DNA from: Bacteroides sp. ET71
GTDB taxonomy: Bacteria > Bacteroidota > Bacteroidia > Bacteroidales > Bacteroidaceae
DNA: 64,000 bases
Assembly: GCF_023336905.1 (NCBI RefSeq)
Contig: NZ_JAMBLS010000003.1
Span: 186,001 to 250,000, forward strand
Direction: 5' to 3'
A program made the position numbers and the translations under genes. Of this stretch, positions 1 to 64,000 are shown one piece after another. The stretch's first letter is position 1. Every line of letters begins with the position of its first letter. Below the pieces are notes generated by a model. The model saw nothing but the letters and a program-made list of their open reading frames with translations. It had not been told where the DNA came from and ran no database searches.

Positions 1-523
1 CGCAATAGTCCAGCAGCAGCTCGATGAGCCGGGAGAGGAGCGTGCGGCTGTGGCCGTCGATGGCGTGGTGCAGCTCTTCGTCGATGTCGTCGAAGTAGTG
101 GCGCACGCGCTCCGTCTCGCGCTGCGACAAGTGCAGGGCCTCTTCCTGGCGGTAGTGGAAGAAGGTGTACTGGTCGATGTGGCGGCACAGCGCGGTGCTG
201 AGCAGCAGCATCGGGTCGAAGGCCAGCAGCAGTCCGCGCGGGGGCAAAGTGTTTTCCTTGCTCATGCGGAACGCCTCGCCGGGAGTGAGGAACACCATCG
301 TGGCGTAGGCAAAGTCGTAGTAGCGGCGTCCGCAGCAGTCGCCGCACCCGGCACTGTCTTCTATCAGCAAGATGGCGTAGAAGTCAAACTTCACCGCCTG
401 CTGTTCCAGCCCGGGATTCTCCAGGTTGATGACGGCAGCCTGCGGGTGCCACGTCTTGCTGCCCAGGCAGCGGTTGCACTCGCACACAGTCTTTATGTCC
501 AGCACATTTTCCTTTTTCTTCAT
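1..523 (-). CDS. AraC-family transcriptional regulator, 5' part (truncated by window edge)
   Basis: An open frame runs leftward from ATG at 523 and is still open at base 1, giving 174 residues. It starts MKKKENVLDIKTV and ends at the edge with SRLIELLLDYC. The N-terminal part is the cupin-like effector domain, and the SxLIELLLDYC stretch is the linker that in many Bacteroides AraC regulators precedes the two-helix DNA-binding domain, which lies outside the window. The start is supported by a TATCTTTG -7 box about 44 bases upstream (567-574). The gene is divergent from the TonB receptor at 837, so it probably controls it. Family assignment rests on the N-terminal pattern only. Confidence 0.75.
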   Translation of the reverse strand, partial: MKKKENVLDIKTVCECNRCLGSKTWHPQAAVINLENPGLEQQAVKFDFYAILLIEDSAGCGDCCGRRYYDFAYATMVFLTPGEAFRMSKENTLPPRGLLLAFDPMLLLSTALCRHIDQYTFFHYRQEEALHLSQRETERVRHYFDDIDEELHHAIDGHSRTLLSRLIELLLDYC

Positions 524-566
524 ATCGGCTCGATTCCCCGCAGGGGGACTGATGGTTTTCCGGCGG

Positions 567-574
567 CAAAGATA
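567..574 (-). promoter_or_regulatory. -7 box of the AraC-type regulator
   Basis: TATCTTTG on the minus strand fits the Bacteroidetes TAnnTTTG -7 consensus and would start RNA near 560, giving a leader of about 37 bases before the ATG at 523. No clear TTTG at -33. Confidence 0.5.
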
Positions 575-728
575 GCTGTTTCCCGCCAACACCCCCCTAC
601 CCGCTTTACAGATTCTTTAACCTTTCTCACCGATTTTTATGCCCCGGCGCAAGCACGCCCGCCCGTGTGCGGAGTGGACATGGCTACAGTTCGGAGGAAT
701 GACGCCCGCTCCGCACAAGAGGCAGACA

Positions 729-764
729 GTAATTCGGGTAAAAACTTCTGTAATCCGGATAAAA
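729..764 (+). promoter_or_regulatory. Direct repeat with 21-bp spacing, candidate AraC-type binding site
   Basis: GTAATTCGGGTAAAA (729-743) recurs as GTAATCCGGATAAAA (750-764): 13 of 15 positions match and the offset is exactly 21 bp. The downstream copy ends 20 bp before the -7 box at 785-792, so it covers the -33 region. AraC-type activators commonly bind direct half-sites two helical turns apart next to or over the -35 element. Binding is inferred. Confidence 0.55.
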
Positions 765-784
765 GGCGGAACGGACAAATGACT

Positions 785-792
785 TACCTTTG
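785..792 (+). promoter_or_regulatory. -7 box of the TonB receptor gene
   Basis: TACCTTTG fits TAnnTTTG. RNA would start near 799, about 38 bases before the ATG at 837. There is no TTTG at -33; the expected position is covered by the 21-bp-spaced repeat, which suggests activator dependence. Confidence 0.6.
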
Positions 793-836
793 CAGCGTCT
801 GAAACGATTATCCATTTTATACACTTTACAGAAGAT

Positions 837-2720
837 ATGAGACAACGATTCACTCTTACTCTCCTGTCCCTCGCGCTGGCGACGGCGGTCGCCGGGGCGT
901 CGGACAAACAGGAAACTGACTCCGTGCGCCACGATTACCGGCTGAACGAAGTGGTCGTCACCGGCACACGCAACGCGACCGACATCCGCCACTTGCCCAT
1001 GACCATCAGCGTCGTGGGACGGACACAACTGGCCGACCGATACCAGCCCTCGCTCCTGCCCGCGCTGACGGAGCAGGTGCCGGGACTGTTCGTCACCAGC
1101 CGCGGCGTGCTGGGCTACGGCGTGTCCACCGGAGCGGCGGGAGGGCTGAGCATCCGCGGACTGTCGGGCAGCGCGCAGATGCTGGTGCTCATCGACGGGC
1201 ACCCGCAATACATGGGACTCTTCGGTCACCCCATCTCTGATTCGTACCAGACGATGCTGGCCGAGCGCGTGGAGGTGCTCCGCGGCCCGGCTTCGGTGCT
1301 CTACGGCTCGAACGCCATGGGCGGCGTCATCAACATCGTCACCCGACAGATGCACGAAGACGGGGTGCGGACCGACATCAACCTAGGCGCAGGCTCCTAC
1401 GGAACGGTGCAAGCCGAGGCCGTGAACCGCGTGCGCAGCGGACGATTCGGCAGCACGGCTTCCTTTTCGTACAACCGCACGGACGGACATCGCGCCGACA
1501 TGCCTTTTGAACAGTTCAGCGGCTACGCCAAGCTGTCGTACGAAGTGACGAAGAACTGGCGGCTGTGGGGCGACGTGAACGTGACGCACTTCAACGCCTC
1601 GAACCCCGGCGAGACGTTTGCCCCGCTCATCGACAACGACTCGCGCATCACCCGCGGCATGGCGTCGGCCATGCTCGAAAACCACTACGACCGCACCTCG
1701 GGCGCCCTGAGCTTCTTCTACAACTGGGGACGGCACAAGATTAACGACGGCTACGGCCCCGGCGAAGAGCCGCAAGAATCGCTGTTCCACAGCAAAGATC
1801 TGATGATGGGCGTCTCCTGGTACCAGAGCGCCGAACTGTACCGGGGCAACCGCCTGACCGTGGGCGTGGACTACCAGCACTTCGGCGGCGAATCGTGGAA
1901 CGTGGCCGTGGCCGACGGCGAACGCATCCCCGGCGTGGAGAAGAAGCAAGACGAAGTGGCTGCCTACGCCGATTTCCGCCAGGATTTCGGACACTGGCTG
2001 TCGCTGAACGCCGGCCTGCGCGTCGACCACCACTCGCACGTGGGCACCGAGCTGGTGCCCCAGGGCGGACTGGCCTTCCACCTGCCCCGCCAGGCCGAAC
2101 TGAAGGCAATGGTCAGCAAAGGCTTCCGCAACCCCACCATCCGCGAGATGTACATGTTTCCCCCGCAGAACCCCGACCTGCGCCCCGAACGGCTGATGAG
2201 CTACGAGCTCAGCTTCACGCAGACCCGCCTGGACGGCGCCCTGACCTACGGTGCGAACCTCTTCTACATCGACGGCGACAACCTCATCACGACCGTCCGG
2301 CAAGACGGCCGCCCGCACAACGTGAACAGCGGCCGCATCGAAAACTGGGGCATGGAAGCCAACGTCGGCTGGCGCGTCAACCCGCACTGGAGCGTCAACG
2401 CCAATTACAGTTGGGCACACATGGAACACCCCGTCATCTCCGCCCCCGAGCACAAGCTCTACGCCGGGGCCGACTTCCGGCGAGGCCGCTGGACCGCCTC
2501 GACAGGCCTCCAGTACGTGGGCGGACTATACACCTCCGTGGGCGAAGCACCCACGACCGAGGACTTCGTCCTGTGGAACGTCCGCGCCTCCTACCGCCTC
2601 TGCCCCTACGCCCGCCTGTTCGTGCGCGGCGAAAACCTGCTGGCACAGCGCTACGAAGTGATGCTGGGCTATCCCATGCCGAAGGCCACGTTCTTGGGAG
2701 GCATCAGCCTGAACCTCTGA
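837..2720 (+). CDS. TonB-dependent outer-membrane receptor
   Basis: 627 residues with a signal peptide (about 1-20), a TonB-box-like segment NEVVVTGTR (37-45), a plug domain (about 48-165, with the LRGPASVLYGSNAMGGVINI-type motif) and a C-terminal 22-strand-type barrel ending GGISLNL. It lacks the N-terminal carboxypeptidase-like domain of SusC proteins and no SusD follows, so it resembles the CirA/BtuB/FepA type used for metal chelates, siderophores, haem or cobalamin rather than glycans. The substrate cannot be read from sequence. Control by the divergent AraC-type regulator is likely; AraC regulators often govern siderophore receptors. A strong hairpin at 2811-2866 follows the gene. Confidence 0.9.
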   Translation: MRQRFTLTLLSLALATAVAGASDKQETDSVRHDYRLNEVVVTGTRNATDIRHLPMTISVVGRTQLADRYQPSLLPALTEQVPGLFVTSRGVLGYGVSTGAAGGLSIRGLSGSAQMLVLIDGHPQYMGLFGHPISDSYQTMLAERVEVLRGPASVLYGSNAMGGVINIVTRQMHEDGVRTDINLGAGSYGTVQAEAVNRVRSGRFGSTASFSYNRTDGHRADMPFEQFSGYAKLSYEVTKNWRLWGDVNVTHFNASNPGETFAPLIDNDSRITRGMASAMLENHYDRTSGALSFFYNWGRHKINDGYGPGEEPQESLFHSKDLMMGVSWYQSAELYRGNRLTVGVDYQHFGGESWNVAVADGERIPGVEKKQDEVAAYADFRQDFGHWLSLNAGLRVDHHSHVGTELVPQGGLAFHLPRQAELKAMVSKGFRNPTIREMYMFPPQNPDLRPERLMSYELSFTQTRLDGALTYGANLFYIDGDNLITTVRQDGRPHNVNSGRIENWGMEANVGWRVNPHWSVNANYSWAHMEHPVISAPEHKLYAGADFRRGRWTASTGLQYVGGLYTSVGEAPTTEDFVLWNVRASYRLCPYARLFVRGENLLAQRYEVMLGYPMPKATFLGGISLNL

Positions 2721-2804
2721 AAGCGCGGCCACGGGCCGCAGGCGGTGCAGCCACAAGCTACGGGCCACAAGCTGCGGGCAGGCTGCCCAACAGGTAACGG
2801 CTAA

Positions 2805-2866
2805 CAAAAAACGAGCTACGAGTACGTCACCGGTGACATTCTTCCGGTAACTTTACTCGTAGCTCG
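2805..2866. terminator. Long hairpin terminator between convergent genes
   Basis: CGAGCTACGAGTA (2812-2824) pairs perfectly with TACTCGTAGCTCG (2854-2866). The stem continues inward through an imperfect pair around CACCGG/CCGGTAA. The A-run at 2805-2811 becomes a U-run on the minus strand, so this is a good intrinsic terminator for prfB; it may also stop the TonB receptor transcript. Confidence 0.75.
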
Positions 2867-2892
2867 CAGTTTATAGCCCGTGGCAGGACAGG

Positions 2893-4011
2893 TCACGCTT
2901 CACCCTCGCCCGCAAACTCCATGAGGTAAGCCTTAATGAAACCGTCGATTTTGCCGTCCATCACGCCGGTGACGTCCGAAGTCTGGTAATTGGTGCGGTG
3001 GTCCTTGACGCGGCGGTCGTCGAACACGTAGCTCCGTATCTGCGAACCCCACTCAATCTTCTTCTTACCTGCTTCGACTTTGGCTTGTTCGGCCATACGG
3101 TGCTTCATCTCCTTGTCGTAGAGCATGGAGCGGAGCAGTCGCAAAGCGTTCTCCCTGTTCTTGGGCTGGTCGCGCGTCTCGGTGTTCTCGATTAGAATCT
3201 CTTCTTCCTCTCCCGTGTACGGGTCTTTGTACTGGTAGCGCAGGCGCACGCCCGACTCCACCTTGTTGACGTTCTGTCCGCCGGCACCGCCGCTTCGGAA
3301 GGTGTCCCACGACAGGCGCGCCGGTTCGATGGTGACTTCGATGGTGTCGTCTACCAGCGGAGTGACGAAGACCGAGGCGAAAGACGTCATGCGCTTTCCT
3401 TGCGCATTGTATGGCGACACGCGCACAAGGCGGTGCACACCGTTCTCGCCCTTCAGGTATCCGTAGGCGTACGGTCCGCTGATTTCGATGGTACAGGTCT
3501 TGATGCCCGCCTCGTCGCCTTCTTGCAGGTTGGCGATGGTTGTCTTGTAGCCGTGCGTCTCGGCGTAGCGCAGGTACATGCGCATCAGCATGCTGGCCCA
3601 GTCCTGGCTTTCGGTGCCGCCGGCACCGGAGTTAATCTTCAAGACGCAGTCCATCTGGTCGGCTTCATCACGCAGCATGTTCTTCAGTTCGAGCGCCTCG
3701 ACGGCGGACAGGGCTTTGGCATAGGCTTCGTCCACTTCTTCTTCGCTCACCAGCTCGTCTTTGTGGAAGTCGAAAGCCAGTTGCAGTTCGTCGGCCAAGG
3801 TCTTCACCTCGTTGTAGCCGCTAATCCACTGCTGCAAGCCTTTCACCTTCTTCATCTGCGCTTCGGCGGCCTTCTGGTCGTCCCAGAAGCCGGGCGCCTG
3901 GGTGCGGAGCTGTTCTTCTTCCACTTGTATCTTCTTGCCTTCGATGTCCAGGTAACGGTTCAACGCGTCGGTGCGTTCTTTGATGTCCTTCAGTTGCTCG
4001 GTAGTTATCAT
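2893..4011 (-). CDS. prfB: Peptide chain release factor 2
   Basis: 372 residues. It recognises UGA/UAA stop codons and triggers peptide release. The SGGAGGQNVNK segment (about 240-250) carries the GGQ motif that enters the peptidyl-transferase centre. The codon-recognition tripeptide, SPF in E. coli RF2, appears here as SPY near residue 199. The N-terminal reading RYLDIEGKK corresponds to the region where E. coli prfB has its in-frame UGA; here the codons are CTG GAC, so the gene is uninterrupted and has no programmed +1 frameshift. Start supported by AGAAAGGA just upstream of ATG and by a TACCTTTG -7 box at 4137-4144. Confidence 0.95.
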   Translation of the reverse strand: MITTEQLKDIKERTDALNRYLDIEGKKIQVEEEQLRTQAPGFWDDQKAAEAQMKKVKGLQQWISGYNEVKTLADELQLAFDFHKDELVSEEEVDEAYAKALSAVEALELKNMLRDEADQMDCVLKINSGAGGTESQDWASMLMRMYLRYAETHGYKTTIANLQEGDEAGIKTCTIEISGPYAYGYLKGENGVHRLVRVSPYNAQGKRMTSFASVFVTPLVDDTIEVTIEPARLSWDTFRSGGAGGQNVNKVESGVRLRYQYKDPYTGEEEEILIENTETRDQPKNRENALRLLRSMLYDKEMKHRMAEQAKVEAGKKKIEWGSQIRSYVFDDRRVKDHRTNYQTSDVTGVMDGKIDGFIKAYLMEFAGEGEA

Positions 4012-4136
4012 TCCTTTCTGTCAGATTTATGTAATTCTTTATATGTATCTTCTTCGTGCACGATGTTGCCGCCGGCCGTCCGCGCCTGCGGGAAACGCAT
4101 CTCATACGGGCCGGGCAAAAATCCTGCATTTCAGTG

Positions 4137-4144
4137 CAAAGGTA
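4137..4144 (-). promoter_or_regulatory. -7 box of prfB
   Basis: TACCTTTG on the minus strand, giving a leader of roughly 120 bases before the prfB ATG at 4011. It lies back to back with the plus-strand box at 4158-4165. Confidence 0.5.
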
Positions 4145-4157
4145 TGAAAAAAACGCA

Positions 4158-4165
4158 TATATTTG
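4158..4165 (+). promoter_or_regulatory. -7 box in front of the decayed small gene
   Basis: TATATTTG, a full match to TAnnTTTG, 36 bases before the ATG at 4201. It would also transcribe toward the M16 peptidase gene at 4496. Confidence 0.5.
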
Positions 4166-4200
4166 CAGGGCAAGCCGAAACTAAATACAACTGAACCGCC

Positions 4201-4454
4201 ATGAAACGACTGAAACGTCAGCGATGGGCCTTGCTGGCAGGGCTGTCCCTCTGTTGAGCAGGACATGCGCAAGTGATTTACATCGACGATGCCAGACACG
4301 GAAGGGGCCTTCATCCAGGCCGGAATGGTGGAGAGGAACGCAGTCGCACTACCACACCACGGGACAGAGCCGGAACATCCGCCTCGTTCCGCTCTACGAG
4401 ATAGGTGACGAAGGCTACGAAATCTACTTCCCCCTGCGGAAGACGAGGCCGTAG
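4201..4454 (+). pseudogene. Decayed small secreted-protein gene
   Basis: The frame from ATG 4201 encodes a convincing signal peptide (MKRLKRQRWALLAGLSLC) but meets TGA at 4255-4257. Reading through gives AGHAQVIYIDDA, typical after signal cleavage of small Bacteroidetes exported proteins. Coding-like text then continues in the second frame (EGAFIQAGMVERNA) and the third (LVPLYEIGDEGYEIYFPL), ending at TAG 4452-4454. One nonsense and at least two frameshifts would explain this. A good promoter precedes it. The remaining bases of the 4012-4495 gap hold the two opposing promoters and nothing else I can identify. The parent family is uncertain. Confidence 0.42.
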
Positions 4455-4495
4455 GCCAAGGAGTACGAATCACACATTATATAATCTTATCGCTT

Positions 4496-7423
4496 ATGAA
4501 CAAATTTCTGAAACGGATGGGCGTGCCGGCCCTCGCACTGGCCGCCCTGGCTTTGGCGGGATGCCAGCCGAAGCATGACTACGAAACGGTGCCGGGCGAC
4601 CCGCTCCAGGCACGCATCTACACGCTGGAGAACGGGCTGAAGGTCTACATGACTGTGAACAAGGACGAACCGCGCATCCAGACTTTCATCGCCGTGCGTG
4701 TGGGCGGCAAGAACGACCCGGCGGAGACGACCGGCCTGGCCCACTACTTCGAGCACCTGATGTTTAAGGGGACAACGCACTTCGGCACACAAGACTACGA
4801 GGCGGAGAAGCCCTTGCTCGACCAAATCGAACAGCAGTTCGAGGTCTACCGCCACACGACGGACGAGGCCGAGCGCAAGGCCATCTACCACACCATCGAC
4901 AGCCTGTCGTTCGAAGCCTCGAAGCTGGCCATCCCCAACGAGTACGACAAACTGATGGCCGCCATCGGGGCCAACGGCACCAACGCTTACACCAGCTACG
5001 ACGTGACGTGCTACACCGAGGACATCCCGAGCAACCAGGTGGAGACGTGGGCAAGGATTCAGGCCGAACGCTTCCAGAACTGCGTCATCCGCGGATTCCA
5101 CACGGAGCTGGAGACCGTGTACGAGGAGAAGAACATGTCGCTGACGCGCGACTCGCGCAAGGTGGGCGAGACACTGCTGGCCGCCCTCTTCCCCCATCAT
5201 CCGTATGGCACACAGACGGTGCTGGGCACGCAGGAGCACCTGAAAAACCCGTCTATCACCAACATCAAGAACTACTACAAGACGTGGTACGTGCCCAACA
5301 ACATGGCCATCTGCCTGAGCGGCGACTTCGACCCGGACCAGATGATTGAAATCATCGAACGCCACTTCGGCGCGCTCCGCCCCAACCCCGACCTGCCCAA
5401 GCTGAATCTGCCCAAGGAGGAAGAAATCACGGCGCCCATCGTGCGCGAGGTGCTGGGACCGGAAGCGGAACAGGTGGTGCTGGGATGGCGCTTCCCGGGC
5501 GCATCCAGCCACGAGGCGGAGGTGCTGGACATTGTGGGGCAGGTGCTCTACAACGGGCAGGCCGGACTGTTCGACCTCGACCTGACGCAGCAGCAGAAAC
5601 TGTTGTCGGCCTTCTGCTACCCGGACAACCTGGCGGACTACAGCGTGCTGATGATGCAGGGACGCCCCAAGGCCGGGCAATCGCTGGAAGAGGTGAAAGA
5701 CCTGATGCTCGGCGAGCTGAAGAAGCTGCGCGAGGGCGACTTCGACGAGAACCTGCTGGAAGCTGCCATCAACAACTTCAAGCTCAACCAGCTACAACGG
5801 TTGGAGAGCAACGAGGGCAGGGCCGACTGGTTCGTGCAGTCCTTCGTCAACGGCACGGACTGGGCCGACGAGGTCAGCTCGCTCGAACGGCTCTCGAAGC
5901 TGACCAAGCAAGAGGTGGTGGACTTCGCGAACCGCTTCCTGAAGGATGACAACCTGGCGGTGGTGTACAAACGGCAGGGAACCGACCCGAACGAGAAGAA
6001 GATAGACAAGCCGCAAATAACGCCCATCGTGATGAACCGCGACACAGCCAGTGCCTTTCTGCGCGACATCCAGGCAGCCGCTTCGCAGGCAGCGCCCATA
6101 GAGCCGGTCTTCCTGGACTACAGCAAGGACCTGGCGCAGCTCTCGGCCAAAGACGGAGCCATCCCCGTGCTGTACAAGCAGAACACGTCCAACGACCTGT
6201 TCCAACTGACCTACCTCTTCGACATGGGCAACAACCAGGACAAGGCGCTGGGACTGGCCGCAGAATACCTGGAATACCTGGGCACGAGCGAACTGACGCC
6301 CGAAGACGTGAAGAAGAAGTTCTACCAGATGGCGTGCAGCTTCTCCGTATGGCCGGGCGCCCGCCGCACGTATGTCACGCTGAGCGGACTGAACGAAAAC
6401 TTGCCCCAGGCGCTGGAGCTGTTCGAACAACTGCTGGCCGACGCGCAGGTAGACCGCGAGGCTTACAGCAACCTGGTGGGCGACAAGCTGAAGGCGCGCA
6501 AAGATGCCAAACTGAGCCAAGGGCAGAACTTCTCGCGCCTGATGCAGTACGTGTTCTACGGGCCCGAAAACCCGTCGACCCACCTGCTCGGTGAAGCCGA
6601 ACTGAAGAAGATGGACCCGCAGGCGCTGGTGGAACGCATACACGGGCTGAACGGCTACAAGCACCGCATCCTGTACTACGGGCCCGACACGAGCGACGAA
6701 CTGATTGCCTTGCTGGATCGCGAGCACCGCACGCCCGACACGCTGAAGGACGTGCCCGAAGGAGGCAACTTCGTCAGCCGCCAGACGCCGGAGACGCGCA
6801 TCTTCCTGGCGCCCTACGACGCGAAGAACATCTACCTGGCGCAATACTCCAACCGGGGCGAGCGTTTCGACCCCGCTTCCGAACCGTCGCGGCAGCTCTA
6901 CGGCGAATACTTCGGCGGAGGCATGAACAGCATCGTCTTCCAGGAGATGCGCGAAAGCCGCGGACTGGCCTACTCGGCCTGGGCCGGGCTGAACAGGCCG
7001 AGCTACAACGACGAGGCCTACTACTTCCTGTCGCAGATTGCCTCGCAGAACGACAAGCTGATGGACGCCATACACACCTTCAACGACATCATCGAGCAGA
7101 TGCCGCAGTCGGAAAACGCCTTCCGGCTGGCCAAGGAGGGCATGATGGCACGCCTGCGCACCGAGCGCATCACCAAGGACGGGGTGCTGTGGAGCTTCGT
7201 CAACGCACAAGACTGGGGCCTGACCGAAGACAGCCGCATCAAGCTGTACAACGACGTGCAACGGATGACGCTGCAAGACGTCGTGGACTTCCAGCAAAAG
7301 TGGGTGAAGGGACGCACGTACTACTACGGCATCTTGGGCAACAAGAAAGAGCTTGACATGGACGCTCTCCGCCGCATAGGCCCCGTGACGGAACTGACCA
7401 CGGAGGACATCTTCGGATACTAA
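4496..7423 (+). CDS. M16 (insulinase/pitrilysin-type) zinc metallopeptidase, lipoprotein
   Basis: 975 residues. A type II signal with lipobox LALAGC puts the lipidated Cys at residue 23, so the enzyme is membrane-anchored in the periplasm or on the outer membrane. The inverted zinc motif HYFEH is intact (H83, E86, H87), and a Glu-rich segment near 203-210 (ELETVYEEKN) supplies the distal ligand. Length fits the full four-domain M16 architecture, the second half being the inactive M16_C pair. It degrades peptides; the substrate is unknown. The gene stands alone, between a decayed small gene and a hairpin terminator at 7447-7482. Confidence 0.92.
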   Translation: MNKFLKRMGVPALALAALALAGCQPKHDYETVPGDPLQARIYTLENGLKVYMTVNKDEPRIQTFIAVRVGGKNDPAETTGLAHYFEHLMFKGTTHFGTQDYEAEKPLLDQIEQQFEVYRHTTDEAERKAIYHTIDSLSFEASKLAIPNEYDKLMAAIGANGTNAYTSYDVTCYTEDIPSNQVETWARIQAERFQNCVIRGFHTELETVYEEKNMSLTRDSRKVGETLLAALFPHHPYGTQTVLGTQEHLKNPSITNIKNYYKTWYVPNNMAICLSGDFDPDQMIEIIERHFGALRPNPDLPKLNLPKEEEITAPIVREVLGPEAEQVVLGWRFPGASSHEAEVLDIVGQVLYNGQAGLFDLDLTQQQKLLSAFCYPDNLADYSVLMMQGRPKAGQSLEEVKDLMLGELKKLREGDFDENLLEAAINNFKLNQLQRLESNEGRADWFVQSFVNGTDWADEVSSLERLSKLTKQEVVDFANRFLKDDNLAVVYKRQGTDPNEKKIDKPQITPIVMNRDTASAFLRDIQAAASQAAPIEPVFLDYSKDLAQLSAKDGAIPVLYKQNTSNDLFQLTYLFDMGNNQDKALGLAAEYLEYLGTSELTPEDVKKKFYQMACSFSVWPGARRTYVTLSGLNENLPQALELFEQLLADAQVDREAYSNLVGDKLKARKDAKLSQGQNFSRLMQYVFYGPENPSTHLLGEAELKKMDPQALVERIHGLNGYKHRILYYGPDTSDELIALLDREHRTPDTLKDVPEGGNFVSRQTPETRIFLAPYDAKNIYLAQYSNRGERFDPASEPSRQLYGEYFGGGMNSIVFQEMRESRGLAYSAWAGLNRPSYNDEAYYFLSQIASQNDKLMDAIHTFNDIIEQMPQSENAFRLAKEGMMARLRTERITKDGVLWSFVNAQDWGLTEDSRIKLYNDVQRMTLQDVVDFQQKWVKGRTYYYGILGNKKELDMDALRRIGPVTELTTEDIFGY

Positions 7424-7833
7424 GCGGGCGACCCCCGCACATGCCACGCCCCGGCCGCGCATCATTGGCGTCGGTCGGGGCGATTCTGTTTATATGAAGA
7501 AGTGTTTGTGGTCGTTATCCTGAACGACCCGTAGGGTCTATCTTTCCCCTTAAAAGCTCGTATGCAAAGTTAACCAACGGCAAGAGCGAATAAAAGCACG
7601 TGTGGAAAGAAAGTGGATGGCGAAAAACAACATACTCTTGTATTCCAGCGAATTAAACCCATTCACCGATATGCAAAAAGTGGACGGAATACAGAAAAAA
7701 CGCTCCTCCGGAAGCCCGGAACGGCCGTTGTCCGCACGAAGCGCGCTCCACTCGGACACGGGGCGCGGCCGCCACGGACAAGAAGCAAACGAGGGTCGGA
7801 CGGAGACCGGCGCGAAGACGGACAGGCAGGCGG
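7424..7833. other. Convergent intergenic region, no gene seen
   Basis: Besides the terminator it holds two small palindromes at 7511-7538 (GTCGTT-N6-AACGAC overlapping GACCC-GTA-GGGTC), perhaps a degraded relative of the dispersed repeat seen at 15800, 20182 and 23013. It also holds GC-rich GAAGCGCG/TTGTCCG repeat modules at about 7732-7800. Open frames here have no recognisable protein character. Confidence 0.5.
7447..7486 (+). terminator. Terminator of the M16 peptidase gene
   Basis: CGCCCCGGCC (7447-7456) pairs with GGTCGGGGCG (7473-7482) with one mismatch, followed by the T-rich ATTCTGTTT. Confidence 0.55.
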
Positions 7834-9477
7834 TCAGCCAATGCGCGCGACGTCCTCCTCGAAGCAGTCGCGGCAGCGTGCCTTGTTTTTCACCTTGGCG
7901 CGGTAGTTGTAGATGGTGTTGACGGAATAGTGCAGGAACTCGGCTATCTGCGAACTGTCCGTGATGCCCAGCCGGATGAGGGCGAAGATGCGCAGCTCGG
8001 TGCAGAGTTGCCCCACAGCCTTGGGCTGTATCTGCTCGCCCGGGCGCAGCAGGTCGTTGAAGCGCTCGACGAAGTCCGGGAAAATGTGCAGGAAGACGGC
8101 GTCAAAGTTCGCATACAGCTCGTCCAAGGCTTCGTCCATCGCCGAGGGCGTGCGCGCCATCTTCAGCAGCTCCGCCGTCTGCCCCGCCACCAGCTTGTTG
8201 GCCACCATGCGCCGGTAAGCGTCCAGGCGGTCGACATAGGTCGAACAGAGCTTGATGAAGCGGGCCAGGTAGTTTTCCTTGACGGCATTGGCCTCGCGCA
8301 GTTGCAGGTTGGCCGTTTGCAAGTCGCTGTTCATCGCGTGCAGGCGTTCGTTCAACGTATGCAGGCTGTCGTTGGCTTCCTGCAGCCGCCGGCGTGCCAG
8401 AGCCAGCTTCTTCACCTGCCGCCAGATGCAGAACAGGGCCAGGACAAGCAGCAGCAAGAGCAGCGACGAGAAGAGCGTATAGTCGGTCAGCAGCGTGTTG
8501 CGGCGCGACAGCATCATCTGGTAGGCATCTTCTATCAGCGACAGTCCGCCCACACTCTGGAGCACACGCAGGCGGGCGTTGAACGACGAGGTCTGGCTCC
8601 ACGAGAAATCCATGTAACGATAGGCCCGCTCCAGGTCGCCATCCTTGAACAGCGCCTGGGCCAGCAGCAGCAACGACACGTGGTCCTGCACGGCCGCCCG
8701 GATGTCGGCCGTAGCCGAACGCGCCAGGCAGCAACGGTATTCCTCGTCACGCCCCATCTGGTGGCAAATCAGCGAGCGCAGGTGGTAGGCCACGGCCTGT
8801 TCCCGCGTGTCGGGCTGCACGTGCTTCAAGCGCAGGTCGTTCTGCCTCAAAGCTTCTTCCAGGCGCCCGGCGTTCAGCAGTTCCACCTCGCCCGGCTGCC
8901 GCGACGGGTCTGGCTCCGATGCGTCATACAGGCGGGCAGAGTCCCGGTACTGTTCGGCCAGCATGCGGTAGCGCCGCTTCAGCCGGAGGTCCTGGGTGTT
9001 GCCGTACAGCTCGTCATACACGCGCACATAGGCCGAAAAGTAACTGACCGCCTGGGCACTGTCCAGCCCGCTCCGCTCCACCTCGTGCAGCACGTCGGAC
9101 GCTTCCATGTACATCCCCGTGGAAGCAAGCAGGAAACTCAGGCGGATGCGGCTCTCCGTCCGCAGGCGGGGCGCTCCCATCGCGTCGGCCAGCTCGATGT
9201 TGCGATTCAGGCAGGCGATGGCCGAATCGCAGATATACGGTTCATACAGTTCGTAGAGGCGGTTGGTCAGTTGGTAGCGCCGCTCGTCCGACAGGCCGGG
9301 CGCACGCAGTTGCCGCCCCAGCAGCTCAATCTGCTTCTCCCGGCGCCCGGCATATTCCCGGTGCGAGGCGATGGCCTCGTCCAGCACCCGGAGCAACGAG
9401 TCGAGCGGTGCAGCCCCGCCCGTTGCGGGCCAGGATAACACGAGCATAAGAAAGAGAAGTAACCGTCTGATGCACAT
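7834..9477 (-). CDS. Membrane TPR-HTH regulator (DUF6377-type)
   Basis: 547 residues from ATG 9477. Order: signal/anchor (1-22), helical TPR-like periplasmic part (about 25-310), a transmembrane segment (YTLFSSLLLLLLVLALFCIW), a coiled coil (RRRLQEANDSLHTLNERLHA), then a cytoplasmic C-terminal domain with a LuxR-like helix-turn-helix (LGITDSSQIAEFLHYSVNTI). This is the architecture of Bacteroidetes regulators labelled DUF6377, which often sit next to SusC/SusD loci; here no such locus adjoins. The frame is open upstream to 9708, but the TACCTTTG box at 9511-9518 and the signal peptide fix the start at 9477. It is a paralogue of the gene at 37572, with matching ends (LRIFALIRLGITDS versus LRIYALVRLGITDS). 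Confidence 0.85.
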   Translation of the reverse strand: MCIRRLLLFLMLVLSWPATGGAAPLDSLLRVLDEAIASHREYAGRREKQIELLGRQLRAPGLSDERRYQLTNRLYELYEPYICDSAIACLNRNIELADAMGAPRLRTESRIRLSFLLASTGMYMEASDVLHEVERSGLDSAQAVSYFSAYVRVYDELYGNTQDLRLKRRYRMLAEQYRDSARLYDASEPDPSRQPGEVELLNAGRLEEALRQNDLRLKHVQPDTREQAVAYHLRSLICHQMGRDEEYRCCLARSATADIRAAVQDHVSLLLLAQALFKDGDLERAYRYMDFSWSQTSSFNARLRVLQSVGGLSLIEDAYQMMLSRRNTLLTDYTLFSSLLLLLLVLALFCIWRQVKKLALARRRLQEANDSLHTLNERLHAMNSDLQTANLQLREANAVKENYLARFIKLCSTYVDRLDAYRRMVANKLVAGQTAELLKMARTPSAMDEALDELYANFDAVFLHIFPDFVERFNDLLRPGEQIQPKAVGQLCTELRIFALIRLGITDSSQIAEFLHYSVNTIYNYRAKVKNKARCRDCFEEDVARIG

Positions 9478-9510
9478 AACACAAGGGCCGGCCGCATGAG
9501 GCCGGCCGGG

Positions 9511-9518
9511 CAAAGGTA
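9511..9518 (-). promoter_or_regulatory. -7 box of the DUF6377-type regulator
   Basis: TACCTTTG on the minus strand, about 34 bases before ATG 9477; it rules out the longer open frame beginning at 9708. The leader contains a GGCCGGCC repeat pair (9487-9507) that could fold. Confidence 0.6.
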
Positions 9519-9572
9519 AGACAAAAAACGTACAATCGCACACATCGGCTTCCTTTTTCACCGCAAAATCCC

Positions 9573-9580
9573 TATATTTG
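9573..9580 (+). promoter_or_regulatory. -7 box of the acetyltransferase operon
   Basis: TATATTTG, a full match to TAnnTTTG, 79 bases before ATG 9659. An in-frame ATG at 9578 overlaps this box and so cannot be the start. Confidence 0.6.
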
Positions 9581-9658
9581 CTCCCAGGGACTGCCGCCGG
9601 ATGGGCGAGCCTGTCCCGACACATACTTATATATGTATCTCCAAACACCCCGACAACT

Positions 9659-10231
9659 ATGGACACCGAGAAACAAAAGATGCTGCGCGGCGAATGGTAC
9701 GACGCCAACTACGACGCCGCGCTCTGCGCCGAACGCGACCGCTGCCGCCGCCTCTGCGAGACCTTCAACCACCCCGACCGCACCGACGCCGAACGCCGCG
9801 AGGCCTTGCGCCAGGCCCTGCCCGCGATGGGCGAACGCACGGTATTCACGCCGCCCCTGCACGTGGACTATGGCTACAACGTCGTGACCGGCACGGACTG
9901 CTTCTTCAACTTCGGCACCACGATGCTGGACGAGGCACCCGTCCGCTTCGGCAACCATGTATTCGTGGGGCCCGACTGCGGATTCTACACCGCCATACAC
10001 CCGCTGGACGCCGCCCGGCGCAACGCGGGACTGGAGCGTGCCCGGGGCATCACGGTGGAAGACGACGTATGGATAGGCGGACATGTCACGGTGTTGCCGG
10101 GCGTCACCATCGGCCGGGGCAGCGTGGTGGGGGCTGGCAGCGTGGTGACGCGCGACGTGCCGCCGGGCGTGGTGGCCGCGGGCAACCCCTGCCGCGTGCT
10201 GCGCCGCATCGAAGAAGACGAGACACACTGA
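9659..10231 (+). CDS. maa: Maltose/galactoside-type O-acetyltransferase
   Basis: 190 residues. The N-terminal Mac domain ([18 protein letters not shown], about 5-60) is followed by a left-handed beta-helix of hexapeptide repeats (about 75-185). Motifs typical of LacA/Maa enzymes are present: [16 protein letters not shown], a likely catalytic His in [34 protein letters not shown] and the AGNPCRVLR tail. It transfers acetyl from acetyl-CoA to sugars such as maltose or glucose in the cytoplasm, usually a detoxification step. ATG 9659 was chosen because the promoter box lies at 9573-9580. The next gene starts 11 bases after its stop, so they are co-transcribed. Maa versus LacA cannot be settled here. 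Confidence 0.9.
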
Positions 10232-10242
10232 AGCCTATCCCT

Positions 10243-10950
10243 ATGGACAGAAAGATGCCCGCCGTGCTCGTCGCCTGCCTGTTGTCGGTGCTCGTCGTCC
10301 TCTGCGCCCGCGCACAGGCCGTGCCCGTCCCGCCGTATGCCACCACCCCACACGACACGCAGCTCGAACTGACAGAACTGGCCGAAGAAGAGCGCGACTA
10401 CGCCAGGTTGCTGTTCTACCGCCTGCTGTCGGCCACGCTGCTGACCTCCGTCATCCTGCTGGCACTGTTCATCCGGAGCAAACGCCACCAGGTGCGCCTG
10501 AAGATTCAGAAGATGCAGGCCGACCTTGCACGCCGGCAGGCCGAGGCCGCCTTGTCGCGCGAACAGGAAGCCCGCCGCCGGCAAGAGCTGGAAGCCGCGC
10601 AACGGAAGCTGGAGTACTACCGCAGCCTCAACGCCATTACCATCCCGATTCTCTGCGGCAGGCGGAACGAACAGGGCGCCCTGCACCTGGGCGACGACGA
10701 CTGGGAAGCCGTGACACGCAACACCGACGCCTGCTTCGACCGCTTCACCGAACGGCTGCGCGCCCATTGCCCGCTGCTGACGGAGGAAGAAGTGCGCTTC
10801 TGTTGCCTGGTCAAGATGGAACTGCCGCTGGCCGTGCTGGCCGACATCTACCACATCGCCAAAGGCAGCATCTCGCGCCGGAAGATGCGGCTGAAGGAGA
10901 AGCTGGGCGTGGCCGACGGTTCTTTTGACGAATTTATCGCCGGATTCTGA
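10243..10950 (+). CDS. Short membrane-anchored HTH protein
   Basis: 235 residues from ATG 10243. Order: signal/anchor (1-25), about 30 periplasmic residues, a transmembrane helix (LLFYRLLSATLLTSVILLALFI), a long charged coiled coil (about 70-125), and a C-terminal domain ending in the LTEEEVRFCCLVKM...SISRRKMRLKEKLGV helix-turn-helix. This ending is typical of Bacteroidetes TPR-containing membrane regulators, but the TPR sensor is missing. It forms an operon with the acetyltransferase (11-base gap), and a strong terminator follows. Either a minimal member of that family or one that lost its sensor; the function is not known. Confidence 0.75.
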   Translation: MDRKMPAVLVACLLSVLVVLCARAQAVPVPPYATTPHDTQLELTELAEEERDYARLLFYRLLSATLLTSVILLALFIRSKRHQVRLKIQKMQADLARRQAEAALSREQEARRRQELEAAQRKLEYYRSLNAITIPILCGRRNEQGALHLGDDDWEAVTRNTDACFDRFTERLRAHCPLLTEEEVRFCCLVKMELPLAVLADIYHIAKGSISRRKMRLKEKLGVADGSFDEFIAGF

Positions 10951-10985
10951 CAAAGCGGCGTTTCTCCCCTGTTTTTCTTCGCTCC

Positions 10986-11018
10986 AAAGGCCGATGTACA
11001 TCGGCTTTTCTTCTTTTT
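10986..11018 (+). terminator. Terminator of the acetyltransferase/HTH operon
   Basis: GCCGATGTACATCGGC (10990-11005), a perfect palindrome flanked by AAAG and TTTTC, then TTCTTTTT. Confidence 0.8.
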
Positions 11019-11089
11019 CATCTATCTTCCAACGGTTTACGCATTTTCTTTGTACACCGTGTTTCCTTGGGTGAGCAGAAATCTCACCG

Positions 11090-11097
11090 TAACTTTG
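11090..11097 (+). promoter_or_regulatory. -7 box of the 11134 lipoprotein gene
   Basis: TAACTTTG, 36 bases before ATG 11134; a CTTGG about 20 bp upstream may serve as a weak -33. Confidence 0.5.
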
Positions 11098-11133
11098 CCG
11101 CCGTAAACCTAACCAAAAAACGAAGAAAGAAGT

Positions 11134-11538
11134 ATGAAAAAGTTTTGCACAGCTCTCGTGTCCTGCCTGCTGCTCTCGTCGTGCTGCACGCTCTTCACGG
11201 ACACGAAACAAACCATCACCTTCCGTGCACCGAACGGCACGAAGATTTACGACGCCAACAACAATGTCAAAGTGGCCGAAGTGACCAGCAACCAGACAGT
11301 CACCGCCCGCCTGCGCAAACGGCGCGAAGAACGCATACTGGTCGCCCAACTGCCGGGCCACCTGCCTACGACCTTCGCCCTGGAGCCGGCGTTCAACACC
11401 ACCGCCCTCTGGAACCTGCTGTTCTGGCCGGGCTTCCTGATTGACTTCGTCTCGCAGAAGATGTTCAAGTGGGACGAAACGGTCATCCCCATCGAACTGG
11501 AGCCGGACGTGGATGCCGAGAAATACCTCAATGAATGA
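11134..11538 (+). CDS. Small lipoprotein with PEGA-like fold (hypothetical)
   Basis: 134 residues. Signal peptide with lipobox LLSSC, lipidated Cys about 17. The middle reads KQTITFRAPNGTKIYDANNN and looks like a short beta-rich PEGA-type repeat. A hydrophobic stretch ALWNLLFWPGFLIDFVSQ (about 92-109) could insert in a membrane; this pattern occurs in small Bacteroidetes lipoproteins of unknown role. Its own promoter precedes it, and the gene at 11579 starts 40 bases after its stop, so the two are probably co-transcribed. No function is assigned. Confidence 0.75.
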   Translation: MKKFCTALVSCLLLSSCCTLFTDTKQTITFRAPNGTKIYDANNNVKVAEVTSNQTVTARLRKRREERILVAQLPGHLPTTFALEPAFNTTALWNLLFWPGFLIDFVSQKMFKWDETVIPIELEPDVDAEKYLNE

Positions 11539-11578
11539 CCCTTTTTCTTTTTAATCATAAACCTGACCAACCCCCCAA

Positions 11579-12289
11579 ATGACGAGTATGAAAAAACATA
11601 CTTACGCCATTGCAATGAGCGTTTTCTGCCTGACAACGCCCCAACTTGCGCAAGGACAAGAAAGACAAGAAGAAGAGAAACGTCAGCGGTGGAACATAGA
11701 GGTGAGCGGCGCGCTGAACAACTACGACCTGTGGGAGCTGGAAGCGTCAGCCACCTACCAGGTCTTCCGCCATGCCGGACTGACACTGGGCCTATGGTCT
11801 GCCGGCGAATGTCATAGCCGCTCTTTCGGCGGCACCACGGCCGACAAGCGATGGCGCTGGCAAAGCGATTGGACATCACCCCTATGCTGTCTCGCCCTGC
11901 GCCCCTCTATCCTACTGAGCACGCCTACCTGGTGGCTGGGAAGCGACCGTGACTGCGGACTCAGCCTGGCTTTGTCGCCCGGCGTCACCTTGCCCTTGCC
12001 GCCAAACCGGACTTTACAGATTGATTATTTCCCTAACCAAGCAGGCGCGTGGACAGCCATCCGCAGCGAACGTGTGAAAAACCACGGCGCCCGGTGGCTG
12101 TCTGCACACGCCAAAATAGCGCTCTGCGCAATGATTGACGAACATCTCCAAGTATCTGTCGGTTACACTTGCTCCAGCTTTGACCCCTATGAAAATGTAC
12201 GTTACATCACCGTGGAAGGCGAACGCCCGGACATCAAACGCCACAAGCTGATGCACAGCGTGTCGCTGGCTGTAGGAATCTGCTTCTGA
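11579..12289 (+). CDS. Exported protein, probable small outer-membrane barrel (hypothetical)
   Basis: 236 residues. Signal peptide about 1-25 ending LAQGQ. The rest alternates hydrophobic and polar residues (WNIEVSGALNNYDLWELEASATYQVF, LTLGLWSAGE, LMHSVSLAVGICF), as in 8- to 10-strand outer-membrane barrels. A second in-frame ATG at 11588 (MKKHTYAI) gives a more typical signal peptide and may be the true start. It follows the lipoprotein by 40 bases. Function unknown. Confidence 0.65.
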   Translation: MTSMKKHTYAIAMSVFCLTTPQLAQGQERQEEEKRQRWNIEVSGALNNYDLWELEASATYQVFRHAGLTLGLWSAGECHSRSFGGTTADKRWRWQSDWTSPLCCLALRPSILLSTPTWWLGSDRDCGLSLALSPGVTLPLPPNRTLQIDYFPNQAGAWTAIRSERVKNHGARWLSAHAKIALCAMIDEHLQVSVGYTCSSFDPYENVRYITVEGERPDIKRHKLMHSVSLAVGICF

Positions 12290-12375
12290 CAGCCGCCTTG
12301 CCCGCCCCGGCCTGCGTTGCACCCCAAACAACAGAAAAAACACGGCCGGCATGAACACGGCATCGACTTATTGCG

Positions 12376-12383
12376 TATCTTTG
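12376..12383 (+). promoter_or_regulatory. -7 box of the winged-helix regulator
   Basis: TATCTTTG, 30 bases before ATG 12413, which argues against the in-frame upstream ATG at 12317. Confidence 0.6.
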
Positions 12384-12412
12384 CCCCCACAACCTATCAT
12401 CTGCAAAGAGAC

Positions 12413-13285
12413 ATGAATCCGCATAAAACCCTGCTCATCCCCCTGCTGATGGCCGTGCTGGCCGTGGCCTTCGGCTACCGCAGTTACGACGAAACGCGCC
12501 GCCGCATCGCCGAAGACCTGAGCCAAGCCGTCCGCCAGACTGTCATGAACGAACGCCGCATCACCCAACAGCCCGACACGCTCCGCGCCTATGCCCATCT
12601 CCGGCAGGCCCTGGACACGTCCGTCACCGTCAGCGGCAGCTATCCGGCCTTTGCCCGGGCACTGACCATCGAAGCCCTGCGCGAACGAGCCGTGCTGACC
12701 GTCAGCGTGCTGTCGGCCGACAAAGCCCAGACAACGGCCGGAGACATACCGGCCGGCTGCCTGCCAAGCGACACCGTGCTGTGGCTCACCCCCGGGGCCG
12801 ACGGACTGGCGCTCTCATTCCGCGCCTATGCCCGCTGCACACCGTGGTTCATCCTCACGCAGTCCGACCAGACCCCTTCAGTCTTGCTGCTGGCCGTCGC
12901 CCTGCTGTGTGGCGCAGGACTGTCTTTGCGCAAACGCTCGCAACGCAGCCACACGGCCGACGCGCCGGAAGACGGCGATGACGGACGCCTCATTACACTG
13001 GGCAACCTCTCGCTCTCCACGCGCGACGACTGCTTCTACGACGACCACCGCGAGCGCCTGCACCTGACGCCCATGCAGTACGCCCTGATGGAAATGTTCT
13101 ACCTGAACGACGCCCACCGCCTGACGAAGCCACACATCTGCCGTGCCCTCTGGCCCGGCAAGGACAACGCCGACGAGACGCTCTACACCCTGATACGACG
13201 ACTCAAACCTATCCTGGAGGCCCACAGCAACCTGCGCATCAGCAGCGACCGCGGCCGGGCCTACGTGCTCGAAGTCTGCGAATAA
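12413..13285 (+). CDS. Transmembrane winged-helix (OmpR/PhoB-type) one-component regulator
   Basis: 290 residues. Order: transmembrane helix (about 6-23), a periplasmic sensor (about 25-160), a second helix (SVLLLAVALLCGAGLSL, about 160-178), and a cytoplasmic Trans_reg_C winged helix (about 195-290) recognised by LTPMQYALMEMFYLND, LTKPHICRALWP and TLYTLIRRLKPIL. There is no receiver domain or phosphorylatable Asp, so it resembles ToxR-like one-component sensors with the DNA-binding domain at the C-terminal end. The barrel-protein gene begins 135 bases downstream and carries four 11-bp-spaced repeats, a spacing OmpR/PhoB proteins use; that gene is the likely target. Confidence 0.85.
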   Translation: MNPHKTLLIPLLMAVLAVAFGYRSYDETRRRIAEDLSQAVRQTVMNERRITQQPDTLRAYAHLRQALDTSVTVSGSYPAFARALTIEALRERAVLTVSVLSADKAQTTAGDIPAGCLPSDTVLWLTPGADGLALSFRAYARCTPWFILTQSDQTPSVLLLAVALLCGAGLSLRKRSQRSHTADAPEDGDDGRLITLGNLSLSTRDDCFYDDHRERLHLTPMQYALMEMFYLNDAHRLTKPHICRALWPGKDNADETLYTLIRRLKPILEAHSNLRISSDRGRAYVLEVCE

Positions 13286-13313
13286 ACCGTTCTTCCACAG
13301 GCTGATGCACCAC

Positions 13314-13352
13314 CGTCAGGCGGTTGTCAGACAAATGTCAGGCAAGTGTCAG
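13314..13352 (+). promoter_or_regulatory. Four 11-bp-spaced TGTCAG repeats, candidate binding array
   Basis: CGTCAG at 13314 and TGTCAG at 13325, 13336 and 13347 are spaced exactly 11 bp, each followed by one variable base and a 4-base spacer. The last repeat ends 33 bp before the -7 box at 13386-13393, abutting the -33 position. OmpR/PhoB proteins bind head-to-tail sites at this pitch. The regulator upstream is of this class; binding itself is inferred. Confidence 0.7.
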
Positions 13353-13385
13353 CCTTTTGTTTCCGCCCGTCGGCCGGCATGTTCC

Positions 13386-13393
13386 TACCTTCG
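13386..13393 (+). promoter_or_regulatory. -7 box of the barrel-protein gene
   Basis: TACCTTCG, one mismatch from TAnnTTTG, 28 bases before ATG 13421. The imperfect box and lack of TTTG at -33 fit an activator-dependent promoter. Confidence 0.5.
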
Positions 13394-13420
13394 CGCCATA
13401 AACCAAAAAGACGCGAAAAC

Positions 13421-15784
13421 ATGCTCAGACAACTTTGCTTGGGCTGCCTCCTGGTGCTGACGGCGGGAGGCCTCCTCACAGCCCAGACCCTTCCGACCCC
13501 TGCCGACAGCACGGCCGCCCTGCACGGACGGGTGCAGACCACCGAAGGCACACCCGTCGAACTGGCCAACGTCGTCCTGCTCAGTGCCGCAGACTCCACC
13601 TTCCTGCAAGGCACATGCAGCCGCGCAGACGGCAGCTTCGCCCTCTCTCCCGCCTCGCCGGGACGCTACCTGCTCCAAGTGTCGTGCGTGGGCTACGAGA
13701 CCCAGCTCCGACCCACCGACGGACAGGGCAGCATCACCTGCACGCTCCAGCCTGTTTCGACGGCGCTGGACGAAACCGTCATCACCGCCCGACGGCCACA
13801 GTACCGGCTGAAACAGGGCGGCACACTGGAGACCGACGTGCGCCACAGCCTGCTGGCACGGCTGGAGACAGCCGCCGACGTACTGGCGCGCCTGCCTGGC
13901 GTGCGCGGTTCGGCCGAAGAAGGCTTCACGGTCTTCAGCAAGGGAACGCCGCTTATCTATATAGACAACAGGCGGCTGCAAGACGTGACGGAGCTGCTCC
14001 GGCTGAACGCTGCGGACATTGACCGCGTGGAGCTTGTGACCAACCCCGGGCCAGAATACGACGCCGAGGTGAAGGCCGTCATCCGCATCCGTACCATCCG
14101 GGGACGGGACGACGGCTGGGGCGGCAACGTGCGCCTGGTCCTGACGCAAAACCGGCGCCCGGGACATGCCGAGCAAGTGGGCGTGAACTACCAGCGCGGC
14201 GGCCTGTCGGTGCAGGCTTCGGCCTATGGCAACTTGAGTCAGGAACGGATGGGGAGAGATGCGCGCTACCTCATCGCCCCGGCTGACGGCAGCGGACAGA
14301 CACGCGACGTGCGCGACTCGTTCGACCGCCGGCTGAAGGGGCACTCGCTGGCGGCTTCGGGCAGCGTGGACTATGCGTTCAACCCGCGGCACAACGTGGG
14401 GGCGTCGTACCAATTCTTCCGCACGCCCGACCTGCGCATGGCGTTCGACTCGTGGTATGCCACCATGCAGCCCGACGGCAGTCCGCAGGAACGGACGGAC
14501 ATGACGTCGCACAACCTGATGCAGGACACGTCGCACCAACTGAATGCCTACTACCAGGGCGATGCGAAGGACTGGCACATCGACCTGACCGCCGACGCCC
14601 TTATCGGCAGCAGCCTGGACACACAACAGGTGCACGAGACACGCGACGACGGCACGGCGCGTGACATAGACAGCCGCAACCGTTCGCGCAACCGACTCTT
14701 CGCCGCCAAGCTCATCCTGAGCCATCCGCTGGGACGGGGCACCGTGAAGTTCGGCGCAGACCACACCTTCATCCGCCGCCGCGACCGCTTCCTGAACCCG
14801 CAAGACCTGCTGCCCACCACCGACAGCCGCATCGACGAGCGGAAGACAGCCGCCTTCGCGCAGTATGTGTTGAACGTGGGAAAGGTGGGCGCATCCGCCG
14901 GCCTGCGCTACGAACACGCCCGCTCGCGCTACTACGAGCAAGGCATCCTCGTGCCCGAACAGAGCCGCACCTACGACGACTGGCTGCCCACGCTCTCCGC
15001 GGACTTCCCCTTGGGCAAGGTGCAGGCCAGCCTGAGCTACACGGCCAAGACCACCCGGCCGAGCTTCATGCAACTCCGTACTTCGATGAACTACAACAAC
15101 CAGTATATATATGAGGGTGGTAATCCCCTGCTCCAACCGGAGACGGTGCACAACGTGCAGTTGCTTCTGCTGTGGCGGTGGCTCCAGGGCAACGTGAGCT
15201 ACACGCGGCGGAAGAACGCGATAGAATTTCAGTCGCGGGACTACGAGGGCGATGCGGACGTGGTGCTGTTCTCGTCGGCCAACTATCCGAAGCAGGAAAT
15301 GCTGGACGTTTCCCTGTTCGCCTCGCCGAAGATAGGGTGCTGGGAGCCGACGTGGGGAGCGCTCTTCATGCAGCCGTTTTTCAGTGTGATGAACGAGGGC
15401 GTGCGCCGGCGGCTGAACCGGGCGTCTGTCTACGTCGTGTGGCGCAACAACTGGACGCTGCCGGGCGGATGGATGCTCTCGCTGGACGCTTCGGCGCAGA
15501 CCCGGGGCGACCAAGGGACGGCACGCATCGACAGATTCTGGGCCATGGACGCGGCAGTGCGCCGCTCGTGGCTGGACGGACGGCTGACGCTCTCGCTCCA
15601 GGGACAAGATTTGTGGAATACGCGGCGCGTCAATACGCAACTGTTCGGTTCGCGCCTGACCTACGAACGGCAGACTCGGCCCGACTCGCGGCGCTTCCTG
15701 CTAACGGTGAGCTACCGCTTCCGGGCAAAGGCCAAGGCATATCAGGGAAAGCCGGCGGCGGCAGACGACTTGAGAAGGTTGTAA
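13421..15784 (+). CDS. TonB-receptor-like outer-membrane barrel protein (OMP_b-brl_3 type)
   Basis: 787 residues from ATG 13421 (MLRQLCLGCLLVL signal). A carboxypeptidase-regulatory-like domain (about 30-115: LHGRVQTTEGTPVELANVVL, GRYLLQVSCVGYET) leads to a plug-like part (LDETVITARRPQYRLKQGG; LIYIDNRRLQDVTELLRL; VELVTNPGPEYDAEVKAV), then a long barrel with YNNQYIYEGGNPLLQPE. This is the family of Bacteroidetes barrels often paired with a membrane winged-helix regulator, as here. It likely imports or secretes something across the outer membrane; the substrate is unknown. The open frame extends upstream to 13346, but the promoter and signal peptide place the start at 13421. Confidence 0.88.
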   Translation: MLRQLCLGCLLVLTAGGLLTAQTLPTPADSTAALHGRVQTTEGTPVELANVVLLSAADSTFLQGTCSRADGSFALSPASPGRYLLQVSCVGYETQLRPTDGQGSITCTLQPVSTALDETVITARRPQYRLKQGGTLETDVRHSLLARLETAADVLARLPGVRGSAEEGFTVFSKGTPLIYIDNRRLQDVTELLRLNAADIDRVELVTNPGPEYDAEVKAVIRIRTIRGRDDGWGGNVRLVLTQNRRPGHAEQVGVNYQRGGLSVQASAYGNLSQERMGRDARYLIAPADGSGQTRDVRDSFDRRLKGHSLAASGSVDYAFNPRHNVGASYQFFRTPDLRMAFDSWYATMQPDGSPQERTDMTSHNLMQDTSHQLNAYYQGDAKDWHIDLTADALIGSSLDTQQVHETRDDGTARDIDSRNRSRNRLFAAKLILSHPLGRGTVKFGADHTFIRRRDRFLNPQDLLPTTDSRIDERKTAAFAQYVLNVGKVGASAGLRYEHARSRYYEQGILVPEQSRTYDDWLPTLSADFPLGKVQASLSYTAKTTRPSFMQLRTSMNYNNQYIYEGGNPLLQPETVHNVQLLLLWRWLQGNVSYTRRKNAIEFQSRDYEGDADVVLFSSANYPKQEMLDVSLFASPKIGCWEPTWGALFMQPFFSVMNEGVRRRLNRASVYVVWRNNWTLPGGWMLSLDASAQTRGDQGTARIDRFWAMDAAVRRSWLDGRLTLSLQGQDLWNTRRVNTQLFGSRLTYERQTRPDSRRFLLTVSYRFRAKAKAYQGKPAAADDLRRL

Positions 15785-15799
15785 AAGAAAGGTTTGCTC

Positions 15800-15923
15800 T
15801 GTCATTTCGAGTGGAGCGCAGCGGAATCGAGAAATCTCACTATGCGCAGAAAAGACACGCGGGAAATAAGCGAAAGACGTTAGGAAGATGTCTCGACTGC
15901 GCTGCGCTTCGCTCGACATGACA
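15800..15923. repeat. Dispersed palindromic repeat, copy A
   Basis: TGTCATTTCGAGTGGAGCGC...GAGAAATCTC and, 60 bp on, its inverted counterpart GATGTCTCGACTGCGCTGCG...TCGACATGACA. Together they form a large imperfect stem-loop of 124 bp. Copies B (20182-20283) and C (23013-23114) share both ends. Confidence 0.8.
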
Positions 15924-15934
15924 GGAAGCGATGT

Positions 15935-15979
15935 TTATCTGCACTTGAAGCCAAGGACATCCCCTGAGTTACCATTCAT
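15935..15979 (-). CDS. Possible 14-residue peptide (uncertain)
   Basis: ATG 15979 to TAA 15935 encodes MNGNSGDVLGFKCR. It lies downstream of a TATCTTTG box (16020-16027), and GGAGAGG stands about 10 bases before the ATG. A frame this short can arise by chance; it may be a leader, a relic or nothing. The transcript would run on into repeat A. Confidence 0.2.
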   Translation of the reverse strand: MNGNSGDVLGFKCR

Positions 15980-16071
15980 CGAGCAGTGCCTCTCCGATTC
16001 TTTATAAAACGTCCACGGGCAAAGATACGGAAAAAAAGGGAGATATTGTTGGAATACGAGAAACTTTGTCT

Positions 16072-16079
16072 TACTTTTG
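16072..16079 (+). promoter_or_regulatory. -7 box of the XRE-cupin/acyl-CoA ligase operon
   Basis: TACTTTTG fits TAnnTTTG, with ATTG about 23 bp upstream near the -33 position. ATG 16130 follows after 50 bases. Confidence 0.5.
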
Positions 16080-16129
16080 CACCACAGTGAAACAGTTAGA
16101 TACCGAAAACACATCAGAACAATACAACT

Positions 16130-16705
16130 ATGGATACAAGTAAGATTGTGGGCGCAAAGATAAGGACGCTCCGCGAAAGCCGCCGCATCAGCCTGGAGGA
16201 ACTCGCACAACGCTCGGGGCTGGCCGTCGAGCAAGTAGAACGCATCGAGAACAACATCGACCTCCCTTCCCTGGCGCCACTCATCAAGATTGCCCGTGTG
16301 CTGGGTGTCCGTCTGGGCACGTTCCTGGACGACCAAGACGAGACGGGACCCAGCGTATGCCGCCACAACGAAGCGGGCGATACCATCAGCTTCTCGAACA
16401 ACGCCATACAAAGCCGCAAGCACATGGAGTATCACTCGCTCTCGCGTGCGAAAGCCGACCGGCACATGGAGCCTTTCATCATCGACGTGGCGGCCACGGA
16501 GGACACGGACTTCGTACTGTCGTCGCACGAGGGCGAGGAGTTCATCTACGTCCTCGAGGGACAAATGGAAATCTGCTACGGCAAGCACACCTACCTGCTG
16601 GAGCCGGGCGACAGCATCTACTACGACTCCATCGTGCCCCACCACGTGCACGGCTACGAGGGACAGGCCGCCAAAATCCTGGCTGTGGTCTACACGCCCG
16701 TCTGA
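16130..16705 (+). CDS. XRE-family regulator with C-terminal cupin
   Basis: 191 residues. The N-terminal helix-turn-helix (about 8-65: IRTLRESRRISLEELAQRSG, VERIENNIDLPSLAPLIKIA) is followed by a cupin_2 barrel (about 115-190) with GEEFIYVLEGQMEICYG, LEPGDSIYYDSIVPHHVHGY. Such proteins sense a small ligand through the cupin and control adjacent metabolic genes. It is followed after 163 bases by an acyl-CoA ligase on the same strand, a pairing I recall as recurrent in Bacteroides, so a ligand related to that ligase's substrate is plausible. The ligand is unknown. Confidence 0.9.
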   Translation: MDTSKIVGAKIRTLRESRRISLEELAQRSGLAVEQVERIENNIDLPSLAPLIKIARVLGVRLGTFLDDQDETGPSVCRHNEAGDTISFSNNAIQSRKHMEYHSLSRAKADRHMEPFIIDVAATEDTDFVLSSHEGEEFIYVLEGQMEICYGKHTYLLEPGDSIYYDSIVPHHVHGYEGQAAKILAVVYTPV

Positions 16706-16829
16706 CCCCCTGCGCAGGCCGCCTGCCCGCTCCGCGCAAGGGCCGCACCCCGTCCGGACACGAGGCCCGCTTCTTGTCCGGAAGAGGCAAGCCCCTGCCT
16801 TGCAGGCACATTTTTCAAGTTTCACACAT

Positions 16830-16866
16830 TCCTGATTCTTCATTCTTCGTTCTTCATTCTTCATTC
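16830..16866 (+). repeat. Short TTCATTC/TTCTTC direct repeats
   Basis: A run built from TTCTTCATTC and TTCTTCGTTC units sits directly before the ligase ATG at 16869. It may affect ribosome access; nothing in the sequence proves it. Confidence 0.5.
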
Positions 16867-16868
16867 AG

Positions 16869-18515
16869 ATGTTATCCGAACGCACCCTCGGCCAATGGCT
16901 GGAACATTGGGCCGAAACAACTCCCGACAAAGAATACATCGTCTACTCCGACCGCAACCTGCGCTTCACCTGGAGCCAGTTCAACCGACGGGTGGACGAC
17001 ATGGCGCGCGGCCTCATCGGCATCGGCGTCACCCGCGGCACGCACGTGGGCATCTGGGCCGCTAACGTGCCAGACTGGCTTACACTGCTGTATGCCTGTG
17101 CCAAGATAGGGGCGGTCTATGTCACCGTCAACACCAGTTACAAACAAGCAGAGCTGGAGTACCTCTGCCGTGACTCGGACATGCACACGCTGTGCATCGT
17201 CAACGGCGAGAAGGACAGCGACTTCGTGCAGATGACCTACGAGATGCTGCCCGAGCTGCGCACCTGCCAACGCGGACACCTCAAGAGCGAGCGCTTTCCC
17301 CGCATGAGAAACGTGGTCTACGTGGGACAGGAGAAACACCGCGGCATGTACACCACGCACGAACTCCTGCTGCTGGGCGAGAACACCCCCGACAGCGAGC
17401 TGCAACGGCTCAAGGCGCAGGTGACGTGCCACGACGTGGTAAACATGCAATACACCAGCGGCACCACGGGATTCCCCAAAGGGGTGATGCTGACGCACTA
17501 CAACATAGCGAACAACGGCTTCCTGACCGGCGAACACATGCGGTTCACGCAAGACGACAAACTCTGCGTCTGCGTCCCGCTGTTCCACTGCTTCGGCGTG
17601 GTGCTGGCCACGATGAACTGCCTGACACACGGCTGCACGGAGGTAATGGTCGAGCGCTTCGACCCGCTGGTCGTCCTGGCCTCGGTGCACAAAGAGCGCT
17701 GCACGGCACTCTACGGCGTGCCCACCATGTTCATCGCCGAGCTGCACCACCCGATGTTCGACCTGTTCGACCTCTCGAGCCTGCGCACAGGCATCATGGC
17801 CGGGTCGCTCTGCCCGGTGGAGCTGATGAAGCAGGTGGAAGAGAAGATGTTCATGAAGGTGACAAGCGTCTACGGACTGACCGAGGCGTCGCCCGGCATG
17901 ACGCACAGCCGCATCGACGACCCCGCCGAAGCCAGATACAACACGGTAGGGCGCGACTTTGAATATACCGAAGTGCGGGTCATCGACCCGGACACCGGCC
18001 GCGAGTGTCCTCCGGGCGTGCAGGGCGAGATGTGCTGCCGGGGCTACAACGTGATGAAGGGCTACTACAAACGGCCCGAAGCCACGGCCGAGGTCATCGA
18101 CGCCGAAGGCTTCCTGCACTCGGGCGACCTGGGCGTGAAGGACGAACAGGGCTACTACCGCATCACCGGACGCATCAAGGACATGATTATCCGCGGCGGA
18201 GAGAACATCTACCCGCGGGAAATCGAAGAGTTCATCTACCAGATGCCCGGCGTACGGGACGTGCAGGTGGCCGGCATACCCTCGCCCAAGTACGGCGAGG
18301 CGGTGGGCGCCTTCATCATCCTGAAGGAAGGCGTCGAGATGGAAGAGAGCGACGTGCGCGACTTCTGCACGGGCAAAATCGCGCGGTACAAGATACCGAA
18401 GTACATCTTCTTCGTCCCGCAGTTCCCTATGACCGGAAGCGGCAAGATTCAGAAGTTCAAGCTGAAAGACCTGGGACTGGAGCTGTGCCGCAAGCAAGGC
18501 ATCGAAATCATCTGA
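16869..18515 (+). CDS. AMP-forming acyl-CoA synthetase (fatty-acid type)
   Basis: 548 residues. It activates a carboxylic acid with ATP to an acyl-AMP, then forms the CoA thioester. The P-loop-like motif [11 protein letters not shown] begins at Y195; later ANL-family motifs follow ([48 protein letters not shown], and the C-terminal catalytic Lys in GSGKIQKF). Length and motifs match medium/long-chain FadD-like ligases. It follows the XRE-cupin gene and ends before a bidirectional terminator. The chain length of the substrate cannot be told. Confidence 0.92.
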
Positions 18516-18535
18516 GCGGACAGCCGGCAACCACG

Positions 18536-18571
18536 AAAAAAGGAGCGGTCCGCGGCCGCTCCTTTCTTTTT
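18536..18571. terminator. Bidirectional terminator
   Basis: GGAGCGG (18542-18548) pairs with CCGCTCC (18556-18562), flanked by an A-run on the left and TTTCTTTTT on the right, so it can end both the ligase (plus) and the winged-helix gene (minus), whose TAA overlaps the T-run. Confidence 0.8.
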
Positions 18572-18794
18572 ATCCTATATATAGGTTCAGTTCCAAATAC
18601 AAGTAGTCATGCCCGTCCACCTGGCTCGTTTCAAACTGAATCTTGTCTTCCCGGGCCAGCCAGCCGATGGCGGCGTTCAAGTCGCGGTCGGACAGACCCG
18701 TTGCTTCCTTCAACTCGTTGTACTCCCACTTGCGGTTGTGGTCCAGCAATCGCCACACTTTGCCCGCGTTGTTTCCGATAGTCTGTGCATCCAT
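18570..18794 (-). CDS. Small winged-helix protein (DUF2582-type)
   Basis: 74 residues. NAGKVWRLLDHNRKWEYNEL, TGLSDRDLNAAIGWLAREDKI and a C-terminal beta hairpin ending in LELNLYIG form one winged-helix domain, as in the Bacteroidetes family PF10771. It lacks sensor domains and has an unknown target. A TATCTTTG box stands 53 bases upstream. Convergent with the acyl-CoA ligase. Confidence 0.85.
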   Translation of the reverse strand: MDAQTIGNNAGKVWRLLDHNRKWEYNELKEATGLSDRDLNAAIGWLAREDKIQFETSQVDGHDYLYLELNLYIG

Positions 18795-18846
18795 GATAAT
18801 TACAGTTTAGAATGAAATGTAAATAAGGTTATAATAATCTGTCAGC

Positions 18847-18854
18847 CAAAGATA
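18847..18854 (-). promoter_or_regulatory. -7 box of the small winged-helix gene
   Basis: TATCTTTG on the minus strand, 53 bases before ATG 18794. Confidence 0.5.
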
Positions 18855-18925
18855 GGAAAAACCTCGCACGCGGGCAACTATCCGCCGCTATTTAACAGCC
18901 GTTAATGCAAAATCCGACCAACGGG

Positions 18926-19417
18926 TCAGTCATCCGCCTTGGCAGGATAGCTCATGTTGGCGTCGGTCATCTGCTCCAAGACCTCGTGCAGATACTTGGC
19001 CGCTTCCAGGCGTGCCATGGGCAGGTCGTGCAGCAGGTAGTTGCCGCAGTCCTGCGGGGCTGCTCCGGGCACCTCGCCCTCGTAGCCGGCCACGAAGCGG
19101 AACGTCTCCTGCATCAGCGGCAGGATGTCTTTCGGCTCCAGTTCGCCGCGCATCAGCAGGTAGTTGCCCGTCAGGCAACCCATCGGCCCCCAGTAGACCA
19201 CGCGGTCCTGCCAGTCCGGCTGGTTGCGCAGGTAGGTGGCAGCCAAGTGCTCGATGGTGTGCAGTGCACCCGGATGCAAGGCGGGCTCCCGGTTGGGCTC
19301 CTTCATGCGGATGTCGAAGGTGGTGATGACTTCGCCGCCCACCTCGTCGCGGCGCGACACATAAATGCCCCGCAAGAGGCGGATGTGGTCAATGGTAAAA
19401 CTGGGAATCTTCTTCAT
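18926..19417 (-). CDS. luxS: S-ribosylhomocysteine lyase (AI-2 synthesis)
   Basis: 163 residues, the normal length. It splits S-ribosylhomocysteine into homocysteine and DPD, the AI-2 precursor. Metal ligands H53 and H57 with catalytic E56 lie in HTIEH, the catalytic Cys is C81 in GCLTG, and the third ligand is C124 in DCGNYLLH. It is the second gene after mtnN with a 15-base gap, so the two consecutive steps of S-adenosylhomocysteine disposal form one operon. Confidence 0.97.
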   Translation of the reverse strand: MKKIPSFTIDHIRLLRGIYVSRRDEVGGEVITTFDIRMKEPNREPALHPGALHTIEHLAATYLRNQPDWQDRVVYWGPMGCLTGNYLLMRGELEPKDILPLMQETFRFVAGYEGEVPGAAPQDCGNYLLHDLPMARLEAAKYLHEVLEQMTDANMSYPAKADD

Positions 19418-19432
19418 ATCTTATATAGTCAT

Positions 19433-20140
19433 TTAAAGAGTTTGCGGCAGGCGCGAGAGAAACGCGCAGGTGGTGCGGAACGAGCGGTCGGCCACCGTGT
19501 CCCAGAAGTTGAGGTACTGGTCCCAATGTCCGTCGGCGCCGGGCGTGTCGCTAATGATGCGGAAGCTGATGAAGGGCACGGAGTACAGGTGACACGTCTG
19601 CGCGATGGCGCCCGACTCCATGTCGACGGCCAGTGCTTCCGGGAAACGGCCCTTGATGTCGTTCAGTTCGGCGCGGGCGGTGATGAACTGGTCGCCCGTG
19701 CAAATCAGGCCACAGTGCACACGGCTCTCCAGCGCGGCCTCGTCGTTCAGGCGGCGGGCACAGTCCAGCAGCGCAGGATGGGCGTCGAACCTTGCCGGCA
19801 GGCCCTGCACCTGCCCGTACTCGTTGCCCTCGCCGCACCAGACGTCGTGATAGCCCACCTGCGCCCCGGCCACCACGTCGGTGACGGCCAGCGCGGCGTC
19901 GATGCCTCCGGCTACGCCCGTGCTCACCACACAGTCCGGCGCGAAGCGGCGTATCAGCTCGGCCGCGCCCAGGGCGGCGTTCACCTTGCCTATCCCGCAG
20001 CGGGTCAGCACGAGGCGGTTGGCGCCCAGTTGTCCTTCCACATAGTTATAGATGCCATGCGCCCGCTCCGTGGCCCCCTCGAGGCGCGAAGCCAGTTGCG
20101 CATGTTCATTCTCCATTGCGTTAATCACTCCGACAATCAT
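19433..20140 (-). CDS. mtnN: 5'-methylthioadenosine/S-adenosylhomocysteine nucleosidase
   Basis: 235 residues from ATG 20140. It removes adenine from S-adenosylhomocysteine and methylthioadenosine. MIVGVINAMENEH has the Glu equivalent to E. coli E12; AVDMESGAIAQ holds the substrate-binding Glu, and ISDTPG the catalytic Asp. The open frame continues upstream to 20206 through a dispersed repeat, but family alignment begins at the chosen Met. It leads directly into luxS. The likely promoter (20320-20327) puts repeat B inside its leader RNA. Confidence 0.95.
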   Translation of the reverse strand: MIVGVINAMENEHAQLASRLEGATERAHGIYNYVEGQLGANRLVLTRCGIGKVNAALGAAELIRRFAPDCVVSTGVAGGIDAALAVTDVVAGAQVGYHDVWCGEGNEYGQVQGLPARFDAHPALLDCARRLNDEAALESRVHCGLICTGDQFITARAELNDIKGRFPEALAVDMESGAIAQTCHLYSVPFISFRIISDTPGADGHWDQYLNFWDTVADRSFRTTCAFLSRLPQTL

Positions 20141-20181
20141 GTTTCCGTATTTTAAGAGTCTGTTCAATTCTTCATTGGCTC

Positions 20182-20283
20182 TGTCATCCTGAATGAAGCG
20201 AAGCAAAACCCAAGAATCTCACAATGCCGGCAAAAAGCATGAAGGAGATGTTTCGACTGCGCTGCGCTCCGCTCAACATGACA
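20182..20283. repeat. Dispersed palindromic repeat, copy B
   Basis: Starts TGTCATCCTGAATGAAGCG...AAGAATCTC and ends with GATGTTTCGACTGCGCTGCG...CTCAACATGACA, 102 bp. It lies between the mtnN start and its promoter, so it would be transcribed as part of the mtnN-luxS leader. Confidence 0.8.
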
Positions 20284-20319
20284 AAAGACGATTTTCAAGC
20301 AGAACCAGAGTTCCGCCGG

Positions 20320-20327
20320 CAAAGGTA
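20320..20327 (-). promoter_or_regulatory. -7 box of the mtnN-luxS operon
   Basis: TACCTTTG on the minus strand, giving a leader of about 170 bases that contains repeat B. Confidence 0.5.
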
Positions 20328-20392
20328 CGACAAACTGCGGCAATTAATCTGTAATAAAGCCAAATTTATTTCCGTTTGCGGCCGCTTTGCGC

Positions 20393-20400
20393 TATCTTTG
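20393..20400 (+). promoter_or_regulatory. -7 box of the YfhO-type gene
   Basis: TATCTTTG, 30 bases before ATG 20431. It excludes the upstream in-frame ATG at 20224. Confidence 0.55.
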
Positions 20401-20430
20401 CCCGCAAATAGCTATCCAAAAACGACTACA

Positions 20431-22986
20431 ATGAAGAAATACCTTCCCGACCTCCTGGTCCTGGTGGCCTTCGTGCTGCTGTCATTCATCTATTTCTACC
20501 CTGCCGACACGGAGGGGCGCATACTCTTTCAACACGACACAGAGGCCGGAGCCGGAGCCGGCCAGGAAGCCATGGAATACTACCAAAAGACGGGCGAACG
20601 CACGCGCTGGACAAACGCCCTGTTCGGCGGGATGCCCACGTACCAGATTTCTCCGTCGTACGACTCGACACGGCCCTTGACGTGGGTGCAGACAGTCTAC
20701 CACTTGTTTCTTCCGAACTATGTCTACCTGACGTTCATCATGATGCTGGGCTTCTACATCCTGCTGCGGGCGTTCGGCATCCCCGCGTGGTATGCGGGCA
20801 TCGGCGGCGTGTTGTGGGGCTTTTCGTCGTACTTCTTCATCCTTATCTCTGCGGGACACATCTGGAAGTTCATCACCCTGGCCTACATTCCGCCTACCAT
20901 CGCGGGCATGGTCCTTGCCTACCGCGGACGGCTGCTGGCCGGCGGACTGGTGACCGCGCTGTTTGTGGCCCTTCAGATTGTTTCGAACCACGTGCAGATG
21001 TCTTACTACTTTCTGTTCGTCATGCTCTTCCTGGCCGTGGCCTACGGTGTGGAGGCGTGGCGGTCGCACACCCTGCCCCGGTTCTTCCGGGCGACGGCGG
21101 TGCTCGTCGTGGCCGGACTGGTGGGCGTGGCCATCAACTTGTCGAACCTCTACCATACCTATACGTACAGCAAGCAGACCATGCGCGGGCCGAGCGAACT
21201 GGTACAGACGGGCGACGCCGCTGCCCAACAGACGGATGGTGGATTAGAACGAGACTATATCACTCAGTGGAGCTACGGCATCGGCGAGACTTGGACGTTG
21301 CTCATCCCCAATTTCAAGGGAGGCGCCTCTGTTCCGCTGGCCGACAACGAGCAGGCCATGCAGAAGGCCGACCCGCGATACGCCGGGCTGTACCGCCAAC
21401 TGACGCAGTACTTCGGCACGCAGCCGATGACGGCCGGGCCGGTCTACGTGGGGGCGTTCGTACTGTTCCTGTTCCTGCTGGGCTGCTTCGTGGTGAAAGG
21501 ACCGCTGAAGTGGGCGCTGGTGGGTGCCACGGTGCTGTCCATCCTGCTGTCGTGGGGGAAAAACATGATGTGGCTGACCGACCTGTTCATCGACTATGTG
21601 CCGATGTACAACAAGTTCCGCGCGGTGTCGTCCATCCTCGTCATCGCCGAGTTCACCATTCCCTTGCTGGCCGTGCTGACGTTGGTCAAACTGATGCGCG
21701 AGCCCGAGTTGCTCCGGAAGAACCTCAAGCCGCTGCTGGTCTGCCTGCTGCTGACGGCGGGCGTGGCGCTGTGGTGGGCCGTGCCGGGCAATCCCTCGCC
21801 TTCGGACTATGTCCCTGCCCAAGAGATGCAGATGTTCCAGCAGGCGGCCGACCAGGGCTATCTGCCAAGCCAGGAACTGCCTGCCATACTGCAGAACCTG
21901 TCGGAAGTCCGCGCGGCGCTGGTGCAGTCGGATGCCCTGCGCAGCTTCTTCATTGTGGCCGCCGGGCTGTTGCTGTTGATGCTGTATGCCGGAGGGCGTC
22001 TGCGCCGTTCGTTCACCGTGGGCGGCATCGCGCTGCTGTGTCTGGTGGACATGTGGGGCGTGAACAAGCGCTACCTGAACGACGCACAGTTCGTCCCGGC
22101 CTCTGTCACCACCACCAGCTTCACGCCGACCGAGGCCGACAAGCTCATCCTGCAAGACACGGACCCGGACTACCGCGTGCTGAATCTGGCATCGAACACG
22201 TTCAACGAAAACAAGACGTCATACTGGCACAAGAGCATCGGCGGATACCACGCCGCCAAGCTGCGCCGCTATCAGGAGCTTATTGACCGGCGCATCCTGC
22301 CGGAGATGCAGGCCGTCTACGCCGAGGCAGCCCGCGCGGGCGGACAGGCGGACAGCCTGGATGCCTCGAAGTTTCCGGTGCTGAACATGCTGAACACGCG
22401 CTACTTCATCTTGCCTGCCGGGCAACAGGGCGAGACCGCACCGCTGCGCAACCCCGCGGCACTGGGCAACGCCTGGTTCGTGGACCGGGTGACGTATGTA
22501 GAGAACGCGAACGAGGAAATCGCGGCCCTGGACCATCTCCGTCCCGCACACGAGGCAGTGGCAGACCGCCGCTTCAGCGAGGCGCTGGGGGGCATGGAGC
22601 AGGCGTACAAAGACAGTCTGAGCACGCTCCGACTGACTGCCTACGAGCCTAACCGCCTGACCTATGAGTCGGAGAACGGGGGCGAAGGTGTGGCCGTGTT
22701 CTCGGAAATCTATTATCCCGACGGATGGCAGGTGACCATCGACGGCGAACCGGCCCCACTGGCGCGGGTGAACTACGTGCTGCGTGCCTTGCGCGTGCCG
22801 GCGGGCAAACACGTGATAGAGATGCGCTTCGACCCGAAGAGCCTGCACGTGACCGAAGGCATTGCCTATGCGGGACTGTCGCTGCTGGTGCTGGGAGCGG
22901 CTGCGGGAGCCGGGCTGTGGGCTGTGCGGAGAAGGAAGAAAAACGCAGAGAAAGAAACTCATGTACCCCTCAAAAAAGAAGACTAA
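20431..22986 (+). CDS. YfhO-family multispanning membrane protein
   Basis: 851 residues from ATG 20431. A first transmembrane helix (YLPDLLVLVAFVLLSFIYFY) is followed by a periplasmic loop with AMEYYQKTGERTRWTNALFGG and about a dozen further helices to about residue 530, then a soluble C-terminal part and a last helix (GIAYAGLSLLVLGAAAGAGLW) before a basic tail. This is the layout of YfhO proteins (PF09586), GT-C-like membrane proteins; in Gram-positives YfhO is tied to glycosylation of lipoteichoic acid. The Bacteroidetes role and substrate are unknown. It stands alone, followed by repeat C. Confidence 0.88.
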   Translation: MKKYLPDLLVLVAFVLLSFIYFYPADTEGRILFQHDTEAGAGAGQEAMEYYQKTGERTRWTNALFGGMPTYQISPSYDSTRPLTWVQTVYHLFLPNYVYLTFIMMLGFYILLRAFGIPAWYAGIGGVLWGFSSYFFILISAGHIWKFITLAYIPPTIAGMVLAYRGRLLAGGLVTALFVALQIVSNHVQMSYYFLFVMLFLAVAYGVEAWRSHTLPRFFRATAVLVVAGLVGVAINLSNLYHTYTYSKQTMRGPSELVQTGDAAAQQTDGGLERDYITQWSYGIGETWTLLIPNFKGGASVPLADNEQAMQKADPRYAGLYRQLTQYFGTQPMTAGPVYVGAFVLFLFLLGCFVVKGPLKWALVGATVLSILLSWGKNMMWLTDLFIDYVPMYNKFRAVSSILVIAEFTIPLLAVLTLVKLMREPELLRKNLKPLLVCLLLTAGVALWWAVPGNPSPSDYVPAQEMQMFQQAADQGYLPSQELPAILQNLSEVRAALVQSDALRSFFIVAAGLLLLMLYAGGRLRRSFTVGGIALLCLVDMWGVNKRYLNDAQFVPASVTTTSFTPTEADKLILQDTDPDYRVLNLASNTFNENKTSYWHKSIGGYHAAKLRRYQELIDRRILPEMQAVYAEAARAGGQADSLDASKFPVLNMLNTRYFILPAGQQGETAPLRNPAALGNAWFVDRVTYVENANEEIAALDHLRPAHEAVADRRFSEALGGMEQAYKDSLSTLRLTAYEPNRLTYESENGGEGVAVFSEIYYPDGWQVTIDGEPAPLARVNYVLRALRVPAGKHVIEMRFDPKSLHVTEGIAYAGLSLLVLGAAAGAGLWAVRRRKKNAEKETHVPLKKED

Positions 22987-23012
22987 GAACCAGCACAAAT
23001 CATCATTAGCAA

Positions 23013-23114
23013 TGTCATGTTGAGCGGAGCGCAGCGCAGTCGAAACATCTCCCTACGCGAAAGAAAAGTATTAGGAAGATTCTTCGACTGCGCTGCGCTC
23101 CGCTCAGAATGACA
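23013..23114. repeat. Dispersed palindromic repeat, copy C
   Basis: TGTCATGTTGAGCGGAGCGC...GAAACATCTCC and the inverted GATTCTTCGACTGCGCTGCG...CTCAGAATGACA, 102 bp. Located between the YfhO-type gene and a small membrane peptide. Confidence 0.8.
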
Positions 23115-23153
23115 GATAGCGTTCTTTAGACAATCCGTAAGCCAAACGCCCAC

Positions 23154-23258
23154 ATGAACGCACTACTCTTACTATTCATCACTACCAGCATCATCGGTGC
23201 CGGCATAGCTATTTGGCTAAACAGCAAAGCTGGGAAAAAGTGGCTGAACAACTTGTAG
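23154..23258 (+). CDS. Small membrane peptide, 34 residues
   Basis: ATG 23154 to TAG 23258. It encodes a hydrophobic helix (ALLLLFITTSIIGAGIAIW) followed by the basic tail LNSKAGKKWLNNL, the pattern of a single-span membrane peptide with its C-terminus in the cytoplasm. Short peptides with a similar NSK-GKKWL tail exist in Bacteroides as far as I recall. No strong promoter is visible, and it may be read from the YfhO-type transcript through repeat C. Too short for routine gene finding; function unknown. Confidence 0.5.
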   Translation: MNALLLLFITTSIIGAGIAIWLNSKAGKKWLNNL

Positions 23259-23274
23259 CCCGGCCACCCTCTTC

Positions 23275-24006
23275 TTACATCATCAGATTCTTCCGAATCG
23301 AGAACTTCACTATCGCCATGGCGTTGATTTGCTCCAGCGGCAAGTCCATAGGCTCGTGGTGCGTGTTGTAGCTCACCAGTCTGACACATCCCTCTTGGTC
23401 CGAACGGTTGACGTATTTCACCGTCAGGTACTCGTCGCCCCCGCGCTGGAAGGAGACGAGATACATCTCGCCGTAGATGACCGCGCTGAAGTCGCGGATG
23501 AAGCGGAAGCCCACAATGTCGCCCGCCTTCAGGATGGGGTACATGCTGTCGCCGCTGACGTAGACCGCGCCGTCGCACAACGGGACGTTCGGAATCTGAA
23601 TCTTCCCAAGGGCGTATTGCGGACGGGGTTCGAGCAACGTCTTCAGGTTGGCAGCGGCGGAGATGTCATACAGTGTCACGCTGCGTTCGTCCAACGCCTC
23701 CGGGCTCTTCGGCTGGTGCAGGCGCTCCACCGGCCCGCTGGCCAGCTCGCTGTCGCAGAAGTTCTCTTGCAGCACGGGCGAACCCTTGCCGGTCAGCAGC
23801 CAGTTGTAGTCCACCTGCGACATCCGGCCCAGCAACAGCGGAAAGTCGATGCTTCCCCGGGCCACCCAGTTGCTCAGCGTCGAGCGCGAGATGCCCAGGT
23901 AACGGGCCAGTTCGACGTCTTTCTTGAAACCCATCACCAGCTTGGTGCGTTTCACGATATCGGCCACGCTGAACGCCTGGCTCTTGTCAGTCTTCTTGTT
24001 TTCCAT
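23275..24006 (-). CDS. CI/LexA-like repressor (HTH + S24 peptidase domain)
   Basis: 243 residues from ATG 24006. The N-terminal phage-CI-type helix-turn-helix (about 10-75: VELARYLGISRSTLSNWVARG) is joined to an S24 domain (about 125-243) with catalytic Ser154 (SGDSMYP) and Lys197 (LTVKYV). In LexA/CI proteins this dyad self-cleaves after DNA damage; both residues are present, but I see no clear Ala-Gly site (an ALGK sequence lies upstream of Ser154). No phage genes adjoin, so this is probably a chromosomal regulator. A TATATTTG promoter and a palindrome at 24080-24100, between promoter and start, suggest autoregulation. Confidence 0.85.
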   Translation of the reverse strand: MENKKTDKSQAFSVADIVKRTKLVMGFKKDVELARYLGISRSTLSNWVARGSIDFPLLLGRMSQVDYNWLLTGKGSPVLQENFCDSELASGPVERLHQPKSPEALDERSVTLYDISAAANLKTLLEPRPQYALGKIQIPNVPLCDGAVYVSGDSMYPILKAGDIVGFRFIRDFSAVIYGEMYLVSFQRGGDEYLTVKYVNRSDQEGCVRLVSYNTHHEPMDLPLEQINAMAIVKFSIRKNLMM

Positions 24007-24079
24007 ACAGCTTGTTTTTGTTTCACACGGGTTCCCGTCCGGCGAATCCGGGGCGGGCGTCGGAAACAGAATCCGAAGA

Positions 24080-24100
24080 GTGGTTCCAAATTGAAACCAC
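24080..24100. promoter_or_regulatory. Palindrome, candidate operator of the CI-like repressor
   Basis: GTGGTT-N9-AACCAC, with further symmetry inside (TTCCAAATTGAA). It lies 20-40 bp downstream of the -7 box at 24119-24126, over the start of the transcript, where a bound repressor would block its own synthesis. Confidence 0.5.
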
Positions 24101-24118
24101 ATCCCGCCTTAATCTGCA

Positions 24119-24126
24119 CAAATATA
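24119..24126 (-). promoter_or_regulatory. -7 box of the CI-like repressor
   Basis: TATATTTG on the minus strand, a full match; leader about 105 bases to ATG 24006. Confidence 0.6.
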
Positions 24127-24171
24127 GAAACAAAGTTTCAGATACGCAACATTTCCGGAGAAAATCGCTCA

Positions 24172-24235
24172 AAAAAAACGCCTCCCTTCCCGCCCGCACA
24201 CTGTTTGTTTCCTTCGTGCGGACAAGAAGGGAGGC
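24172..24235 (-). terminator. Terminator of the glycan utilization operon
   Basis: GCCTCCCTTC (24180-24189) pairs perfectly with GAAGGGAGGC (24226-24235), with an inner CCGCAC/GTGCGG stem; eight U follow on the minus strand. It lies 75 bases after the GH97 stop. Confidence 0.85.
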
Positions 24236-24309
24236 TGTTGCGCACACGGGCCGCGCTTCTGTCGGACAAGGGGCAAGTGCCTTCAGGACACGCCCCTCGC
24301 CCGACTTGC

Positions 24310-26496
<2,187 letters not shown>

Positions 26497-26566
26497 CTAT
26501 TTTCATACAAAGAAAAGTTTTCCCGTCCGCAGTCCCAGGACTGACGCACAGCACATTTCCAGCCGC

Positions 26567-29065
26567 TCAACGCAGTTCGAGCGTGTGCGGCTGTCCGTCG
26601 TCGGGCAGGCGCAGGCGACAACCATCGTCCGTCACACACCAGACGGCAGTCTGGAAGTCTGTGTCAGCCCCTGCGTCGAGCTTCGCCTCTTTCACCTTCT
26701 TCAGCTTGCGGCCGTCCAGCCACACCTGGCGGGGTGCCTGTTCCTTGTCCACGTAGACCGAGAAGAAGAAGTTGCGCGGCCCGGGTGCCCGGAAACTGCC
26801 GCCTTCGCGACGTCCCACCTCAATCACGTAGCCCTCGGACTCCGTACGGCACGACACCGGCGTGCGGACATACTCGCCGCGCAGATAACCCTGGTCTGTC
26901 CCTTCGTCTTCATAAAGGCTGAAGCGCGCTTCGCCCCCGGCTGCGGCGGGAAAGACCTCGAACGTCAGCGGACAAGCCGGATGCTGGTCGGTATAGTCGG
27001 GCACGGGCATACGGGGAATGATGCTGCCCCGGCGCACGAACAGGGGGATGACGCTGAGCGGTGCGTCGACCGTCGTCCACTGTTCGCCGGCATACTCCGT
27101 CCTTTTGTCGTTGTAGTCAATCCACGTGCCTTCGGGCAGGTAAACGTTCTTCGTGCGTGCCCCTTTCTTGACCACGGGAGCCACCAGCAGCTCGGCGCCG
27201 AACATGAACTGGGCATCGGTGCGGAACGTCTCCGCGTCTTGCGGATACTCCAGAAACAGAGGACGCATGATGGGCAAGCCTGTGTCGTGCGCCTGGCGTG
27301 CGTAGGTATATATATAAGGTAGGAGCGAATACTTCAGCCGGATGGCAGCGGTGGCATCGCGTTCCGCCTCCGGGCCGAACAGCCACGGCTCGACGGCCAC
27401 GTTTCCCTCGTGGTGGATGCGGCTCAGCGGCGTGAAAGCACCCAGTTGCACCCAGCGCGTGTAGAGTTCCGCCGTGCCGGGATAGTCGGTGATGTCTCCG
27501 CAATAGCCCGAGATGTCGCACGTGGTGAAGGGGATGATGCCCAGTCCGGCCGACAGCAGCACCGGTATCTGGTTGGCCATCTGCCCCCATCCCTGGTTCA
27601 CGTCGTCGGCATTGCCGCAGTCTCCCGTCCAACCGAAGGTGTAGCGTTGCAGGCCGGCGAAGGCGGCGCGTGTCATCTGGAAGATGCGCCGGTCGGGGTT
27701 ACGCTTCTCGAACTGCTCCTTCACCACCTTGTCCCAGGTGAGGCCGTAGACGTTGTGCATCTCGTCGTGCATGCCCAGGTAGTGCTTCATCGTGAGGCGT
27801 TCCGTCTGGTCTTCGTTGCTCCAGGCCGGCTCGCCCATGTCTGTCCAAAAGCCGGCGACGCCGTCGTCCAAGGGTTTCTGCTGCAGCTCTCCCCACCAGT
27901 CGGCCACGCCGGGACGGGTAAAGTCCACCACGCCGCAGTTACCGCCCCAGGGCCAGGGCATGTCGTAGGTCTTGCCCGTCAGAGTGTCCGTCACGAAGTA
28001 ACCGAGGCTGTCGGCCTCCTGCCACTGGGCGCGGTTGGCCTGCGCCACCACGGGGTCTTGCGACACGACGACCTTGAAGCCCATTTCTTTCAGGTCGGAC
28101 AGCATCTTCCGGGGGTTGTCGTAATTGCCCGGACGCCACTCGAAGTTTTGCAGGTATTCCGTCCAGCCGATGTCCTGGTAGATGATGTCGCAGGGAATAC
28201 CCCGCTGGCGATACCCCTGGGCTATTTCGCGGGTCAACTTCTCATTCGTCAGCAATCCGCGCGACTGGGCAAAGCCGAGCGCCCAGCGCGGGGGCATGAT
28301 GGGCTTGCCGGTCAGGGCGACGTACTGCCGGATGATGTCTTTGTAGTCCCGCCCAAAGATAAAGTAATAGACCATCTGCCCGCCGGGCACCTCGAAAGAG
28401 TAGTAGTCGCGGCTCTCGGTACCGAACTTGAACTCGCTCTTGTACGTATTGTCCACGAAAATGCCGTATCTGTAGCTGCTCAGAAAGAAGGGAATGGACT
28501 TATAAAGCGGGTCCTCGACGGTGCTGTAACACGGTTGGTCGCTGTTCCACATCTTATAGGCTTCGCCCCGTCGGTCCAGGGGGCCGGTCTTCTCGCCCAG
28601 CCCGAAGAAGTGTTCGTCGCGGCGCAGGGTCTTGTACTCCGTCTTGCGCTGTCCGCCGCTCAGGTGTCCGCGGTCGGCGTGGTCGCTGAACAGGAGTTTC
28701 TGGTATTTGTCGAACACTTGCAGGCGGAAGGGCGCTTTGCCCACGCGGATGCGCAACTTGGCAGTGAAGATTTCGTAGCAGGCGTTCTGCTCGTCCACCC
28801 GGATGTCGCCCACGTCCTCCAGGTCTTCTTCGACCACTGCGAACGAAGGGTTGCTGCGCTGGAAACGGCCGTCGGGCGCAAACCACACGCGCACCACCGA
28901 GGGACTGCACAAGCGCAGTTGCACGGCCGACGAATCGTTGAGCAAGAAGGTGACGGCACGGCCCTCCTGCCGGTAGGACAGGCAGTTGCCCACCCGGTCG
29001 GCGGCACGGAGAGTGAGGCTGACGAAAGCCAGCAACAGGGCACAGAGATAAGCGGTATGTTTCAT
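26567..29065 (-). CDS. GH31 alpha-glucosidase
   Basis: 832 residues from ATG 29065 (signal MKHTAYLCALLLAFVSLTLRA). Order: N-terminal beta-sandwich (about 25-225), (beta/alpha)8 barrel (about 240-600), C-terminal beta domains. The nucleophile is D409 in GFWTDMGEP and the likely acid/base D482 in WTGDCGNADD. GH31 enzymes cleave terminal alpha-glucose; beside a GH66 dextranase an alpha-1,6 preference (isomaltooligosaccharides) is likely, as in Bacteroides dextran loci. The type I signal places it in the periplasm. It starts 31 bases after the GH66 stop. Confidence 0.92.
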   Translation of the reverse strand: MKHTAYLCALLLAFVSLTLRAADRVGNCLSYRQEGRAVTFLLNDSSAVQLRLCSPSVVRVWFAPDGRFQRSNPSFAVVEEDLEDVGDIRVDEQNACYEIFTAKLRIRVGKAPFRLQVFDKYQKLLFSDHADRGHLSGGQRKTEYKTLRRDEHFFGLGEKTGPLDRRGEAYKMWNSDQPCYSTVEDPLYKSIPFFLSSYRYGIFVDNTYKSEFKFGTESRDYYSFEVPGGQMVYYFIFGRDYKDIIRQYVALTGKPIMPPRWALGFAQSRGLLTNEKLTREIAQGYRQRGIPCDIIYQDIGWTEYLQNFEWRPGNYDNPRKMLSDLKEMGFKVVVSQDPVVAQANRAQWQEADSLGYFVTDTLTGKTYDMPWPWGGNCGVVDFTRPGVADWWGELQQKPLDDGVAGFWTDMGEPAWSNEDQTERLTMKHYLGMHDEMHNVYGLTWDKVVKEQFEKRNPDRRIFQMTRAAFAGLQRYTFGWTGDCGNADDVNQGWGQMANQIPVLLSAGLGIIPFTTCDISGYCGDITDYPGTAELYTRWVQLGAFTPLSRIHHEGNVAVEPWLFGPEAERDATAAIRLKYSLLPYIYTYARQAHDTGLPIMRPLFLEYPQDAETFRTDAQFMFGAELLVAPVVKKGARTKNVYLPEGTWIDYNDKRTEYAGEQWTTVDAPLSVIPLFVRRGSIIPRMPVPDYTDQHPACPLTFEVFPAAAGGEARFSLYEDEGTDQGYLRGEYVRTPVSCRTESEGYVIEVGRREGGSFRAPGPRNFFFSVYVDKEQAPRQVWLDGRKLKKVKEAKLDAGADTDFQTAVWCVTDDGCRLRLPDDGQPHTLELR

Positions 29066-29096
29066 TGTCAATGCTGTGTTTAAATATCGTAACGTT

Positions 29097-30914
29097 TTAT
29101 TCCAATACAATCATCGTCCAGTATTTCAGGGCGGGCAGGGTGAAGTCCACACGACCGTCGGCCTGCGTGAAGGCCAGCTCTTCGGGGGCTCCGGCGTGGC
29201 GGTCGGGCGAAGCCACCCAGACCTTGCTTACGGCCCGGTTGCAGTCCAGGCTGATGCCCAAGAGATTGAGTTGCCGCGGTTCGGGCATGGTGCCGTCGGC
29301 GTCGCGCCAGCTCAGGCTGTCCGCATCGCGGAAGTTGAGCAAATGGATGACAGTCTTCCCGTCTACGGTCTTCGCATACGTGGTCAGTCCGCCCAGGCGA
29401 GGCGGCCAGGCGTTGACGCTGAAGGCGGACGAGGCAGTGGACGCCGTGAGCGACACGTCGGTCTCGGCCCCGGTGTCCGCACCGCGCAAGAGGTTCTGGT
29501 AAGCGGTGAGGAAGTCGTAGTAACGCACAATGGACGTGCGCAGCGCATCGTCCATCTGCAGGTTGCTGTTGGGGAAGTATTCTTTGCAGAGCATGTGGTC
29601 GCCCAGCTCCAGGTGAGAGGCACCGAGGGCGAACATCACGGCGTCGGCCAGCAAGACGCCGGGGGTGTTGAACAGGCCTTCGCGGTCGGCCACGTTGTAG
29701 TTCATGTAGGCTGCGAAGACGGTCTGGAGCGTGTGGTTGCTGTATTGGTCGTTGGCCATGACGGCCGTGCGCAGGTCTTCGAAGTCACCTTCACCCCCCC
29801 ACATCTCGTTGTAGAGGAAATCCACCTGCCCGGTGGAGGCAATCTGCGAGGCGCCGTAGCCGGAGACGGCGTTCATCACCAGGCGCTTGGCGGGGTGGCG
29901 CGTCTTCATGGCTTCGATGAACGAGGCGTAGCCCCGAGGCAGGTTCACCGTGTTGCTCTGGTAGTCGTAGCGCGTGCCCCGGTCGCCGAGCTGGTCTATC
30001 TGGTAGCCATCGAAGTCGAACGTGGCGTAGACGTCGTCGTTGCGCTGCCCGATGTAGTCCTGCCACTCGGAGTTGGAGGGGTCGAGCAGGAAGATGTCGC
30101 TCTTCCACGAGTCGGGCAGGTCGTGCACGTCTTTATCCGTGCGGCCCGCGCCCTTGAAGATATACCAGTCTTCCTTCACCCCGTCGGCGGCGGCATCGTC
30201 CAGGGCGCCGAAGCAGAGGTTGTAGAACATCGACTTCATGCCCAGCGCATGCTGCGTGTCGATGTAACGGCGTATGACCTCGGCGCTGACGGAGCGGTTG
30301 GCGATGTCGGTGTACGTCTCGGCCGGGGCTTCGCGGGTGCCGCCCAGGGGCCAGTGGTGCTTGTTGTGCCAGTCCTGAAACTGCACGCCGTTGATGTGGC
30401 AGCGGCTGAGGAACTGCATCTCTTCGTCGATGACGCCGGGCTGAAGCTTGGAGTCGTCGAACGTGGCGACAAAGCCGTAGCGCGGGAAGCGGGTCCAGTC
30501 GCTGGAGACGTCCACGCCGATGGTGCCCAGAATGACCTGCGTGCCGTCGTCGCGGGTGCGGTAGACGTCGGCCAGGTAGCCGGTGAAGTCGGTCGAGGGC
30601 GGTGTCCACGTCCAGGTGTTGCCGCCCAGGTTGCCCTCTTCCACCACCTCGGTGCCGCGCCGGTAGCGCACGCGGGCATCGGCCGGCAGGGTGCCGTCGA
30701 CCGTGAAGGAAACGACGTCGCCGGGGAGGTAGCAGGCTTTGTCGGTGGAGAGTTCGACGGTGAGGTCGGAGATGACGTTGACCACGTCGGTCACGCCGCC
30801 CGAAGGGCCTCCGCCGGGTTCGCCACCTCCGCCGGGATTGTCGGAAGGGCTGTCGTCGCCGCAGGCACAGAGCGAGGCGGCCAGAAGCATCAGAGGGAGA
30901 TAAAATTTCTTCAT
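29097..30914 (-). CDS. GH66 endo-dextranase, surface lipoprotein
   Basis: 605 residues. Signal peptide with the lipidated Cys at 18 followed by GDDSPSD, an acidic lipoprotein export signal that in Bacteroidetes sends proteins to the cell surface, then a Gly/Pro-rich linker (27-42). A beta domain (about 45-150) precedes the catalytic barrel. The nucleophile is D307 (GYQIDQLG) and the acid/base E370 (YNEMWGGEG); their 63-residue spacing is close to that of streptococcal dextranase. It cuts internal alpha-1,6 bonds of dextran. No CITase-type CBM35 insertion is obvious. Fourth gene of the operon after susC, susD and the SusE/F-like gene. Confidence 0.92.
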   Translation of the reverse strand: MKKFYLPLMLLAASLCACGDDSPSDNPGGGGEPGGGPSGGVTDVVNVISDLTVELSTDKACYLPGDVVSFTVDGTLPADARVRYRRGTEVVEEGNLGGNTWTWTPPSTDFTGYLADVYRTRDDGTQVILGTIGVDVSSDWTRFPRYGFVATFDDSKLQPGVIDEEMQFLSRCHINGVQFQDWHNKHHWPLGGTREAPAETYTDIANRSVSAEVIRRYIDTQHALGMKSMFYNLCFGALDDAAADGVKEDWYIFKGAGRTDKDVHDLPDSWKSDIFLLDPSNSEWQDYIGQRNDDVYATFDFDGYQIDQLGDRGTRYDYQSNTVNLPRGYASFIEAMKTRHPAKRLVMNAVSGYGASQIASTGQVDFLYNEMWGGEGDFEDLRTAVMANDQYSNHTLQTVFAAYMNYNVADREGLFNTPGVLLADAVMFALGASHLELGDHMLCKEYFPNSNLQMDDALRTSIVRYYDFLTAYQNLLRGADTGAETDVSLTASTASSAFSVNAWPPRLGGLTTYAKTVDGKTVIHLLNFRDADSLSWRDADGTMPEPRQLNLLGISLDCNRAVSKVWVASPDRHAGAPEELAFTQADGRVDFTLPALKYWTMIVLE

Positions 30915-31085
30915 GTCAGAATTTGTTTTTAATTGATTGATAGAGGGGGTTCCGGACAGAGGGTGCTTCTTGTCCGAAGGAAGCGCGCTTGCAGTGCGGA
31001 CGAAGCACGGCTCTTGTGCGGAAGGGGCGGCGGGGGAAAAGGCTCCGGCCGGAAGGGCCGAGCCATCCCGCCCGCCTGCCCGGGC

Positions 31086-32585
31086 TTATTGCTTCACGAT
31101 GGACACCGTTTCTTCCAACTGGTTGAGGGTGATGGTATAGGTGCCCGCCTCGTCCAGCTTCCACTTGTTGTCGATGCCGCTGATGGACGTGTCGAGATAC
31201 TGGTCCTTGCAGGCGTCGCTCGACTTGTCGATGAAGAGCATCTGTTCCGTCGTGCCGGTGGGCGCGGCGCCGTTGGTGGCGGACATGAACCAGGCTCCGT
31301 TCCAATCGTCCTGACGGTCACAACTGAATTTCAGTTCGCCGGCATTGAGGCTGCCCGTCCAGGTGAATACGCAGGGGTCGTCCGTGGCCTGCATGGGCAC
31401 GGCGTCTGCCAGGGTCCAGCCCGCCGACGTGGCGTCGCCAATCATGTAGACCATCGGGTAGGGCGTGAACTCGCTCATGAGCATGCGCTCTTGCCCGGGG
31501 CGTATGTCGAGGCAAATCTTATAGTTCTTGCCCACCTCCGAAGCCTGGAGCATCCACTTGTTGTCGGGGTCGAAACCGCTGACAAATTCCACCGTCGTGT
31601 CCGTGATGGGGGCATTGGGCTGCGTGGCCTTGTAGTTGTTCTCCCAACTGCCGTCTGCCGTGGCAAACTTGAAGTCGCCCGAAGCGGCAAAGTAGTGGCC
31701 GTAGCGGAAGAGGTAGGGGTCGAGCGCGTCGCGCGTCATGGCGGTAAAGCTGTATCCGTCCGTGCCGTCGATGAAGTAGATTTGGTCGTAGGGAGGCTGC
31801 GTGCCGTCGGTCTGGCGCAGGCTCAGGGTCGAGGTGAAGAGGTTGACGTCTACCTGGTAGAAGTGTTCTTCGTCGACGGTGAAGTTGATGTCCGGCGTAC
31901 CGTCTTCGGTGTAGTACAGCGTGCCGTCTTCGCGCCCGTTGTTATAGCAAGGCGAGAAGGTGCCGGGCGAGAGGACAAACTTGAACTCTCCGACTTTCAG
32001 CGTGCCGCTCCAGGTGAAGATGCCGTTGTCGGAGCGGGTCATCTCGGTGACGGCATTGGCGTCCCATCCCCCGGGCGTGGCATCGCCCAACAGGTAAAGC
32101 TCGGTGGTGACAGGCTGGTAGGCAGTGACGCTCAGGGCGGTCTGTGCCACCTGCTCCTGTCCGGCATCCAGTCCGGCCACACGTGCCGTGACGCGTGCCT
32201 CGAGGTTGACGGTCTGTCCGCCCGTCGCGCCGAATTGGTCGCGCAACAGGTTGTTCAGGTCTTCCACCGTGGCCGTCCACGTGTATTGCTGCACGGCGTC
32301 TTCCACCACCGCATAGGGGGCGGCAAAGCCCGTGCCGGCCTCAGCCAGTTCGACGGTATAGGTGATACGGTTGCCCGTGCCGTAGTTGGTACCCGTGCTC
32401 CAGGTCAGTTCCAGGGCATTGTCGGCGTGATACTGTTCGTCCAGCACCACTTCCGTCTGGTTGGCACTGAGGACCAGCGTGTCGTGTCCTTTGTCAGTCT
32501 CCAGGTAATCGTCGTCCACGCAGGCCGTCAGAGCGGCTGCCGCCAGAAGGAACGACGCGGCGTAGTGTATGATATGTTGTTTCAT
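31086..32585 (-). CDS. SusE/SusF-like surface glycan-binding lipoprotein
   Basis: 499 residues. Lipobox LTAC puts the lipidated Cys at 22, then VDDDYLE, an acidic surface-export signal. An Ig-like SusE N-terminal domain (about 35-155) is followed by three tandem binding modules: about 160-265 (ELYLLGDATPGGWD), 270-380 (QIYFIDGTDGYSF) and 385-499 (VYMIGDATSAGWT). Each carries a Trp-containing pattern (FTWSGTLKVGEFKF; FTWTGSLNAGELKF) of starch-binding SusE/F domains. It holds alpha-glucan at the surface beside SusD. It is separated from susD by a 256-base gap with the 44-bp tandem repeat and lies 171 bases before GH66. Confidence 0.9.
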   Translation of the reverse strand: MKQHIIHYAASFLLAAAALTACVDDDYLETDKGHDTLVLSANQTEVVLDEQYHADNALELTWSTGTNYGTGNRITYTVELAEAGTGFAAPYAVVEDAVQQYTWTATVEDLNNLLRDQFGATGGQTVNLEARVTARVAGLDAGQEQVAQTALSVTAYQPVTTELYLLGDATPGGWDANAVTEMTRSDNGIFTWSGTLKVGEFKFVLSPGTFSPCYNNGREDGTLYYTEDGTPDINFTVDEEHFYQVDVNLFTSTLSLRQTDGTQPPYDQIYFIDGTDGYSFTAMTRDALDPYLFRYGHYFAASGDFKFATADGSWENNYKATQPNAPITDTTVEFVSGFDPDNKWMLQASEVGKNYKICLDIRPGQERMLMSEFTPYPMVYMIGDATSAGWTLADAVPMQATDDPCVFTWTGSLNAGELKFSCDRQDDWNGAWFMSATNGAAPTGTTEQMLFIDKSSDACKDQYLDTSISGIDNKWKLDEAGTYTITLNQLEETVSIVKQ

Positions 32586-32629
32586 GATTATACTGTTTGT
32601 TAAGTGAATAAAAATAAATGGTTTGTTTA

Positions 32630-32805
32630 GGGGACAAGTTGACTAGTTAACGAGGCTACCAGGTGTCCGGTCTGAGGACAAGTTGACAAGTTAACGAGGC
32701 TACAAGGTGTCCGGTCTGGGGACAGGTTGACTAGTTAACGAGGCTACCAGGTGTCCGGTCTGAGGACAGGTTGACAAGTTAACGAGGCTACCAGACGTCC
32801 GCGCC
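32630..32805. repeat. Four tandem 44-bp repeats between susD and susE
   Basis: Units at 32630-32673, 32674-32717, 32718-32761 and 32762-32805. Units 1 and 3 start GGGGACA and contain GACTAG; units 2 and 4 start GAGGACA and contain GACAAG, so the array looks like a duplicated 88-bp pair. Each holds a GTTGACTAGTTAAC-like palindrome. Being inside the operon, it is transcribed between susD and susE. Confidence 0.9.
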
Positions 32806-32841
32806 TTGTGGCCTGAAGCCTTGTCCCCTGGTCAACTAAAA

Positions 32842-34338
32842 TTAATATCCCGGGTTCTGCGTCATCAGCGGGTTGGCGTCCATTTCGGTCTGCGGGATGG
32901 GGAACAGCAGGCGGTCGCGCGTGACGTTGGTCTTGCCGATGGAGTGCAGGAAGTCGATGGCATACTGCCCGTCCCCACCGATGCGGATGAGGTCGAACCA
33001 GCGGTGTCCCTCGAAAGCCAGCTCCATGCGGCGCTCGTGTATGATGCGCTCGCGCATCGCGTCTTGCGACAGTCCCGACACGTCGCCCAGCCCGGCACGG
33101 CGGCGCACGATGTTCAGCGGCGTCTCGGCCTGCTCCGTCTGCCCCATCTCGTTCAGGGCTTCGGCCTTCATCAGCAGCACGTCGGCATAGCGGTAGACCA
33201 CGAAGTTGGCCGGATTGGTGTTGTACTCCGGCGAGACAGCCTTCGTCACCAGGAACTTGCGGACGTTGTAGCCCGTGTTGCTGTACGAAGCCTTATACTG
33301 CTTGCCGTCGAAGTCGGGGCAACCTTCGTAGAAGACGGTCAGGTCTTTTCGCAAGTCGCCTTCCTCCCATTCGTCCATAAACTCCTGCGTAGGCAGGTTC
33401 CAGCCGTAGCTGCCGGCCACGAAGTCTGAGTTGCGCGGACCCATGAAGGTGGAAAGCCACGACGATTGCGGGTTGTTTCCCCAGAAGTCATACTCCGTGC
33501 TGCCGGAATATTGCACCTCGAACAGCGACTCGGAGCTGTTGTTGAGGGTAGCGTCGAAGTTGTCGGCAAAGTTGCAGGCAGTCAGGTCGTAGCCCAGGGC
33601 GGCGATGTCGTCGCACAGGTCGACCACGTCTTGGTAATACTCGCTGTGCTGCGGAGCCAGCGTCAGCTTGATGTCGGCCATCATCGCCATGGCAGCTTCA
33701 CGGCAAGCACGGCCCACGTTCTCGGCATCATACTCGGCCTTCGCGGGCAGCAGGTCGATGGCGTTCTGGCAGTCGGACAGGATTTGCTGGTAGGTCTCCT
33801 CCTTCGTGTTGCGGGCGATGGCCGTCGACTCTCCTGGATTGTAGGGCGTCAGGCGCAAGGGCACGCCGCCGTACAGGCGCACCAAGATGAAGTAATAGTG
33901 CGCACGAAGGAAATACGCCTCGCCCATGCAGCGGTTGCGCACGGCGTCGCTGACGTCGGCCGCACCCGGCAGGCTGTTGAGCACGATGTTACACTGTCCG
34001 ATGCCCACCCAAGGCGAACGCCACATGTACAGAGCCATGGCGTTGTCGCTCTGCGTGATGAAGTCGGCCGCCTGTATGGTCTCCAGGCCGTCGGTGCCCC
34101 CGCCGGCACCCACTTCGCTGTTGCCGGCCACGATGTCCAACGTCCAAAGACGCTGGTTGTACATGTTCGAAGACTGGAGCGTGCGGTAGCAGGCAGTGGT
34201 CAGCGCCACGGCCACGTCGTCGGTCACGTTCGTTTCAGGGTCTACCGAATTGAGGGGCGACTTGTCCAGGAAGTCGCTGCACGAGGCCAGCATGCACGTG
34301 GCAGCCAGTCCCAGTATGAAATGATGTAGTTTGTTCAT
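32842..34338 (-). CDS. susD: SusD/RagB-type surface glycan-binding lipoprotein
   Basis: 498 residues with lipobox MLASC, lipidated Cys 20, then SDFLDKSPLNSV, the usual SusD start. Helical TPR-like repeats (about 30-330) and a C-terminal SusD_RagB part (KAEALNEMGQTEQAETPLNIVRRRAGL, FEGHRWFDLIR) are present. It lids the SusC transporter and binds the oligosaccharide. It starts 26 bases after the susC stop, the standard coupled order. Confidence 0.95.
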   Translation of the reverse strand: MNKLHHFILGLAATCMLASCSDFLDKSPLNSVDPETNVTDDVAVALTTACYRTLQSSNMYNQRLWTLDIVAGNSEVGAGGGTDGLETIQAADFITQSDNAMALYMWRSPWVGIGQCNIVLNSLPGAADVSDAVRNRCMGEAYFLRAHYYFILVRLYGGVPLRLTPYNPGESTAIARNTKEETYQQILSDCQNAIDLLPAKAEYDAENVGRACREAAMAMMADIKLTLAPQHSEYYQDVVDLCDDIAALGYDLTACNFADNFDATLNNSSESLFEVQYSGSTEYDFWGNNPQSSWLSTFMGPRNSDFVAGSYGWNLPTQEFMDEWEEGDLRKDLTVFYEGCPDFDGKQYKASYSNTGYNVRKFLVTKAVSPEYNTNPANFVVYRYADVLLMKAEALNEMGQTEQAETPLNIVRRRAGLGDVSGLSQDAMRERIIHERRMELAFEGHRWFDLIRIGGDGQYAIDFLHSIGKTNVTRDRLLFPIPQTEMDANPLMTQNPGY

Positions 34339-34364
34339 ATCCGTATGATAAAAAGGTAAAAGGG

Positions 34365-37300
34365 TTAGAAATTGAAGTTAAGTCCCACGTTGAAAGTGCG
34401 CGAAATGGGGTAGCGCGACTGGTCGATGCCGTTGATGTCGACCTCGGGGTCAAAGCCCGAATAGCCGGTGATGGTGGCCACGTTCTCGCACGACACGGAC
34501 AGGCGGGCGTTTTCTATCATCAGCTTCTGCAACCAACGCTTGGGGAAGTTGTAAGACAACGTGATGTTCTTCAGGCGCAAGTACGAGCCGTTCTCGACGA
34601 AACGGTCGGACACGCGGCAGTTCTGGTTAGGGTCGCCGTAGACGGCACGGGGCATGGAGTTGCTCGTCCCCTCGCCACGCCAGCGGCCCAGCACGTCCGT
34701 CGTCTGGTTGTAGGCCGCCGCCATGCCGGTGATGTCGATGTTGTTGGCATTGTAGATTTTGTTGCCGGCCACGCCTTGCAGGTAGATGGACAGCTCGAAA
34801 CCTTTATACGTCAGCGTATTGTTCATGGAGAAAAGCCACGAAGGGTTCGGATTGCCGATGACCGTGCGGTCATCGTCGTTGATGACACCATCGTTGTTCA
34901 AATCCTTAAAGCGGATATCGCCCGCCTCGGCACCGGGCTGCACGGCATGCAGGCTCACCTCTTCGGGCGTCTGGAACAGGCCGTCGGTCACGTAGCCATA
35001 GAACACGTTGATAGGATAGCCCTTGTCCAGCATCGTCACGTATGAGTTGTTAATCTGGTTGATATAGTACGGCACGTCGCTGTTCAGGTCTTTAATCTTA
35101 TTCTTATTATACGTAGCCGTCACGGTTGTCTCCCACCCCACTTCACCTTTCAGGTTGACAGAGTGCAAGCTCATCTCCACACCCTTGTTGCTCACGCGGC
35201 CAGCGTTGGTATACGTCGTACTGGTGTCCTCGAAGCCGGAAGTAATGGGAATGGAGGCTTTCACCAACATGTCGCGCGTCTCCTTAATATAAGCGTCGAA
35301 CGAAAACATCAGACGCGAGTCGAACAACGAGGCATCGAAACCGATGTTCGTCTGGGCCACCTCTTCCCAATGCAGGTAAGGATTGGCCAGCGTCAGCGAC
35401 ACGAGCGCCGTCTGGTTATTGCCGGCCGTTCCCAGCGGATAAACACTGGTGTTGTACGTAGCCAGGTAGCCGTAATTGCTTACCCCGGCCTGGCTGCCGG
35501 TGACACCGTAGCCCACACGCAGCTTGAAGTCAGTCAGGTACTTGTTTCTTGGGAACCACTTTTCCTCGGACACCCTCCAGGCGGCCGACACCGAGGGGAA
35601 CGTGCCCCAGCGGTTCTTCTTGCCGAAACGGCTGGAACCGTCGCGACGCACAGTGGCAGTCAACAAGTAGCGGTCTTCGTACGAATAATTCAGACGTGCC
35701 ATGTACGACAACAGCGCCCACGCTGTCTCATTGCCGCCTATCGCGTACATTTTCTCACCGTTGTCCATCTCGTGCACGTTGTCGAACATAAAGACATTTT
35801 TCTGCGCGTTCAAGTAATCTGTCTCGTTCCATTGTGCGGACATACCGGCCATCAATCCCACATGGTGTTTCTCTGCAAAGGTATGGTCGAACAGGAAGTA
35901 GTTATCCCAGAGATACGTAAAAGACTTGTTGTCGCTCTTGTAGCGAGAGCTTTCCTCGGTCGGAGTGGGTGCCCAGTCATAGGCTGGCGTCCAGTTGTCG
36001 ATGAACCAGAACTTGGCGTCGTAGCCGAAAGTGCTTTTGAACTTCAGCCACTTGGTAAAGGTCAGTTCGGCGGTCAGGTTGGCCAGGAGGTTGTAGCCCT
36101 TGGTCTCGCTGCTGTTCACTTCGGTAGGGCCGATGGGGTTGCGCGTACTGCCATACCAGTCGGAGTTGCCCTCGGGACCGGCCCACGAACCGTCTTCATT
36201 CTTGACGGGCAACACGGGCAGAGCCTTCAAGGCATCGCCGATGCTGAAGGTGCCGGAATCTTTCACGTCGGCACTGAAAGTGATGTTGTTCGAAAACTTG
36301 AGCCACTTGAAGACTTGCGCGTCGCTATTGCTCTGGAAAGTAAAGCGGCGGTAGCCCACGCTCTTGACGATGCCTTCCTGGTCCAAGAAGCCACCGGAGA
36401 CGTAGTAGTGCGACGACTCGTTTCCACCGGAATAGCTGACGGTGTAGTTCTGCATGTGACCAGTCTGCAACAGCAGATCCAGCCAGTCCGTACCGGCTCC
36501 CAAGGTCGATGGATCAGCCCATTCAGGATTGGGATTGCGGCCGCTGTTGGTCATCATGTCGTTGTTCAGCTCGGCATACTGCGAGGCGTTGAGCAGTTCG
36601 GGCACGCTGGTGGCGTTCTGGAAAGAGTAATTGGCCGACACGGAGAGCCTGCCTTTGCCTTCGCTGCCGCGCTTGGTAGTAATCATCACCACGCCGTTGG
36701 CACCCCGCGAACCATAAATGGCAGTGGCCGACGCATCCTTGAGGACATCCAGCCGTTCCACGTCGGACATGTTCAACGAAGCCAGTCCGAGGTCGGTCGG
36801 CACGCCGTCTATCACGACCAACGGGTCGCAGTTGTTGATGGAACCCAGGCCACGAATCTTGATGGAGACGTTATCGCCGGGCCGTCCGGCATCGACCACC
36901 TGAACGCCCGAAATCTTACCCTGGATAGCTTGACCGAGGTTGGAGACGGGCGTATTCCGTAATTCCTTGTTGCCCAAAGAAGAGACGGCGCCGGTCAAGT
37001 CGCTTTTCTTCATCGTGCCGTAGCCCACGACCACAACTTCGTCCAGCATCTCGGTGTCCTCGCCCATGACTACTTGCAGGGTTGTCCGTCCGTCAACAGG
37101 CACTTCCAATGTCTTGTAACCCACGAACGAGAAGACTAAGGTGGCCTGCGGAAATACTTTCAGCGTGAAATCGCCGTCCAGACCGGAGATGACTCCGTTG
37201 GTAGTGCCTTTTTCTACTACGCTGGCGCCAATGACAGTCTCGCCCGCTTCATCCTTTATTATACCTTGCACTGTAATGTGTTGCTGCGCGAAAAGATGAG

Positions 37301-37367
37301 TTGCGCACAGAATCCCGGCCAACAATGCGAACAGCCGGAATCGGAATGGATTCTTGTCTTTTTGCAT
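34365..37367 (-). CDS. susC: SusC/RagA-type TonB-dependent glycan transporter
   Basis: 1000 residues. Signal peptide (about 1-28), carboxypeptidase-regulatory-like domain (about 30-110: VQGIIKDEAGETVIGASVVEKGTTNGVISGLDG), plug (about 115-235, with MLDEVVVVGYGTMKKSDLTGAV and YGSRGANGVVMITTK) and a long barrel ending FNVGLNFNF. It imports oligosaccharides of about the size GH66 releases into the periplasm using TonB energy. First gene of the operon; TATTTTTG -7 box at 37433-37440. Confidence 0.95.
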   Translation of the reverse strand: MQKDKNPFRFRLFALLAGILCATHLFAQQHITVQGIIKDEAGETVIGASVVEKGTTNGVISGLDGDFTLKVFPQATLVFSFVGYKTLEVPVDGRTTLQVVMGEDTEMLDEVVVVGYGTMKKSDLTGAVSSLGNKELRNTPVSNLGQAIQGKISGVQVVDAGRPGDNVSIKIRGLGSINNCDPLVVIDGVPTDLGLASLNMSDVERLDVLKDASATAIYGSRGANGVVMITTKRGSEGKGRLSVSANYSFQNATSVPELLNASQYAELNNDMMTNSGRNPNPEWADPSTLGAGTDWLDLLLQTGHMQNYTVSYSGGNESSHYYVSGGFLDQEGIVKSVGYRRFTFQSNSDAQVFKWLKFSNNITFSADVKDSGTFSIGDALKALPVLPVKNEDGSWAGPEGNSDWYGSTRNPIGPTEVNSSETKGYNLLANLTAELTFTKWLKFKSTFGYDAKFWFIDNWTPAYDWAPTPTEESSRYKSDNKSFTYLWDNYFLFDHTFAEKHHVGLMAGMSAQWNETDYLNAQKNVFMFDNVHEMDNGEKMYAIGGNETAWALLSYMARLNYSYEDRYLLTATVRRDGSSRFGKKNRWGTFPSVSAAWRVSEEKWFPRNKYLTDFKLRVGYGVTGSQAGVSNYGYLATYNTSVYPLGTAGNNQTALVSLTLANPYLHWEEVAQTNIGFDASLFDSRLMFSFDAYIKETRDMLVKASIPITSGFEDTSTTYTNAGRVSNKGVEMSLHSVNLKGEVGWETTVTATYNKNKIKDLNSDVPYYINQINNSYVTMLDKGYPINVFYGYVTDGLFQTPEEVSLHAVQPGAEAGDIRFKDLNNDGVINDDDRTVIGNPNPSWLFSMNNTLTYKGFELSIYLQGVAGNKIYNANNIDITGMAAAYNQTTDVLGRWRGEGTSNSMPRAVYGDPNQNCRVSDRFVENGSYLRLKNITLSYNFPKRWLQKLMIENARLSVSCENVATITGYSGFDPEVDINGIDQSRYPISRTFNVGLNFNF

Positions 37368-37432
37368 GACATTAAACTATATGATTAAACAAATGGTTCT
37401 TGGCTTCCTCTCTTGATTGAGAAAGCGTACAG

Positions 37433-37440
37433 CAAAAATA
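37433..37440 (-). promoter_or_regulatory. -7 box of the susC operon
   Basis: TATTTTTG on the minus strand, 66 bases before the susC ATG at 37367. An ACGCA-N14-TGCGT inverted repeat (37466-37489) stands 26-49 bp upstream, where the HTH regulator encoded next door could bind. Confidence 0.5.
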
Positions 37441-37465
37441 TTAGGAAAAACAAGAAGCCATGGGA

Positions 37466-37489
37466 ACGCATAGTAAAAAAGTAGTGCGT
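37466..37489. promoter_or_regulatory. Inverted repeat upstream of susC, possible operator
   Basis: ACGCA (37466-37470) and TGCGT (37485-37489) are separated by an A-rich 14-bp spacer, about two helical turns centre to centre, overlapping the -33 region of the susC promoter. It could arise by chance, as the arms are only 5 bp. Confidence 0.3.
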
Positions 37490-37571
37490 ATGAGATGATA
37501 ATACACTGCTTTACAGCAAAATAAGAATCGAAACAGAGCCCAATAAAGTAGTAAGAAAAGACAGCTTGGAA

Positions 37572-39227
37572 CTACATATTCAACCGCCCTATGCGGGCAA
37601 CGAGACCTTCCAGCTCCTCGCGGTTGCCGGCGGCCTTGTTCCGTACGCGGACACGGTAATTGTATATGGTAGTGACTGAATAGCGGAGGAAGCGGGCAAT
37701 CTTCACGCTGTCGGTGATGCCCAGACGGACGAGTGCATAAATGCGTAGTTCGGTATTCAGGCGCTCACCCGGCTTAGGCAAGATGTGTTCATCGGGAAGG
37801 AGAAGCGAGTTGAAGTCTTCCACAAAAGTGGGGAACAACTGCAGGAAGGTGTCGTCGAAGTGTGCGTAGAAGTCTTCCAGTTCTTGCTCGACCAGGCGCG
37901 AAGACTTCAGGTTCTTGTACAGTTCCTGCACTTTGCCTGCGGCGGCCAGCTTGCCCAGTTCGCGACGATAGGCATCGAGTTTCTCTATATAGGCAGAGCA
38001 CTGGTCCATGTACCTGCCGATGTATTCTTCCTTCAGGTAAGAGTTTTCGGCGATGCTCCGATTGGCCTCTTTCAGTTGTTCATTAGAGTGGTGCAGCTCG
38101 TCGTTCAGTTCCTTCAGCCGGGCGTTGGCTTCCATCACCTCGCGCCGGGCCTGTACGACGCGCTTCATCTGGCGGCGCACATAGACGACGGAGACGACGA
38201 GGAAGAGTGACAGCAGGGAGATGAGGGCCAATGCCCAAGCCATCTGTCTTTGCCGCTTTTTGATTTGTAGCTGGTACACGTCGTTGACGACGGGGAATAT
38301 CTTCAGAATCTCGAGTATGCGGAGACGGGCGTTGCAGGCCACTGCGTCTTCCATGCAGCGTTTCAGGTAGACGTAAGCGCGTTCCACGTCTCCCTCGTGA
38401 AAGAGCAGTACGGCCAGGGCAGGCAGGGCCGCGTATTCCAGCACGGGCGCCTGGAGGTCGGCAATGGCGGCCACAGCCAGGAAGTATTTCTCATGTTCCG
38501 TATCGCCTTTCAGATGGTAGGATTCGGCCAGGGTATAGGCAGCGATGGCGCGGTAGTGCGTGTTTCCACGGGTGAGGTAGCGTGTCATGAGGCCGATGGC
38601 CTCGTCAGGACGGTTGTTAGCGTTGCACTGCTGGCTGCGGTTCAGCGCGTAGGACAGGGTATCGCCATCGGCCAGGCGGTAGTGCAGCAGCGAGTCGTTG
38701 TACGTCTCGCGCAGGGCACGGTAGCGGTCGCGCAATTCCGGCAGGACAACGTAGTCGGCCATCCAACTGTACAAGGTCCGCAAGTTGTGGAAGTAATAGC
38801 CGCGCAAATGTTCGGGCAGGGAGTCGTAGGCAACGGCCTCCATCTGTTCCAAGGCTTCTTTATACATGCCTGCGATGCCCATCAGCTCGGCCAGGTTCAT
38901 GCGGGCGTTGTTCAGGTAGTCGCGGTTGCCGAGGTGTTCGGCCAGGCGAAGGCGCTCTTGCGTGACGGCCAGAGACGAATCGGCATTGTACGAGCGGTAT
39001 TCTTCCAGCAAGGCATCCAAGCGTTCGAAGCGTTCTTCGCCCGGCATGCCGGCATAAAAGCCCTGCTTCAGCTTGTGCAAGCGGTCTTCTTTTTGGTCTA
39101 TGTACCGGGCTCGTTCGCGGATAACGTCGTCGAGCCTCTCGAGCAGGGAATCCATCTTCAAGGTTCCGGCACTGAGAGCCGCAGCGCATAGCAGGAGGGA
39201 GCAAAGGCAGAACAGGGTTTTCTTCAT
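37572..39227 (-). CDS. Membrane TPR-HTH regulator of the glycan locus (DUF6377-type)
   Basis: 551 residues from ATG 39227. Signal/anchor (1-20), TPR-like periplasmic sensor (about 22-315), transmembrane helix (MAWALALISLLSLFLVVSVVYV), coiled coil (about 350-400) and a C-terminal domain with LuxR-like HTH (LGITDSVKIARFLRYSVTTI). It is a paralogue of the protein at 7834. Sitting directly upstream of susC in the same direction with its own promoter, it is the probable activator, sensing the oligosaccharide in the periplasm. The upstream in-frame ATG at 39257 falls in the promoter box (39254-39261) and is excluded. Confidence 0.88.
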   Translation of the reverse strand: MKKTLFCLCSLLLCAAALSAGTLKMDSLLERLDDVIRERARYIDQKEDRLHKLKQGFYAGMPGEERFERLDALLEEYRSYNADSSLAVTQERLRLAEHLGNRDYLNNARMNLAELMGIAGMYKEALEQMEAVAYDSLPEHLRGYYFHNLRTLYSWMADYVVLPELRDRYRALRETYNDSLLHYRLADGDTLSYALNRSQQCNANNRPDEAIGLMTRYLTRGNTHYRAIAAYTLAESYHLKGDTEHEKYFLAVAAIADLQAPVLEYAALPALAVLLFHEGDVERAYVYLKRCMEDAVACNARLRILEILKIFPVVNDVYQLQIKKRQRQMAWALALISLLSLFLVVSVVYVRRQMKRVVQARREVMEANARLKELNDELHHSNEQLKEANRSIAENSYLKEEYIGRYMDQCSAYIEKLDAYRRELGKLAAAGKVQELYKNLKSSRLVEQELEDFYAHFDDTFLQLFPTFVEDFNSLLLPDEHILPKPGERLNTELRIYALVRLGITDSVKIARFLRYSVTTIYNYRVRVRNKAAGNREELEGLVARIGRLNM

Positions 39228-39253
39228 GGCAACATGCAACTGTGTTTCTGCGG

Positions 39254-39261
39254 CCAAAGAT
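39254..39261 (-). promoter_or_regulatory. -7 box of the locus regulator
   Basis: TATCTTTG on the minus strand, 27 bases before ATG 39227, directly after the terminator of the GH3 gene. Confidence 0.6.
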
Positions 39262-39280
39262 ACGTATTTTTAGCGGACGG

Positions 39281-39309
39281 AAGAAAAAAAGGAGCGCAAA
39301 TCGCGCTCC
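39281..39309 (-). terminator. Terminator of the GH3 pair
   Basis: GGAGCGC (39291-39297) pairs with GCGCTCC (39303-39309); the A-run at 39281-39290 gives U7 and more on the minus strand. It separates the GH3 pair from the regulator and the susC operon. Confidence 0.8.
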
Positions 39310-39342
39310 TTTCCTTTGCCAGAGTCATTTCGCCTCGCCGGT

Positions 39343-41688
39343 CTATCGGTTGGCAGTCTCCCAACGCTTGGTGGCGGTGCAGGCGATGTTCAGTGTCTGG
39401 TCGCCGGCCTGGATGCGGAAGTCCCCTTGCTCGAGCACCCAATGCCCGTCGTAGCCCACGAAGGCCAGGTCGGAGGCTTTCACCTTCAGGGTGACAGTCT
39501 TGGTCTCGCCGGGTTGCAGCTCTACTTTCTCGAAGGCACGCAGACGGCGGTTGTCCGGGGTGAGCGAGGCTACCAGGTCACTGCTGAACAGCAGCACGCT
39601 TTCCTTGCCGGCCACACGGCCCGTGTTGGTGACGTCGACGGTGAAGGTCAGCACGTCGTCGGCCGTAAAGCGGGATTTGTCCACGCGCAGGTTGCTGTAT
39701 TTATAAGAGGTATAGGACAGGCCGTAGCCAAAGGCCCACTGCACAGCCACCTGGGCGTCGTAGTTATATGCGCCCTCCATGGGCTTGCCGATGTGTTCGC
39801 AGGGCTTGTAGTCATAAGTAACGAGCGAATTGATTTCCTTGGGATAGGTATAGGGCATCTTTCCGCTGAAGTTGGCCTCGCCACTCATCAGACGGGCCAG
39901 CGCGTCGCCGCCGTAATTGCCCGGCAGCAGGGTGTGGACAACGGCCTTGGCCAGCGGTTCAATCTCGGCCAGGATGCGCGGACGCCCTTCGTTCAGCACC
40001 AGGATGATGGGCTTGCCCGTCTTGGCCAGCGCTTTCACCAGGTTTATCTGGTTGTCCGACAGGAAGAGGTCGGTCAGGTTGCCCGGCGTTTCGCAGTACG
40101 AGTTCTCTCCGATGCAGGCCACAATCACGTCTGCGCCCCGGGCAGCGTTCACAGCCTTGTCGATTTCGGGGGCATTTTCTTCCCACCACAGTCCGCCTTC
40201 CTTGTAGGTGACGCCCGGTTCGTAGGTGACGTTGGCGGCGCCGTACTTGGCGGTCAGTGCTTCGAGGATGGTGTTATACTGGCCGGCACACTGGTCTGCC
40301 TTGTCTCCTTGCCAGGAGTAGGACCAACCGCCGTTGAGCGTGCGCATCGAGTTGGCGTTGGGGCCGGTTACCAAGAGTTTCTTGCCGGGTGCCAGGGGCA
40401 GCAGGCTGTTGTCGTTCTTCAGCAGGACGATAGACTCTTCGGCAGCTTGCAGGGCTGCGTCGGCAAATTCCTTCGACCCGAATTTGGGGTAGTCCTTGAA
40501 GTCAGTCCAAGGCTGTTCGAACAGGCCGAGGCGATACTTCAGCCGAAGGATGCGGCGCACGGCGTCGTCGATGCGGCTCATGGGCACTTCGCCTTCTTCG
40601 ACCAGCTCCTTCAGCAGCGGGCAGAAATCCCAGTTATAGGGGTCCATGCTCATGTCGATGCCGGCGTTGATGGCCAGCTTGATGGCTTCCTTCTTCGAGG
40701 CGGCGATGTGGTCGCGGCTATAAAGGTTGACGATGTCGGCCCAGTCGGTGACAATCATGCCGTCCCAGTTCAGGCCTTCCTTCAGCCAGCCGGTCAGCAG
40801 CTCGTAGTTGGCATGGAAGGGCAGCCCGTTGTTCATGGCCGAATTGACCATCAGGGACAAGGCTCCGGCGCGTGCCATCTCGACGTAGGGGGCGAAGTGC
40901 TTCTCGCGCATGTCTTGTTCGGTGATGGAAGATGGCGTGCGGTCTTTGCCGGAGACGGGGACGCCGTAGCCCATGAAGTGCTTCATACAGGCAGCCACGT
41001 GGTACGGGCCGACGTGGTTGGGGTCGTCGCCCTGGAAGCCCAGCACGGCTTCGCGGCCCATCTCGGCGTTCAGGTAGGCGTCTTCACCGTAGTTCTCCCA
41101 CATGCGGGGCCAACGCGGGTCGCGGCCCAGGTCGACCACCGGGGCGTAGGTCCAGGGGATGCTGCCGGCGCGGGTCTCGTAAGCGGAGATGGCGGCGCCC
41201 CGGCGGGTCAGCTCGCGGTTGAAGGCGGCGCCCATGTTGATGCCCTGCGGGAAGAGCGTCCCGCCCAGGGTATAGGTAGTGCCGTGTATCTGGTCAACGC
41301 CGTAGATGTTTGGTATGCCCAGCTCGTCCATCGACACCTCTTGGATGCGCTTGATTATCTCGTGCCACTTCTGCGGGGTTACGGCCAGGCCGTCGGGCAC
41401 GTTCAGGATGGAACCGACCTTGTAGATGCGGATGACGGTGTCCAGTTTGGCCTCGTCCATCTGCCAGCCCAAGGCGGGGTCGGCTTTCCAGTCTTTCAGC
41501 ACGTCGATGGTCAGTTCGCACATCTGGCCGATTTTCTCGTCGAGCGTCATCTTCTTCAGCAACGTCTCGACTTTCTGTTCGATTTTCTCATCGCGCGGAA
41601 TGGCCGGAGCCACGGTCTGCGCGGTAGCGGCCAGGATGGCACCTGCCGCTAAACCAGTCATTAAAAGCTTTTTCATTTCGTTTCTCAT
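39343..41688 (-). CDS. GH3 beta-glucosidase-type glycosidase (first of two)
   Basis: 781 residues counted from ATG 41688; an in-frame ATG at 41676 ([12 protein letters not shown]) gives a cleaner signal peptide and may be the real start. TIM-barrel domain (about 40-390) with nucleophile D315 in [10 protein letters not shown], alpha/beta sandwich (about 400-620) with [11 protein letters not shown], and C-terminal fibronectin-III-like domain (about 660-770). Exported to the periplasm. GH3 enzymes usually remove beta-linked glucose or xylose, so its link to an alpha-glucan locus is not obvious; it may serve another glycan, or be an exo-alpha-acting member. It follows the other GH3 gene by 77 bases. 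Confidence 0.92.
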
Positions 41689-41765
41689 TAATATACTAAC
41701 AGTATGTATTCTTCAAGCAAGGGCCTTCGTGCGCACCGTGTTTCCACTTCTTGCGGGCCGGGCGG

Positions 41766-44093
41766 TTACCTCCGCAGCAGCCACAATGTCTTGTTGGGGC
41801 GCAAGATATCGTTCACCTTTTCGGACGAGGCAGGGACGTCGGCCGTCAGAGTGGCCTTGATGTCGCGTGACGAGGTGGCAACCAGCAGGGAATACGTCCC
41901 CCCGTCTACGAGCCACGACGACGATGCCTCGTCGAACGAAGCCAGGTCGGCCGTACGGACGGTCATGGCTATGTTTTGCGTCTCGCCCGGCTGCAACAGG
42001 CCGGTTTTGGCGAAGGCTTTCAGTTCTTTGTCGGGTTTGTTGCGGGCAGCGGCATCGGGGGCAGAAACGTAGAGTTGGACCACTTCCTTGGCGGGCACGG
42101 TGCCGGTGTTGGTCACGTCGACCCGCACGGTATAAGCGCCTGCGGAAGCTTCGACAACGGGATTGGCAAAGTCGAAGGTGGTGTAGCTCAAGCCATAACC
42201 GAAGGGATAGGACACAGGCATGCCGAAGCTGTCGAAGTAGCGGTAGCCCACATAGATGTCTTCTTCATAGTCCACGTAATCTACGTTTCGGACGGCGGCT
42301 TTCTTCTCCTGCTTGTTCACCAGGTCTACTTGGGCGGTCTGGTTGACGGGGAAGTTGGCCGACGAGGATACGTCTTCGAAGCGCACGGGGAAGGTCATGG
42401 GCAGACGGCCGCTGGGCGACACTTTCCCGTCCAGCACGTCGGCCACGCTGTTGCCTCCTTCTTGCCCGGGCTGCCAGACACAGAGGATGGCGTCGGGCAG
42501 ATGCTTCCACGAGGCTGTCTCGATGACGCCGCCGATGTTGAGCACCACCACCACGCGCTTGCCCGCGGCGTGGAAGGCGGAGGTGACGTCTTCCAGCAGT
42601 TGTTTTTCGTCTTTACTCAGGTGGAAGTCGGACAGCCAGCGGTCGAGGAACTCGCCCGAGGTCCGCCCCAGGGTAATCAGTGCCAGGTCGTTCGCCGAGG
42701 CCAGGTCGCGGATGCGGTCGGCAGTCAGCGGCATTTCGACGGGACGCTCTTCGGGCATGAGGGGGGCGTGTTCCAGCTTGGAGATGCGCTCTTTCTCGAC
42801 AGCCAGGTGTGCCTCGTAAGCTCGCTTCAGACTCTCGTCGGGGGTATAGCCGGCTCCCTCCAGGCCGTCCAGCAAAGAGACGGTGTAGGCGCGGTTCACG
42901 TTGCCCGAGCCTGTCCCGCCGGCTATGAAGTCGTAGGACGTGCAGCCGAAGAGGGCGATGCGGCTGACGGCGGAGTCGAGCGGCAGCGTGTGTTCGCGGT
43001 TCTCCAGCAGCACCATGCCCTCGGCGGCCGACTGCCGGGTGACGGCGGCATGTGCCTTCAGGTCGGGCTTGTTGCTGAATGGATAGCCCTTGAAGCGGGG
43101 TGTGCGGAGAATCATCTCCAGGATGCGGCGCACGTTCGCATCCAGCACCTTTTCGTCCAGCTTCCCCCCTTTCACGGCTGCCAACAGGGCCTCGTATTGC
43201 TTGTCCAGGCCGGGCTGAATCATGTCGTTTCCGGCTTTCATCTGTGCCACCGCATCCTTACCGCCGAACCAGTCCGTAACGACCATGCCTTCGAAGCCCC
43301 ATTCGTCGCGCAACAGTGTCGTGAGCAGCTCGGGGTTCTCGGACGTGTACAATCCGTTCAGGTAATTGTAGGAAGACATCACTGTCCAGGGACGCCCCTC
43401 TTTGACGGCAATCTCGAATCCCCGCAGGTAAATCTCACGCAGGGCACGCTGCGAGACGTGCGCGTCTACGGTGCCACGGTTGGTCTCCTGGTTGTTCACG
43501 GCGAAATGTTTGATGCTGGTGCCCACGCCGTTCTTCTGCACGCCGCGCACGTAGGCGGCAGCCGTCCGGCCGCTGAGCACGGGGTCTTCGGAGAAGTACT
43601 CGAAGTTGCGCCCGCACAGCGGGTTGCGCTGTATGTTCATGCCCGGCGCCAGGAGGACGTCTGCCCCGTATTCCAACAGTTCCTGGCCGATGGCCTGCCC
43701 CACGTTCTCCACCAAGTCCTGGTTCCAGGTCGATGCCAGCAGGGTGGCGATGGGGAAGTGCGTGCAATAGTAGGTGGCGGTGTCGTCCGGGCGTGTCGAG
43801 TCAATGCGCAGGCCGGCAGGGCCGTCGGCAAAGACCACGGCGGGGATGCCCAGACGTTTGATGGGATAGGAAGTGCCGGCGGCTCCGGGCAGCGACTTGT
43901 CCGTGCGGCCGATGACGGGTTGCTCGCCCGAGGCTTCGGCCATGCCGGTGCCGATGACCAGATGGACTTTTTCTTCCAGACTCATGGCATCCACCACGTC
44001 TTCCACCGGAGCCTGGCCCAGTTGCGGTGTGCCGGGGCCGCAGGCGCATAAGGCTGTAGCCGCGAAGGCTGCCCAACAGATTTGTTTTTTCAT
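41766..44093 (-). CDS. GH3 glycosidase, lipoprotein (second of two)
   Basis: 775 residues. Lipobox ending CAC|GPG with the lipidated Cys at 18. N-terminal TIM barrel with KHFAVNNQETNRG and nucleophile D274 (GMVVTDWFGG), alpha/beta sandwich with LGRTSGEFLDRWLSDFHLS, and a fibronectin-III-like C-terminal domain. It differs from its neighbour in domain spacing and belongs to the BglB-like branch of GH3 beta-glucosidases. First gene of a two-gene operon that ends at the 39281-39309 terminator. Exact substrate unknown. Confidence 0.9.
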   Translation of the reverse strand: MKKQICWAAFAATALCACGPGTPQLGQAPVEDVVDAMSLEEKVHLVIGTGMAEASGEQPVIGRTDKSLPGAAGTSYPIKRLGIPAVVFADGPAGLRIDSTRPDDTATYYCTHFPIATLLASTWNQDLVENVGQAIGQELLEYGADVLLAPGMNIQRNPLCGRNFEYFSEDPVLSGRTAAAYVRGVQKNGVGTSIKHFAVNNQETNRGTVDAHVSQRALREIYLRGFEIAVKEGRPWTVMSSYNYLNGLYTSENPELLTTLLRDEWGFEGMVVTDWFGGKDAVAQMKAGNDMIQPGLDKQYEALLAAVKGGKLDEKVLDANVRRILEMILRTPRFKGYPFSNKPDLKAHAAVTRQSAAEGMVLLENREHTLPLDSAVSRIALFGCTSYDFIAGGTGSGNVNRAYTVSLLDGLEGAGYTPDESLKRAYEAHLAVEKERISKLEHAPLMPEERPVEMPLTADRIRDLASANDLALITLGRTSGEFLDRWLSDFHLSKDEKQLLEDVTSAFHAAGKRVVVVLNIGGVIETASWKHLPDAILCVWQPGQEGGNSVADVLDGKVSPSGRLPMTFPVRFEDVSSSANFPVNQTAQVDLVNKQEKKAAVRNVDYVDYEEDIYVGYRYFDSFGMPVSYPFGYGLSYTTFDFANPVVEASAGAYTVRVDVTNTGTVPAKEVVQLYVSAPDAAARNKPDKELKAFAKTGLLQPGETQNIAMTVRTADLASFDEASSSWLVDGGTYSLLVATSSRDIKATLTADVPASSEKVNDILRPNKTLWLLRR

Positions 44094-44518
44094 TTTTCAG
44101 GTATTTATTACGTTACAAGATAAAGATTGAAACAAGGTTTCCCGGTCTGCCTTATCAGGAATGACTTTCTTCTCATCTTTCACGAAATTTCTTCACACGT
44201 AAGAAAATTTCCCATTGCTTCGTTTCCGGCCGTCCTTCCGTTTTAACCGTCAGGACGCGAAGTCTTCCGCATAAGACATTCTCCTGCAAAGTAAAGGATT
44301 TTTTGTCAAAAAAAAACATTATCGCGGATATTTTTTCAAACAATCTTCATTCTCCTGCCCCGCGGCCCGGCGACAGAAAAGGCCGGAACAGCCTCCGGGC
44401 AGACAGCCCCGCCCGTTGCCCGCGACAGCGGCGGCCAGCACGCGCACGAAGCGCGGCCCGTGTCCGCAACGGCGAAACGCCTCTCCCCAAGGTGCCGACA
44501 GGCGGCCGGAAAGGGGGC

Positions 44519-44622
44519 AAAAAGAAAAACCGTCTCTACCCTCACGGGCAAAGACGGTACACAAGTCAATAATACATGAAAAAACGCTATTTAGAGAGAG
44601 TTCTTTGTTGGATTCTCAAATC
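44519..44622 (-). ncRNA. Candidate small RNA, about 100 nt
   Basis: The unit has its own promoter (TTTG-N19-TACCTTTG, 44629-44659) and ends in an intrinsic terminator: ACCGTCT (44529-44535) pairs with AGACGGT (44552-44558), followed by U-rich sequence on the minus strand (44519-44528). The predicted 5' end folds into GGATT-UGAG-AAUCC. The middle is AU-rich and holds no open frame longer than three codons. It could be a free sRNA or an attenuated leader for the GH3 operon 430 bases downstream. It shows no match I recognise to 6S, SRP or tmRNA. Confidence 0.6.
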
Positions 44623-44628
44623 CGAGAC

Positions 44629-44659
44629 AAAGGTATGTAATAGTTTTCTTTTCTCCAAA
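44629..44659 (-). promoter_or_regulatory. Consensus promoter of the candidate small RNA
   Basis: On the minus strand TTTG (44656-44659) is separated by exactly 19 bases from TACCTTTG (44629-44636), a full match to the Bacteroidetes -33/-7 consensus and the best-spaced promoter I found in the window. Confidence 0.75.
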
Positions 44660-44849
44660 TAACTATCGACTATTTTCTGAATTTTATCGACGAATAAGAC
44701 AGAATAGGGCGCAAAAAGCGCCAGACAGTGCATCGGAAGCCGGGCAAACGCCCGCCAGCCCGCGACAACAGCGGGATGCGGCACACGCGAAACGACCGGC
44801 ACACGCATATTCACCCCGACAAAATGAGACGGCTTACGCAGATTTTTCG

Positions 44850-44857
44850 TACCTTTG
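44850..44857 (+). promoter_or_regulatory. -7 box of rbfA
   Basis: TACCTTTG, 26 bases before ATG 44883. Confidence 0.6.
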
Positions 44858-44882
44858 CCCAACCAACATAAAACAACGGCTT

Positions 44883-45218
44883 ATGGAAACAACCAGACAG
44901 AACAAAATAGCGCGCCTGCTGCAGAAAGAGCTGAGCGACATCTTCCAGCGGCAGACACAGGCCACCCACGGCGTGCTGGTGTCGGTCAGCGTCGTGCGCA
45001 TCAGCCCCGACCTGAGCGTGGCACGCGGCTACCTCAGCATCTTCCCGCCGGAACGCGCCGAAGAAATCTTGAAGAACATTAACGCCAACGCCAAGTCCGT
45101 GCGCTACGAGCTGGGCACACGTGTCCGCCACCAGTTGCGCATCATCCCAGAGCTGAAGTTCTTCATCGACGACTCGCTGGACTACGCAGAGCACATCGAC
45201 GAGCTGCTGAAGAAGTGA
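44883..45218 (+). CDS. rbfA: 30S ribosome-binding factor A
   Basis: 111 residues. RbfA binds the 30S subunit and helps mature 16S rRNA. The KH-like fold is recognised from RQNKIARLLQKELSDIFQRQ, VLVSVSVVRISPDLSVARGYLS and LRIIPELKFFIDDSLDYAEHIDELL. Its TGA overlaps the GTG start of the next gene (GTGA), indicating translational coupling. Confidence 0.96.
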   Translation: METTRQNKIARLLQKELSDIFQRQTQATHGVLVSVSVVRISPDLSVARGYLSIFPPERAEEILKNINANAKSVRYELGTRVRHQLRIIPELKFFIDDSLDYAEHIDELLKK

Positions 45219-46438
45219 AACTCTCGCTCTACATCGCCCGCCGGTATCTCTTCGCACCGAAAAAACACCGCGCCGTCAACGTCATATCCGCCCTATCTGC
45301 CTGTGGAGTGACGTTGGCCACGGTGGCTTTGGTGTGCACCTTGTCCGTATTCAACGGCTTCCGCGAGATGGTTGGCGGATTCTTCACCGCCTTCGACCCC
45401 GAGCTGAAAATCACCGTCAGGCAGGGCAAGACGTTCGACCCGGCCGACTCGTGCCTGGCAGCCGTACGCCGCCTGCCGGAAGTGGCCGTCTGGAGCGAGA
45501 CACTGGAAGAAAGCGCCCTGGTGCGCTACAAAGGGCGGCAGACCGTGGCCACCGTCAAAGGCGTGGACAACGAGTTCCGCCGGCTGGCCGCCATCGACAC
45601 CCTGCTGTTCGGCACAGGCACCTTCGTGCTGCAAGACTCCGTGGTCTTCTACACCGTGCCGGGCGTCGACCTCCTCAGCCAACTGGGCTGCGGCCTGGCT
45701 TTCGTCGACCCGCTGCAAGTCTATGCGCCCCGCCCCGGCATACGCATCAACGTTGCCAACCCCTCGGCAGGACTGAACAAGGGATACTTGCACGCCAGCG
45801 GCCTCACCTTTATCGTCAACCAAGACAAGTATGACTCACACTACCTGCTGGCCTCGCTGGACTTTGCCCGCCACCTGTTCGGACAGCCGCGCGACGTGTC
45901 GGCCATCGAGCTGCGCCTCGCGCCGGGCACCGACACCGGCCGAGCCAAACAACGCATCGCCCGACTGGCCGGACCGCGGTTCCTCGTGCAAGACCGCTAC
46001 GAGCAGCAGGCCGACGTGTTCCGCATCATGGAGAGCGAAAAGCTCATCTCCTACCTCTTCCTAACCTTCATCCTCATCCTGGCCTGTTTCAACCTGGTCG
46101 GTTCACTGTCCATGCTCATGCTCGAAAAGCGCGACGACGTGCAGACGCTGCGCAACCTGGGAGCCGACAGGCGGCTGGTACGGAACATCTTCTTGTGCGA
46201 GGGGGGACTGATTGTGCTGTGTGGCGCGGTGGCCGGCGTGGGCCTCGGGCTGCTGCTGTGCCACCTCCAGCAGACGTTCGGCCTCGTCACCCTGGGACAG
46301 ACGGGGCAATTCGTCACCGACGCCTTCCCCGTCAGCGTGCAGGCGGGCGACGTCGTAGCAGTGTTCTGTACCGTGTTGTGCGTAGGAGGATTGGCCGTGT
46401 GGTATGCCGTGCGCTACTTGGGCAGACGGTTGCTCTGA
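45215..46438 (+). CDS. FtsX/LolE-type ABC transporter permease
   Basis: 407 residues from GTG 45215, overlapping the rbfA stop by 4 bases. One transmembrane helix near residues 28-50 (ALSACGVTLATVALVCTLSVFNGF), a large periplasmic MacB_PCD-like domain (about 50-265), then three helices (YLFLTFILILACFNLVGSLSMLML; LIVLCGAVAGVGLGLLLCHL; VVAVFCTVLCVGGLAVWYAV). This is the LolC/E-FtsX topology; such permeases extract lipoproteins or act in envelope maintenance with a separate ATPase, which is not in this window. The end overlaps the convergent methyltransferase by 25 bases. Confidence 0.88.
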   Translation: MKLSLYIARRYLFAPKKHRAVNVISALSACGVTLATVALVCTLSVFNGFREMVGGFFTAFDPELKITVRQGKTFDPADSCLAAVRRLPEVAVWSETLEESALVRYKGRQTVATVKGVDNEFRRLAAIDTLLFGTGTFVLQDSVVFYTVPGVDLLSQLGCGLAFVDPLQVYAPRPGIRINVANPSAGLNKGYLHASGLTFIVNQDKYDSHYLLASLDFARHLFGQPRDVSAIELRLAPGTDTGRAKQRIARLAGPRFLVQDRYEQQADVFRIMESEKLISYLFLTFILILACFNLVGSLSMLMLEKRDDVQTLRNLGADRRLVRNIFLCEGGLIVLCGAVAGVGLGLLLCHLQQTFGLVTLGQTGQFVTDAFPVSVQAGDVVAVFCTVLCVGGLAVWYAVRYLGRRLL

Positions 46439-47070
46439 GCCTCTTTCTTCCGAATCAGCGTCAGTCCGTCGCGCAGGGGCAGTATGACCTTTTCCACACG
46501 CTCGTCCTGCGCCACCCGGTCGTTGAACCGCTGGATGCCGAGCGTCTGTAGGTCTGAAGGGCGGGGATGCTCCTCCAACACATGGCCGTCCCACAGAGTG
46601 TTGTCGGCAATGATGTAGCCACCGGGAGCCAGGTGCTGCATCACCATCTCGTAATATTCCACATACCGCCGTTTGTCCGCATCGATATAAGCCAAGTCGA
46701 AAGTCAACCCCAGGCGGGGCACTTCCGTCAGGGCATCGCCGATGCGGAAGTCAATGCGCGAAGCCCAGGGCGAGTTCTCCAGCCAGGGGCGCGTGAAGTC
46801 TTCTTGCTCGTCGTTCACTTCGAAGGTATAAAGCTTGCCGTCCGCCGGCAGTCCTTCGGCCAGGCACAGGGCAGAATAGCCGCTATAAGTGCCAAGCTCG
46901 AGCACCAGGCGTGGACGAATCATCTGCACCAACATCTTCAACAGCCGGCCTTGCAGGTGGCCGGAAGCCATGCGCGGATAGAGCAGGCGCAGGTGGGTGT
47001 CGCGGTAGAGGGCGTGCAGGTAGTCGCTCTCTGCGTCTATGTGCGAAAGGATGTATTCGTCGAGGGACAC
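46414..47070 (-). CDS. SAM-dependent O-methyltransferase
   Basis: 218 residues. The Methyltransf_3 (caffeoyl-CoA/catechol O-methyltransferase) family is indicated by VLELGTYSGYSALCLAEGL (motif I, about 56-75), the metal-binding DLAYIDADKRRYVEYYE and GGYIIADNTLWDGHV. It needs a divalent metal and methylates hydroxyl groups of small molecules; the bacterial substrate is unknown. Its last 25 bases overlap the convergent permease gene. Confidence 0.92.
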   Translation of the reverse strand: MSLDEYILSHIDAESDYLHALYRDTHLRLLYPRMASGHLQGRLLKMLVQMIRPRLVLELGTYSGYSALCLAEGLPADGKLYTFEVNDEQEDFTRPWLENSPWASRIDFRIGDALTEVPRLGLTFDLAYIDADKRRYVEYYEMVMQHLAPGGYIIADNTLWDGHVLEEHPRPSDLQTLGIQRFNDRVAQDERVEKVILPLRDGLTLIRKKEAQSNRLPK

Positions 47071-47089
47071 GGGAAGAAGGAATTAAGAA

Positions 47090-47217
47090 TTAAAAATGGA
47101 AAATTGAGAATTAGAAAATGGAAAATTGAGAATTAGGAATTAAAAGCAAGGTACTGAGAAAGTGTTGGTTTTCTCTTCGTTCTATTTTTTAATTCTTAAT
47201 TCTCAATTCTCCATTTC
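47090..47217. repeat. AT-rich direct and inverted repeats after pyk
   Basis: AATGGAAAATTGAGAATTAG occurs at 47095-47114 and 47117-47136, and an inverted version (AATTCTTAATTCTCAATTCTCC) lies at 47190-47211. The arms can form a large stem-loop just downstream of the pyk stop, probably ending the pyk transcript. Confidence 0.7.
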
Positions 47218-48675
47218 TCAGAGGTATCGGTTGCTGTTGGGCAGCACGAAGTCGTCGGCGTACTTCAGCACATCTTCCACCACGTTGATTTCGAGGAAGG
47301 ATGTCTGCGTGCCGGCCTTTCCGCTGCTCAGGTAGCCCACCATGTCCGTAGGCTGGAGCTTGCCGTCGTTCACCAGGCGGCGCAGGGCGGCGAAGTAATA
47401 CTGCTGTCCGTTGGCCAGCTCGGGCATGTAGATGGCCTCGACGCCGTAGGACAGGGCGAGGTGGCGCATGGTCTTCTCCTTGTAGCAGATGGCCAAGACG
47501 GGGTAACGGCCGCGGAAGGCGGCGAGGTTGCGCGCCGTCCGCCCGCTGTAACTGTCGGTGATGATGGCCCGTATTTTCAGCTTCGTGGTGGCTTTGACGG
47601 CTTGCTTGGCCAGGAAAGCGGTGACGTCGTTGCTGTTTTCGTCCAGAGGTATCCTGATGTCGTTGTCCGGCAACTTGTCTTGCTCGGCCTGGGCAGCTAC
47701 CTTGGTCATGGTCTTGACGGCCTCGAGGGGGTATTTGCCGTAGGCTGTCTCGCCGCTGAGCATCAGGGCGTCGGTGCGGTAGTAGATGGCGTTGGCGATG
47801 TCGGTCACTTCGGCGCGGGTGGGGCGCGGGTTGCTAATCATCGTGTGCAGCATCTGTGTGGCGACGATGACGGGTTTCTTCGCGAGGATGCACTTGCGGA
47901 TGAGGATGCGCTGTATGCCGGGGATGCGCTCCTGCGGCACTTCGATGCCCAGGTCGCCACGGGCAATCATGACGCCGTCGGCCACCTGGAGTATCTCGTC
48001 GATGTTATCGACTCCCTCCTGGTTCTCAATCTTGGCGATGATGCGTATGTCGCTGCCGCGGGCGTCGAGCAGTTCGCGGATGTCGAGGACGTCTTGCTTG
48101 TTGCGCACGAAGGAGTGGGCAATGAAGTCGATGTCGCGGTCGATGGCGTAGTCGATGTTGCGGCGGTCGCGTTCGGTCAGCGAGGGGAGGTTGATGCGCA
48201 CGCCGGGGACGTTGACGCTCTTGCGGCTCCCGAGGGTGGCCTCGTTCTGGACTTCGCAGAGGAGCGCGTCTTCTTCCTTGCCGACCACGAGCAGCTCGAG
48301 GTCGCCGTCGTCGATGAGGATGTGCCCTCCCGGGCAGACGTCGTGCACGAATCCGGGGTAGCTGACGGCGATGCACTGGCGGGTGGTTTTCCGTCCGGGG
48401 TCGCCTACCACACGGACGCTGTCGCCCGTGTGGAAGTCGATGGGTTCGTCAAGCACGGTGGTGCGCACTTCGGGTCCTTTGGTGTCCATCAGGATGGCGA
48501 TGCGGTTGGAGACGGTGCGCACGTTGGCAATGATTTTATCCAGGCCTTCGGCGTCCAGGTGAGCGGTGTTCAGCCGGACGACGTTCATGCCTGCTTCGAA
48601 TAGTTGTCGTATGAAGTCCACTTCGCAACGCTTGTCGGAAATGGTGGCTACGATCTTTGTCTGTTTCAGTAACAT
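47218..48675 (-). CDS. pyk: Pyruvate kinase
   Basis: 485 residues. It converts phosphoenolpyruvate and ADP to pyruvate and ATP. The barrel (about 1-70 and 165-340) has MDTKGPEVRTT, the catalytic Lys in IIAKIENQEG, the metal-binding MIARGDLGIEVP and the MLSGETAYGKYP motif; a B domain (about 70-165) and a C-terminal allosteric domain (about 350-485) follow. It lies 86 bases after aroQ and is probably read from the same promoter. Confidence 0.96.
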   Translation of the reverse strand: MLLKQTKIVATISDKRCEVDFIRQLFEAGMNVVRLNTAHLDAEGLDKIIANVRTVSNRIAILMDTKGPEVRTTVLDEPIDFHTGDSVRVVGDPGRKTTRQCIAVSYPGFVHDVCPGGHILIDDGDLELLVVGKEEDALLCEVQNEATLGSRKSVNVPGVRINLPSLTERDRRNIDYAIDRDIDFIAHSFVRNKQDVLDIRELLDARGSDIRIIAKIENQEGVDNIDEILQVADGVMIARGDLGIEVPQERIPGIQRILIRKCILAKKPVIVATQMLHTMISNPRPTRAEVTDIANAIYYRTDALMLSGETAYGKYPLEAVKTMTKVAAQAEQDKLPDNDIRIPLDENSNDVTAFLAKQAVKATTKLKIRAIITDSYSGRTARNLAAFRGRYPVLAICYKEKTMRHLALSYGVEAIYMPELANGQQYYFAALRRLVNDGKLQPTDMVGYLSSGKAGTQTSFLEINVVEDVLKYADDFVLPNSNRYL

Positions 48676-48761
48676 AATGTTTCTACCTTCTTTAATACCT
48701 ATTTATATATATGTATGGGGCCGTCGCTCCGTCGAGGGCGGCCGTGCGGGAGTGTGCGTTG

Positions 48762-49184
48762 TCAGCGTGCCAGCAGTCCTTCCAGCGCCAGGCGGTAAGA
48801 GTCGAGGCCGAAGCCGCAGACGACGCCGCGGCAGGCGGCGGCAATGAGGGAGACGTGGCGGAAGGGCTCGCGGGCGTGCACGTTGCTGATGTGCACCTCG
48901 ACCACGGGTGCGGTGACGGCGCGTATGGCGTCTTGCAGGGCGATGGACGTGTGGGTATAGGCGCCTGCGTTGAGGATAATACCGTCGTAGCCGAAGCCCG
49001 TTTCGTGGATTTTGTTGATGAGTTCGCCCTCGATGTTCGACTGGAAGTAGTCTATCTGCACGTCCGGATAGCGGCGGCGCAAGTCGGCGAGGAAACCTTC
49101 GAAGGGTTCGGAGCCATAGACGCCCGGCTCCCTGCGGCCCAGCAGGTTGAGGTTAGGGCCGTTGATGATTTGTACTTTCTTCAT
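48762..49184 (-). CDS. aroQ: 3-dehydroquinate dehydratase, type II
   Basis: 140 residues from ATG 49184. It dehydrates 3-dehydroquinate in the shikimate pathway as a cytoplasmic dodecamer. INGPNLNLLGRREPGVYG carries the catalytic Arg and Tyr, ILNAGAYTHTSIALQDA and VEVHISNVHAREPFR the catalytic His and binding residues. The frame stays open upstream to 49400, but the family begins at this Met, and the promoter (49281-49288) lies 97 bases before it. Divergent from the Xer recombinase gene, pyk follows. Confidence 0.96.
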   Translation of the reverse strand: MKKVQIINGPNLNLLGRREPGVYGSEPFEGFLADLRRRYPDVQIDYFQSNIEGELINKIHETGFGYDGIILNAGAYTHTSIALQDAIRAVTAPVVEVHISNVHAREPFRHVSLIAAACRGVVCGFGLDSYRLALEGLLAR

Positions 49185-49201
49185 ATTATCCTGTTTTTGC
49201 C

Positions 49202-49209
49202 TATCTTTG
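49202..49209 (+). promoter_or_regulatory. -7 box of the Xer recombinase
   Basis: TATCTTTG, 79 bases before ATG 49288. Confidence 0.5.
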
Positions 49210-49280
49210 CATCGGACAAAGGGCAAGCGGCGACGGGCGGCCAGAGGCGCATCGTGCTCGTTTGCATCGTCTTTGCCGTG

Positions 49281-49288
49281 CAAAGGTA
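49281..49288 (-). promoter_or_regulatory. -7 box of the aroQ-pyk operon
   Basis: TACCTTTG on the minus strand, overlapping the first base of the recombinase ATG; leader of about 90 bases to the aroQ ATG at 49184. Confidence 0.5.
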
Positions 49289-50247
49289 TGAAAAAAGATA
49301 TGAATACAGAAGAAAAATCGCCGAATAAGACGAAACGCGCCGGCGTGGTGCAGGAATATGTGCAGTGGCTCAAACTGGAGAAATCGTTATCGCCCAACAC
49401 AGTGGAGGCTTATCAGCAGGATTTGCAGAAGCTCCTGTACTTTCTGGACAGCGAGGGAGTGGACTTCCTGGAGGTGACGAACGATGACTTGGAGCGGTTC
49501 AACGCCGGGCTGCACGACATCGGCATCCACGCCCGCTCGCAGGCGCGCATACTGTCGGGCATCAAGTCGTTCTACCACTTCCTGGTGCTGACGGACAGGC
49601 TCCAGGCCGACCCTGCGGAGTTGATAGAGGGGCCCAAGACAGGGTTCCGGCTGCCGGAGGTACTGACGGTGGACGAGATAGACCGAATCATAGACGCCGT
49701 AGACATGGAAAAGCCCGAGGGACAGCGCAACCGCGCCATCGTGGAGACGCTGTACAGTTGCGGCCTGCGCGTCAGCGAGCTGTGCAACCTGCGGCTGAGC
49801 GACCTTTACTTCGACGAAGGCTTCATCAAGGTGCAGGGCAAGGGCGACAAGCAACGCCTGGTGCCCATCTCGCCCCGTGCCGTCAAGGAAATCAGATACT
49901 GGCTGCTGGACCGCGCCCAGGGCCGCATCAAGCCCGGCGAGGAAGACTACATATTCCTGGCCCGCTGGGGTAAGCACATCTCGCGCATCATGGTTTTCCA
50001 CCTGGTCAAAGAACTGGCCGAACGCGCCGGCATCACCAAAAGCATCAGCCCCCATACCTTCCGCCACTCCTTCGCCACACACTTGCTGGAGGGCGGAGCC
50101 AACCTGCGCGCCATCCAGGCGATGTTGGGCCACGAGAGCATCGCGACCACCGAAATCTACACACACATCGACCGCCAGATGCTGCGGAGCGAAATCATCC
50201 TCCACCACCCGCGCAACATCAAGTACAACCGCGAGCACGGCGTCTAA
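49288..50247 (+). CDS. xerD: Site-specific tyrosine recombinase XerD
   Basis: 319 residues from ATG 49288 (ATG 49300 is an alternative). Xer recombinases resolve chromosome dimers at dif. A SAM-like N-terminal core-binding domain (about 20-105) leads to the catalytic domain with R161 (SCGLRVSEL), K185 (GKGDKQ), H256 and R259 (HTFRHSF), H282 (LGHES) and Y291 (EIYTHID), so the active site is complete. XerD is favoured over XerC by the length and location next to aroQ, an arrangement known in Bacteroides; the XerC alternative cannot be ruled out without comparison. Confidence 0.9.
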   Translation: MKKDMNTEEKSPNKTKRAGVVQEYVQWLKLEKSLSPNTVEAYQQDLQKLLYFLDSEGVDFLEVTNDDLERFNAGLHDIGIHARSQARILSGIKSFYHFLVLTDRLQADPAELIEGPKTGFRLPEVLTVDEIDRIIDAVDMEKPEGQRNRAIVETLYSCGLRVSELCNLRLSDLYFDEGFIKVQGKGDKQRLVPISPRAVKEIRYWLLDRAQGRIKPGEEDYIFLARWGKHISRIMVFHLVKELAERAGITKSISPHTFRHSFATHLLEGGANLRAIQAMLGHESIATTEIYTHIDRQMLRSEIILHHPRNIKYNREHGV

Positions 50248-50607
50248 GAAAAATATTGCCAAAACGGCAGGACTGAATGGCAGGTTTGCCCGCCACGCAC
50301 ACGGGCCATCCCCGCCATCCGCCGGAAGCGCGGCCACCACGCGGCAGAGCCGCCGTCGGGAGGCGCAAGAGGAAAGTCCGCCACGCCGCTACTGATTATC
50401 AACAGTTTACAAGAAAAACCGTCCACTGCCCGCCAATAAGAAAAAATCCAACAACCGAAGCACTTCCCGGCCGAATTATTAAAATATGGTAAAAAAACAG
50501 GCACCAACCGAACAACTGACACGAAAGTCGGTATATTTGTATGATAGAGAAACGTATGATACGGAAATAAACAAACAATTATAAACCATTTTAAATCCCT
50601 AACAGCA
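50248..50607. other. Intergenic region between xerD and the OmpA/TPR lipoprotein
   Basis: GC-rich first half with a GCGGC-AGA-GCCGC hairpin (50341-50353), then AT-rich leader with the -7 box at 50532-50539. No gene or RNA could be supported. GAGGAAAGTCCG at 50369-50380 resembles an RNase P RNA signature but stands alone. Confidence 0.5.
50532..50539 (+). promoter_or_regulatory. -7 box of the OmpA/TPR lipoprotein gene
   Basis: TATATTTG, 68 bases before ATG 50608, followed by an AT-rich leader typical of strongly expressed Bacteroidetes genes. Confidence 0.6.
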
Positions 50608-52302
50608 ATGAAAAGCAAACTGTATCTCCCCGTACTGGGGGCGCTGCTTCTGACGCTGATGAGCGCATGTAGCAGCAAGATGGGCGAACTCTCGTCCGAT
50701 TACTTCACCGTGACGCCTCAAGTCCTCGAGGCTCAGGCAGGGAAAGTACCCGCCACCATCAACGGCAAATTCCCCGAAAAGTACTTCAACAAGAAGGCCA
50801 TCGTAGAGGTCACCCCCGTCCTGCGCTGGGAAGGCGGTGAAGCCAAAGGACAGTCCGCTACCTTCCAAGGCGAAAAGGTAGAGGGCAACGACCAGACCAT
50901 CTCCTACAAGATGGGCGGCAGCTACACAATGAAAACGTCGTTCGACTACGTCCCCGAGATGGCGAAGTCCGAGCTCTACCTGGAGTTCAAAGCAACCATC
51001 GGAAAGAAGACCGTAGAAATCCCCGCCGTGAAGGTGGCCGATGGCGTCATTTCTACCTCCGAAATGGTAGAGCAGACCCTTGAGACCGCAACCCCGGCAC
51101 TGGGCAACGACGCATTCCAGCGCATCATCAAGGAAAAGCGCGACGCCAACATCATGTTCCTCATCCAGCAAGCCAACGTACGCGCCAGCGAGCTGAAGAA
51201 CGCGCAGGCCTTCACCGACGAAGCCAAGAACGTCAACGAATCCGTCAACAAGAAGATTACAAACATCGAAATCTCGGCCTACGCTTCGCCTGACGGCGGA
51301 CTCGACCTCAACACAGGCCTGGCCGAAAAACGTCGCGACAACACCGAAAAAGCACTGGGCAAACAACTCAAGAAAGCTGAAATTGACGCACAAGTGCTGG
51401 CCGACTACACCGCCGAAGACTGGGAAGGCTTCCAGGAACTCGTCTCCAAATCCAACATCCAGGACAAGGAACTCATCCTGCGCGTACTCTCCATGTACTC
51501 CGACCCCGAACAGCGCGAACAAGAGATTAAGAACATCTCCACCGTCTACAGCACACTGGCCGACGAAATCCTTCCGCAGTTGCGCCGCTCTCGCCTGACG
51601 CTGAACTACGAAATCATCGGCAAGTCCGACGACGAACTGAGCAACCTGGCCAAGAACGACCCCTCGAAGCTGAACATCGAAGAGCTGCTCTACGCCGCCA
51701 CACTGACCAACGACCCCGCCCAGCAGGAAGCCATCTACAAGACAGCTACCAAGCAGTTCCCCAACGACTACCGTGCTTACAACAACCTGGGCAAACTGGC
51801 CTACCAGAAGGGTGACTACACAGCCGCCGAAAGCTACCTGAAGAAAGCAGCCTCGCTGAAAGACGCACCCGAAATCAACATGAACCTGGGACTCATCGCA
51901 CTGAAGAAAGGCGATGCCGCCGCTGCTGAATCCTACCTGGGCAAAGCCGCCGGAGCCGAAGGCCTGAACGAAGCGCTGGGCAACCTCTACATTGAACAAG
52001 GACAGTACGAAAAGGCCGTAGCCTCCTTCGGCGACGCCAAGACCAACAGCGCAGCCCTGGCACAAATCCTGGCCAAGAACTACAACAAGGCCCGCACCAC
52101 GCTGGACGGCGTACAAAATGCCGATGCCTACACCGACTACCTCAAGGCAGTGCTCGCAGCCCGTACCAACAACCCGTCGGGCGTCATGGCTAACCTGAAG
52201 AAAGCCGTTGCCGCCAACCCCTCACTGGGCAAGAAAGCTGCATCCGACCTTGAGTTTGCCAAATACTTCACGAACTCCGACTTCATGAGCATCGTTAAAT
52301 AA
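50608..52302 (+). CDS. OmpA-like/TPR lipoprotein
   Basis: 564 residues. Lipobox LMSAC, lipidated Cys 21. A beta-rich N-terminal region (about 25-150) leads to an OmpA-like segment (about 225-275: ISAYASPDGGLDLNTGLAEKR, peptidoglycan-associating type) and TPR repeats (about 370-540: NDYRAYNNLGKLAYQKGDYT, INMNLGLIALKKGD, NEALGNLYIEQGQYE). Strong preference for AAG, AAC, GAA and GAC codons and a clean promoter and terminator suggest an abundant envelope protein. Orthologues are, from memory, widespread in Bacteroides; function not established. Confidence 0.88.
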   Translation: MKSKLYLPVLGALLLTLMSACSSKMGELSSDYFTVTPQVLEAQAGKVPATINGKFPEKYFNKKAIVEVTPVLRWEGGEAKGQSATFQGEKVEGNDQTISYKMGGSYTMKTSFDYVPEMAKSELYLEFKATIGKKTVEIPAVKVADGVISTSEMVEQTLETATPALGNDAFQRIIKEKRDANIMFLIQQANVRASELKNAQAFTDEAKNVNESVNKKITNIEISAYASPDGGLDLNTGLAEKRRDNTEKALGKQLKKAEIDAQVLADYTAEDWEGFQELVSKSNIQDKELILRVLSMYSDPEQREQEIKNISTVYSTLADEILPQLRRSRLTLNYEIIGKSDDELSNLAKNDPSKLNIEELLYAATLTNDPAQQEAIYKTATKQFPNDYRAYNNLGKLAYQKGDYTAAESYLKKAASLKDAPEINMNLGLIALKKGDAAAAESYLGKAAGAEGLNEALGNLYIEQGQYEKAVASFGDAKTNSAALAQILAKNYNKARTTLDGVQNADAYTDYLKAVLAARTNNPSGVMANLKKAVAANPSLGKKAASDLEFAKYFTNSDFMSIVK

Positions 52303-52324
52303 ACAAAACTCTCCTGACAGGCAA

Positions 52325-52370
52325 GGCCGGCAAGAGCGGAACCCCACCGCCTCTTGCCGGCCTCCTTTTT
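52325..52370 (+). terminator. Terminator of the OmpA/TPR lipoprotein
   Basis: GGCCGGCAAGAG (52325-52336) pairs perfectly over 12 bp with CTCTTGCCGGCC (52351-52362), then TCCTTTTT. Confidence 0.9.
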
Positions 52371-52438
52371 GCCCGGACACCCACCCCCACCCCAGATGTG
52401 CAATAAACGTAATAAAGCCTTAAAGTTGCTTGACAAGG

Positions 52439-52470
52439 CTTGCACATCTCAAGCAAACTCCTTATATTCG
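52439..52470 (+). promoter_or_regulatory. Promoter of the pyrophosphatase gene
   Basis: CTTG (52439-52442), 20 bases, then TATATTCG (52463-52470); each element has one mismatch to the TTTG/TAnnTTTG consensus. ATG 52520 follows after 49 bases. Confidence 0.5.
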
Positions 52471-52519
52471 AACAGAAAATGAACCATTAATACCAAACTT
52501 TTAAAACCTGATTTCTTCC

Positions 52520-54721
52520 ATGGAACAGACCCTCTTCTGGCTGGTGCCCGCCTCCTCCGTCCTGGCACTGGTCTTCGCCTGGTACTTCCACCGGCAAATG
52601 ATGCAAGAAAGCGAAGGCACCACGCAAATGATGAAAATCGCCGCCGCCGTCCGCAAAGGCGCCATGTCTTACCTGAAACAACAGTACAAAATCGTCGGCA
52701 TCGTCTTCGTCTGCCTGGCCATCATGTTCGCCATCATGGCTTACGGCTTCCACGTACAAAACGCCTGGGTGCCCGTCGCCTTCCTCACGGGCGGCTTCTT
52801 CTCCGGACTCTCCGGCTACCTGGGCATGAAGACAGCCACCTACGCCTCGGCACGCACCGCGCACGCCGCCCGTAAGTCACTCAACTCCGGACTCCGCATA
52901 GCCTTCCGCAGCGGGGCAGTCATGGGCCTTGTCGTCGTAGGGCTTGGCCTGCTCGACATCTCCTTCTGGTACCTCCTGCTGAACGCCGTCATCCCCGCCG
53001 ACGCCATCACACCCACGCAGAAACTCTGCGTCATCACCACCACCATGCTGACCTTCGGCATGGGCGCCTCGACACAGGCACTCTTCGCCCGCGTGGGCGG
53101 CGGCATCTACACGAAGGCGGCCGACGTCGGCGCCGACCTGGTCGGAAAGGTCGAAGCCGGCATACCCGAGGATGACCCGCGCAACCCCGCCACCATCGCC
53201 GATAACGTAGGCGACAACGTAGGCGACGTGGCCGGCATGGGTGCCGACCTCTACGAAAGCTACTGCGGCTCCATCCTGGCCACGGCAGCCCTCGGAGCAG
53301 CCGCCTTCCTGCACAGCGGCGACACGGTGATGCAATTCAAGGCAGTCATCGCCCCCATGCTGATTGCGGCCGTCGGGATATTGCTGTCCCTTATCGGCAT
53401 ATTCGCAGTGCGCACCAAAGAGGACGCGAAGATGAAAGACTTGCTGAACGCCCTCTCCCTGGGCACTAACCTCAGTTCGGTGCTCATCGTGGCAGCCACC
53501 TTCCTCATCCTGTGGCTGCTCGGCATCGACAACTGGCAGTGGATTTCCTGCTCCGTCGTCGTCGGACTGCTGGTAGGCATCATCATCGGCCGCTCTACCG
53601 AATACTATACCTCACAATCCTACAAACCGACCAAACGCCTGAGCGAAAGCGGAAAGACCGGCCCGGCCACAGTCATCATCTCCGGCATCGGGCTGGGCAT
53701 GCTCTCGACAGCCATCCCCGTCCTCGCCGTAGTCGTCGGCATCATCGCCTCCTACCTGTTCGCCTCGGGCTTTGACTTCGGCAACGTGGCCATGGGACTC
53801 TACGGCATCGGCATCGCCTCGGTAGGCATGCTCTCGACACTGGGCATCACGCTGGCCACCGATGCCTACGGACCCATCGCAGACAATGCGGGCGGCAACG
53901 CCGAGATGTCGCGCCTGGGCGAAGAAGTGCGCCGCCGCACCGACGCCCTCGACTCGCTGGGCAACACCACGGCCGCCACGGGCAAGGGATTCGCCATCGG
54001 CTCGGCAGCCCTGACCGGACTGTCGCTGCTGGCTTCGTATATAGAAGAAATACGCATCGGACTGGACCGCCTGGGCACCACCGTGCTGCAAATCGGCAGC
54101 GAGCAGATTAAGCTGCAAGACGCTTCGTTCTTCGACTTCATGCGCTACTACGACGTCACGCTGATGAACCCGCGCGTGCTTTCCGGCATGTTTATCGGGT
54201 CGATGATGGCGTTCTTGTTCTGCGGGCTCACGATGAACGCTGTGGGTCGTGCAGCCGCCCGTATGGTCGCTGAGGTAAGGCGGCAGTTCCGCGAAATCAA
54301 GGGCATACTCGAGGGCCGCACGGAGCCTGACTACGAGCGCTGCGTAGCCATCTCGACCAAAGGTGCCCAACGCGAGATGGTTCTTCCCTCGCTGCTGGCC
54401 ATCATCGCTCCGGTGGGCACGGGACTTATCTTCGGCATTTCGGGCGTGATGGGCCTGCTTATCGGCGGCCTGAGCACGGGCTTCGTACTGGCCATCTTCA
54501 TGGCCAACGCCGGCGGTGCGTGGGACAACGCCAAGAAATACGTGGAAGAAGGCAACTTCGGCGGCAAGGGCAGCGAGGTGCACAAGGCCACCGTCGTGGG
54601 CGACACCGTGGGCGACCCCTTCAAAGACACCTCTGGCCCCAGCCTCAACATCCTGGTGAAACTGATGAGCATGGTAGCCATCGTCATGGCGGGACTCACC
54701 GTGGCGTGGAGTTTATTCTAA
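52520..54721 (+). CDS. hppA: K+-dependent ion-translocating membrane pyrophosphatase, probably Na+,H+-pumping
   Basis: 733 residues, about 16 transmembrane helices. It couples pyrophosphate hydrolysis to cation export. The substrate motif [17 protein letters not shown] (about 227-243) and the later [16 protein letters not shown] and [17 protein letters not shown] are intact. [10 protein letters not shown] has Ala and Gly at the positions that mark K+-dependent enzymes. The four residues I recall as the signature of Na+,H+-PPases in Bacteroides vulgatus numbering (Thr90, Phe94, Asp146, Met176) are all present at exactly those positions. The acyl-CoA synthetase gene follows after 24 bases. Confidence 0.93.
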
Positions 54722-54745
54722 CCCGACAACCTTTCCCGTTCGATT

Positions 54746-56818
54746 ATGATTAACAAACAGCTCCTTCGCCCGGACAGCATCGTTGTGGTGGGCGCTTCGA
54801 ACAACGTACACAAGCCCGGCGGCGCCCTGCTGCGCAACCTGCTGGGCGGGCACTACGGCGGACAGCTCTACGCTGTCAACCCCAAGGAGACAGAGATACA
54901 AGGCGTGCGCGCCTACCCCACGGTGCACGACGTCCCCCCGGCCGACTTGGCTGTGCTGGCCATCCCAGCCGCGGCTTGTCCGGACGCAGTGGAGGTCTTG
55001 GCCGGAGAGAAAGGCGTCAAAGCCTTTATCATCCTGTCCGCCGGATTTGGGGAAGAGACACACGAAGGTGCCGAACTGGAACAACGCATCCTCCGGACGG
55101 TCGAAGCACACGGCGCGGCACTCATCGGGCCCAACTGCATCGGACTGCTGACCCGCTGGCACCACAGCGTCTTCTCTCAACCGATACCACAACTGCATCC
55201 GCAGGGGGTCGACCTCATCTCGAGTTCGGGCGCCACGGCAGTGTTCATCCTCGAAAGCGCCGTCACCAAGGGCTTGCAGTTCAACTCGGTCTGGTCGGTA
55301 GGAAACGCCACACAGATAGGAGTGGAAGACGTGCTCCAGTACCTGGACGAGCACTTCGACCCGGAGCGCGACTCGCGCATCAAGCTGCTGTACATCGAAA
55401 GCATCGGCGACCCCGACCGCCTTTTGTTCCACGCCTCGTCGCTCATCCGCAAGGGCTGCCGCATCGCGGCCATCAAGGCGGGCAGCAGCGAGAGCGGCAG
55501 CCGGGCGGCCTCGTCGCACACGGGCGCCATTGCCAGCAGCGACTCGGCCGTCGAAGCACTGTTCCGCAAGGCGGGCATCGTGCGCTGCTTCTCGCGCGAG
55601 GAGCTGACGACCGTGGGCTGCGTATTCACACTGCCCGAACTGCGCGGACGCAACTTCGCCATCGTGACGCACGCCGGAGGCCCGGGCGTGATGCTGACCG
55701 ACGCCCTGAGCAAAGGCGGACTGAACGTGCCCAAGCTGGAAGGCCCCTTGGTCGAGGAGTTGAAATCGAAGCTATACCCCGGAGCCGCCGTGGGCAACCC
55801 CATCGACATCCTGGCCACGGGCACGCCCGAACACCTGCGCCTCTGCCTGGAGTATTGCGAAGAGAAATTCGACCAGATAGACGCCGTGCTGGCCATCTTC
55901 GGCACACCGGGACTGGTGACGATGTATCAGATGTACGACGTGCTGCACCAGAAGATGCAGACGTGCCGCAAGCCCATCTTCCCCATCCTGCCCTCGGTGA
56001 ACACGGCCGGGGCGGAAGTGGCTGACTTCCTGGCGAAAGGGCACGTGAACTTTGCCGACGAGGTGACGCTGGGCACCGCCCTCAGCCGCGTGCTGAACGC
56101 GCCGCGCCCGGCGAACAACGAAATTGAGCTGTTTGGCGTCGACGTGCCCCGCATCCGGCGCATCATCGACTCCATCACGACCGACGGCTACCTGCCGCCC
56201 TACCAGGTGCAGGCCCTGCTGCGCTCGGCCGGCATCCCCGTGGTGGACGAATGTGCGTCCATCAAGAAAGACGAGCTGCTGGCTTTCGCCCGCCGCACGG
56301 GCTTCCCCGTGGTGGCCAAGGTGGTGGGGCCGGTGCACAAGTCGGACGTGGGAGGCGTGGTGCTGAACATCAAGACAGAGCAGCACCTTGCCCTGGAGTT
56401 CGACCGTATGATGCAGATAGAAGGCGCCACGGGCGTCATGGTGCAGCCCATGCTGAAGGGCACGGAGCTGTTCATCGGTGCGAAATATGAAGAGAAGTTC
56501 GGGCACGTGGTGCTGTGCGGACTGGGCGGCATCTTCGTCGAGGTGCTGAAAGACGTTTCCTCCGGCCTCGCCCCGCTGACCTACGAAGAGGCATACTCGA
56601 TGATACACTCCCTGCGCGCCTACAAAATCATCCGCGGCACGCGCGGCCAGCAAGGGGTGAACGAAGACCGCTTCGCCGAAATCATCGTCCGCCTGTCCAC
56701 CCTGCTGCGCTTTGCCACCGAGATAAAGGAGATGGACATCAACCCGCTGCTGGGCACCGAACGGCACGTCATCGCCGTGGACGCCCGCATACGCGTGGAG
56801 AAACGAAAAGCCGATTAG
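54746..56818 (+). CDS. ADP-forming acyl-CoA synthetase (fused alpha-beta)
   Basis: 690 residues. An NDP-forming enzyme interconverting acyl-CoA + ADP + Pi with acid + ATP + CoA. The CoA-binding Rossmann domain (about 5-130: IVVVGASNNVHKPGGALLRNL), a ligase domain with phosphorylated H258 in SSHTGAIA, and a C-terminal ATP-grasp domain (about 475-690: TGFPVVAKVVGPVHKSDVGGV, EIKEMDINPLL) are fused. It could make ATP from acetyl- or propionyl-CoA during fermentation. Likely co-transcribed with the pyrophosphatase. Its stop overlaps the convergent AAA+ gene by 4 bases. Confidence 0.9.
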   Translation: MINKQLLRPDSIVVVGASNNVHKPGGALLRNLLGGHYGGQLYAVNPKETEIQGVRAYPTVHDVPPADLAVLAIPAAACPDAVEVLAGEKGVKAFIILSAGFGEETHEGAELEQRILRTVEAHGAALIGPNCIGLLTRWHHSVFSQPIPQLHPQGVDLISSSGATAVFILESAVTKGLQFNSVWSVGNATQIGVEDVLQYLDEHFDPERDSRIKLLYIESIGDPDRLLFHASSLIRKGCRIAAIKAGSSESGSRAASSHTGAIASSDSAVEALFRKAGIVRCFSREELTTVGCVFTLPELRGRNFAIVTHAGGPGVMLTDALSKGGLNVPKLEGPLVEELKSKLYPGAAVGNPIDILATGTPEHLRLCLEYCEEKFDQIDAVLAIFGTPGLVTMYQMYDVLHQKMQTCRKPIFPILPSVNTAGAEVADFLAKGHVNFADEVTLGTALSRVLNAPRPANNEIELFGVDVPRIRRIIDSITTDGYLPPYQVQALLRSAGIPVVDECASIKKDELLAFARRTGFPVVAKVVGPVHKSDVGGVVLNIKTEQHLALEFDRMMQIEGATGVMVQPMLKGTELFIGAKYEEKFGHVVLCGLGGIFVEVLKDVSSGLAPLTYEEAYSMIHSLRAYKIIRGTRGQQGVNEDRFAEIIVRLSTLLRFATEIKEMDINPLLGTERHVIAVDARIRVEKRKAD

Positions 56819-58362
56819 CCCGCAGCCCAGTCCTCGCGGTCGAGGTTGCGGTAACCGATGGCCTCGGCCAAGTGTGGGGGGCGCACCTCCTCGCTGCCCT
56901 CCAGGTCGGCAATCGTGCGGGACACCTTGAGAATACGGTCGTAAGCACGGGCCGACAGGTTCAGGCGCGTCATGGCCGACTTCAGCAACGCCAGCCCGGC
57001 CTGGTCGGGACGGGCATAGCGGGCCAGCAGGCGGCTGTTCATCTGCGCGTTGCAATAGATGCCCCGCTCCTGCGCATAGCGCTCTTCCTGGATGCGGCGC
57101 GCACGCACCACCCGCTCGCGGATGGCTGCGCTCGACTCAGCCGGACGGGCATCGGCCATCTTCTCGAAAGGCAAAGGCGTCACTTCTATCTGGAGGTCGA
57201 TACGGTCCAGCAGAGGCCCGGAAATGCGGTTAAGGTAGCGTTGCACCTGTCCGGGCGTACAGACGCAGGCACGGGTGGGATGGTTGTAGTAACCGCACGG
57301 GCAGGGGTTCATCGACGCGACCAGCATGAAGCTGGCGGGGTACTCGACGCTGTATTTGACGCGCGACACCGTTATCTTCCGGTCTTCCAACGGCTGGCGC
57401 AACACCTCGAGCACGGAGCGGCTGTACTCGGGCAGCTCGTCAAGAAACAAGATGCCGTTGTGCGCCAAGCTAATCTCGCCCGGCTGCGGATTGCTGCCCC
57501 CGCCCGTCATGGCCGCGATGGAGATGGTGTGGTGCGGGTCGCGGAACGGGCGCCGCGAGATAAGGCCGCCCTCGCTGCCCAGCTTCCCGGCCACGGAATG
57601 TATCTTCGTAGTCTCCAGGCTCTCGCCCAACGACAGTGGCGGCAGTATGCTGGGCAGACGCTTGGCCAGCATGGACTTGCCGCTTCCCGGGGCACCGATG
57701 AGCAGCACGTTATGGCCTCCGGCAGCCGCCACCTCCAGGGCGCGCTTCACGTTCTCCTGGCCTTTCACCTCTGCGAAGTCGTAGTCGAAGCTGCTTTGCC
57801 GGGCAAAAAACTCCTCGCGCGTATTGACCAGCGTCGGTTCCAGCGCACATTTCCCGTTGAAAAAGTTAACTACTTGGCACAGATTATCCGCACCGTAGAC
57901 CTGGAGTCTGTTTACCACAGCCGCCTCGCGGGCGTTGGCGCGGGGCACAATCATGCCCTCGTAACCCCGCTCGCGTGCCATGATGGCCATGGGCAACACG
58001 CCCTTGACGGGCTGCAACGTGCCGTCCAGGCTCAGCTCGCCCATCAGCAGGAAGCGGGAGAGACGGCCTTCGGCATCATGCAACACCTCGGTGGCAGCCA
58101 GCATCCCGATGGCCAGAGGCAGGTCGTAGGCGGCACCCTCCTTGCGTATGTCCGCAGGCGCCATGTTCACCACCAGGCTGGTGACGGGCAGGCGCAAGCC
58201 ACTGGCCTGAAGGGCGGACAAGATGCGGCGGTGGCTTTCCTTGACCGCGGCGTCGGGCAGGCCGACCAGGTAGAACATGCAGCCTTTGGAGCTGCTGACT
58301 TCGATGGTAATGGGGATGGCGTCGATGCCGAGCACGGCCGCGCCATAAGTCTTTACTAACAT
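56815..58362 (-). CDS. YifB/ComM-family Mg-chelatase-like AAA+ ATPase
   Basis: 515 residues. ChlI-like N-terminal domain (about 20-170), Walker A GAPGSGKSM (about 220), Walker B GILFLDELPE and a C-terminal Mg_chelatase_C domain (about 410-505). A short Cys cluster (NPCPCGYY...CVCTPGQ, about 350-372) is typical. In Gammaproteobacteria, ComM aids branch migration during natural transformation; whether that holds here is unknown. It is followed after its start by the thioredoxin-fold lipoprotein gene upstream (22-base gap), so both are probably one operon. Confidence 0.93.
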   Translation of the reverse strand: MLVKTYGAAVLGIDAIPITIEVSSSKGCMFYLVGLPDAAVKESHRRILSALQASGLRLPVTSLVVNMAPADIRKEGAAYDLPLAIGMLAATEVLHDAEGRLSRFLLMGELSLDGTLQPVKGVLPMAIMARERGYEGMIVPRANAREAAVVNRLQVYGADNLCQVVNFFNGKCALEPTLVNTREEFFARQSSFDYDFAEVKGQENVKRALEVAAAGGHNVLLIGAPGSGKSMLAKRLPSILPPLSLGESLETTKIHSVAGKLGSEGGLISRRPFRDPHHTISIAAMTGGGSNPQPGEISLAHNGILFLDELPEYSRSVLEVLRQPLEDRKITVSRVKYSVEYPASFMLVASMNPCPCGYYNHPTRACVCTPGQVQRYLNRISGPLLDRIDLQIEVTPLPFEKMADARPAESSAAIRERVVRARRIQEERYAQERGIYCNAQMNSRLLARYARPDQAGLALLKSAMTRLNLSARAYDRILKVSRTIADLEGSEEVRPPHLAEAIGYRNLDREDWAAG

Positions 58363-58384
58363 GGTATCAGGTTTAACAGCAGAT

Positions 58385-59404
58385 TCAGTCTTTCTTAATC
58401 TTTTCTTCCACCTGGGCGGGCGTGAGGTTTATCCCCATAATACGTCCCTTGGGGTTGACCAGCACATTGAAGGGCAGCGCATAGACATAACACTTCTTCA
58501 CCACGTCCGACTCCCATCCGTGCAGGTCGCACCCTTGCGTCCACTCCAGCGTATCGCGGCGGACGGCGTCCAGCCACATCGCACGGTCCGTGTCGAGCGA
58601 GACGCCCAGCATGGCAAAGTCCTTGTTGCGCTTCTGGCGGCGATGGAGCGCACGCAGCGAGTCGTTGGCGGCCCGGCTGGCAGCGTCCCACGAAGCCCAG
58701 ACGTGCAACAGGAGATACTGGTCTTTGAACTGCGTGCGCACGATGCGTTCGCCGTCGGCATCGGTAGTCTGGATGAAGGGCAAGGAACGTCCCACAGACA
58801 GCTTTTTATGGTCTTCCAGCAGCTCCATCAGCTCACTGGCCAGAGGGCGGTCTTTCAGCTCGCCCACCAGCGGCTCCATCAGCGACTCGATGCGGTCGAT
58901 GTCCGGGTCGGGCACCTGCACGAAGTATTCCTCCAGCAGCCACAGGCTGACCAGCGAAGCGGGATGCCGGCGGATGAAATCGGCCGCACGGCGCTGCACG
59001 GCAGTGTCCGTTGGGGCAGACAGCTCGGCCAGGCTCTGCGAGAAGGCGGTCTGCTCTTCGTTGAGCGGGCTGCCGGTCACTTGCAGAGCTTGCAGGCGGT
59101 CTGCCGAGCCGCTGATGCGGATGCGTTCGCGCCGGTCGAGGTAGAGGGGATAGGCGGTGCCGTCGCCAAAGAGCAGGCGGACGCCCACGAGGGTGTCGAC
59201 GGGAATGGTGTCGGAGAACTTACCCCCGTGCACCACGAGCGTGTCTATGCGGTCGAACAACCGATCCATGCCGAGCACGTAGAGCGTGTCGTCGCCCAGG
59301 CCTTTGATTTCGCCGCTGACGTGGGCGACCCGTGGATTCTCCTTGCCCCCGCAGGCGGCCAGCAGGAGCACGAGGAGGGAACAGATGAGAGGCAGTTTCC
59401 TCAT
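58385..59404 (-). CDS. Thioredoxin-fold lipoprotein lacking the CXXC pair
   Basis: 339 residues with lipobox LLAAC, lipidated Cys 18. A DUF4369-like beta domain (about 25-130) is followed by a helical linker and a TlpA/AhpC-type fold (about 205-339: YLLLHVWASWDAASRAANDSL, LGVSLDTDRAMWLDAV, FNVLVNPKGRIMGINLT). Where TlpA-type proteins have WASWCxxC, this protein has D240 and S243, so it cannot form the redox disulfide; it may be a chaperone or binding protein. Co-transcribed with the YifB-type gene. Confidence 0.85.
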   Translation of the reverse strand: MRKLPLICSLLVLLLAACGGKENPRVAHVSGEIKGLGDDTLYVLGMDRLFDRIDTLVVHGGKFSDTIPVDTLVGVRLLFGDGTAYPLYLDRRERIRISGSADRLQALQVTGSPLNEEQTAFSQSLAELSAPTDTAVQRRAADFIRRHPASLVSLWLLEEYFVQVPDPDIDRIESLMEPLVGELKDRPLASELMELLEDHKKLSVGRSLPFIQTTDADGERIVRTQFKDQYLLLHVWASWDAASRAANDSLRALHRRQKRNKDFAMLGVSLDTDRAMWLDAVRRDTLEWTQGCDLHGWESDVVKKCYVYALPFNVLVNPKGRIMGINLTPAQVEEKIKKD

Positions 59405-59470
59405 AATGGTATTGCTTAGAGATTAGTAATGCGGAGACGCGGACGAAGGGGCGCACGCGCATCCAGTGTG

Positions 59471-59478
59471 CGAAAGTA
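59471..59478 (-). promoter_or_regulatory. -7 box of the thioredoxin-fold/YifB operon
   Basis: TACTTTCG on the minus strand, one mismatch from TAnnTTTG, 66 bases before ATG 59404. Confidence 0.4.
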
Positions 59479-59497
59479 CGTTTTTCCGGCGGGAATA

Positions 59498-59530
59498 GAA
59501 AAGAAAAGCCCGGCAAATTCGTTGCCGGGC
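59498..59530 (-). terminator. Terminator of the secreted-protein cluster
   Basis: GCCCGGCAA (59508-59516) pairs perfectly with TTGCCGGGC (59522-59530); the A-rich 59498-59507 gives a U-rich tail on the minus strand. Confidence 0.85.
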
Positions 59531-59562
59531 CTGTGATTTTGCTTATCGACGACGGAAACGCC

Positions 59563-60330
59563 TCAGGCGTTCTCTTCGCTCAGCAGCTTTTCAAGCTCTT
59601 CGTCAGAGAAGTCTTCCATCGACCCGCCCTCTTCTTGCGAGGCCAACAGTTCTTGCTGCACCTGGGCGGCAGGCAGGGTCATCGTCTCGCAATCCTGGTA
59701 GGCCGACAGGTCTGCCGCAGCATCGACGGGCAAGCCTTCGTCTGTGAAGTCTTTCTGATACTGGGCTATCACACGCAAACATTCTTTGCGGAGTTTCAAC
59801 TGCTGCTTCAGCTCCTTGATGTCGTCGGACGCAGCCGCCAGTCCCACAACGGCACCGATGCCGGCACTGAGCCATGCTTTCTTCTTCGAACCGCCCGAGC
59901 CTTTGGCAGCCAATGCGCCGGCAGCGGCGCCCACACCCACTTTGGCCAGGATGGCAGCGCCCGATTTCATGGCCGACTTGAGGTGCTTGCGGGCCGTCGA
60001 GGCGTCGCACACTTTATCATTCTGGTCCAGCAGCAGATAATACTTCTGGACGGTCTGGTCTTCGTTGCGGAGCGTATCGCCGTTCTCGTCCGTCTTTACG
60101 ACTTCTACCACGCGATACATCGGCATGGTGGCCGCGAGCTCCTTGGGGGAGATGCTGTCGGCAGCACTGGCGGCTGTGGTATCGGCAGCTTGCTCGCCCG
60201 TGCCGGTGATAGATGTCACTGTCTCGGCGGCTTTTTTCAGTTTCTTCAAGAATCCCTGTGCCGAAGCACCCGTTGCGCAGAAGGCCACCAGTGCCAACGC
60301 ACAAACACTCTTCAAAATCATTCTCTTCAT
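59563..60330 (-). CDS. Exported Gly/Ala-rich protein (hypothetical)
   Basis: 255 residues with signal peptide about 1-25 (ATGASAQ). A Ser/Thr/Ala-rich part (40-65) is followed by a predicted beta segment (MYRVVEVVKTDENGDTLRN) and two Gly/Ala-rich hydrophobic stretches (ILAKVGVGAAAGALAAKG; AWLSAGIGAVVGLAAA) resembling glycine zippers that may insert in or span a membrane. The end is acidic. No family recognised. Last gene of the secreted-protein cluster; a terminator follows. Confidence 0.75.
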   Translation of the reverse strand: MKRMILKSVCALALVAFCATGASAQGFLKKLKKAAETVTSITGTGEQAADTTAASAADSISPKELAATMPMYRVVEVVKTDENGDTLRNEDQTVQKYYLLLDQNDKVCDASTARKHLKSAMKSGAAILAKVGVGAAAGALAAKGSGGSKKKAWLSAGIGAVVGLAAASDDIKELKQQLKLRKECLRVIAQYQKDFTDEGLPVDAAADLSAYQDCETMTLPAAQVQQELLASQEEGGSMEDFSDEELEKLLSEENA

Positions 60331-60396
60331 ACGTTTACAAGTTTTTAATTTATTAATAGATTGATTACCAACTTTTCTATTCCAAGTTCTGCCCGG

Positions 60397-60500
60397 CGGA
60401 CACGAGCCGTGCTTCCGTCGGACAAGAAACGCGGCTGCTGTTCGGAAGAAGCGTGCCCCTTGTCCGGCAGAAGCAAAGGCACTGTCCGCAGAAACCGGAC
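60397..60500. repeat. GC-rich intergenic repeat modules
   Basis: A run of alternating modules such as GTGCTTCCGTCGGACAAG, TTCGGAAGAAGCGTGCC and TTGTCCGGCAGAAGC. Related runs lie at about 7732-7800, 16752-16795, 24211-24275, 30952-31035 and 44450-44475. Confidence 0.5.
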
Positions 60501-60505
60501 AGTGA

Positions 60506-62086
60506 TTATTTGGTGTACATCTTGACGCGGAACTGTTTTTTCATGTACGTGCCCTGCGCGCGGCGCATCAGGTCCTCGAAACTCATGTAGACTATCTTCT
60601 GCGGGGCATCTTCCTTGGGACGGAAAAGGATGCCGGTGGGCAGATTGGTGCGGTCCAGTTCGATTTCGGCAATGCCGTCGGCACCCGACTCGCCGACCTG
60701 CTGGAAGTTCATCCCTTCCTTCTTCAAGATGCGGCGGAAACGCTTGTCCGACGAAAAGCTGTTGGACGAAAGGGGCGTGAAGCCACGGTAAATCCAGATT
60801 TCGACTCCCGGAATCGGATTGCCCTCGGCGAAAGTCTTCCATTCGACGAAGGTGAACTTTACTTGCAAGTCCATGCTCATCAGCAGTCCCTTCATCAGTT
60901 CGATGCGCTTCAGGTAATAGTCGTCCGGATTGAAGCGGTAGATTTGCTCTATGTACTGGATGGCGTACGAGGCGTAGTCGGCCACTTCGGCCTGGGTGGC
61001 ATTGCCTTCTTTTTTCATCCGGGCAATCTGCCGGAAGCAGCGGGCGGTGAGGTCGTCGTAGAACAGGCACGAGTCGCACAGTTCGATGGCCGCCTGTATG
61101 TTGGGCTTCAGGTCGGCCACGACCGATTCGCCCGTCAGCAAAGCCTTGTCATAAGCGGCGCGTGCCTGCTTGTACTTGCGCATGCCGAACAGGCGTCCAC
61201 CCTCGTCCATCAGGGCGCTGCACTGGGTGGTGAAGACTTCCTTCTCCACCACGATGGGCAGGACGACGTAGTTTCTCTTCACGCGGGGCGCCAGGTCGCC
61301 GATGGGAATGGACAGCAGGTTCGTACCCTCGCCGTAGACCATCACGCTGGACAGCGAGGCCAGGCGGGCATCGGCCTGCTTCACCTCTTCGCCCAAGCGG
61401 TCCATCTCGTCCAGCTCGGGCGCGTCGGCATCCAGCTTGCCCGCATCGAGCAAGGCGTTCAGCTCGTCCAGACGGTTCTGCAACTTCGTGACGTTCGTGC
61501 GGGCTTCGTCCAGCCGTTCCAGGGGGATGATGACCTCGACCAGCAGCAGCGACGTGTCTTGCGGGTTGACCTGGCTGTTGACGCGCGCACCCAGGTCGGG
61601 CGGGCACTTCACTTGCAGGCTCTTCAGTGTGGAGGTGAACTCGAGCGCGGCCTCGGTGGCATTGAAGTGGACGTCGTTCACTTCCGTCTGCTCGTCGTAG
61701 CGGATGGGATTGTCCACCTCTTCCAGACGGTAGGCCACCAGGAAGTCAGGATTCTTCAGCGTGACCAACTGCGACGAACGGTAGGGGCTGCCCATACGGC
61801 CCACTTCCAGCTTGGGCTTCTTCGTGTCGCGCGCGTCGATGATGACGTAGTAACGATACCAGCCTTCCTCATTCTTGCCGCGGAGGTCTACGGAGACAGG
61901 GTACGCCTTGTTGGTCACGGAGATAATCAAGTCCTTGTGTTTCGACAGGATGAGCACGCCCCGGTTGCCGTCCAGCGACTCAAAGCAGTCGTCCTCCGGC
62001 GAAGGGTTCAGTTCGTTGGTGCCCGACTGTGCCCACGACGGCAGTGCCAGACACCAGAGTAGCATGATCCAAAGTATTCGTTTCAT
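60506..62086 (-). CDS. Exported multidomain protein (hypothetical)
   Basis: 526 residues with signal peptide 1-19 (ALPSWAQ). Beta-rich N-terminal region (about 30-195), a coiled coil (about 200-255: KLQNRLDELNALL, EVKQADARLASLSSV), TPR-like helices (about 295-385: KYKQARAAYDKALLTGES), then an Ig/CNA-B-like C-terminal domain (about 405-490) with IPGVEIWIYRGFTPL. No known family. It lies 25 bases after the NTF2-like gene and 175 bases before the Gly/Ala-rich gene, with the GC-rich repeat between. Confidence 0.78.
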   Translation of the reverse strand: MKRILWIMLLWCLALPSWAQSGTNELNPSPEDDCFESLDGNRGVLILSKHKDLIISVTNKAYPVSVDLRGKNEEGWYRYYVIIDARDTKKPKLEVGRMGSPYRSSQLVTLKNPDFLVAYRLEEVDNPIRYDEQTEVNDVHFNATEAALEFTSTLKSLQVKCPPDLGARVNSQVNPQDTSLLLVEVIIPLERLDEARTNVTKLQNRLDELNALLDAGKLDADAPELDEMDRLGEEVKQADARLASLSSVMVYGEGTNLLSIPIGDLAPRVKRNYVVLPIVVEKEVFTTQCSALMDEGGRLFGMRKYKQARAAYDKALLTGESVVADLKPNIQAAIELCDSCLFYDDLTARCFRQIARMKKEGNATQAEVADYASYAIQYIEQIYRFNPDDYYLKRIELMKGLLMSMDLQVKFTFVEWKTFAEGNPIPGVEIWIYRGFTPLSSNSFSSDKRFRRILKKEGMNFQQVGESGADGIAEIELDRTNLPTGILFRPKEDAPQKIVYMSFEDLMRRAQGTYMKKQFRVKMYTK

Positions 62087-62111
62087 GTCGATAGATATAA
62101 GAAGTTAACAA

Positions 62112-63143
62112 TCAAAGGTCGAAAGCGCCCAACGTCGAGATGTCGTCGTCCGGCTGCTGGCGCACGCCGCCCACCCATTCGGGCTGCCAGGTGCGCACGT
62201 GTATGATGGGGCTGCCGCCATCTTCCGGGAACTCCCAGAGCAGGAAGAGATAGCCCTCGTCGCTGTACGTGCTCGACGACCACTCCTGGCGCAAGCGCAC
62301 GCCATACATGTTGGGATTGACCTTCGAACGGGTAATGCCGGCACAACCGCCTTCTTCCCCGTTATCGCCGATTTCGCTGAACTTGACGTTAATCCACTTG
62401 TTGCGCAAGAAGGCTTTCTTCAGGTTGCGGATATATTCTGCCTTGCTCTGCTTGCTGTACTCCACTCTTTGCGACATGAAGTTGTTGTCCGCACTGGGCC
62501 GGGCCGTGACGACCTTGCCCGTGATGATGAGCGCGTCTTCGCTGAATATCTGGTTAATGAAGTCGATATCCTTCTGGTTGTAGGCCGTGCGGAAACGTTC
62601 GACATACTGCATGATGATGAGCTGCTTTTCCTTCTCCACCACGCTTCCGCAGTGTTCCAGGCTTTCGGACAGTTGAGCGTCCAAAGCCAGACGGAAGTCG
62701 GTTAATCTGCCTTGAGCGTCGAACTCCACTATCGCTTCTTGGTACGTTCCCACGCCGAAGTCCTCTCCTTCCGGCGTAATAATCAGCGGGATGTGACTCA
62801 CCATCATCGAGCCGTCTTTGAAGACCCAGCAGCGCTCCACCACTTCGTCGTCGTCGCAATAGAACGGTGTAACGGCCCACAGGCGCACCAGCGAGCGCAG
62901 CGAGAAGTCGTCCATCGGCAGGTCTTTGGTCGTCAGGATTTCCTTCGCCTGCTGGGCGCGGTTGATTTCGGTCAGCACCAGGCCCAGGTTGCGCTGCGCA
63001 GCCTCCAGGCCGGCCGGGCGGTCTACACCTTCATCGACAGTAAGGGTGACTTCCACCGCCTTCACATCAGTCGCTCCCCATACCAGCAACAGGGTCATGG
63101 CGAGCATTGCACGTATCAGTATTTTCTTCATAAGCATGTTCAA
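62112..63143 (-). CDS. Exported NTF2/SnoaL-like protein (hypothetical)
   Basis: 343 residues. Signal peptide about 1-29 (MTLLLVWGATDVKA). The second half (about 170-320) begins MQYVERFRTAYNQKDIDFINQIFSEDALIITG, a pattern of NTF2/SnoaL-like cone folds that bind small molecules, and contains EYIRNLKKAFLRNKWINVKFSEI. An ATG at 63128 (MKKILIRAML) is a possible alternative start. Function unknown; in the run of exported genes with a 19-base gap to the upstream gene. Confidence 0.78.
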   Translation of the reverse strand: MNMLMKKILIRAMLAMTLLLVWGATDVKAVEVTLTVDEGVDRPAGLEAAQRNLGLVLTEINRAQQAKEILTTKDLPMDDFSLRSLVRLWAVTPFYCDDDEVVERCWVFKDGSMMVSHIPLIITPEGEDFGVGTYQEAIVEFDAQGRLTDFRLALDAQLSESLEHCGSVVEKEKQLIIMQYVERFRTAYNQKDIDFINQIFSEDALIITGKVVTARPSADNNFMSQRVEYSKQSKAEYIRNLKKAFLRNKWINVKFSEIGDNGEEGGCAGITRSKVNPNMYGVRLRQEWSSSTYSDEGYLFLLWEFPEDGGSPIIHVRTWQPEWVGGVRQQPDDDISTLGAFDL

Positions 63144-63162
63144 TTATAAGTAATGTAGTCGT

Positions 63163-63843
63163 TCATTCCACTTCTATGCCGATGGCTCCGCAGCCGCTGT
63201 AATTGGCCACGCCGTCGGGCTGGTTGGTCTTCACATTGAGGCGTTCGGGGCCGGGTGTCAGGATGGCCACGACCTTGCCTTCCCGGTTGTAGATGATGAG
63301 GTAGCACTCGTCGGGGTCGTCCAGCGAAGCATACCGGCCGTAGTCTTCAATCTTGCCCTCGGCCTTCAACTGTTTCACCTTCTCGGCCATGGCGTAATAG
63401 TCCGTGATTCCGGCCAGCAGATTGACGGCTTCGGGCAGGACGGGCTGCAGTTTTTCTTCCACTGCGGGCCGGCTCTCGTTGGCAATGACCACCGCGTTGT
63501 CGGTGGGGATGATGTCTTTCTTCTTGACGTAGATGAAGTAGCGGTACATGTTGGTGCCGCGCGGCATGGACAACGTCGTCCATAACTCCTTGCGGTTATT
63601 GACCACCAAGTTCGCACTGCCCTTCATTTTCTTTTGTGTGGACACCCACTTGTTTACCTCGTCGAACAAGCGTTCTTCGGCATAGGCACGCGCATCTTCT
63701 TCGGTCGGGGCAGTAGACTCTGCGTAGATGTATTGCGAGCTCTTCTTGATTTTGTTTATCTCTTTCTTGACGTCATCCGTCGGCCCGGCCTGCGCAGCGG
63801 TCAGGGCAAGGAGACAAAGGGTGATTGACAGTAGTATTCTCAT
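63163..63843 (-). CDS. Exported protein (hypothetical)
   Basis: 226 residues, signal peptide about 1-19 (LTAAQAG). A Lys-rich segment (DDVKKEINKIKKSSQYIYAES) and a helical region rich in Ala and acidic residues (ARAYAEERLFDEVNKWVS) are followed by a beta-rich C-terminal half (CYLIIYNREGKVVAILTPG). No family recognised. Followed by and preceded by other exported proteins at short gaps (12 and 19 bases). Confidence 0.76.
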   Translation of the reverse strand: MRILLSITLCLLALTAAQAGPTDDVKKEINKIKKSSQYIYAESTAPTEEDARAYAEERLFDEVNKWVSTQKKMKGSANLVVNNRKELWTTLSMPRGTNMYRYFIYVKKKDIIPTDNAVVIANESRPAVEEKLQPVLPEAVNLLAGITDYYAMAEKVKQLKAEGKIEDYGRYASLDDPDECYLIIYNREGKVVAILTPGPERLNVKTNQPDGVANYSGCGAIGIEVE

Positions 63844-63855
63844 TTGCTCTATTAA

Positions 63856-64000
63856 CTAGGGGTTATTCATGAAAAAGTCTTCGGTGACGTTTTGCAAAGG
63901 GGTGAAGGCGTAGAGCGTGCCCACCACGGTGCCGCTGCCTTGCAACACGCTGAATGGCACAATCAGGCTGAGCGTGTGGCAATAGGCCAGTTTGGTGTTG
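63856..64000 (-). CDS. 3' end of an upstream gene of the cluster (truncated by window edge)
   Basis: The minus-strand frame enters at the right edge and reads NTKLAYCHTLSLIVPFSVL... to NVTEDFFMNNP before TAG 63858-63856, 47 residues. The next gene starts 12 bases later, so it belongs to the same operon. Too short to name. Confidence 0.65.
   Translation of the reverse strand, partial: NTKLAYCHTLSLIVPFSVLQGSGTVVGTLYAFTPLQNVTEDFFMNNP

Follow-up and report, generated by a model that had tools for sequence, protein, structure and literature searches.

The closest described counterpart of the RNA reported here is CpxQ. It is described as being released from the cpxP mRNA by RNase E, with Hfq, and as the noncoding branch of the Cpx response, and its region as better conserved than other parts of cpxP (PMC9438474, PMC4817254). 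Like CpxQ as described there, the family presented below has an RNA at the mRNA 3′ end of a small exported protein, shares its terminator with the mRNA and surpasses the coding sequence in conservation, and some of its loci lie downstream of a two-component system. The two differ in host protein family, phylum and sequence, no sequence relation between them is known, and in our family promoter and RNA persist where the coding sequence is missing. The review passages on CpxQ mention neither Bacteroides nor such a series of coding-sequence losses, and open PubMed Central yielded nothing on a loss of this kind with the RNA kept.

Pairing close to start codons is reported for three small RNAs (sRNAs) of B. 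thetaiotaomicron, GibS, FopS and BatR (PMC7366714, PMC11697453, PMC10861873). As described, FopS and GibS combine a single-stranded region with a terminator and act near start codons, as our RNA may also do (PMC11697453, PMC7366714), and the FopS structure is said to be deposited in Rfam (PMC11697453); our RNA differs in its single copy per genome, its own invariant core and the absence of an Rfam match. BatR (BTnc167), likewise a Bacteroides sRNA, is described in connection with cell-surface genes, with a seed that is freed by processing and binds translation starts (PMC10861873); its length of 154 nt and its other synteny set it apart, going by its description rather than by a comparison of sequences. 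MasB (BTnc201, RF04177) is, like ours, a stand-alone Bacteroides sRNA of around 100 nt, and its regulator is known (PMC10994844); our RNA gave no match to the RF04177 model.

Here we describe a locus in a 64 000 nt stretch of the Bacteroides sp. ET71 genome (the window), which on balance we take to encode a CpxQ-like and probably envelope-linked trans-acting sRNA that originated at an mRNA 3′ end and repeatedly became independent as the coding sequence was lost. The link to DUF4890, the 3′-end origin and the tandem site upstream all go beyond what an earlier note, made from the sequence alone, contained.

Anatomy of the locus

The earlier note had proposed a complete minus-strand transcription unit with promoter, 5′ hairpin, AU-rich middle and terminator, and all of these parts were located between 44659 and 44519, within the 789 nt that separate a GH3 gene from rbfA and with no coding sequence before the RNA. 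They are listed here together with a tandem site farther upstream and the two neighbouring genes:

44665..44691, minus strand: tandem site GTCGATAAAATTCAGAAAATAGTCGAT, GTMGAY repeats with a 21 nt period, presumed activator site
44656..44659, minus strand: −33 element TTTG, from the motif scan of the window
44628..44635, minus strand: −7 box TACCTTTG, TAnnTTTG being recurrent upstream in relatives
44519..44623, minus strand: predicted sRNA gene of about 105 nt, called from promoter, fold, terminator and homologues, with a 5′ end near 44623 predicted from the −7 box
44610..44623, minus strand: 5′ hairpin GGATTTGAGAATCC, GGATT-TGAG-AATCC, with hairpins of differing sequence here in relatives
44565..44600, minus strand: invariant core CTCTCTCTAAATAGCGTTTTTTCATGTATTATTGAC, from the alignment of 52 loci, presumed target-pairing region
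44529..44558, minus strand: intrinsic terminator hairpin of 13 pairs with a GTGA loop, supported by covariation
44519..44528, minus strand: T-rich tail of the terminator, from the terminator scan
41766..44093, minus strand: GH3 gene (PF00933/PF01915), downstream on the same strand, judged to lie outside the unit
44883..45218, plus strand: rbfA (PF02033), divergent neighbour

The unit thus has a promoter of its own (TTTG-N20-TACCTTTG), with both elements that the note had named but a spacer of 20 rather than 19 nt. On both strands of the window TTTG-N(19 to 21)-TAnnTTTG occurs only once, at this RNA, against 29 TAnnTTTG boxes, and the note's description of it as the best promoter match in the window was therefore fair. 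The 104 nt RNA has a predicted folding energy of −27.7 kcal/mol (z −2.95), with an AU-rich stretch between 5′ hairpin and terminator. Since a generic terminator scan by itself stays at chance level (3 found, 2.6 expected), it is the comparison across genomes that lifts the unit above chance. Farther along the minus strand, a DUF6377 protein (PF19904) is encoded at 37572-39257, between a second GH3 gene and a large TonB-dependent-receptor-like gene (34365-37367).

Conservation and spread

The 33 nt core CTCTCTAAATAGCGTTTTTTCATGTATTATTGA was found in 56 of the 158 genomes of the genus (55 exact, one with a single mismatch), once in each carrier, as opposed to the multicopy habit of FopS. It was absent from all 279 sampled genomes of other genera in the family, and the five carriers among 301 genomes drawn from the family all belong to the same genus. 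Among named genome contigs, 51 stretches carry it, including those of B. clarus, B. fluxus, B. oleiciplenus, B. cellulosilyticus and B. gallinarum, and none was found in viral contigs. A core with two inserted bases (L013, genome G025) is not counted in the 56, and one of the 14 matches in a first DNA search of 61 genomes (L014) is a 29-base terminator-like stretch only.

After near-identical copies had been collapsed, 54 distinct loci remained, from which 52 distinct core-plus-terminator sequences were aligned. The 36 core columns of this alignment contain a single changed letter (L041), in contrast to the third codon positions of rbfA at 31 of these loci, where identity averages 55 % with a minimum of 35 %. 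An intrinsic terminator is well supported: all 13 pairs have changed on both sides across the alignment, 93.8 % of the cells are paired, and the covariation score of 0.617 compares with 0.280 after shuffling, is reached by none of 500 shuffles and stands against at most 0.206 in slid controls. As to the parts that the earlier note had stressed, the AU-rich middle and the terminator structure are conserved; the 5′ hairpin is present in 31 of the 43 folded autonomous RNAs, with unrelated sequences among loci.

Rfam, the covariance search asked for at the outset, gave no hit that reached a gathering score anywhere in the window; at E≤5 the sole match in 44100-44890 was an unrelated lncRNA model (E 2.9). 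A wider search with our own covariance model, R1, gave hits in 31 of 251 genomes at E≤0.01, of which only G276, G208, G000 and G114 were full members (90-103 bits), the others scoring at most 39.3 bits (16 of them inspected). In three genomes of genus g46, a look-alike lies 3-4 nt past the stop of a sigma-factor-like gene (L236, L239 and L244, near 1500). It consists of TTTTAATAGGTTTTTTCATATATTA with a hairpin after it, scores 31 to 39 bits with R1 and is candidate kin only. In open PubMed Central we found nothing on a Bacteroides sRNA in the rbfA intergenic region, on DUF4890 or on BTnc049, and fragments of the cores of both classes led to a single paper, an unrelated one. Judged from sequence conservation, the covarying terminator, the conserved promoter and a dedicated-looking upstream site, the loci almost certainly form a family of conserved sRNA genes, in support of the regulatory RNA of around 100 nt that the note had suggested.

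A second class was found by its sequence below related DUF4890 genes of other Bacteroides, which are followed by CAGCGTTTGTTTTTCATAATTTTTTAGTGAATG and a terminator, and its core resembles that of class 1, i.e. the family described so far, in part only; both points weigh against our reading. Class 2 occurs in ten of the 158 genomes within three mismatches, plus three looser cases (G363, G364 and G030), and the 13 genomes do not overlap with the 56 that carry class 1. Both classes have AGCGTTT..TTTCAT and a purine-rich GTGA-type terminator loop, and R1 scores class 2 at 15.4-29.0 bits, compared with 99.5 for the window. A DUF4890 frame lies just upstream in ten of the 13 loci, broken in G001 and apparently shifted near its end in G383; it does not adjoin in G358, G361 and G459, and two of these three have no upstream half-site (see below), which counts against our reading.

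Linkage to DUF4890 and the upstream promoter

Among the 54 loci the RNA mostly stands alone. A DUF4890 gene, or what remains of one, stops 9-39 nt ahead of the core at L011 (remnant), L013, L016, L018, L021, L034, L042, L054 and L082. At these loci the RNA forms the 3′ end of the mRNA with a common terminator, an arrangement that the window locus does not have, and the 3′ end is more conserved than the coding sequence: the DUF4890 proteins are 43-64 % identical to the first of six, as opposed to one letter of variation in the core of 52 loci, which is equally invariant with and without the adjoining gene. All four proteins tested exceed the PF16231 (DUF4890) cut-off, and three of the four show similarity to LTXXQ, the CpxP/Spy family, at E 0.0015-0.033, in every case below the Pfam cut-off. 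DUF4890 paralogues are many, with PF16231 at E≤0.001 in 94 of the 158 genomes. A profile of the linked subfamily matches in 51 of the 158 at E≤1e-12, and such a match adjoins the class 1 core in seven of the 56 carriers, intact in G360, G208, G409, G457, G114 and G418 and in two frames in G382. The genome of the window itself has a more distant DUF4890 gene (C3:133615-134133, E 1.2e-38), far off and with no core behind it.

Loss of the coding sequence can be followed within the B. cellulosilyticus group, where DUF4890 is intact in B. cellulosilyticus (L021), B. timonensis (L054) and L113, frameshifted in B. oleiciplenus (L034), shortened by a large internal deletion in B. stercorirosoris (L082), reduced to a trace of its start and end in a metagenome-assembled genome (L088) and gone in L030 (G376), whose −7 box is TACATTTA. 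Promoter and RNA are retained in every one of these states. Pairwise alignments covered promoter and core for L034/L088, and the promoter part only for L150/L030 and L151/L174, the cores of which were compared by reading. Elsewhere, a C-terminal DUF4890 remnant alone precedes the RNA in G036 (L011), and G208 has DUF4890 plus the RNA between rbfA and a YfhO-like gene (identified by eye), the same slot in which B. clarus and others have the RNA alone. For the loci of this rbfA slot, only synteny and promoter suggest a loss of the coding sequence rather than a capture of the RNA, no remnants being seen there, which counts against our reading. Overall, the RNA very probably derives from the DUF4890 3′ end or has a common origin with it.

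A TAnnTTTG box lies within 130 nt upstream in 44 of the 54 loci, at about 100 nt in L012 and L083, and the eight DUF4890-linked loci within the 54 have no such box in these 130 nt. At 20 of the 54 loci GTMGAY-N15-GTMGAY occurs upstream, looked for ahead of DUF4890 where that gene is linked, with a period of exactly 21 in every case; Markov shuffles gave a mean of 0.02 and a maximum of 1 (n=200). Half-sites 34-35 and/or 55-56 nt before the −7 box are present in 33 of 46 autonomous class 1 loci, in all seven class 1 DUF4890 promoters (L011 left out) and in all 11 class 2 promoters tested, i.e. 11 of 13 class 2 loci, all of these being raw counts for this geometry. This fixed distance fits an activator bound just upstream of the promoter. 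Against our reading, 13 of the 46 autonomous loci have no matching half-site, and in class 2 neither a half-site nor a −7 box was found within the kilobase upstream of L175 and L183.

The strict tandem site occurs once in the genome of the window, at this RNA, and across 464 kb of that genome only this exact site has the right geometry. In 14 genomes it was found at 22 places, not far above the 15 of a reversed control; single hits therefore mean little, and only recurrences before homologous genes were used. As for the regulator, a histidine kinase and an OmpR-type response regulator are encoded directly upstream of DUF4890 and the RNA in L113, and a similar response-regulator start is seen in L054 and L088; such a pair adjoins in few loci only, which counts against our reading. 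The tandem GTMGAY pair is a putative regulator site, at which a response regulator may activate transcription.

The same tandem site also stands before the sRNA BTnc049 (RF04179) in G276 (L213:1581-1687, plus strand), G458 (L229:1341-1447, minus strand) and G418 (L231:1581-1692, plus strand). BTnc049 differs from our RNA in sequence and structure, and the RF04179 model matches these three loci and not the window RNA; in L213 its −7 box is, by hand count, around 11 nt farther from the tandem site. Another four loci (L223, L215, L226 and L228, in G365, G021, G385 and G017) have the site before a DUF4270 lipoprotein-like gene near 1500, again 34 nt before a TTCTTTTG box by hand count, with Pfam run on one of the four.

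Targets, alternative readings and meaning

The core is complementary to starts of the AUGAAAAAACGC type; its reverse complement contains AAUACAUGAAAAAACGC (..AAUAC-AUG-AAA-AAA-CGC..), a translation start of the signal-peptide sort. Hybridisation gave a mixed and on the whole weak result. Across 350 called genes, the preference of the core for start regions, relative to coding windows, exceeds that of all 60 shuffled cores (energy difference 0.20 compared with −0.64, sd 0.38); its mean start-region energy is equalled or beaten by nine of the 60 shuffles, and its best 5 % of start-region energies are weaker than the shuffled average. Predicted accessibility is moderate, with a mean unpaired probability of 0.56 and values of 0.16-0.53 for the U-run and CAUG. 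Within two mismatches, AATACATGAAAAAACGC has only one other place in the genome of the window, which begins no ATG gene; in eight genomes there are 18 places besides the sRNA itself, as opposed to seven for the reversed control, and five of the 18 lie at the starts of frames of at least 200 aa. No conserved near-perfect trans target was found in these genomes. Whether the RNA acts in trans by pairing at translation starts is, on this sequence evidence, an evenly balanced question.

The best single target would form 17 contiguous pairs (−22.5 kcal/mol) with the start of a GH9-looking gene, so identified by eye, in B. gallinarum (G018, L200 near 1500); it was rejected as a general target, with relatives at E≤1e-60 in only five of 20 genomes. 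Autoregulation of DUF4890 by pairing at its own start was likewise rejected, the resemblance of DUF4890 starts to the reverse complement of the core being partial only.

Several other readings deserve consideration. The earlier note had also proposed an attenuated leader of the GH3 operon, and the GH3 gene does begin 425 nt beyond the RNA on the same strand. This is hardly credible, because a complete terminator lies in between, just five of the 54 distinct loci have a GH3-like gene next on that strand (judged from protein starts, Pfam being applied only to the GH3 proteins of the window), and the RNA persists beside many other, often convergent genes; we rejected the leader on synteny. The glycan setting appears incidental; rbfA was found in the available flank at 31 of the 54 loci. 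Nor is it likely, save by a narrow margin of doubt, that the element acts in cis, only ending and stabilizing the DUF4890 mRNA: several genomes do have it as the 3′ end of this mRNA, but DUF4890 (E≤1e-12) adjoins the core in just seven of the 56 class 1 genomes, the core is as invariant where the gene is missing, and terminators need no invariant 36 nt leader. A short coding or antisense element can be dismissed almost entirely, for although the reverse-strand frame ATGAAAAAACGCTATTTAGAG and the sense-strand frame ATGTATTATTGA both begin with ATG, identity ignores codon position, the frames differ among loci beyond the core, class 2 changes frame and the covariation sits in a terminator.

Membership of the described FopS/GibS family is quite improbable. 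The outline is the same, an unpaired stretch and then a terminator, with start-codon pairing reported for FopS/GibS, and one FopS is described as derived from a 3′ UTR (PMC11697453); on the other side stand at most one copy per genome, compared with 14 FopS in B. thetaiotaomicron, and the lack of an Rfam match to the window RNA, in a copy of Rfam that may not include the FopS model. A protein-binding RNA, whose core would be the site of an RNA-binding protein (e.g. an Rbp-type RRM protein) or a sponge rather than a seed for mRNAs, is unlikely. In its favour, the 36 nt identity exceeds the usual seed length, no conserved target of high complementarity appeared and RbpB is reported to bind sRNAs in B. 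thetaiotaomicron (PMC11697453). The single-stranded anti-start region beside a terminator nevertheless resembles what is described for GibS, FopS and BatR (PMC7366714, PMC11697453, PMC10861873).

We return to a stand-alone trans-acting sRNA that would descend from the 3′ end of the mRNA for DUF4890, an exported protein Spy/CpxP-like in outline. The promoter would be turned on by a regulator that occupies the two GTMGAY half-sites, spaced by 21 nt, probably in an envelope-related response. In DUF4890-linked relatives the RNA is the 3′ tail of the mRNA, from which processing would release it, and at the window locus, which has no coding sequence, the promoter would drive the RNA directly. Bacteroides and their phylum are not known to have Hfq. 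The invariant 36 nt core would then pair with target mRNAs around their start codons and, since its reverse complement corresponds to a start of the signal-peptide-gene type, would block the translation of a set of exported proteins. An envelope-stress role is slightly less likely than not. The sequences show directly the anatomy of the gene, the conserved core, the covarying terminator, the fixed promoter geometry, the linkage to DUF4890 and the loss of its coding sequence beside a retained RNA; transcription, activation by a response regulator, the envelope role and pairing at start codons are inferred. More tentatively still, Bacteroidota may have separately evolved a counterpart of CpxP-CpxQ, in which an envelope regulator acting through GTMGAY sites controls DUF4890 together with an sRNA from the same mRNA that silences exported proteins via AUGAAAAAA-type starts; selection would have acted on the RNA rather than the protein, so that the coding arm was discarded several times and its promoter is now an sRNA promoter.

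Arguments about the origin of stand-alone sRNA genes usually start from end points. In this family the steps themselves seem to be visible among related species: the RNA as an mRNA tail, then following a frameshifted gene, then a deleted one, and finally by itself at the old promoter. For gut Bacteroides, in which few sRNAs have known roles, this provides a candidate that is widespread and whose promoter site and core are defined, and possibly the noncoding arm of an envelope response in their phylum.
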